Assembly: GCA_902805915.1 (NCBI GenBank)
Contig: CADCUO010000243.1
Coordinates: 1-33,158, forward strand
Length of the DNA stretch: 33,158 nucleotides
Direction: 5' to 3'
From: an uncultured Propionibacteriaceae bacterium
GTDB lineage: Bacteria; Actinomycetota; Actinomycetes; Propionibacteriales; Propionibacteriaceae
Under the pieces are notes generated by a model. That model searched no databases and was not told the DNA's origin. It worked only from the letters and a program-made list of their open reading frames with translations. Position numbers and translations under genes: made by a program. This document shows, one piece after another, positions 1 to 33,158 of this stretch; positions within the stretch are counted from its first letter, which is position 1; every line of letters starts with the position of its first letter.

Positions 1-156
1 CGAGCGCGCGGTGAGGTGGAGGCGCTGGCCCTGGCGACGCTGAAGGCGCGCCTCAGCGTCAACGGCGCGGGTAGCTTGGACACGTTGGCCGAGGCCGTAC
101 GTGATGGGACACTCGACCCGTACACCGCCGCCGATCGGGTGGTGGCTGACACCTGA
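1..156 (+). CDS. meaB: MeaB/ArgK-family GTPase, C-terminal fragment
   Basis: An open frame runs from the window edge to a TGA at 154-156 and gives the last 51 residues of a protein. It ends with an alanine-rich helix and the segment TLDPYTAAD, which resembles the C-terminal dimerisation region of MeaB/ArgK (LAO/AO transport) G3E-type GTPases. That family guards and reloads B12-dependent acyl-CoA mutases. The GTPase domain lies outside the window, so the call rests on the tail only. The nearby icmA gene, about 2.9 kb downstream, encodes a B12 mutase large subunit and fits this role. Family assignment is likely but not certain. Confidence 0.6.
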   Translation, partial: RARGEVEALALATLKARLSVNGAGSLDTLAEAVRDGTLDPYTAADRVVADT

Positions 157-246
157 TCGCCCCCGCCGCCCCCGGCGTGCCTTTCGACGGCGGGACGGCC
201 GGTGAGATAGAAAGGGATGGGTTCTGTTCGTCAAGGTTGTTCGAGC

Positions 247-252
247 TATAGG
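247..252 (+). promoter_or_regulatory. Possible -10 box of the small membrane protein gene
   Basis: TATAGG lies 9 nt before the ATG at 262, in the most AT-rich stretch of the upstream gap. Transcription would start only a few bases before the start codon. No convincing -35 element is visible. Confidence 0.3.
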
Positions 253-261
253 GGTCTCACC

Positions 262-426
262 ATGAAATGGGTCAAGAAGATCCTGTTGCTCATGTTCGCG
301 ATCTTCGCCATCTTCTACCTGATCACTCGGCCGGAGGATGCGGCTGCGGCCGTACGGGGAGTCGCCGAGGCGCTGGGGCGAGCCTTCTCGTCCATCATCA
401 TCTTCTTCAGCTCCCTCACGGAATAG
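262..426 (+). CDS. Small single-pass membrane protein
   Basis: This is a 54-residue protein. It starts with a short basic stretch (MKWVKK), followed by a hydrophobic segment at about residues 7-21 (ILLLMFAIFAIFYLI), an alanine-rich linker and a second hydrophobic stretch near the C-terminus (about residues 42-51). An upstream ATG at 217 is in frame, but the ATG at 262 sits directly before the basic/hydrophobic signal-anchor and is preferred. The PH-domain gene follows after only 3 nt, so the two are almost surely co-transcribed and may work together at the membrane. I do not recognise a named family; the function is unknown. Confidence 0.6.
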   Translation: MKWVKKILLLMFAIFAIFYLITRPEDAAAAVRGVAEALGRAFSSIIIFFSSLTE

Positions 427-429
427 CCG

Positions 430-975
430 GTGTTCGGCAGCCTGAGCCGCGTCATCGATCCGCATGTCGACCAGTACCTGCTCACTGACCAGGGAGAGGT
501 CATCGTGGACGAGGTTCGGCGGCATTGGATGGCCATCCTCTTCCCCATCGTGCGCCTGCTGGCTGCCGTAGTGATCTTCTTCGCCTCCTTTCTCCTGGAC
601 CCCGACGTGGCCTGGGTGACGATGGTCATCGCGTTGGGTGTGGGGCTCCAGGCGGCGTGGCGCATCCTTGATGCGCACATGGACCGGTTCGTGATCACCA
701 CCATGCGGGTCTTCCGGGTCCACGGCGTGTTGAGCCAGCAGCGGGCGACCATGCCGATGAAACGTATTCTCGACATTGCAGTGGAGAAGCCTCTGGTGGG
801 CAGGATATTCGGGTACGGCCATTTCGTGTTCGAGTCCGCCGCCCAGGACCAGGGGCTGCGCGAGATTCGGTACGTGGGTCGCCCCGATGAGCGCGATGCG
901 ACCATCCAGCGGGTGATCCAGCGCGCTGGCCTGGGCGTGAGCATGCAGAGCCCCGAGGAGGATGGTCAGTCGTGA
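430..975 (+). CDS. Bacterial PH-domain (YdbS/DUF304-like) membrane protein
   Basis: A 181-residue protein with a GTG start 3 nt after the previous stop. Residues about 1-30 are soluble, two closely spaced hydrophobic segments follow (about 37-54 and 58-75), and the rest matches the bacterial PH fold of DUF304/YdbS proteins: a strand pattern with FVITTMRVFRVHGVLSQ, MPMKRILDI and YGHFVFESAAQDQGLREIRYV. Such proteins are membrane-anchored and of poorly known role. The last bases overlap the next gene (GTGA at 972-975), which implies translational coupling with the MarR regulator. Confidence 0.75.
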   Translation: MFGSLSRVIDPHVDQYLLTDQGEVIVDEVRRHWMAILFPIVRLLAAVVIFFASFLLDPDVAWVTMVIALGVGLQAAWRILDAHMDRFVITTMRVFRVHGVLSQQRATMPMKRILDIAVEKPLVGRIFGYGHFVFESAAQDQGLREIRYVGRPDERDATIQRVIQRAGLGVSMQSPEEDGQS

Positions 976-1520
976 GCAATGCACGTCCGGCAGCCGGGGA
1001 TGCTGGCATCATCCGGAGAGCGAACGACCGCCAGCCGCTGCCGTTCGACCCCATCGAGGAGGCGGCGCGGCTGTGGTCCCAGCGCTCCGGGGAGACCCCT
1101 CGGATGCGGGCAGTGACCTCACTGATGCGGGTGCACCAGCTGGTGCTGACCGAGCTCGACGAGCTGCTCAGACCGCTGGGACTCACCTTCGCCCGGTACG
1201 AGGTGCTGGTGCTGCTGTCGTTCTCCCGGCGCGGTGCTCTGCCGCTGGGAAAGATCGGCGAGCGGCTCCAGGTCCATGCCACCTCGGTCACGCCACTGGT
1301 GCGGCGGCTGGAACGGGCCGGCCTGATCAGGCGTACGCCGCACCCGGAGGACGGCCGAGCAGTGCTGGCGTCCATCACCCCCCAGGGGCGAGCAGTGTTG
1401 GAGCAGGCCACCGATGCGATCGTCGCCGCCCAGTTCGCCCTGTCGGCACTGAGCGAGGACGACTGCGAGCAGCTGACCGCTCTGTTGACGCCGCCGCGCA
1501 AGGCCGCCGGAGACTTCTGA
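972..1520 (+). CDS. MarR-family transcriptional regulator
   Basis: A 182-residue protein starting with the GTG that overlaps the previous stop codon. Residues about 40-150 form a MarR winged helix: a helical dimerisation start (LMRVHQLVLTELDELLRPLG), the recognition helix region (LQVHATSVTPLVRRLERAGL) and the wing (RRTPHPEDGRAVLASITPQG). The DGR wing motif is typical of the family. MarR proteins usually repress nearby or distant genes and respond to small aromatic or acyl ligands; no ligand or target can be named here. The N-terminal 35 residues are an unusual polar extension. It is the last gene of a short plus-strand operon that ends in a hairpin. Confidence 0.85.
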   Translation: MSNARPAAGDAGIIRRANDRQPLPFDPIEEAARLWSQRSGETPRMRAVTSLMRVHQLVLTELDELLRPLGLTFARYEVLVLLSFSRRGALPLGKIGERLQVHATSVTPLVRRLERAGLIRRTPHPEDGRAVLASITPQGRAVLEQATDAIVAAQFALSALSEDDCEQLTALLTPPRKAAGDF

Positions 1521-1565
1521 GTTCGATCGGCCGATTCGGCAGAACCAAGGGCATAAACCGGCTGA

Positions 1566-1583
1566 GGGGCCGCCGGCGGCCCC
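1566..1583. terminator. GC-rich hairpin between convergent genes
   Basis: A perfect inverted repeat, GGGGCCGCC followed by GGCGGCCCC, lies between the MarR stop and the SIS-gene stop. In RNA it would fold as a 7-bp stem with a 4-nt loop. Only a short T run follows, as is usual in actinobacteria. It could act in both directions. Confidence 0.5.
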
Positions 1584-1588
1584 GTTGC

Positions 1589-2374
1589 TCAGGCGTCGCG
1601 CCGTATTCGTTCCTGGTACAGGTTCTCCAGCCGCCGGTTGTGCTCATCGCCGCCCGGGACGTTCGCTGACACGTACAGCGGTGGAGTGGTGCCTGTCTCG
1701 GCCAGCCACCGGGCCGTCCCGATGGTCAACAGCTGCGCGATGAATGCGGCAGTGATGGACGAGACGGCCCCAACGCCGATGCCGCCAGGGAGCTCCAGCA
1801 CGGCATCGCCGAAGGGTGCGAGGTTGTCCAGCACCACGTCTGCGACTTCGTACAGCCGCTTGCCGCTGGGATGCTTCGGTGCCACTTGTCGGGTGTGGGC
1901 CATGCTGGTCACCGCGACAACCTGGTGGCCTCTCTCCTTCGCCAACAGGGCCAGACCGACCACGGACCCGTTCACCCCTGAGTTCGAGGCGATGACGAAG
2001 ACGTCGTCGGCGCCCACCGGAGACAGCGAGAACAGCTCGTCCACCACCGAGGGGTCTCGCTCGAGTGATGACCCCGCCAGCGACTCCACGCTGCGGCGAC
2101 CGCGTACGGCAACGTCGCGCAAGGCGATCTTGTTCGTCGGGATCAGACCACCCGCACGGCCGGCGATCTCCATGGCAAAGGCCTCAGAGTGGCCGGTGCC
2201 GAACGCCTGAATTACGCCACCCTTTTCGATGGCAGACCCGAGCAGCTCAATGGCTTCGTCAAATGCACCGGCCTCAGCGTTGTCTGCAAGGCGTTGCAGC
2301 CGGGACATGACCTCGACGCTGAACATCTGGAAGAGCGCGGCCTGAGATGGCTTTAGCCCCGTGGTATCAGGCAA
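1589..2374 (-). CDS. SIS-domain putative phosphosugar isomerase/binding protein (UPF0309 type)
   Basis: A 261-residue protein with a SIS (sugar isomerase) fold over most of its length. Visible motifs are the first strand-loop GGVIQAFGTGHSEAFAMEIAGRAGG, given here as its parts FGTGHSEAF and AGRAGG; the phosphosugar loop VIASNSGVNGSVVG; and VVAVTSMAHTRQV. The overall layout matches the UPF0309 group of SIS proteins, which have no settled substrate. The start is a TTG at 2374 with an AGGAG ribosome site 4 nt before it. No lyase or kinase partner lies next to it. SIS-domain identity is firm, the biochemical role is open. Confidence 0.8.
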   Translation of the reverse strand: MPDTTGLKPSQAALFQMFSVEVMSRLQRLADNAEAGAFDEAIELLGSAIEKGGVIQAFGTGHSEAFAMEIAGRAGGLIPTNKIALRDVAVRGRRSVESLAGSSLERDPSVVDELFSLSPVGADDVFVIASNSGVNGSVVGLALLAKERGHQVVAVTSMAHTRQVAPKHPSGKRLYEVADVVLDNLAPFGDAVLELPGGIGVGAVSSITAAFIAQLLTIGTARWLAETGTTPPLYVSANVPGGDEHNRRLENLYQERIRRDA

Positions 2375-2450
2375 CGGGCTCCTAGCCTATTGGAGGGCAG
2401 AACCATAGGGGCTTTCAGCGCGACAGCTGAGCCCTCACCGGCGACACGTC

Positions 2451-2903
2451 TCAGCGTGTCGCTCGCTGACCCGCGGTGACGACGCTGACCGGGAGCTGGA
2501 ACTTGCGTTCCACCTTGTGCGGCAGATCCTGACGCAGCCATCGTGAGACGCCGCTGGGCAGCGTGGAAAGGATGATCTCGTCGAACTTATCCCGCTCGAT
2601 GGTCTCCTGAATGGCCTTCATCGGGTCCGGGTCGCCCACGGTGCCGTCGACCTCTGCGCCCAGGCGCCGCAGCACGTCGAGGCCGTGCTCGAGTCTCCTA
2701 CGCGCCTCGGCATAGTCGTCGTCCTCGCTGTCCATTGGGGCGTTCAGCCCCGGAACAAGCGCATCGGGATTGCGGTGAGCGCGGGAAGTGGCTGGGACCA
2801 ACAGCCAGAAATCACACGGGCCTTTGGCCATCCGCGCCCTGACGAACTCAAGGAGATCATCGCCACCCAGGGTTTGGTTAGCGACCACGAGTACACGAGA
2901 CAT
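2451..2903 (-). CDS. Universal stress protein-like (UspA-fold) protein
   Basis: A 150-residue protein. It begins with a beta-strand MSRVLVVANQT, has a central helix rich in charge (YAEARRRLEHGLDVLRRLGAEV), then VGDPDPMKAIQETIER, the nucleotide-fold strand FDEIILSTLP, and ends SVVTAG. This layout is that of UspA-type proteins, although the ATP-binding Gx2Gx9G(S/T) loop is replaced by LPSGVSRWLRQDLPHKV. An in-frame extension up to 3149 is rejected because a strong AGGAGGT site lies 5-6 nt before the ATG at 2903. It is divergent from icmA across a 154-bp gap that has direct repeats. Confidence 0.75.
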   Translation of the reverse strand: MSRVLVVANQTLGGDDLLEFVRARMAKGPCDFWLLVPATSRAHRNPDALVPGLNAPMDSEDDDYAEARRRLEHGLDVLRRLGAEVDGTVGDPDPMKAIQETIERDKFDEIILSTLPSGVSRWLRQDLPHKVERKFQLPVSVVTAGQRATR

Positions 2904-2955
2904 CGCACTACCTCCTGTTCTGTATCTGTCCACGATATCGGCCAATCTCAGTTGT

Positions 2956-3001
2956 GTCACTGGGCACTTTGAGTCGCTGGCGAACTGGGTTACTGGCGAA
3001 C
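2956..3001. repeat. Three short direct repeats in the usp-icmA gap
   Basis: Copies begin at 2956 (GTCACTGGGCA), 2973 (GTCGCTGGCGA) and 2989 (GTTACTGGCGA), so the spacing is 17 and 16 bp. The second and third share the exact 9-mer CTGGCGAAC at 2977-2985 and 2993-3001. The position between two divergent genes fits a regulator-binding site, but the regulator is unknown. Confidence 0.4.
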
Positions 3002-3034
3002 GTGGCTTTTCGTTTCGGGGAAGGTGATGACGCC

Positions 3035-3040
3035 TAGTAT
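3035..3040 (+). promoter_or_regulatory. Possible -10 box of icmA
   Basis: TAGTAT sits 17 nt before the ATG at 3058, just ahead of the strong ribosome site GAGGAGGT (3046-3053). The implied leader would be very short, about 12 nt. No clear -35 box is seen. Confidence 0.3.
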
Positions 3041-3057
3041 CGAGTGAGGAGGTAGCG

Positions 3058-4758
3058 ATGATGCCCACCGGTAACGGCCGCGAGCGCTGGCAGGCCGCGT
3101 TCAAGGCTGCCCGGGAGCGTGGCCAGATCAAGGAGGCCGACTTCACCACGCTGTCGGGGCTGGAGGTCGACCCGGTCTATGGGCCCGACGACGATGCCGC
3201 CGACCCGAGAATGGAACGGATCGGTTGGCCGGGGGAGTACCCGTACACCCGCGGCCTCTATCCCACCGGCTATCGCGGGCGGCCGTGGACCATTCGGCAG
3301 TTTGCCGGCTTCGGCAATGCGCAGCAGACCAACGAGCGCTACAAGATGATCTTGGCGGCTGGCGGGGGCGGCCTCAGCGTGGCCTTCGACATGCCGACCC
3401 TGATGGGCCGCGACTCCGATGACGTGGTCAGCCTGGGGGAGGTGGGGCATTGCGGGGTTGCCGTCGACTCAGCCGCCGATATGGAGCAGCTCTTCGCGGG
3501 AATCGACCTGGGAGCGGTCAGCACCTCGATGACCATCTCCGGTCCTGCGGTTCCGGTGTTCTGCATGTACGTCGTCGCGGCGGAGCGGCAAGGTGTCGAT
3601 ATCTCCACCCTCAACGGCACGCTCCAGACCGACATCTTCAAGGAGTACATCGCCCAGAAGGAGTGGTTGTTCGCCCCTGAGCCGCACCTGAGGCTGATCG
3701 GTGACCTGATGGAGTACTGCAGCGAGAAGATCAGGAACTACAAGCCGCTCAGCGTCTCGGGCTACCACATCCGTGAGGCGGGATCCACGGCGGCGCAGGA
3801 GCTCGCCTTCACCCTCGCCGACGGCTTCGGCTACGTGGAGCTGGGCTTGTCCCGTGGCCTCGACCTCGATGCCTTCGTGCCCGGTCTCAGCTTCTTCTTC
3901 GATGCGCACATCGACTTCTTCGAGGAGATCGCGAAGTTCCGGGCCGCACGTCGCATCTGGGCCCGCTGGCTGCGGGACCGGTACGGTGCCACCACTGCTC
4001 GATCGCAGTGGCTGCGCTTTCACACCCAGACGGCTGGAGTCTCACTTACTGCGCAGCAGCCGTACAACAACGTGGTTCGTACGGCGGTGGAGGCGCTCGC
4101 CGCGGTGCTCGGTGGTACCAACTCCCTGCATACCAACGCGCTGGACGAGACGCTGGCATTGCCGAGCGCGGAGTCGGCCGAGATAGCGCTACGCACCCAG
4201 CAGGTCATCGCGGAGGAGACAGGTGTGGTGAACGTCGCGGATCCGCTCGGTGGCTCCTGGTACGTCGAGGCCCTGACCGATCGGCTGGAGGCGGAAGCGG
4301 AGGCCATCTTCACCAGGATCATCGAGATGGGCGGCGGTGAGGGGGTCGAGCATCCGATCGGTCCGGTCACCTCAGGGTTGTTGCGTGGGATCGAGGAAGG
4401 CTGGTTCACCGGTGAGATCGCCGAGTCAGCCTTCCGGTACCAGACACAGCTGGAGAAGGGCGACAAACGTGTCGTCGGCGTGAACTGTCACACCGCCACC
4501 ACGACGGGCCAGCTGGAGATCCTGCGGGTAAGCCATGAGGTCGAGCTTGAACAGAGGCAGGTCCTCAGCCAGCGCAAGGCTGCCCGCGACCAGGCGGCCG
4601 TGCGGCACCGGCTGACGCAGCTGGCCCAGGCGGCACGTTCCAGCGACAACCTGGTCGAGCCGATGCTGGCGGCCGTACGGGTCGAGGCCACCCTCGGGGA
4701 GATCTGTGCCACGCTTCGGGACGTGTGGGGCGGCTACACCGAGGTGGCGCAGTTCTGA
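3058..4758 (+). CDS. icmA: Isobutyryl-CoA mutase large subunit
   Basis: A 566-residue protein, the same length as Streptomyces IcmA as I remember it. It has only the acyl-CoA-binding barrel and lacks the B12-binding domain found at the C-terminus of methylmalonyl-CoA mutase. Substrate residues separate the two enzymes: methylmalonyl-CoA mutase has Tyr89 and Arg207 (Propionibacterium numbering), while isobutyryl-CoA mutase has Phe and Gln. Here they are F82 (in RQFAGFG) and Q200 (in KEYIAQKEW). The conserved active-site histidine is H237 (SGYHIREAG). The reaction is reversible rearrangement of isobutyryl-CoA to n-butyryl-CoA with adenosylcobalamin. It must pair with a small B12-binding subunit (IcmB), which is not in this window. 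A strong GAGGAGGT site precedes the start. Confidence 0.9.
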   Translation: MMPTGNGRERWQAAFKAARERGQIKEADFTTLSGLEVDPVYGPDDDAADPRMERIGWPGEYPYTRGLYPTGYRGRPWTIRQFAGFGNAQQTNERYKMILAAGGGGLSVAFDMPTLMGRDSDDVVSLGEVGHCGVAVDSAADMEQLFAGIDLGAVSTSMTISGPAVPVFCMYVVAAERQGVDISTLNGTLQTDIFKEYIAQKEWLFAPEPHLRLIGDLMEYCSEKIRNYKPLSVSGYHIREAGSTAAQELAFTLADGFGYVELGLSRGLDLDAFVPGLSFFFDAHIDFFEEIAKFRAARRIWARWLRDRYGATTARSQWLRFHTQTAGVSLTAQQPYNNVVRTAVEALAAVLGGTNSLHTNALDETLALPSAESAEIALRTQQVIAEETGVVNVADPLGGSWYVEALTDRLEAEAEAIFTRIIEMGGGEGVEHPIGPVTSGLLRGIEEGWFTGEIAESAFRYQTQLEKGDKRVVGVNCHTATTTGQLEILRVSHEVELEQRQVLSQRKAARDQAAVRHRLTQLAQAARSSDNLVEPMLAAVRVEATLGEICATLRDVWGGYTEVAQF

Positions 4759-4780
4759 TCCGGCCCCGACGGACAAGCCA

Positions 4781-5494
4781 TTAGTGCTCCGCGACTGCCG
4801 TCAACACGGCGGCGAGGTCATCGGGCTTGCTCCACATCGGCCAGTGTCCGGTCGGTAGGTCGACGTACTCCAGGTCAGTCAGTGCTGAGACCTCGGCAAA
4901 CATGGGATGCCGGTTTGCGGCCAGCTCGGCGACCGCAGCCGAGGGCAGCGAGCAGGCGATGATGGTGGTCGGCACCTGGCGGCGCGACTCGTTGGTGAGC
5001 CGCTGCGTACCCGACGCTGCGCCAGCCGGGTGAGGCACCGCGCGGGCGGCGAACTGGGCAAGATCGCCCTCGCTCAGTCCTTCCAGGCTGGCCCCGCCGG
5101 CACTCAGCTCTGCCCAGGACGGCAGCGGCACCGCACCGGTGGACGCTGGCGCGGCGGCGCTGTGCGGGTCATCGGCGCTCGGGCCGCTGTCAACGTAGAC
5201 AACCCGGCGGACCGCCGTGGGGTCGCGGTCCAGCACCCCAGAGACGACCGCACCTGCTCCACTGTGAGCCACCAGGACCACGTCGGGCCCAGCCTGGCTG
5301 ACCAGCTGGGCCAGCGCGTCGACGTGGTCAGCCAAGGTGATGTGGTCTCGGGCTGCCCCGGATTGAGCCTCCAGCCCGGGCAGCGTAACCGGGGTGACGT
5401 GGTGGCCACGCTCACGCAGCCGGTCGGCGACGCGGTCCCAGGCCCAACCGCCCAGCCAATGGCCGGGCACGAGTACGAAATGCGTTGAGGTCAT
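4781..5494 (-). CDS. Alpha/beta hydrolase
   Basis: A 237-residue alpha/beta hydrolase. The first strand and oxyanion region read FVLVPGHWLGGWAWD (residues 6-20). The nucleophile elbow is AHSGAG with S78, a probable acid is D102 (VYVDSGP), and the catalytic histidine is H217 (PTGHWPMW) near the C-terminus. The family includes esterases, lactonases and haloalkane-type hydrolases; the substrate cannot be read from sequence. It is transcribed divergently from a WYL regulator, a common pairing in actinobacteria, so that regulator probably controls it. A TACGGT box 6 nt before the ATG suggests a leaderless mRNA. It ends 22 nt from the end of icmA. Confidence 0.85.
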   Translation of the reverse strand: MTSTHFVLVPGHWLGGWAWDRVADRLRERGHHVTPVTLPGLEAQSGAARDHITLADHVDALAQLVSQAGPDVVLVAHSGAGAVVSGVLDRDPTAVRRVVYVDSGPSADDPHSAAAPASTGAVPLPSWAELSAGGASLEGLSEGDLAQFAARAVPHPAGAASGTQRLTNESRRQVPTTIIACSLPSAAVAELAANRHPMFAEVSALTDLEYVDLPTGHWPMWSKPDDLAAVLTAVAEH

Positions 5495-5500
5495 GACATC

Positions 5501-5506
5501 ACCGTA
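5501..5506 (-). promoter_or_regulatory. -10 box of the alpha/beta hydrolase gene
   Basis: On the minus strand TACGGT is followed by 6 nt and then the ATG at 5494. This places transcription start at or very near the start codon. Confidence 0.4.
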
Positions 5507-5528
5507 GGATGCGGCGCGGACACCGGTA

Positions 5529-5547
5529 TGTCACTATTGTTGTCACT
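5529..5547. promoter_or_regulatory. TGTCACT direct repeats, possible WYL-regulator operator
   Basis: TGTCACT occurs at 5529-5535 and again at 5541-5547, a 12-bp period, in the 92-bp gap between the divergent hydrolase and WYL-regulator genes. A reversed relative, ATGACATC, lies at 5493-5500. Placement upstream of both starts fits control by the adjacent regulator. Confidence 0.4.
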
Positions 5548-5586
5548 GTTTCGCAGCCCGATCACGGGCGCCCAGCTGGGGAAGAC

Positions 5587-6273
5587 ATGAACCGTACGGA
5601 ACGACTGCATGCCATCACCGAGTCCCTGCGGCGGGCCGGACGCCGAGGTGTGACCGCCGAACGGTTGGCGCAGGAGTACGAGGTGAGCACTCGCACGATC
5701 AAGCGCGACGTCGCGGCATTGGCTCGGTCTGGCCTGCCAGTGTGGGGCCAGCCGGGGCCAACCGGTGGCTTCGGACTGGCAGAGACGTCCTCGCTGCCAC
5801 CGATCAACTTCACCGCCGCCCAGGCAGTGGGGCTGGCGGCTGCGGTCGCCGCCGCTGGCCAGGCTCCGTTTGCCGATGCCGGACGCGCGGCGGTCGCCAA
5901 GATCAAAGATGTCCTCGACCCCGCCATGCGGGCCCGCGCCGATGAGCTGGCCAGCCGGGTCTGGGTGGACCATGCGGCCGCGCCACCGCGACGGATCAGG
6001 GCAGCGGTCGAGCAGGCGCTGGCCGACCGGGTGACGGTCAACCTGGCGTACCACAACGCAGCCGGGGTGGTCTCGAGGCGGGAGGTGGAGCCGCAGATCC
6101 TTGCCCTAGCCCGCGGTGAGTGGTATCTGGTCGGGTGGTGCCGGCTACGGCAGGGCATCCGGTGGTTCCGGCTGACCCGGATCGCGGCCGCCACCGTGAC
6201 CACGCACTCCTGCCCGGAGCGGCCGCTCAGCGAGATCGGCCCCCCGCCGGAGTCGGCGCGGCCCGTAGGCTGA
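5587..6273 (+). CDS. HTH and WYL-domain transcriptional regulator (YafY/YobV type)
   Basis: A 228-residue protein when started at the ATG at 5587, which directly begins the DNA-binding domain; the in-frame ATG at 5509 adds 26 unrelated residues and is disfavoured. Residues about 1-55 form a DeoR-like winged helix (RTERLHAITESLRRAG, then YEVSTRTIKRDVAAL). Residues about 145-205 carry a WYL domain, seen in LALARGEWYLVGWCRLR and IRWFRLTRI. The protein is short and ends soon after the WYL domain, so the WCX C-terminal extension of longer relatives is missing. WYL domains bind ligands or nucleic acid. The divergent hydrolase gene is its most likely target. Confidence 0.85.
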   Translation: MNRTERLHAITESLRRAGRRGVTAERLAQEYEVSTRTIKRDVAALARSGLPVWGQPGPTGGFGLAETSSLPPINFTAAQAVGLAAAVAAAGQAPFADAGRAAVAKIKDVLDPAMRARADELASRVWVDHAAAPPRRIRAAVEQALADRVTVNLAYHNAAGVVSRREVEPQILALARGEWYLVGWCRLRQGIRWFRLTRIAAATVTTHSCPERPLSEIGPPPESARPVG

Positions 6274-6294
6274 CGGACCGCTAGCTTCGTCAGC
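6269..6294. terminator. Bidirectional hairpin spanning both stop codons
   Basis: GCTGACG (6269-6275) and CGTCAGC (6288-6294) form a perfect 7-bp stem with a 12-nt loop. The TGA of the WYL gene and the TGA of the minus-strand sigma-like gene both lie inside the stem arms. No T-run is present, so termination strength is uncertain. Confidence 0.4.
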
Positions 6295-7804
6295 GGGGAA
6301 GGCTGCGGTCAGCGCTGCTCCAGGTGCCCCGGTCGGTGATGTCGGGCGCGAAGCTGATGACCTCCGCGGTCTCGGTCAGGGTTGCCAACACCGACTCCGG
6401 CAGCGCTCCGGGGGCAGCACGGTCACTCGATGTGGAGGCCAGCAGGCAGGCGCGCTGCCCTTGGACCTGGAAGCACAACGTCGATTGGTCACGATTGCCG
6501 GACAGCACGGCGGTACGGCCGCCCACGCTCAGCCTCACCGGGTTGGTGAGCTGACTTCGTCCCGGCTCGGCGGGCATCGAGAACGACAGCTCGACCTCCG
6601 AGGTGGCGCCCGGACGGGCCGCCAGCTTGACCTCCACCCGGCCGTCGGCGTGCTCGGCGAGCGCCTCGACGGCGAAGGGCTCAGGCGGCGGGCCAAACGA
6701 AAAAGGCAGCGCGATCGGTGACCGATCGAACTCGACCGAGCGGGCCAACGCCACCAGCTCCGCGCGAGTGGCGTCCGGGGTCACCGACGTACCCAGCCAG
6801 GCGCAATGCACCCAGGCCCAGCCGTCATCGGCGTACCGCCACGCCACGTACGGTCCACCTCCGACCCGCTCGACCTTGCTGTCACTGAAGAAACCCGGAC
6901 GTCCTCGGACAGAGACGGCATTCTCGGGAACGGTCGCGTCGGGCGAGATGAAGGTGTCGGTGGCGGGCAACGAGACGCTCACCACACAGGTCCGAGCGTT
7001 CGGGCGGGCGTCGTTGGTCAGCTCGGTGATCTCGCGGTCGGCGCTGACAGAGCGCGCGAGGGCGCGCCAGCCCTCAGGCGGATCCACCGTGTGCATGAAC
7101 GTCCATTCGCCGGACTGGCGGACGAACACCGGCAGCCGGGGCACCAGCACGGTCGGCACCAGCGCGACCGCCGAAAGCCCGACGAGTGTCGCCGCGCCAA
7201 TGGCGACCCTTCGGGCCCGGCGCGACCCGAGCCGCTCGAGGTGGTGCACCAGAGACCTTCGCACAGCGTCGACGGCTGGAGTGCGGTCGGATAGGCGGCG
7301 CAGCGCGGACCGCAGCTCGTCCAGCTCGATGCCCGGCTGGGCGGTCCGGAGCGTTTCCTGCGCCTGAGCCAGATCCCGAGCCACGCCTGCCACCGACCGG
7401 TCAAGCATCGACGCAGTGTGGGTCTGGCTGAGGAGCATCAGCTGGTTGAGCACCAGGACGGCACGGTGCCTGGCCGGCAGCAGGTCGAGGCCGTCGATTG
7501 CCGGGTCTCCGTCGCGCTCGGGTTGCGGCCCTGTCAGGTCTAGGGCCTCCGCAGAGTCGGGCGGTGTTGAGTAAGCGCCCGGTCTGGACCCGGCCGCGAG
7601 ATAGGTGCGCACGAGCAGCTTCTGTAGCTCCTCGGCCGGAAACTCCAGCTGACGGAGCCGGCGCCAACGCCGACCTGCCTTGGCGGTTGCAGCGCCGACC
7701 AGGTCGGCCGCCGCGGACGGGGTGCCGGTGAGGGCGGTCGCCAACGGAAGCAGGTCGTCCCAGTAGTCGACGATCTCCCGCTCGAAGCCCGACGACCTCT
7801 GCAC
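6290..7804 (-). CDS. Membrane-anchored protein with degenerate sigma-factor-like N-terminus
   Basis: A 504-residue protein of unusual build. Residues about 10-70 resemble sigma-70 region 2 (YWDDLLPLATALTG, then SAAADLVGAATAKAGRRWRRL in outline). Residues about 105-155 resemble region 4 (LPARHRAVLVLNQL, then ASMLDRSVAGVARDLAQA). A hydrophobic segment at about 200-221 (VAIGAATLVGLSAVALVPTV) would span the membrane, and the remaining 280 residues would lie outside the cell as a beta-rich domain of unknown type with few cysteines. The GTG start has an AAGGA site 5 nt upstream and lies 17 nt after pgm, so both are likely one operon. Whether it still acts in transcription or is only a sensor is unknown. 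Confidence 0.6.
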   Translation of the reverse strand: MQRSSGFEREIVDYWDDLLPLATALTGTPSAAADLVGAATAKAGRRWRRLRQLEFPAEELQKLLVRTYLAAGSRPGAYSTPPDSAEALDLTGPQPERDGDPAIDGLDLLPARHRAVLVLNQLMLLSQTHTASMLDRSVAGVARDLAQAQETLRTAQPGIELDELRSALRRLSDRTPAVDAVRRSLVHHLERLGSRRARRVAIGAATLVGLSAVALVPTVLVPRLPVFVRQSGEWTFMHTVDPPEGWRALARSVSADREITELTNDARPNARTCVVSVSLPATDTFISPDATVPENAVSVRGRPGFFSDSKVERVGGGPYVAWRYADDGWAWVHCAWLGTSVTPDATRAELVALARSVEFDRSPIALPFSFGPPPEPFAVEALAEHADGRVEVKLAARPGATSEVELSFSMPAEPGRSQLTNPVRLSVGGRTAVLSGNRDQSTLCFQVQGQRACLLASTSSDRAAPGALPESVLATLTETAEVISFAPDITDRGTWSSADRSLPR

Positions 7805-7821
7805 GGTTGTCCTTACCGCGG

Positions 7822-9453
7822 TCAGCCGAGCGTCGCCGAAACCACCGCGCGCGCCTCCTCCTGCACGAGCGCCAGGTGGTCGGCACCTCGGAAGGACTCC
7901 GCGTAGATCTTGTAGACATCTTCGGTGCCCGATGGACGGGCGGCGAACCAGGCCGAGTCGGTGCAGACCTTCAGTCCGCCGATCGCTGCGCCGTTCCCTG
8001 GTGCGGTGGTGAGGATCGCGGTGATCTTCTCACCCGCCAGCTCGGTTGCTGCGACGGCGGAGGAGTCCAGCTTGGACAGCTTCGCCTTCTGCTCGCGGTT
8101 GGCGGGTGCATCCACGCGCGCGTACGCCGGGGCGCCGTGGGCGGCGGTCAGCTCGGCATACAGCTCGCTCGGCGACTTGCCGGTGACAGCGCGGATCTCG
8201 CTGGCCAGCAGCGCCAGCAGGATGCCGTCCTTGTCCGTGGTCCAGGTGCTGCCGTCCAGAGCTAGGAAGGAGGCACCGGCAGACTCCTCGCCGCCGAAAC
8301 CGATGGTGCCCGACCGCAGGCCGTCGACGAACCACTTGAAGCCCACCGGCACCTCCACCAGGGTGCGCCCCAGATCTGCTGCGACGCGGTCGATCATGGA
8401 GGAGGACACCAACGTCTTGCCGACCCCGGCGTCTGGGTTCCATCCCGGCCGGTTTGCGTACAGGTACGCGATGGCGACGGCGAGATAGGCGTTCGGGTTC
8501 ATCAGGCCGAAGTCCGGGGTGACGATGCCGTGCCGGTCGGCGTCGGCGTCGTTGCCGGTGGAGATGTCGAAGGCAAGCTTGTTCGCGATCAGGCTCGCCA
8601 TCGCGTTCGGGGAGGAGCAGTCCATCCTGATCTTGCCGTCGGTGTCCAAGGTCATGAACGACCAGCGCGGGTCGACCTCTTTGTTGATCACCGTCAGGTC
8701 CAGGCCCAGCCGGTCGGCGATGTATCCCCAGTAGTCGACGCTGGCGCCGCCCAGCGGGTCAGCGCCGATGTGGACACCGGCCTCTCGGACCGCGTCGAGG
8801 TTCAGCGCGTTGACCAGGTCCTCGCAGTAGCGACCCATGTAGTCGAAGCGGTTCAGCTCGGCCGCGACCGACTCGAACGACTTGCGGCGGATGGCCGAGC
8901 CGTCGCTGAGCAAGGCGTTGGCGCGCGCGGCGATGACGCTGGTCGCGTCCGAGTCAGCGGGTCCACCGTGCGGGGGGTTGTACTTGAAGCCGCCGTCGCG
9001 GGGCGGGTTGTGCGACGGAGTGACCACGATCCCATCGGCCGTGTCGGCCGCGGCAGCCGTCGCGTTGTGCACCACGATGGCCCGGGACACCGCAGGTGTG
9101 GGGGTGTACTGGTTGTCGTTCTCACAGCACACCGTCACTTCGTTGGCCAGCAGTACCTCGATCGCGGTCCGCCATGCCGGCAGCGACAGTGCGTGCGTGT
9201 CCTTGCCGAGGAAGAGCGGCCCGGTGATGCCCTGGGACGCTCGGTACTCAACGATGGCCTGGGTGGTGGCGGCGATGTGTGCGTCGTTGAAGGCGGTGTC
9301 CAGACTGGAGCCTCGATGCCCTGACGTACCGAAGGCGACCTGCTGGTCGGGGTTCGACGGGTCAGGGGTGAGGTCGTAGTAGGCACCGACAACGGCGTCC
9401 ACGTCGATCAGGTCTTCGGGTTGGGCCGGCTGGCCGGCGCGAGGGTGAGCCAT
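7822..9453 (-). CDS. pgm: Phosphoglucomutase (alpha-D-glucose phosphate-specific)
   Basis: A 543-residue enzyme, close to the roughly 546 residues of E. coli Pgm. It interconverts glucose 1-phosphate and glucose 6-phosphate in the cytoplasm. The phosphoserine loop is TPSHNP with S147, the metal loop is DADADRHG (D302, D304, D306), the sugar-binding loop is GEESAG (388-393) and the phosphate-binding loop is RPSGTEDVYKIY near the C-terminus. The frame extends upstream to 9726, but the ATG at 9453 gives the normal length and has a CAGAAT box 7 nt before it, so it may be leaderless. The product connects the glycogen genes further right with central metabolism. The sigma-like gene follows after 17 nt. 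Confidence 0.93.
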   Translation of the reverse strand: MAHPRAGQPAQPEDLIDVDAVVGAYYDLTPDPSNPDQQVAFGTSGHRGSSLDTAFNDAHIAATTQAIVEYRASQGITGPLFLGKDTHALSLPAWRTAIEVLLANEVTVCCENDNQYTPTPAVSRAIVVHNATAAAADTADGIVVTPSHNPPRDGGFKYNPPHGGPADSDATSVIAARANALLSDGSAIRRKSFESVAAELNRFDYMGRYCEDLVNALNLDAVREAGVHIGADPLGGASVDYWGYIADRLGLDLTVINKEVDPRWSFMTLDTDGKIRMDCSSPNAMASLIANKLAFDISTGNDADADRHGIVTPDFGLMNPNAYLAVAIAYLYANRPGWNPDAGVGKTLVSSSMIDRVAADLGRTLVEVPVGFKWFVDGLRSGTIGFGGEESAGASFLALDGSTWTTDKDGILLALLASEIRAVTGKSPSELYAELTAAHGAPAYARVDAPANREQKAKLSKLDSSAVAATELAGEKITAILTTAPGNGAAIGGLKVCTDSAWFAARPSGTEDVYKIYAESFRGADHLALVQEEARAVVSATLG

Positions 9454-9460
9454 AGGCCAC

Positions 9461-9466
9461 ATTCTG
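9461..9466 (-). promoter_or_regulatory. Possible -10 box of pgm
   Basis: CAGAAT on the minus strand is followed by exactly 7 nt and the ATG at 9453, the same geometry as the TANNNT boxes seen before glgP, ligA and the enoyl-CoA hydratase gene. The first base differs from the consensus. Confidence 0.3.
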
Positions 9467-9485
9467 CCCACACTTGCCGCCACCA

Positions 9486-9499
9486 TGGGCCCGGGCCCA
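9486..9499. promoter_or_regulatory. 14-bp palindrome between pgm and the thioredoxin-like gene
   Basis: TGGGCCCGGGCCCA is a perfect palindrome in the 96-bp gap between two divergent genes. It might be a regulator site, but GC-rich palindromes also arise by chance in this genome. Confidence 0.25.
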
Positions 9500-9536
9500 G
9501 GGATGTCCCAAGTTCGCCGACCGGCCGCGGCTTTGA

Positions 9537-9542
9537 CAGGAT
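9537..9542 (+). promoter_or_regulatory. Possible -10 box of the thioredoxin/TPR gene
   Basis: CAGGAT is followed by 7 nt and the ATG at 9550. The spacer (GGAGGGC) also contains a GGAGG that could serve as a ribosome site, though only 2 nt from the start. Confidence 0.25.
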
Positions 9543-9549
9543 GGAGGGC

Positions 9550-10479
9550 ATGAGCGCCTCGAGTTTCAGCCGTCCCGGAGCCATCGATCTGTCGCAGCTC
9601 GCCAAGCGGGCGCAGCCACCGGCAGGCGCCGCTGGCGGTGGCCCCGCGGGCGCTGGTGCCTCCTATGTGGTGGAGGTGACCGAGCAGACCTTCGACGCGG
9701 AGGTGATGCGCAGGTCGCTGCAGCACCCAGTGGTGGTTGAATTCTATTCGCCGCGGGTGAGCTCGGGTCAGCAGCTGTCCGACGCGCTGGCTGCGGTGGC
9801 GAGCGAAGCGGCGGGCAAGTTCGTTGTGGCTCGGCTCAACGTCGACGTCTCACCGCAGATCGTGCAGGCTCTGCAGCTCCAGGCGGTACCCACCGTGATC
9901 GGTGTCATCGGCGGCCAGATCGCCCCGCTGTTCCAAGGAGTGCTGCCGAAGGCCCAGGTGCAGGCCTACATCGACGAGCTGATCAAGGCTGCGGTGGCGA
10001 ACGGCATCGTCGGTCGCGCCGACCCGGTCGGCGCGACGCCCGGAGGCGCCGAACCCGAGCAGGCGCCGGACCCCCGGTTCGCGGCAGCGGACGCGGCACT
10101 CGAACGTGGCGACTTCGCGGCCGCCAGCGAAGAGTTCGACAAGCTGCTCCAAGCCAACCCTGGCGATGCCGAAGCGCTGGCTGGCAAGGCGCAGGCGGGC
10201 CTGCTCGCCCGTACGGCGACGCTCGACCCCGACGAGGTGCTGGCTCGAGCGGCACAGCCCGACGCCGATATCCAGGTGCAGCTGGAGGCCGCCGATGTCG
10301 AGCTGGTCATCGGTACTCCGGAGGCAGCCTTCGCCCGGCTCATCGCCGTGATCAGGAGGTCGGCCGGGGAGGAGCGCAACCAGGCCCGGGTGCGGCTGCT
10401 GGAGCTGTTCGAGACCCTGGGCAACGCCGACGAGCGGGTGCTCAAGGCGCGTCGCGACCTGATGGCCGCGCTGTTCTGA
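9550..10479 (+). CDS. Thioredoxin-fold and TPR protein (CnoX/YbbN-like)
   Basis: A 309-residue protein. After a Gly/Ala-rich leader, residues about 40-150 form a thioredoxin fold: VVVEFYSPRVSSGQQLSDAL, then ARLNVDV and LQAVPTVIGV with the cis-proline kept. The usual WCxxC active site is replaced by a stretch with no cysteine (YSPRVSSGQ). The C-terminal half is helical with TPR-like repeats (ERGDFAAASEEFDKLLQANP, ADVELVIGTPEAAFARLIAV). This arrangement is that of E. coli YbbN/CnoX, a holdase that protects clients from chlorine stress and hands them to chaperones. Redox activity is not expected here. The start is chosen by the leader pattern of homologues; an ATG at 9541 is also possible. Confidence 0.75.
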   Translation: MSASSFSRPGAIDLSQLAKRAQPPAGAAGGGPAGAGASYVVEVTEQTFDAEVMRRSLQHPVVVEFYSPRVSSGQQLSDALAAVASEAAGKFVVARLNVDVSPQIVQALQLQAVPTVIGVIGGQIAPLFQGVLPKAQVQAYIDELIKAAVANGIVGRADPVGATPGGAEPEQAPDPRFAAADAALERGDFAAASEEFDKLLQANPGDAEALAGKAQAGLLARTATLDPDEVLARAAQPDADIQVQLEAADVELVIGTPEAAFARLIAVIRRSAGEERNQARVRLLELFETLGNADERVLKARRDLMAALF

Positions 10480-10492
10480 GCGGATCGGTTTC

Positions 10493-10504
10493 CTGAGGCC
10501 TCAG
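10493..10504. terminator. 12-bp palindrome at the end of convergent genes
   Basis: CTGAGGCCTCAG is a perfect palindrome that includes the stop codon of the minus-strand NUDIX gene and lies 14 nt beyond the stop of the thioredoxin/TPR gene. It may form a small terminator hairpin. Support is weak because the stem is short. Confidence 0.25.
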
Positions 10505-11289
10505 CTGGCTGGGACGGTCCCGTCCTCGGTGTAGGCCATAGTGCCGGGCGCCAGGCTGGCGGCAATACTGAGCCTGCGGTGGGCGATGGGGGTGAGGAGC
10601 TCGGCAGCCTGTGCCAGTGTGACCAGCTGCACCCGCTTGATCTCACTCGGCTGCAGTGCGTAGCCGCCCACCTCGTCGGCGGTCACAGTGCCGCCGTCGA
10701 AGATCATCTCGATGGCGTCATCCCAGCCGAGGTACGGCGGCAGCCAGTCCACCACCAGCAGCCGTCCCACCGCCAGGTGAATACCGAGCTCCTCGCGCAC
10801 CTCCCGGATCGCGCCGTGCCGGGGAGTCTCGCCAGGCTCCACGATCCCTCCGGGAAGCTCCCAGTCCGGCTTGAACTGGGTCTCGCACAGCAACACCCGG
10901 CCCTGCTCATCCCGCATCACCACGTGCGCTATCAGCCGCTTCTTCGGCAGGGCGGAGTTCATCACAGCGGAGAAGCCATGAGCCCCATCCACCGCGTCGG
11001 TAGCCAGCCGGGCGAAGAGCAGCTCGTCGGCCCAGCTCCCGTCCGCGCCTCTCACCGCCTGACGCCGTACCCCCTCCAGCCGGAAGCCGGACCTCAGCAC
11101 CGCTCGCCGTTCCTGGGTCTGCTGGCTCGCCAGCACGACCTCCAGCCGACGTACACCGCCGCCGACCAGTGCCTGCTCAGCAGCGACGGACAGGGCCTGC
11201 GTCAGGTCCGGCAGGCTCGGCTCGCCGTCCCAGTGCACGCTGGCAACGCCGTCGCCGAGGTTCCTTAGCTGAAGGCCGCTGTCAGCCAC
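10501..11289 (-). CDS. GNAT-like/NUDIX hydrolase fusion
   Basis: A 262-residue protein. Residues about 45-97 look like the second half of a GNAT acetyltransferase fold (RRAVLRSGFRLEGVRRQAVR, then ADELLFARL), without the usual acetyl-CoA P-loop. Residues about 118-250 are a NUDIX domain with a complete box: G148, E154 and R162-E163-V164-R165-E166-E167-L168-G169-I170. NUDIX enzymes cut nucleoside diphosphates linked to another group. The GTG start lies 12 nt after glgB, so it is co-transcribed with the glucan genes; an ADP-glucose or related sugar-nucleotide substrate is therefore worth considering, but this is inference from position only. Confidence 0.8.
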   Translation of the reverse strand: MADSGLQLRNLGDGVASVHWDGEPSLPDLTQALSVAAEQALVGGGVRRLEVVLASQQTQERRAVLRSGFRLEGVRRQAVRGADGSWADELLFARLATDAVDGAHGFSAVMNSALPKKRLIAHVVMRDEQGRVLLCETQFKPDWELPGGIVEPGETPRHGAIREVREELGIHLAVGRLLVVDWLPPYLGWDDAIEMIFDGGTVTADEVGGYALQPSEIKRVQLVTLAQAAELLTPIAHRRLSIAASLAPGTMAYTEDGTVPAS

Positions 11290-11301
11290 CTGAACGTAGC
11301 C

Positions 11302-13728
11302 TCAGTCCGTACCAGAACCGCCGCCGGCAGCGCCACCCTCGCCGGTCGACGGTGGCTGCGTAGCCGACTCCGTGGCCGACCGACCCGCCGCCCCCTTCCG
11401 GGACCGCGGGGCGGCGGTCTTCTTGCCGGCTGCCTTGCCCGCTGCCTTGGCTATCTTGGCGGCGGCAGACTTGGTGGCCTTGGCCGCCCCCTTCACCGCG
11501 ACGGACTCCGTCGCCTTGGCGACTGCTTTCGCCGCCTTCTTCACCGGCGCGGCTGGTGCCTCAGTGCTCGCAGCCTCGATCGGCGGTTCTGCGGCGGGCG
11601 CGTTGGCGGCTGCTCCGGGCGGTGCGCCCTCCGTGGCGTCGAAGTCCAGGTCCACCGCGGGTCCTCGTCCGATCGGCTCGGCGGTTGCTGACCTCTGGGT
11701 GGCACCAGGCTGCGCGGCATCCGCCCCGGCTGCAGCCGAGGCCTCGGTGCTGGGGGTCGGTGACGCCAGCTTGGCGGCGGCTCTGATCGCGGCCGCCGCC
11801 TTGTCGGGCTCGGGTTGCGGCTCAGTCAGGACGGGTTCGAACATCAGCCAGACCGCCCCGAGCGGGGGGATGGTCACGTCGGCCGACGCCGGATACCCGT
11901 GGGAGGGGATCGGGGTGGCCTCAACCTGGCCCAGGTTCCCGAACACCCCGCTGCCGTCGTAGACGGCCGCATCGGTGTTCAGGATCTCCTTCCACACGCC
12001 CTCGGTCGGTAGACCGATCCGGTGGTCCGGCCGCGGCTCGGTGGAGAAGTTGACGAGGCTGGCGATGATCTGGCCGTCACCGTCGTACCGCAAGAAGGAG
12101 AAGACGTTGCCGCCGCGGTCATCGGCGTCGATCCAGGCGAAGCCGGCCGGGTCGGTGTCCAGCTTGAACAGGGCCGGGTGCGCCTTGTAGATCGCGTTCA
12201 TGTCCTTGATCAGACGCTGCACACCACGGTGGCCCCACTGGTTGGTGAGATCCCAGTCGAGACTGCGGTTCTCCGAGTACTCCCGCCGCTGCCCGAACTC
12301 GGTGCCCATGAACAGCAGCTGCTTGCCCGGGTGGGACCACATGAAGGCGTAGAAGGCGCGCATGGTGGCGAACTTGCGCCACTCGTCCTGCGGAGCTCGC
12401 TCGAACATGGAGCCCTTGCCGTGCACCACCTCGTCGTGGCTGATCGGGAGGATGAAGTTCTCCGAATACGCGTAGGCCATGGCGAACGTCATCTCATGAT
12501 GGTGGTACTGCCGGTAGAGCGGATCACGCCCGTAGTAGCGCAGCGAGTCGTTCATCCAGCCCATGTTCCACTTGAAGCCGAAGCCCAGGCCGCCGGAGTC
12601 CACCGGTCGGGTGACGCCAGGCCAGGAGGTGGATTCCTCGGCGACCATGATCACGCCGGGTTCGCGGCGGTAGGCGTGCGAGTTGACCTCCTGCAGCAGC
12701 GCTACCGCCTCCAGGTTCTCGTTGCCCCCGAACTCGTTCGGGATCCACTGGCCGGCCTCGCGCGAGTAGTCCAGGTAGAGCATCGAGGCGACGCCGTCGA
12801 CCCGCAGTCCGTCGATGTGGTACTCCTTCAGCCAGTAGTAGGCGTTGGAGTTGAGGAAGCTCTTCACCTCGTTGCGGCCGAAGTTGAAGATGTAGGAGCC
12901 CCAGTCGGGGTGCCAGCCCTTGCGTGGGTCCTCGTGCTCGTACAGCGCGGTGCCGTCGAAGCGCTGTAGCGCCCACGGGTCGGTGGCGAAGTGGCCAGGA
13001 ACCCAGTCGATGATCACCCCGACGCCCGCCTGGTGCAGCATGTCGACCAGGTGCCGGAACTCATCCGGTGACCCGAACTTCGACATCGGCGCGAAGTAGC
13101 CGGTGACGTGGTAGCCCCACGACCCCTCGTACGGGTGCTGCGCGACGGGCAGGAACTCCACGTGGGTGTAGCCCTGCCAGCTGACGTACTCCACCAGCTC
13201 CTTGGCCAGCTCGAGGTAGGTCAGCCCTTTGCGCCAGGAACCCAGGTGCACCTCATAGATGCTGATCGGCTTGGCGTGCAGCTGCGACTCCCCGCGGTAC
13301 CACATCCACTGGTCATCACCCCAGACGTACTGGCTGTTGTAGACGATGGAGGCGGTGTGCGGAGCAGCCTCGCAGAACTGGGCCATCGGGTCAGCCTTCA
13401 GGCGCCAGACATCGTCGATGCCACAGACCTCGTACTTGTACAGCGACCCGGTGCCCACGCCTTCGACGAACAACGCCCACACCCCAGACCCCGGCACCAG
13501 GTGCAGGTAGGAGTGCTCGCCGTTCCACCAGTTGAAGTCACCTACCAGCCGAACGGCTTTGGCGTTGGGTGCCCAGACCGAGAAGCGGGTGCCATGCACC
13601 TCCCCGCGGTCGTCATCATGGACAGTCATCTCCTGCGCGCCGGGCCGACGCCAGCACTCGGTGTCATGGCCCTGGTGGAAACCGGTCAGGTCCCAGCCGG
13701 TCAGTCCGCCTGTTGGGTCGTAGCCCAT
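11302..13728 (-). CDS. glgB: 1,4-alpha-glucan branching enzyme with long basic tail
   Basis: An 808-residue GH13 enzyme that creates alpha-1,6 branches in glycogen. An N-terminal CBM48 module (about 45-130, TRFSVWAPNAKAVRLVGDF) precedes the barrel. The nucleophile is D311 (GLRVDGVASMLY), the acid/base is E364 (MVAEESTSWPG), and HD at 431-432 is the third catalytic motif. The enzyme proper ends near residue 632 (GAVWLMFEP). About 176 further residues are rich in Ala, Pro and later Lys (KAAKAVAKAT, AAGKAAGKK), resembling histone-H1-like tails; this is not part of normal GlgB. The ATG at 13728 has AAGGAG 5 nt upstream and is preferred to a GTG at 13734. It starts 2 nt after the mak stop. Confidence 0.93.
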   Translation of the reverse strand: MGYDPTGGLTGWDLTGFHQGHDTECWRRPGAQEMTVHDDDRGEVHGTRFSVWAPNAKAVRLVGDFNWWNGEHSYLHLVPGSGVWALFVEGVGTGSLYKYEVCGIDDVWRLKADPMAQFCEAAPHTASIVYNSQYVWGDDQWMWYRGESQLHAKPISIYEVHLGSWRKGLTYLELAKELVEYVSWQGYTHVEFLPVAQHPYEGSWGYHVTGYFAPMSKFGSPDEFRHLVDMLHQAGVGVIIDWVPGHFATDPWALQRFDGTALYEHEDPRKGWHPDWGSYIFNFGRNEVKSFLNSNAYYWLKEYHIDGLRVDGVASMLYLDYSREAGQWIPNEFGGNENLEAVALLQEVNSHAYRREPGVIMVAEESTSWPGVTRPVDSGGLGFGFKWNMGWMNDSLRYYGRDPLYRQYHHHEMTFAMAYAYSENFILPISHDEVVHGKGSMFERAPQDEWRKFATMRAFYAFMWSHPGKQLLFMGTEFGQRREYSENRSLDWDLTNQWGHRGVQRLIKDMNAIYKAHPALFKLDTDPAGFAWIDADDRGGNVFSFLRYDGDGQIIASLVNFSTEPRPDHRIGLPTEGVWKEILNTDAAVYDGSGVFGNLGQVEATPIPSHGYPASADVTIPPLGAVWLMFEPVLTEPQPEPDKAAAAIRAAAKLASPTPSTEASAAAGADAAQPGATQRSATAEPIGRGPAVDLDFDATEGAPPGAAANAPAAEPPIEAASTEAPAAPVKKAAKAVAKATESVAVKGAAKATKSAAAKIAKAAGKAAGKKTAAPRSRKGAAGRSATESATQPPSTGEGGAAGGGSGTD

Positions 13729-13730
13729 CG

Positions 13731-15179
13731 TCACTCCTTGGTTATCGACGTCGGCTCAAGCGCTGTGGCCTGCTCCGACGTATTGCTTAGGGTCGCCACT
13801 GCGGCAAGCGGGATGCCCACCCACTCCGGGCGGTTGCGCACTTCGTAGACAACCTCGTACACAGCCTTGTCCGCTTCGTACGCACGCAGCACCCTGTCGT
13901 CCTCGACGCTGAGACTGCCTCCGGCATAGCCTTCCAGGAATGCCGTCCTGCAGTCGGTGGCCCAGTCCTGGCTCCGCGGGCCTGGCACACTCGCGGCTGC
14001 GTAGTCGAACGAGCGCAGCATGCCGGCGATGTCGCGCCACACGCTATCCGGTGCTGACCGCTCAGCCAGCGTCTTGACCGGCTCGCCCTCGAAGTCGATG
14101 ATCTTCCAACCCTGCGGTGTCCGCAGGGTCTGCCCCAGATGGAAGTCGCCGTGCAGCCGCTGAGTCGCCAGCTCAATGGTCCTCAGCGTGTCGAACGCCT
14201 GCCGCAGTCCCCCCAGATGTGGCTGCAGGGCCGGGGCGATGGCTGCGGCCCGGTCGAGCCGGGCATTCATCACCTCGGCGACGGCTGCGCCCCGGACGGA
14301 GGCGGTGGGGAAGTGCTCCCGCAGGGCGGCATGGATCTTGGCCAAGGCCCGCCCAAGCCCGCGAGCATCCTCGGTGAAGCTGGTGGCGTCGGAGTATCCA
14401 GCTGCGTCTTGGTGCCGGAGCGATTCCAGCGCAAGTCCCCAGCCGTCCTCGGCGGACGGGAGCTTGGCGACCACCATGGCGAGGTCGGAGTGCACCGGCT
14501 GCCTGCCGGGCTGGCCGGAGAGCTGTTGGGGCCACTCGGCCTCCACCCAGCCGAACAGCTGCGCCACGTCGCCGACGCCGGACCGGCTCAACGCGTCGTG
14601 TACCTCGATGTCGAGGTTGCGGCCGAGCTCCAGCCGGCGGAACAGCTTCATCATGGCCACCTCGCCGAACATCACCGAGGTGTTGCTCTGCTGCCCCGTG
14701 AACACCTGCGGGTCTAGATCGGCGCGAAGCCCGCCGGGGCTGCTGAGCCGGAAGGCGACCGAGATGTCGTCCGCCACCAGGTGTTCCTCATCCAGCAGCA
14801 TCGCAACCAGCAGTGAACAGGCCTCAGGATCCTGCATGGCGTCGTAGGCGACGACCGGGCCAAGCTCGGGGTCGGTGAACCGGCCGATCTCGGCATGCTG
14901 AAGCTCTGCCTTGGGGGCGTTCCGGTAGCACACCGCCAGCTGGTAGAGCTCGTGCTCCTGCGTGGTCGACCCGTCCGCTGTCTGGTCCGCCGGGTCGAGG
15001 CGGTAGCCGATCTCCACCATTTCGAAGCGCACTGCCGGCAAGCTGGCCGACTCCGTCAACCACGGCAGGGGGGTGACTCCGACGAGCTCGGCCGACCTGC
15101 CCTTGCCGGCGAACCAGCGAGCCCCGGTGATGTAGCTCAGCAGCTGCTCGGAGGTCTCGCGGTCCACTGCCGGGCTCAT
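13731..15179 (-). CDS. mak: Maltokinase
   Basis: A 482-residue kinase related to aminoglycoside phosphotransferases; it phosphorylates maltose with ATP to maltose 1-phosphate, the donor for GlgE. The N-terminal region shows ITGARWFAGKGR, typical of Mak/Pep2, and the kinase core shows RLHGDFHLGQTLR followed by KIIDFEGEP, with the catalytic Asp in HGDFH and the metal Asp in IDFEGEP. The frame is open up to a GTG at 15236, but AAGGAG there abuts that GTG with no spacing. The ATG at 15179 overlaps the stop of a 16-codon frame (ATGA) and matches the usual N-terminus better. It lies between glgE and glgB. Confidence 0.88.
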   Translation of the reverse strand: MSPAVDRETSEQLLSYITGARWFAGKGRSAELVGVTPLPWLTESASLPAVRFEMVEIGYRLDPADQTADGSTTQEHELYQLAVCYRNAPKAELQHAEIGRFTDPELGPVVAYDAMQDPEACSLLVAMLLDEEHLVADDISVAFRLSSPGGLRADLDPQVFTGQQSNTSVMFGEVAMMKLFRRLELGRNLDIEVHDALSRSGVGDVAQLFGWVEAEWPQQLSGQPGRQPVHSDLAMVVAKLPSAEDGWGLALESLRHQDAAGYSDATSFTEDARGLGRALAKIHAALREHFPTASVRGAAVAEVMNARLDRAAAIAPALQPHLGGLRQAFDTLRTIELATQRLHGDFHLGQTLRTPQGWKIIDFEGEPVKTLAERSAPDSVWRDIAGMLRSFDYAAASVPGPRSQDWATDCRTAFLEGYAGGSLSVEDDRVLRAYEADKAVYEVVYEVRNRPEWVGIPLAAVATLSNTSEQATALEPTSITKE

Positions 15180-15226
15180 CTCGCGACCTGCCCAGGCTGG
15201 CAGGTGCCGGGTTCTGCAGCGGTCAA
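15176..15226 (-). CDS. Possible 16-codon frame coupled to mak
   Basis: Starting at TTG 15226, 9 nt after a good AAGGAG site, a 16-residue frame (MTAAEPGTCQPGQVAR) ends in a TGA whose first bases overlap the mak ATG (ATGA at 15179-15176). The arrangement would couple mak translation to the upstream ribosome site. It might be a leader peptide, or what is left of a treS gene that normally sits between glgE and mak in related clusters. It is too short to be trusted alone. Confidence 0.25.
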   Translation of the reverse strand: MTAAEPGTCQPGQVAR

Positions 15227-15278
15227 CGTTTGGCACTCCTTGTGATCGGTTGGACTGGTGCAGCTGCCTGCTCCGTTG

Positions 15279-17297
15279 CTAGCTGGCGCCGGGCTTGACG
15301 ATCGTCAGGATGTGCGCAGGGTCGTCATGGGTCAGCCGGACGAAGGCCCGCTGGCCCCACCGCCAGGTCTGTCCGGTGAGCTCGTCGTGCACCAGGAAGA
15401 CGTCGTGCGGGCTCAGTCCCAACGCCGCCATGTCCAGTACCACCTCCGACTCGACGATGGCGTGCGGGTTGAGGTTGACAACCGCGATCACGATGTCGTC
15501 CCCGGCCCGCTTGGAGTAGACGATGACGTCCTCGTGAGGCGCATGGTGGAAGTGCAGGTCCCGCAGCTGCTGCAGCGCCGGGTGCTCACGCCGGATCTGG
15601 TTCAGTCGACCGAGCAGCAGGCTGAGGTTCTCTCCGCTTGCGTCGGCGGCCGCCCAGTCCCGTGGCCGGTACTGGTACTTCTCGGAGTTCAGGTACTCCT
15701 CGCTGCCCTGGCGTACCGCCTGGTTCTCGAACAGCTCGAAACCGGAGTACACGCCCCAGATGGGGGAGAGGGTGGAGCCCAGTACAGCCCGGATCGTGAA
15801 CGCTGGTTTGCCGCCCCACTGGAGGAAGCTGGGGAGGATGTCGGGAGTGTTGACGAAGAAGTTGGGTCGGAAGAAGCTGTCGGTCTGGGTCGTCAGCTCG
15901 GTCAGGTACTCCTCGATCTCCCACTTCTCGTTGCGCCAGGTGAAGTAGGTGTAGGACTGCTGGTAGCCCACCTTCCCGAGCATGTGCATCATGGCCGGCC
16001 TGGTGAACGCCTCCGCCAGGAAGATCACGTCCGGGTCGGTCTTGCGCACCTCGGCCAGGATCCACGCCCAGAAGTCGACCGGCTTGGTGTGCGGGTTGTC
16101 CACGCGGAAGATCCGAACCCCATGGGACATCCACAGCTTTAGGATCCGCAGCTACTCGGCGTAGATGCCTTCCTTGTCGATGTCGAAGTTGATCGGATAG
16201 ATGTCCTGGTACTTCTTCGGCGGGTTCTCTGCGTACGCGATCGAGCCGTCGGCCCGCTTGGAGAACCACTCCGGGTGGTCAGTGACCCAGGGATGGTCCG
16301 GCGAGGCCTGCAGGGCGAAGTCCAACGCGATCTCCAGACCCAGCGACTGCGCCTTGGCCACGAAACGGTCGAAGGCGTCGAAGTCACCCAGATCGGGATG
16401 GATGGCGTCGTGCCCACCTTCGGCGGCACCGATGGCCCAGGGCGACCCGGGGTCGCTGGGCCCTGGGTCGAGAGTGTTGTTCGGTCCCTTCCGGTACGCC
16501 CGACCGATCGGGTGGATCGGTGGCAGATAGACCACGTCGAAGCCCATCGCCGCCGCAGCCTCCAGCCGCGAGTGCGAGGAGTCGAAGGTGCCGGAGATCC
16601 AGGTCTGGGCCTTCTCGTCCCAGCGGGCGCCTTCAGATCGCGGAAAGAACTCATACCAGGAGGCGTACAGGGCCGCCTGGCGGTCGCAGAAGATCGGGTA
16701 GTCCGGGGTGGGAGAGACCAGCTCGCGGGGCCCGAACTGGGTCATCGCGGCGCGGGTGGCCTCGCCGAGCACCACCTCCAGCCGGTCCTCGACCTGGGTA
16801 CCTGAGGATAGGGTGTTCTCGGCGGTCCGCAGCAGCTCGGCGGTGTCCGCTGCGCCGGCGTCGCTGGCTCGCTTTGCCGCAGCAGCGAACAGCGCGGCGC
16901 CCTCGGTGCACACCAGGCTGACGTCGATCCCGGCCGGGATCTTGATCTCTGCGTTGTGGACCCAGGTGGCCCAGGGGTCGCCCCAGCCCTCAACCCGGAA
17001 GGTCCACGGACCCTCCCGGTCGAGTACGACCGACGCCGCCCACCAGTCGAACCCCAAGGGCGTCGTCGGGGCCATCGGCACCAGCCGCTCTACACCGGAC
17101 GGGTCGGTCAGCACCACAGAGGCGTTGACCGCGTCGTGGCCTTCACGGAACACCGTTGCGCGGATCGGTATTCGCTCACCGACTGATGCCTTTGCTGCGA
17201 AGGCGCCGCCCTGGATCACCGGTGACACGTTGGTGACCGGTATCCGGCCGATGGGGGTGCCCTGAAGAGCTGAGAGATGAGGTGTCGCTGCCGTCAC
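15279..17297 (-). pseudogene. glgE: Maltosyltransferase GlgE gene with an in-frame TAG
   Basis: The frame from GTG 17297 to the TAG at 15279 has 672 codons before the final stop and encodes GlgE, which transfers maltosyl units from maltose 1-phosphate to glucan ends. Codon 382 (16152-16154 on the minus strand) is TAG. Frame is kept on both sides: the part before ends DIDKEGIYAE, the part after resumes LRILKLWMSHGV, as in intact GlgE proteins. The nucleophile D400 (FRVDNPHTKP) and acid/base E429 (FLAEAFTRP) lie after the stop, with the same 29-residue spacing as in Streptomyces coelicolor (D394, E423). A 381-residue product would be inactive. An ATG 21 nt after the stop could restart the second half (283 residues). 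It is either a true nonsense mutation or a sequence error. The gene leads the mak-glgB operon. Confidence 0.85.
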
Positions 17298-17303
17298 GCG
17301 CTC

Positions 17304-17309
17304 AACCTA
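17304..17309 (-). promoter_or_regulatory. -10 box of glgE (leaderless)
   Basis: TAGGTT on the minus strand, then GAGCGC (6 nt), then the GTG start of glgE. The same hexamer with a 7-nt spacer precedes the divergent glgP gene. No good -35 box was found at 16-19 nt. Confidence 0.45.
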
Positions 17310-17446
17310 TCGGGAGCAGCCGTCGGCGTGCATCCAAGGCCGCCAATGGTGGACTGCTGCCGCGCTGCCCCTTCACCGTGGCGGCTTCTCTGTGGTTGCG
17401 CAACCAGCCGCCTGCGCACTGTTTCATCGTTGGAGCGAATTGGCGC

Positions 17447-17452
17447 TAGGTT
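17447..17452 (+). promoter_or_regulatory. -10 box of glgP (leaderless)
   Basis: TAGGTT, then GTTCGCC (7 nt), then the GTG start of glgP at 17460. A weak -35-like TTTCAT lies at 17422-17427. There is no ribosome-binding site before the GTG, in agreement with a leaderless mRNA. Confidence 0.5.
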
Positions 17453-17459
17453 GTTCGCC

Positions 17460-20039
17460 GTGCGCGCCATCCGTAAGTTCACTGTGCGTCCGGTCCTTCC
17501 CGACGCCTTGAAGCCTCTCGCCAGTCTTGCTCTGAACCTTCGCTGGTCCTGGCACCACGACACCCAAGAGCTGTTCGCCGCGATGGACGCCGATCTGTGG
17601 GAGTCCACCGGACACGACCCGGTGCAGCTGCTGGCCGAGGTGTCTGTGGATCGGTTGAAGAAGCTGGCCAAGGACCGCAAGTTCGTACGAAGCCTGGAGC
17701 TGGCTCGGGCCGACCTCGCCGACTACCTGAACGGCGATCTCTGGTACCAGGGCTACGCGGCAGAGACCAAGGACGCACCCAAGGCGATCGGATACTTCTC
17801 ACCGGAGTTCGGCATCACCGAGGTGCTGCCGCAGTACTCAGGTGGTCTGGGGATCCTGGCCGGTGATCATCTCAAGGCGGCCAGCGACCTCGGTGTTCCC
17901 GTCATCGGTGTCGGTCTGCTGTACCGGCAGGGCTACTTCAGGCAATCGCTCAACGCCGCCGGCTGGCAGCAGGAACGCTATCCGCTGCTGGATCCCAACG
18001 AGCTTCCCCTTACCCTGCTCCACGACGAGAACGGTCCGGTACGGATCGAGCTGCCGCTGGCTGGTCGCAGCCTGTTCGCGCAGGTGTGGGTGGCCCAGGT
18101 CGGCCGAGTGCCGCTGCTGTTGATGGACTCCGACGTCGAACAGAACTCCGGTGCCGAGCGGGAGACGACCGACCGGCTCTACGGCGGCGGGATCGAGCAT
18201 CGGCTCGCCCAGGAGGTGCTCCTGGGTATCGGCGGTGTCCGGGCCATCCGCGAGTACTGCCGGATCACCGGAGCAGCCGCTCCAGAGGTGTTCCACACCA
18301 ACGAAGGTCACGCCGGTTTCCTCGGCCTGGAACGGATCCGTGAGTTCATGGACGCCGGCCTGGACTTCGACACCGCGCTCGAGCGCAGCCGAGCTGGGAC
18401 GGTCTTCACCACGCACACACCAGTGCCGGCTGGTATCGACCGTTTCCCCCGCGACCTGATCATCGACCAGTTCGCCGCCTTCGGCGCCCTTCCGGTACAT
18501 CGGATCCTGGCGCTCGGTGCGGAGGACTACGAGGGTGGTGACCACGACAAGTTCAACATGGCGGTGATGGGCTTCCGGCTGGGCCAGCGGGCCAACGGTG
18601 TCTCGCTGCTGCACGGCGAGGTGTCGAGGGAGATGTTCCACGGACTGTGGAGCTCCTTCGACAGCAGCGAAGTCACGATCACCTCCATCACCAACGGCGT
18701 GCATCACCAGACCTGGGTGCACCATGAGCTGTTGGAGCTGCTGGAGAGCTCGGCGACCAAGGACTCGGTGATCGACGGGTACGACTGGTCGGCCTTGTTC
18801 AAGGTGGACGCAGCCACCATCTGGTCGCTGAAGCGGCGGATGCGCAACGACCTGATCACCATGACGCGGTCCCGGCTGGCCGAGAGCAGCGCCAACCGCG
18901 GGATCGTCTCGGACTGGGTCAGTGGAGTTCTCGACCCGGACGTGGTGACGTTCGGGTTCGCTCGGCGGGTCCCGTCGTACAAGCGGCTGACTCTGATGCT
19001 GCGCGACCCCGACCGGCTGAAGGCGTTGCTGACCCATCCCGAGCGGCCGATCCAGATCGTGATCGCCGGCAAGTCCCACCCGGCCGACGAGGGCGGCAAG
19101 GCGCTGATCCAGCAGATGGTCCAGTTCGCCGACGCCGCGGATGTCCGGGAGCGGATCGTCTTCCTCCCCGACTACGACATCTCCATGGCCAAGCCGCTGT
19201 ACCCGGGCTGCGACGTCTGGATGAACAACCCGCTGCGCCCGTACGAGGCCTGCGGTACCTCCGGCATGAAGGCGGCGCTGAACGGGGCGGCGAACCTGTC
19301 CATCCGCGACGGCTGGTGGGACGAGTGGTTCGACCCGAAGTTCGGCTGGGAGATCCCGTCGGCCGAGGGGGTCGACGACTCCGAGCAGCGCGATGACATC
19401 GAGGCGCGCTCGCTCTACGACATCATCGAGAACGAGATAGTGCCGCGGTTCTACGACGTGGACGGTGACGGCCTGCCGCAGCAGTGGATCCAGATGATGC
19501 GGGAGACCGTCGCAGGCCTTGGACCCAAGGTGCTCGCGTCGCGGATGGTGCGCGACTACGTCACCACCTTGTACACCCCCGCAGCCGGGTCCTCCCACGC
19601 CATCGAGACCACACCAGGTGCGGCACAGGCGCTGGCGGAGTGGAAGCAGAAGATCCGCTTCGGCTGGGACGGTGTCGCCGTCGACCACGTCGAGAGCCTC
19701 AGTGCTGACGCCATCGAGGTAGGCACCAAGATCCACGTCACTGCCCTGGTCCGGCTCGGCGAGCTGAGCCCTGCCGACGTCGAGGTCCAGCTCATCACTG
19801 GTCGGGTGGATGGTCAGGATGGGCTGAGCGACACCGTGGTCACACCGTTCGCGACGGGCACTGACCAGCCGGGGGGTCTGCGCCGTTACGAGAGCTGGGT
19901 CCAAGCGGACCGCTCGGGCACGATCGGGTACACCGTACGGGTGGTGCCGCACCACTCCGAGCTGGCGAATGTGGCCGAGATGGGCCTGTCGACGCTTCCC
20001 TCGGACCTGCCGGCGCCACCGTCGGCGGCTCAGGCCTGA
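17460..20039 (+). CDS. glgP: Alpha-glucan phosphorylase
   Basis: An 859-residue enzyme of the alpha-glucan phosphorylase family common in actinobacteria and archaea (a GT35 relative longer than 800 residues). It releases glucose 1-phosphate from non-reducing ends of glycogen with pyridoxal phosphate. The N-terminus (VRAIRKFTVRPVLPDALKPL) is typical and sets the start at GTG 17460 instead of 17277. Residues YFSPEFGITEVLPQYSGGLG begin the core as YFSPEFGIT and YSGGLGILAGDHLK, and the PLP lysine is K604 in GTSGMKAALNG. It is divergent from glgE across a 162-bp gap. Its 3' end overlaps the convergent esterase gene by 10 bp. Confidence 0.92.
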   Translation: MRAIRKFTVRPVLPDALKPLASLALNLRWSWHHDTQELFAAMDADLWESTGHDPVQLLAEVSVDRLKKLAKDRKFVRSLELARADLADYLNGDLWYQGYAAETKDAPKAIGYFSPEFGITEVLPQYSGGLGILAGDHLKAASDLGVPVIGVGLLYRQGYFRQSLNAAGWQQERYPLLDPNELPLTLLHDENGPVRIELPLAGRSLFAQVWVAQVGRVPLLLMDSDVEQNSGAERETTDRLYGGGIEHRLAQEVLLGIGGVRAIREYCRITGAAAPEVFHTNEGHAGFLGLERIREFMDAGLDFDTALERSRAGTVFTTHTPVPAGIDRFPRDLIIDQFAAFGALPVHRILALGAEDYEGGDHDKFNMAVMGFRLGQRANGVSLLHGEVSREMFHGLWSSFDSSEVTITSITNGVHHQTWVHHELLELLESSATKDSVIDGYDWSALFKVDAATIWSLKRRMRNDLITMTRSRLAESSANRGIVSDWVSGVLDPDVVTFGFARRVPSYKRLTLMLRDPDRLKALLTHPERPIQIVIAGKSHPADEGGKALIQQMVQFADAADVRERIVFLPDYDISMAKPLYPGCDVWMNNPLRPYEACGTSGMKAALNGAANLSIRDGWWDEWFDPKFGWEIPSAEGVDDSEQRDDIEARSLYDIIENEIVPRFYDVDGDGLPQQWIQMMRETVAGLGPKVLASRMVRDYVTTLYTPAAGSSHAIETTPGAAQALAEWKQKIRFGWDGVAVDHVESLSADAIEVGTKIHVTALVRLGELSPADVEVQLITGRVDGQDGLSDTVVTPFATGTDQPGGLRRYESWVQADRSGTIGYTVRVVPHHSELANVAEMGLSTLPSDLPAPPSAAQA

Positions 20040-21007
20040 GGCTCAGCCGCGCCGAGCGTGCCGATGATCTCGGTCACCGCGCGCTCGGCGTCCGACACCA
20101 GCCGCGGCATCGAGATGAACCCGTGGACGGCGTCGGGGTAGATGATCACCCGGTTCGGCACCCCGTCCCGGTCCAGCGCCTGACCGTACCGGATGGCGTC
20201 GTCGCGCAGCGGGTCCTGCCCGGCGGCGATGATCAGCGCGGGTGCGCAATCGGCCAAGTCGGAGTGGAAAACGGGGCTGATCCGCGGGTCGTTGGAGGCG
20301 ATGCTTCCAGCGAGCCCCTCGGGGAGATACTGCCGCCCGTACCAGTCCATGATCGGACGGGTCAGGATGGGCGCTGAGCCCAGCTCGGTTACCGACGGGG
20401 ACGACAACGTGAGGTCGGTGGCCGGGTAGATCAGGATCTGGTGCGCCAGCGGTGCAGCGGTCCGGTCGGCGCGGCACAGGTCGCGGTGAGCGATGGCCAC
20501 CAGGGCCGCCAGGTTGCCGCCGGCGCTGGCGCCCATCACCGACACCCGGGAGGTGTCGGCACCGAAGTAAGCGCTGTGGCGCAGCACGTGCTGGGTGGCC
20601 GCCCAGCAGTCCTGGTACGGGATCGGCGCTGGGTGCTCCGGGGCGAGCCGGTAGGAGAGCGAGAGCACCACGGCATGCGCGCCGGCTGCCACCCGACCGC
20701 ACAGCCAGTCGGTCTGGGCTAGGTTGCCGAAGACGAAGCCGCCGCCGTGGAAGTTGATCACCAGGGGTAACCGCTCCTGCGCGGCGGCAGACCGGGGACG
20801 GTAGACCCGAACCCGGGCTGGGCCGTGCTTGAGTGGAATCGTCTCGTCGCTGACTCGGACGCCGCTCGGCACCCAGCCAGTAAGGGCGCGTACCAGCCGG
20901 CGGGGCCGCGGCTCTGCCCGCAGCAGCGACAGGTACCGCGCTGTGGGCGGCTCCGGGTGCGGCAGCCGCCGCGCTATCGCGACCATCAGTCTCAGCCGCC
21001 GGTTCAC
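20030..21007 (-). CDS. Alpha/beta hydrolase, hormone-sensitive-lipase family esterase
   Basis: A 325-residue esterase of the HSL (family IV) group. The oxyanion motif is HGGG (residues 87-90), the nucleophile S161 is in GASAG, the acid is D265 (GQDPLRDDA) and the histidine is H295 (VHGF). The N-terminal 50 residues form a basic cap. It likely hydrolyses short-chain esters; the natural substrate is unknown. The assigned GTG start at 21007 has no clear ribosome site and an internal ATG at 20986 is possible. It sits between two glucan genes, but nothing in the sequence ties it to glycogen. Its end overlaps the end of glgP by 10 bp. Confidence 0.87.
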   Translation of the reverse strand: MNRRLRLMVAIARRLPHPEPPTARYLSLLRAEPRPRRLVRALTGWVPSGVRVSDETIPLKHGPARVRVYRPRSAAAQERLPLVINFHGGGFVFGNLAQTDWLCGRVAAGAHAVVLSLSYRLAPEHPAPIPYQDCWAATQHVLRHSAYFGADTSRVSVMGASAGGNLAALVAIAHRDLCRADRTAAPLAHQILIYPATDLTLSSPSVTELGSAPILTRPIMDWYGRQYLPEGLAGSIASNDPRISPVFHSDLADCAPALIIAAGQDPLRDDAIRYGQALDRDGVPNRVIIYPDAVHGFISMPRLVSDAERAVTEIIGTLGAAEPQA

Positions 21008-21131
21008 GACCAGCGCCCCGGTGGTGCCATCACGTCACTCCACCCATCAGCTCAGGCCCCCGAAGCCCAGTCACCCCATACTCAGTCAACCCGGGCCCTC
21101 AATAGCGCGGGCGCCTCAGGGGCCCCAGCCT

Positions 21132-23318
<2,187 letters not shown>

Positions 23319-23428
23319 GTCGGCTTTCAGTCAGCCGCAGGTGCGGGTCCAGGAGTCCCGGCGTAAGGCGGGACGAGCCGGAACTGCCTCTTACGGGAGA
23401 TGGTGCGTGCTCATTCTGCCGCCTCCTA

Positions 23429-23440
23429 CCCAGATCTGGG
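23429..23440. promoter_or_regulatory. 12-bp palindrome upstream of glgX
   Basis: CCCAGATCTGGG is a perfect palindrome 111 nt before the glgX start and 148 nt before the hydratase start. It may be an operator for either divergent gene. Confidence 0.3.
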
Positions 23441-23574
23441 CAGCTGAAGTGCTGATGTCACTACATTGCATGAGTTGGCGTCCGCCGGCGCGCGACCCGA
23501 GGACGACTGGCGGTTCCGGCGGCACGGCTCAGCCGGCCGCCGCGCGGCAGGACCGGGCACCGGAACGGCGCGGC

Positions 23575-23580
23575 TAGAGT
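23575..23580 (+). promoter_or_regulatory. -10 box of the enoyl-CoA hydratase gene (leaderless)
   Basis: TAGAGT, then GCCGGAT (7 nt), then ATG at 23588. No ribosome-binding site is present, so the mRNA is probably leaderless. This also decides the start over the GTG at 23579. Confidence 0.45.
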
Positions 23581-23587
23581 GCCGGAT

Positions 23588-24388
23588 ATGACAACCTCGC
23601 CGGACCAGGCAGCGGATAACGTCAGGCTCGAGGTGGTCGACGGTGTCGGCACCATCCGGATCGACCGGCCGAAGGTCAACGCTCTGAACGCCGACATCCA
23701 GCGCCGGATCGGGGCCGCAGCGACCGAGTGCGCCGGCCGCGCCGATGTGGCTGCCGTCGTTGTCACTGGTGGTGAGCACGTGTTCGCCGCCGGGGCTGAC
23801 ATCAAGGAGATGGCCGGGCTGTCCTACGCCGACATGGTCGGCCACTCCTCGACGTTGCAGGCCGCGTTCAGCGCGGTGGCTCGGATCCCGAAGCCGGTGG
23901 TGGCGGCGGTCAATGGCTACGCCCTGGGTGGAGGATGCGAGCTGGCGCTGTGCGCGGACATCCGGATCGCCGGCGACACCGCAACGTTCGGCCAGCCCGA
24001 GATCACGCTCGGCATCATTCCCGGCGCCGGCGGCACCCAGCGGCTGACCCGGTTGGTAGGGCCGAGCCGGGCCAAGGAGCTGATCTTCAGCGGCCGCTTC
24101 GTACCGGCGGCCGAAGCTCTGGCGATCGGTCTGGTCGATCGGGTGGTCCCCGCCAGCGAGGTGCTGCCGGCGGCGACCGCCTGGGCTCGCCAGTTCGTCG
24201 GCGGGCCCGCGCTTGCGCTGCGGGCCGCGAAGGAGTGCATCGACCGGGGTGGGGAGGTGGACCTGGAGACCGGCCTGGAGATTGAGCGTCAGCAGTTCGC
24301 AGCCCTGTTCGCTACGCAGGACCGGATGATTGGGATGACCCGGTTCCTGGAGCACGGACCCGGACGCGCCGACTTCCAGGCCAGCTGA
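23588..24388 (+). CDS. Enoyl-CoA hydratase/isomerase family protein
   Basis: A 266-residue crotonase-fold enzyme that adds water across the double bond of 2-enoyl-CoA in fatty acid oxidation. The oxyanion-hole strand is HVFAAGADIKEMAG (64-77), and both catalytic glutamates are present: E118 (GGGCELALCADI) and E138 (FGQPEITLGIIPG). The presence of both favours true hydratase activity over isomerase. It stands alone between two gaps but lies directly upstream of the electron transfer flavoprotein genes, which fits a role in acyl-CoA oxidation. The chain-length preference cannot be told. Confidence 0.9.
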   Translation: MTTSPDQAADNVRLEVVDGVGTIRIDRPKVNALNADIQRRIGAAATECAGRADVAAVVVTGGEHVFAAGADIKEMAGLSYADMVGHSSTLQAAFSAVARIPKPVVAAVNGYALGGGCELALCADIRIAGDTATFGQPEITLGIIPGAGGTQRLTRLVGPSRAKELIFSGRFVPAAEALAIGLVDRVVPASEVLPAATAWARQFVGGPALALRAAKECIDRGGEVDLETGLEIERQQFAALFATQDRMIGMTRFLEHGPGRADFQAS

Positions 24389-24434
24389 GTCGACCCTCAC
24401 TAGCTGTCGGTAGCCAATTGCCACCGGTGTTAAG

Positions 24435-24451
24435 TTACTTGGCAGTAATAT
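24435..24451 (+). promoter_or_regulatory. Promoter region of etfB with a small inverted repeat
   Basis: A -10-like TAATAT lies at 24446-24451, in the most AT-rich stretch of this gap. Overlapping it, TTACT (24435-24439) and AGTAA (24444-24448) form an inverted repeat with a 4-nt gap, which could bind a repressor. The start codon is 51 nt downstream of the box, so this gene would have a leader. Confidence 0.4.
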
Positions 24452-24502
24452 AGGAGCAGGTCGGCGCCCTGCGTTGGACACCGCGAACAGAATGCGAGTG
24501 AG

Positions 24503-25285
24503 ATGAGAATCGTCGTCTTGGTCAAGTACGTACCCGACGCGACCGGGGAGCGCAGCTTCGCCGCCGACGGCACCGTGGACCGGGCAGCCGCGGATGGTCT
24601 GTTGTCGGAGCTGGACGAGTACGCGATCGAACAGGCGCTGCAGCTCGCCGACCAGGCCGACGATGTGGAGGTGGTGGCGATGACACTGGGACCTGACGAC
24701 GCAGTCGCCGCTCTCAAGCGTTCCCTGCAGATGGGCGCCTCTGCCGGCATCCACATCAACGATGACGCTGTGCATGGCTCTGATGCGCTGGCCACCAGTG
24801 CGGTGCTCGCGGCGGCTATTACCAAGGCAGCCCCGGACCTAGTCATCTGCGGGATGGCCTCCACGGACGGCTCCATGGGGGTCATCCCCGCGATGATCGC
24901 CGAACGGCTCGGTTGGCCGGCCCTGACCTTTGGCGCGACGCTGTCGGTCCAGGGCGAGACGGTCTCGATCCGGCGCGACGGTGACGTTGCCAGCCAGACG
25001 ATCGAAGCCAGCATGCCGGCGGTGGTGAGGGTCACCGACCAGTCGGGTGAGCCGCGCTACCCATCCATGAAGGGCATCCTGGCTGCCAAGAAGAAGTCGG
25101 TGGAGGAGTGGACTCTGGCCGGACTCGGTCTGCAGCCGGCCGAGGTGGGCCTGGCCGCTGCCTGGACCACCGTGTTGGAGGTCACCCCCCGCCCACCCAA
25201 GCCCGCTGGACGGGTCGTACCAGACTCAGACGGGGCCGGCACCAGTGCACTGGTCGACTTCCTGTCCACCGGCAAGTACATCTGA
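24503..25285 (+). CDS. etfB: Electron transfer flavoprotein, beta subunit
   Basis: A 260-residue protein (FixA/EtfB). It pairs with EtfA to carry electrons from acyl-CoA dehydrogenases to the quinone pool through ETF dehydrogenase. It opens MRIVVLVKYVPD, has LDEYAIEQALQLAD, VVAMTLGPDDAVAALKRSLQ in outline (MTLGPDDA) and the AMP-binding region with DLVICGMASTDGSMGVIP; the typical signature SMKGILAAKKK follows. The start ATG at 24503 is preceded by a weak GAGTGAG. EtfA follows 23 nt later, so the pair is one operon. The same gene order is found in mycobacteria (fixA-fixB). Confidence 0.93.
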   Translation: MRIVVLVKYVPDATGERSFAADGTVDRAAADGLLSELDEYAIEQALQLADQADDVEVVAMTLGPDDAVAALKRSLQMGASAGIHINDDAVHGSDALATSAVLAAAITKAAPDLVICGMASTDGSMGVIPAMIAERLGWPALTFGATLSVQGETVSIRRDGDVASQTIEASMPAVVRVTDQSGEPRYPSMKGILAAKKKSVEEWTLAGLGLQPAEVGLAAAWTTVLEVTPRPPKPAGRVVPDSDGAGTSALVDFLSTGKYI

Positions 25286-25308
25286 GCCAGGTCCGAGAGG
25301 GAGCTGAC

Positions 25309-26256
25309 ATGTCACAGGTTCTGGTCGTTGTGGAGCACAGCGGCGGTGTGGTCGCCAAGCCAGCGCTGGAGCTGCTTACCATCGCCCGCAGAATCGGCGA
25401 GCCGATCGCGGTGGTCCTCGGCGGAGGCGCGGAGCAGGCAGCCGCGACGCTCGCGCAGTACGGCGCCCGCAGGGTCCTGTCGGTGGACGCCCCCGCGTTC
25501 GAGAGCTTCCTGGTGGCTCCCAAGGCGGAGGCGCTCGCCCAGGTCGCCGAAGCCGTCCAGCCCGGCGCCGTGCTGTTCACCTCCACGCTTGAGTCGAAGG
25601 AGGTGGCCGCCCGGCTGGCCATCAAGATCGGCGCCGGCCTCATCACCGACGCCACCGACGTACGCAGCGACCAGACCACCATCCAGACCGTCTTCGCCGG
25701 CAACTGGAGCGCCCACGCGCAGGTCCGGACTGGCGTACCGGTGATTACGGTAAAGCCCAACTCGGCGCCCGCCGAGCCGGCTCCGACCGAGACTGTCGTC
25801 GAGCCGGTGGGGGTGTCGATCTCCGACGCCGCGAAGACGGCTCGAATCGTCGCTTCGGAGCCGAAGAGAGCCAGCGGACGTCCGGATCTCACCGAAGCGG
25901 CGATCGTGGTGTCCGGCGGTCGGGGCACCGGCGGAGACTTCGCAGCTGTGGAAGCGCTCGCGGACGCCCTCGGCGCGGCAGTTGGCGCGTCCCGGGCTGC
26001 GGTTGACTCCGGCTGGTATCCCCACTCCTACCAGGTGGGCCAGACCGGCAAGACCGTGTCACCGCAGCTCTACATCGCTGCCGGGATCTCAGGGGCCATC
26101 CAGCACCGTGCCGGGATGCAGACGTCCAGGGCTATCGTTGCGATCAACAAGGATCCGGAAGCGCCGATCTTCGCGTTCGCAGATCTCGGTGTTGTCGGCG
26201 ACCTGCACACCGTGCTGCCCGCCGTCACCGCCGAGGTTGCAGCCCGAAAGAGCTGA
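25309..26256 (+). CDS. etfA: Electron transfer flavoprotein, alpha subunit
   Basis: A 315-residue protein (FixB/EtfA). It binds FAD with its C-terminal domain, where [31 protein letters not shown] (in outline QVGQTGKTV and SGAIQH) and [20 protein letters not shown] are the usual cofactor motifs. The N-terminal domain starts [12 protein letters not shown]. An acidic linker lies at about residues 150-165. Start ATG 25309 has a GAGAGGGAG site. The next gene begins 10 nt after its stop, so translation is probably linked with the cysteine desulfurase gene. Confidence 0.93.
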
Positions 26257-26266
26257 GGAGAAGCCC

Positions 26267-27439
26267 GTGTTGCGCGTCTATCTCGACCACGCCGCCACCA
26301 CGCCGATGCTGCCGGCGGCGATTGAAGCGATGCAGCGCGAGCTCGTCCGGGTCGGCAACGCCTCGTCGCTGCACGGCTCCGGTCGGGCTGCCCGGCGGGT
26401 CGTGGAGGAGTCGAGGGAGGCCATCGCCGGCTGTGTCGGAGCGCGCCCGGCCGAGGTGATCTTCACCTCGGGTGGCACGGAGTCGGACAACCTAGCGGTC
26501 AAGGGATCGTTCTGGTCCACGCGGGCCGCCGATCCACGCCGCCGCCGCATCGTGGTCAGCACCATCGAGCACCATGCCGTGCTGGACTCCGCCGGCTGGC
26601 TGGCCCAGGCCGAGGGAGCAGTCGTGGACTGGCTAGACGTCGACGAGCAGGGGATGATCCACCCCGCGCAGCTCACCCGGCTGGGCGGCGACGACGTGGC
26701 GACCGTGTCGGTGATGTGGGCGAACAACGAGGTCGGCGCTGTCCAACCCGTTCAGCAGGTCGCGGCCTGGGCCAGGTTGGTCGGTGCCCGCTCGCATTCC
26801 GATGCTGTGCAGGCGGTCGGTCGGATCCCGGTGGACTTCGCCGCCAGCGGGCTGGATCTGCTGACCTTCACCGCCCACAAGCTCGGCGGACCGTACGGCG
26901 TCGGCGCACTGCTGGCCAGGCGAGAGGTTGCATTGACCTCGGTCTCCCACGGTGGCGGCCAGGAGCGCGACATCCGCTCCGGCACGTTCAACGTAGCGGC
27001 CATCGCCGGCTTCGCGGCCGCGGTGCAGCAGGCGACAGCGAACCAGGCTGCGGAGTCGGCTCGGCTGCGGGGACTCCGGCGACGCCTGCTGGGTGGGATC
27101 AGCGCCGCCGTGCCCGACGCGGTCCCCAACGGGCCCGCCGACGAGGAGAACGCGCTGCCGGGTGTCGTCAACGTCAGCTTCCCCGGCTGCGACGCCGACG
27201 CGGCGCTGATGCTGCTCGACGCCGCCGGGATCGACAGCTCAACCGGCTCGGCGTGTACGGCAGGGGTGTCCCAGGGCAGCCACGTACTGGTCGCGATGGG
27301 ACGCTCCGACGCTGTTGCCCGGTCGTCGCTGCGGTTCTCCCTCGGGCACTCCTCCAGCCAAGCCGATGTCGACTCGCTGCTGGCGGCGCTGCCCGAAGCG
27401 GTCCGCCGGGCCCGGCTGGCCGGCACCCTGGCACGCTGA
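26267..27439 (+). CDS. iscS: Cysteine desulfurase
   Basis: A 390-residue class V aminotransferase-fold enzyme that takes sulfur from cysteine as a persulfide. It begins [10 protein letters not shown], carries the PLP lysine K205 ([11 protein letters not shown]), the PLP-binding STIEHHAV (H-rich motif) and the persulfide cysteine C330 (STGSACTAG). The GTG at 26267 has GAGGAG 6 nt before it, in the etfA-desulfurase junction. It is followed by mnmA, a consumer of this sulfur, as in many actinobacteria. Gene symbol is by family resemblance; it could equally be named nifS-like. Confidence 0.9.
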
Positions 27440-27557
27440 ACCGCTGCTCGGTGAAGGTTCGGCGGCGCAGAGTTCGTCCGGGTGGGGTGCGGGCATTACC
27501 GTTGGACGCTGTGGTCGGCTCCGATCCGACTGACGCCTGACACTGAGGATGTAAACG

Positions 27558-28631
27558 ATGAAGGTTCTGGCCGCCATGTCCGGTGGAGTCGATTCCGCTG
27601 TCGCTGCCGCGCGCGCAGTGGACGCCGGCCACGACGTGACCGGAGTCCACCTCGCGCTGTCCAAGAACCCGCAGTCCTTCCGCAGCGGGGCCCGAGGATG
27701 CTGCTCGAAGGAGGACGCCGCCGACGCCCGCCGGGCAGCCGATGTGCTCGGCATCCCCTTTTACGTCTGGGATCTCTCCGACCGGTTCGCAGCAGACGTG
27801 GTCGACAACTTCGTCGCCGAGTACGCGGCCGGGCGTACCCCGAACCCCTGCCTGCGCTGCAACGAGAAGATCAAGTTCGCGGCGGTGCTGGAACGTGCAG
27901 TCGCGCTCGGCTTCGACGCCGTCTGCACCGGCCACTACGCCCGGCTGGTCCGTTCCGACAACGGGGTGGCCATGTATCGATCCGCGGACGCCGAAAAGGA
28001 CCAGTCGTACGTGCTCGGCGTCCTGACCGCGGCTCAGCTGGCCCGTTCGGTCTTCCCCCTGGGTGGCGCACTGAAGTCCGAGGTCCGGGCGGAGGCCGAG
28101 CAGCGCGGACTGCTCGTCGCCAACAAGCCCGACAGCCACGACATCTGCTTCATCGCCGACGGCGACACCGCGGGGTTCCTTTCGCGCCGGCTGGGGTCGG
28201 CTCCCGGTGACATCGTCGACGCCGACGGGGCCAAGGTGGGAGACCACTCCGGCTCTCACCAGTTCACCATCGGCCAGCGGCGCGGTCTTCGGCTCGGAGT
28301 GCCGGCCGTGGACGGGAGGCCGCGGTACGTACTCGACATCTCACCCGTCACCAACACCGTCACCGTCGGGCCACAGGAGGCGCTGGATGTCAGCTCCATC
28401 GTCGCCGGCGCACCCACCTGGACCGGCGAGCCGATCACCGGTTCCTGGACCGGCCTGGTGCAGGTCCGCGCCCACGGCAGCGCGATGCCTGCCCGCGTGC
28501 TCGCTGCTGCTGATCAGCTCGAGGTGATCCTGGAAGCGCCCGCCGCCGGCATCGCCCCCGGGCAGGCCGTGGTTCTCTACGAGGACGACCGGGTGGTCGG
28601 CAGCGCAACCATCATCAGGACCGGCTCGTGA
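27558..28631 (+). CDS. mnmA: tRNA-specific 2-thiouridylase
   Basis: A 357-residue enzyme that thiolates uridine 34 of tRNAs for Lys, Glu and Gln, using sulfur from a cysteine desulfurase. The PP-loop SGGVDS is at residues 8-13. The catalytic cysteine pair is C101 ([12 protein letters not shown]) and C197 ([10 protein letters not shown]), equivalent to Cys102 and Cys199 in E. coli. The target-binding domain contains [12 protein letters not shown]. The ATG at 27558 has GAGG 9 nt upstream. Its last bases overlap the next gene (GTGA at 28628). Confidence 0.94.
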
Positions 28632-29614
28632 ACCCCGTCCGTAGTACGGGCATCGGCTCCTGGCCGGGCGTCGATATGGCGCAGGCGCTGAAGATCACGT
28701 TCGCCGAGTGCCCCGACATGCCTTATCTGCCGGAGCTTCCCGCCCGGGGACCGCACGCGGCGATGATCGGGCGGGCGACCGCGCTGCTCGCTGGCATGGC
28801 GGTCGACCTGCAACCAGCCGGCTGGCGGCTGACCGACGCACCTGGCCGGGACCAGCGGCGGGCCAGGTCCACCTTGCGCGAAGATCTCGACCTGCTGGAG
28901 GAGATGGCGCAAGGCTATGCCGGAGTGATCAAGTACTCCGTGGCCGGCCCGTGGACGCTCGCCGCGACGATGGAGCGTCCTCGGGGCGACCGCGTTGTCG
29001 CCGACCGGGGCGCCCGTCGCGACCTTGGTCAGTCCCTGTCCGAGGGTCTGGTCCAGCTGGTCGGTGAGATGACCCGACGGCTGCCGGAGACCACCGCACT
29101 GGTGCAGCTCGATGAACCGATGATGCCCGCGGTGTACACCGGATCGGTCCGGACCGCCAGTGGGTTGTCCCAGCACGCGCCGGTCGATCGCGCCGAGCTG
29201 AGCGGAGCCATCGGGTACCTGGTCGAACAGCTGGGGACCGATGTCGGAGTTGTGGTGCACTGCTGTGCACCACGCTTTCCGATCCAGTTGATGCAGGCTG
29301 CCGGGGTTCGCGGTGTGTTCGCAGACATCGACCAGCTCTCCACCGCAGACTGGGATTTGGTCGGGGAGGGTCTGGAACAAGGCCTGGAGGTGGGGATGGG
29401 CGCCATGCCAGCGGGCGGGACACTGTCTGCGGACGAGGTCGCTGAGCGGGCGCTGCGGCCGATCCGGGTGCTCGAGGTGGATCCGTCCGCCGCCCGCCAG
29501 CTGGTCGTCACGCCGGCCTGTGGCTTGGCCGGACTCAGCCATGACGCTGCACTGCAGGCGATCCGTGCAGTGCGGACCGCCGCCGGGATCGTTACCGAGC
29601 AGCTCGCGGAGTAG
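28628..29614 (+). CDS. MetE-like (cobalamin-independent methionine synthase C-terminal domain) protein
   Basis: A 328-residue protein with the C-terminal barrel of MetE only. It begins with TGIGSWPG and has VAGPWTLA and VQLDEPMM. The putative zinc ligands are H211 and C213 (VHCCAPR) and C298 (TPACGLAG), equivalent to the His, Cys and Cys of MetE; whether a fourth ligand is present is unclear. In mycobacteria a homologue (Rv3015c) stands in the same position between the mnmA and ligA genes. It lacks the N-terminal half of MetE, so the methyl donor is probably not folate polyglutamate. The GTG start overlaps the mnmA stop, so translation is coupled. Confidence 0.75.
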
Positions 29615-29663
29615 ATCCCCGCGAGCGGGTCAGCCGAAGCGTGGCGCGGGCGAACGTGACAGC

Positions 29664-30302
29664 ATGACAGGCATGAGTGCGGCCAAGTACGTCCCAGCGG
29701 AAGCCGACATCCCAGCCCTGCGGGAGGCAGCCAAGGGCTGTCGAGGGTGTGAGCTGTGGGAGCCCGCGACCCAGGTGGTCTTCTCGGCCGGCAACCCCAA
29801 CGCCAAGCTGATGCTGGTGGGTGAGCAGCCCGGAGATGTCGAGGACCAGCGTGGGCTACCGTTCGTCGGACCGGCTGGCCAGCTCCTGCAGCGGGCACTG
29901 GCCGACGCGGCCATTGCCACGTCCGACGTGTACGTCACCAACGCCGTCAAGCACTTCCGGTTCACCGTGAAGGGAAAGCGTCGCATCCACGCCACCCCAC
30001 AGGTTTCGCACATCAAGGCGTGCCGCCCGTGGTTGGACGCCGAGCTTCGCCAGGTCCAACCGGGGCTGGTCGTCCTGTTGGGAGCGACAGCGGCCAAGGC
30101 GCTGCTGGGCAACGACTTCCGGATCACCCGGGATCGGGGGCACCTGATCGAGGTTGAGATGGCGGGTGCTCCGCTCCGGCTGCTGGCCACCGCCCATCCC
30201 TCCGCGGTCCTTCGTACCACCGAGGGCCCTGAGCGGGCTCAGGCGTACCAGGATCTCGTCACCGATCTCACCACGGCGGCTGCCCTGGCGAGGCCGACCT
30301 GA
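29664..30302 (+). CDS. udgX: UdgX-type uracil-DNA glycosylase
   Basis: A 212-residue member of the UDG superfamily. It has the N-terminal cysteines C26 and C29 (CRGCEL), motif GEQPGDVEDQRGLPFVGPAG in outline (GEQPG, residues 53-57), TNAVKHFRF, the R-loop KRRIH at 105-109, and HPSAVLR near the end. KRRIH is the hallmark of UdgX: in M. smegmatis UdgX the histidine of this loop (His109) forms a lasting covalent bond with uracil-DNA, and here the histidine is also residue 109. C120 (ACRPWL) completes the visible cysteines; the position of the third cysteine in family 4 enzymes is a histidine (VKH). The start could be ATG 29664 or 29673. Confidence 0.88.
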   Translation: MTGMSAAKYVPAEADIPALREAAKGCRGCELWEPATQVVFSAGNPNAKLMLVGEQPGDVEDQRGLPFVGPAGQLLQRALADAAIATSDVYVTNAVKHFRFTVKGKRRIHATPQVSHIKACRPWLDAELRQVQPGLVVLLGATAAKALLGNDFRITRDRGHLIEVEMAGAPLRLLATAHPSAVLRTTEGPERAQAYQDLVTDLTTAAALARPT

Positions 30303-32687
<2,385 letters not shown>

Positions 32688-32748
32688 TTAGTGACCGGCT
32701 TGCAGCGTATCTGCGGCCCGGCGATGTGCGGCGGGTACCTCAACGAGA

Positions 32749-32781
32749 AGTCCAGCCATCCCCGCAGGGGATGGCTGGACT
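32749..32781 (+). terminator. 15-bp stem hairpin after ligA
   Basis: AGTCCAGCCATCCCC (32749-32763), a 3-nt loop, then its exact reverse complement (32767-32781). A 15-bp perfect stem 62 nt downstream of the ligA stop is a strong candidate for its terminator. No T-run follows, as is common in actinobacteria. It could also act on a transcript from the minus strand. Confidence 0.7.
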
Positions 32782-32851
32782 CTGTGCAGTAAGGCTCTAC
32801 CAGCGTTCGGTCAGGGCCTCGACATCACATCACCGCTGATCGGGACGCCGG

Positions 32852-33158
32852 CTAGTCGACGTCCACCAGCTTATCGATGCTGGATGCACTGAGAGTCTGA
32901 GCTGGGACGGTGTAGATGCGTCTTGAATGGTTAGAACGAATATTCTTGATGTTGGTTGCATAAGCGTTGTAAGAAACCGTGTCGGCGAGACGGTGGACGA
33001 TCTCGTTATTGTTCCTGGTGCTGTTCACTGTGAAGTTCTGGGATCCGGTATATACCAACTTGGAACGTGTGTTCCCGCTCCACGTACCGTTGATAGTGAG
33101 AGCTTTGTGATGTACGAAGAGGTACGCCACACCATTCTTGTCCTTATCGTGCAACGCG
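32852..33158 (-). CDS. Phospholipase-D-like domain protein, C-terminal fragment
   Basis: The frame is open from the window edge to a TAG at 32852-32854 and gives about 102 residues; the 5' part is outside. The sequence VHHKALTING carries an HxK motif (H then K two later) followed by LTI and Asn, where the PLD family has Asp, so the HxKx4D motif is altered to HxKx4N. Downstream, LVYTGSQNFT and NNNEIVHRL match the second half of PLD domains (GS/GG-N motif and E/D-rich strand). Base composition is visibly more AT-rich than the rest of the window and the codons are not GC-biased, which suggests recent acquisition. Confidence 0.6.
   Translation of the reverse strand, partial: ALHDKDKNGVAYLFVHHKALTINGTWSGNTRSKLVYTGSQNFTVNSTRNNNEIVHRLADTVSYNAYATNIKNIRSNHSRRIYTVPAQTLSASSIDKLVDVD

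Follow-up and report, generated by a model that had tools for sequence, protein, structure and literature searches.

A single TAG codon interrupts the glgE gene in the draft genome of an uncultured Propionibacteriaceae bacterium and raises the question of whether the gene has been inactivated in the sampled organism, whether a wrong base has entered the assembly, or whether a working enzyme is made in spite of the stop. The gene lies in a stretch of 33,158 nucleotides (contig CADCUO010000243.1), which was analysed as a whole and is referred to below as the window. GlgE is an alpha-1,4-glucan:maltose-1-phosphate maltosyltransferase of family GH13, and the GlgEI of Streptomyces coelicolor (PDB 4u2y and 3zss) serves here as the known enzyme: both parts of the interrupted gene align with it and the positions of the catalytic Asp and Glu are kept, and unlike GlgEI the gene of the window is broken by one in-frame TAG. 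We read this TAG as an isolated nonsense change that recently turned an otherwise intact glgE into a null allele in the strain or population sampled, with a probability of roughly 0.55. A real null allele is considered more likely than a consensus error; the data do not decide between the two.

The interrupted glgE frame and its relatives

The glgE frame is located on the minus strand (15279-17297). It opens with a GTG start codon at 17297 and runs for 381 codons up to the TAG at 16152-16154, which is codon 382 and in frame according to the ORF reading, and it continues for another 290 codons beyond. The reading frame is unchanged across the TAG, without an indel, until a terminal TAG at 15279-15281. 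Amino acid identity to the closest relative (genome G016) is approximately 88% both upstream and downstream of the interior TAG, and the 15 residues on each side of it match this relative for 93%, so the stop is not the effect of a chance ORF. The 5' part (16155-17297, minus strand) comprises the N and S domains and the beginning of the catalytic barrel, and matches Pfam family GlgE_dom_N_S (PF11896) with 189.7 bits, above the cut-off. The 3' part (15279-16151, minus strand; 290 codons and the TAG stop) comprises the aligned catalytic pair and the C-terminal domain and, scanned from its ATG, matches GLGE_C (PF21702) with 95.8 bits, likewise above the cut-off; its length falls inside the range of the C-termini of relatives. 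The two parts separately match the same GlgE chains in the PDB. The ORF reading and the Pfam and PDB matches thus agree with the earlier note on this DNA, which had described a single in-frame TAG without an indel, after which the frame resumes as GlgE.

In the alignment to 4u2y_A, in which positions were counted by hand, the interior TAG coincides with residue 376 and the first residue past it with residue 377, with no gaps over the stretch. By the same count, the Asp of the FRVDNPHT motif corresponds to Asp394 and the Glu of the LAEAF motif to Glu423. According to the accessible text of PMC5076824, these residues are the nucleophile and the acid/base of the S. coelicolor GlgE, respectively. 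The alignment puts both of them beyond the interior TAG, where the earlier note had also placed them, and hence outside a continuous frame with the N-terminal part of glgE. A search of the draft genome returned no second glgE.

The first part of glgE was used to search 57 genomes (its own included), with matches in 55, and codon 382 was read in two sets of loci. In the first set, the 29 best matches that were fetched (L003-L031), a sense codon is present in 29/29 loci: Ser in nine, Cys in nine, Val in six, Trp in four and Ala in one. In the second set, the best 80 of 333 matches (L063-L142; partly from the same genomes as the first set), 79/80 loci have a sense codon (Val 58, Ser 8, Ala 8, Cys 4, Trp 1), and in the last one, L129, the motif could not be located. 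This comparison, which the earlier note had proposed as a check, therefore yielded a sense codon in every locus that could be read. The codon 382 position is variable, and the stop is private to this draft among the relatives read. G016, the closest relative, carries a serine codon at this position that differs from TAG by one substitution, which shows that intact glgE copies exist in the genus. An exact 36-base search for the TAG site in the genome contigs gave no match, as is to be expected where each species is represented by one genome.

Other irregular glgE loci were observed in the genomes searched. A single-contig genome of the same genus has a glgE frameshift near codon 77, beside C runs (L218, G007:C1:1180500-1186000; locus positions 3339-3375), which may reflect an indel introduced by sequencing or another glgE that is truly broken. 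Another draft contains two different partial glgE copies, each reaching a contig end (L219 and L220, on G008:C63 and C160), which suggests mixed strains or bins. A remote GlgE-like frame of 38% identity with one TAG inside is present at G052:C1:2655006-2655902.

Selection on the two parts of the gene was estimated against G016. The 5' part gave a dS of 0.752, a dN of 0.085 and a dN/dS of 0.112, and the 3' part a dS of 0.546, a dN of 0.069 and a dN/dS of 0.127, while dN/dS in the remaining 22 rows of this comparison ranged from 0.095 to 0.399, a range that spans both glgE parts. Selection is not relaxed downstream of the stop, and the 3' part is constrained like the 5' part. Given this strong constraint on both parts, the stop is either very young or not real. 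The constraint is no proof that the 3' part is still in use, as recency explains it equally well.

TAG as a terminator and stops elsewhere in the draft

Four ORFs of the window end in TAG, namely those of glgE, ligA and a Meth_synt_2 protein, and one of 71 residues that matches no family. The earlier note had taken TAG to be an ordinary stop in all four (the latter two as a MetE-like gene and a small membrane protein). All four TAG-ended ORFs exist, but only those of the Meth_synt_2 protein and the 71-residue ORF stop exactly where the G016 counterpart stops, also with TAG. The TAG of ligA lies six codons beyond the TAA of G016, and the terminal TAG of glgE (15279-15281, minus strand) comes 11 codons before the TAG of G016 and is, like the interior TAG, opposite a G016 serine codon. 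The C-terminal GlgE tails of relatives vary in length, and several are shorter than that of the window (28 of the 29 loci were read to their stop; L006 ran off its contig). As the tails are variable and several end earlier, the terminal TAG of glgE looks ordinary. In a wider sample of the genome to which the window belongs (G000), TAG is found exactly at the relative's stop in 5/53 checkable pieces, where the relative has TAG in three cases and TGA in two; one of these five TAG-ended pieces (window 9972-10478) is opposite a longer frame.

None of the 34 tRNA genes found by an Rfam search and ARAGORN has a CTA anticodon; because the draft is 84% complete, a CTA tRNA may have escaped detection. 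For prfA, which encodes RF1, a TIGR00019 search of the draft returned a single match below the cut-off, namely prfB, whereas prfA is found above the cut-off in all 19 other genomes of the same genus. In G016, prfA is located on the same contig as glgE at a distance of approximately 45 kb, which by synteny would be approximately 25 kb past the left end of the window. The first 12 kb of this contig (G016:C72) were used as a query against G000. Contig C94 of G000 (L238, L239) matches it up to base 955 and then ends, approximately 0.3 kb short of the prfA match at base 1281; the remaining matches of the query in G000 are short, lie scattered and include one to prfB. Because this contig breaks off immediately ahead of where prfA would be expected, the absence of prfA from the draft is most simply explained by an assembly gap and is probably not a loss.

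The draft comprises 3,164,269 bases in 250 contigs and is 83.87% complete. G016 frames were compared by tblastn with 639,021 of these 3,164,269 bases, which yielded 62 pieces. Frames with an excess of third-position changes were retained, resulting in approximately 22,300 compared codons (9,042 in the window and 13,258 on other contigs), a number that includes some antisense and leader sequence, as the third-position test failed to separate antisense from sense. These pieces contain 17 stop symbols, distributed over 13 pieces and including the interior TAG and the terminal stop of glgE. Of these, the glgE TAG alone lies inside a sense frame between flanks that match well, with position and the identity of the flanks as the basis for judging. 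The other 15 stop symbols were discarded as interior stops on our own judgement, because they precede a likely start codon, fall near the ends of pieces, sit beside gaps, have poor flanks or are opposite a longer frame. The two most plausible of them were inspected manually: the stop near 11735 in L155 lies upstream of the ATG at 11771 and opposite the ORF at 11041-11832, and a piece with two stops (L233) is opposite a longer frame that is found in both genomes. The 13,258 codons on other contigs yielded no convincing interior stop, a sample that still allows for rare single-base errors. Such stops are infrequent in this draft, which mildly favors a real allele, but a single error could easily occur in a draft this large.

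Origin of the interior TAG

A wrong base is the strongest competitor of a real allele and is a tentative reading that we take seriously: a consensus or sequencing error, or a base from a minority strain, would have entered the draft, while glgE is intact in the living population. The draft is fragmented and incomplete, the four closest relatives with a name derive from metagenome binning, as this genome probably does, and the codon differs by one substitution from that of the closest relative. The strong constraint on both parts also speaks for an error. The main argument for an error is the harm expected from the loss of GlgE next to a working maltokinase, which speaks against a long persistence of the allele. 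As far as the accessible texts go, maltose 1-phosphate accumulates and development is delayed in a glgE null of S. venezuelae (PMC5042117), and maltose 1-phosphate is called toxic to mycobacteria (PMC4306142). The lack of any other convincing interior stop in the approximately 22,300 codons argues against an error, as it indicates that such errors are uncommon in the draft.

Both ways in which a real TAG could be tolerated, a split GlgE that reassembles after a restart or leaky amber decoding after a true loss of RF1, are improbable even when taken together. For the restart, an ATG at 16128-16130, 21 nt past the interior TAG, opens a possible ORF of 283 residues (15279-16130, minus strand), and the two fragments would have to assemble into a working enzyme. 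A stop-to-start distance of 21 nt is compatible with reinitiation, and both parts are constrained. The restart fragment would carry the catalytic pair but would lack the N and S domains together with the start of the catalytic domain, inside which the break falls. Moreover, the same methionine is common to many intact relatives and so is no newly arisen start, inspection by eye shows no clear Shine-Dalgarno sequence or ribosome-binding site at this ATG, and no relative read has a stop at this place. The earlier note had mentioned this restart as an exotic alternative; the ATG is indeed there, and we give it little weight, a split enzyme being very improbable.

Least probable of all is a TAG that is read through or reassigned, with full-length GlgE as the product. 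In relatives, Ser, Cys, Val, Trp or Ala occupies this site, so that whichever residue is inserted might do; the draft lacks the prfA that the relatives of the genus have; and the terminal TAG of glgE also faces a serine codon in G016, the frame of which is 11 codons longer, a second coincidence that could be taken to point to TAG as serine. Against these points stand the end of contig C94 just before the syntenic place of prfA and the C-terminal end of glgE, which is inside the range of relatives, several of which end earlier. The use of TAG at the exact stop of the relative in five pieces (one opposite a longer frame), the tRNA genes found in the 84% complete draft, all with anticodons other than CTA, and the lack of a second convincing interior TAG also argue against recoding, and the earlier note's opinion that recoding is unlikely holds on the same grounds.

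The recent null allele that we prefer is also in line with the sense codons of the relatives and the constraint on both parts; the earlier note had likewise considered either a nonsense mutation of recent date or an error in the assembly to be most likely. Recent nonsense alleles and single-stop pseudogenes are known in bacterial genomes. The glgE of the window resembles them in having one stop in a constrained and otherwise intact frame that is absent from the relatives read; nothing distinguishes it from them, and an error could look alike. That the stop is recent and that the base is real are inferred. In the accessible portions of the literature found, there was no precedent for a glgE stop or pseudogene, and no literature was found on the GlgE pathway in Propionibacteriaceae. 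The change is an ordinary nonsense change, either recent or artefactual, and only reads can separate the two.

Neighboring alpha-glucan genes and predicted consequences

The glgE gene is surrounded by genes of glycogen and alpha-glucan metabolism with open frames, in agreement with the earlier note, to which mak, glgB and glgP had looked intact. A mak/pep2-like maltokinase gene (13731-15236, minus strand; Pfam Mak_N_cap and APH) and the glgB gene for the branching enzyme (11302-13734, minus strand; NCBIfam NF003811 with 906.2 bits, above the cut-off) lie downstream of glgE on the same strand, which is the neighborhood expected for GlgE. Divergent to glgE lies a glgP-like gene for an alpha-glucan phosphorylase (17277-20039, plus strand; TIGR02094 with 741.7 bits, above the cut-off), in which homology to G016 starts at 17460. 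The open frames of glgX (21132-23318) and pgm (7822-9726) complete the set, and the maltokinase-like, glgB, phosphorylase, glgX and pgm frames all align with a single contig of G016 (G016:C72). Elsewhere in the draft, glgC and a glgA-family gene are adjacent to each other.

If the base is real, ribosomes would stop at codon 382 and release a GlgE fragment without the catalytic residues and the C-terminal domain, by which maltosyltransferase activity would be lost. As mak is intact, an accumulation of maltose 1-phosphate would then be predicted, except if little of it is supplied. The constructed glgE null of S. venezuelae (PMC5042117) resembles this predicted state in that the maltokinase is present and GlgE is absent. 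It differs in that it was constructed, and in that the present draft also has glgC and a glgA-family gene, which are said to be absent from S. venezuelae. A real base would make this a natural glgE null that has kept its maltokinase, and a useful case for studying how maltose 1-phosphate poisoning is avoided, perhaps through a low trehalose flux or through glgC and the glgA-family gene. An error would instead caution against taking single-base stops in draft genomes as biology. Either way, the known picture of GlgE and of the genetic code is unchanged.

Two further genes of this draft deserve mention. A TreS-like protein of 556 residues (L210, on G000:C214) scores 561.9 bits against TIGR02456 over nearly its full length, below the cut-off of 678.35, and may be a divergent trehalose synthase, judging from this match. 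In the window, a SigE-like sigma factor ORF (6290-7804, minus strand) that remains below its family cut-off is 46.6% identical to its G016 counterpart; the other rows of the G016 comparison are 62-89% identical, which marks this ORF as a fast-changing gene.
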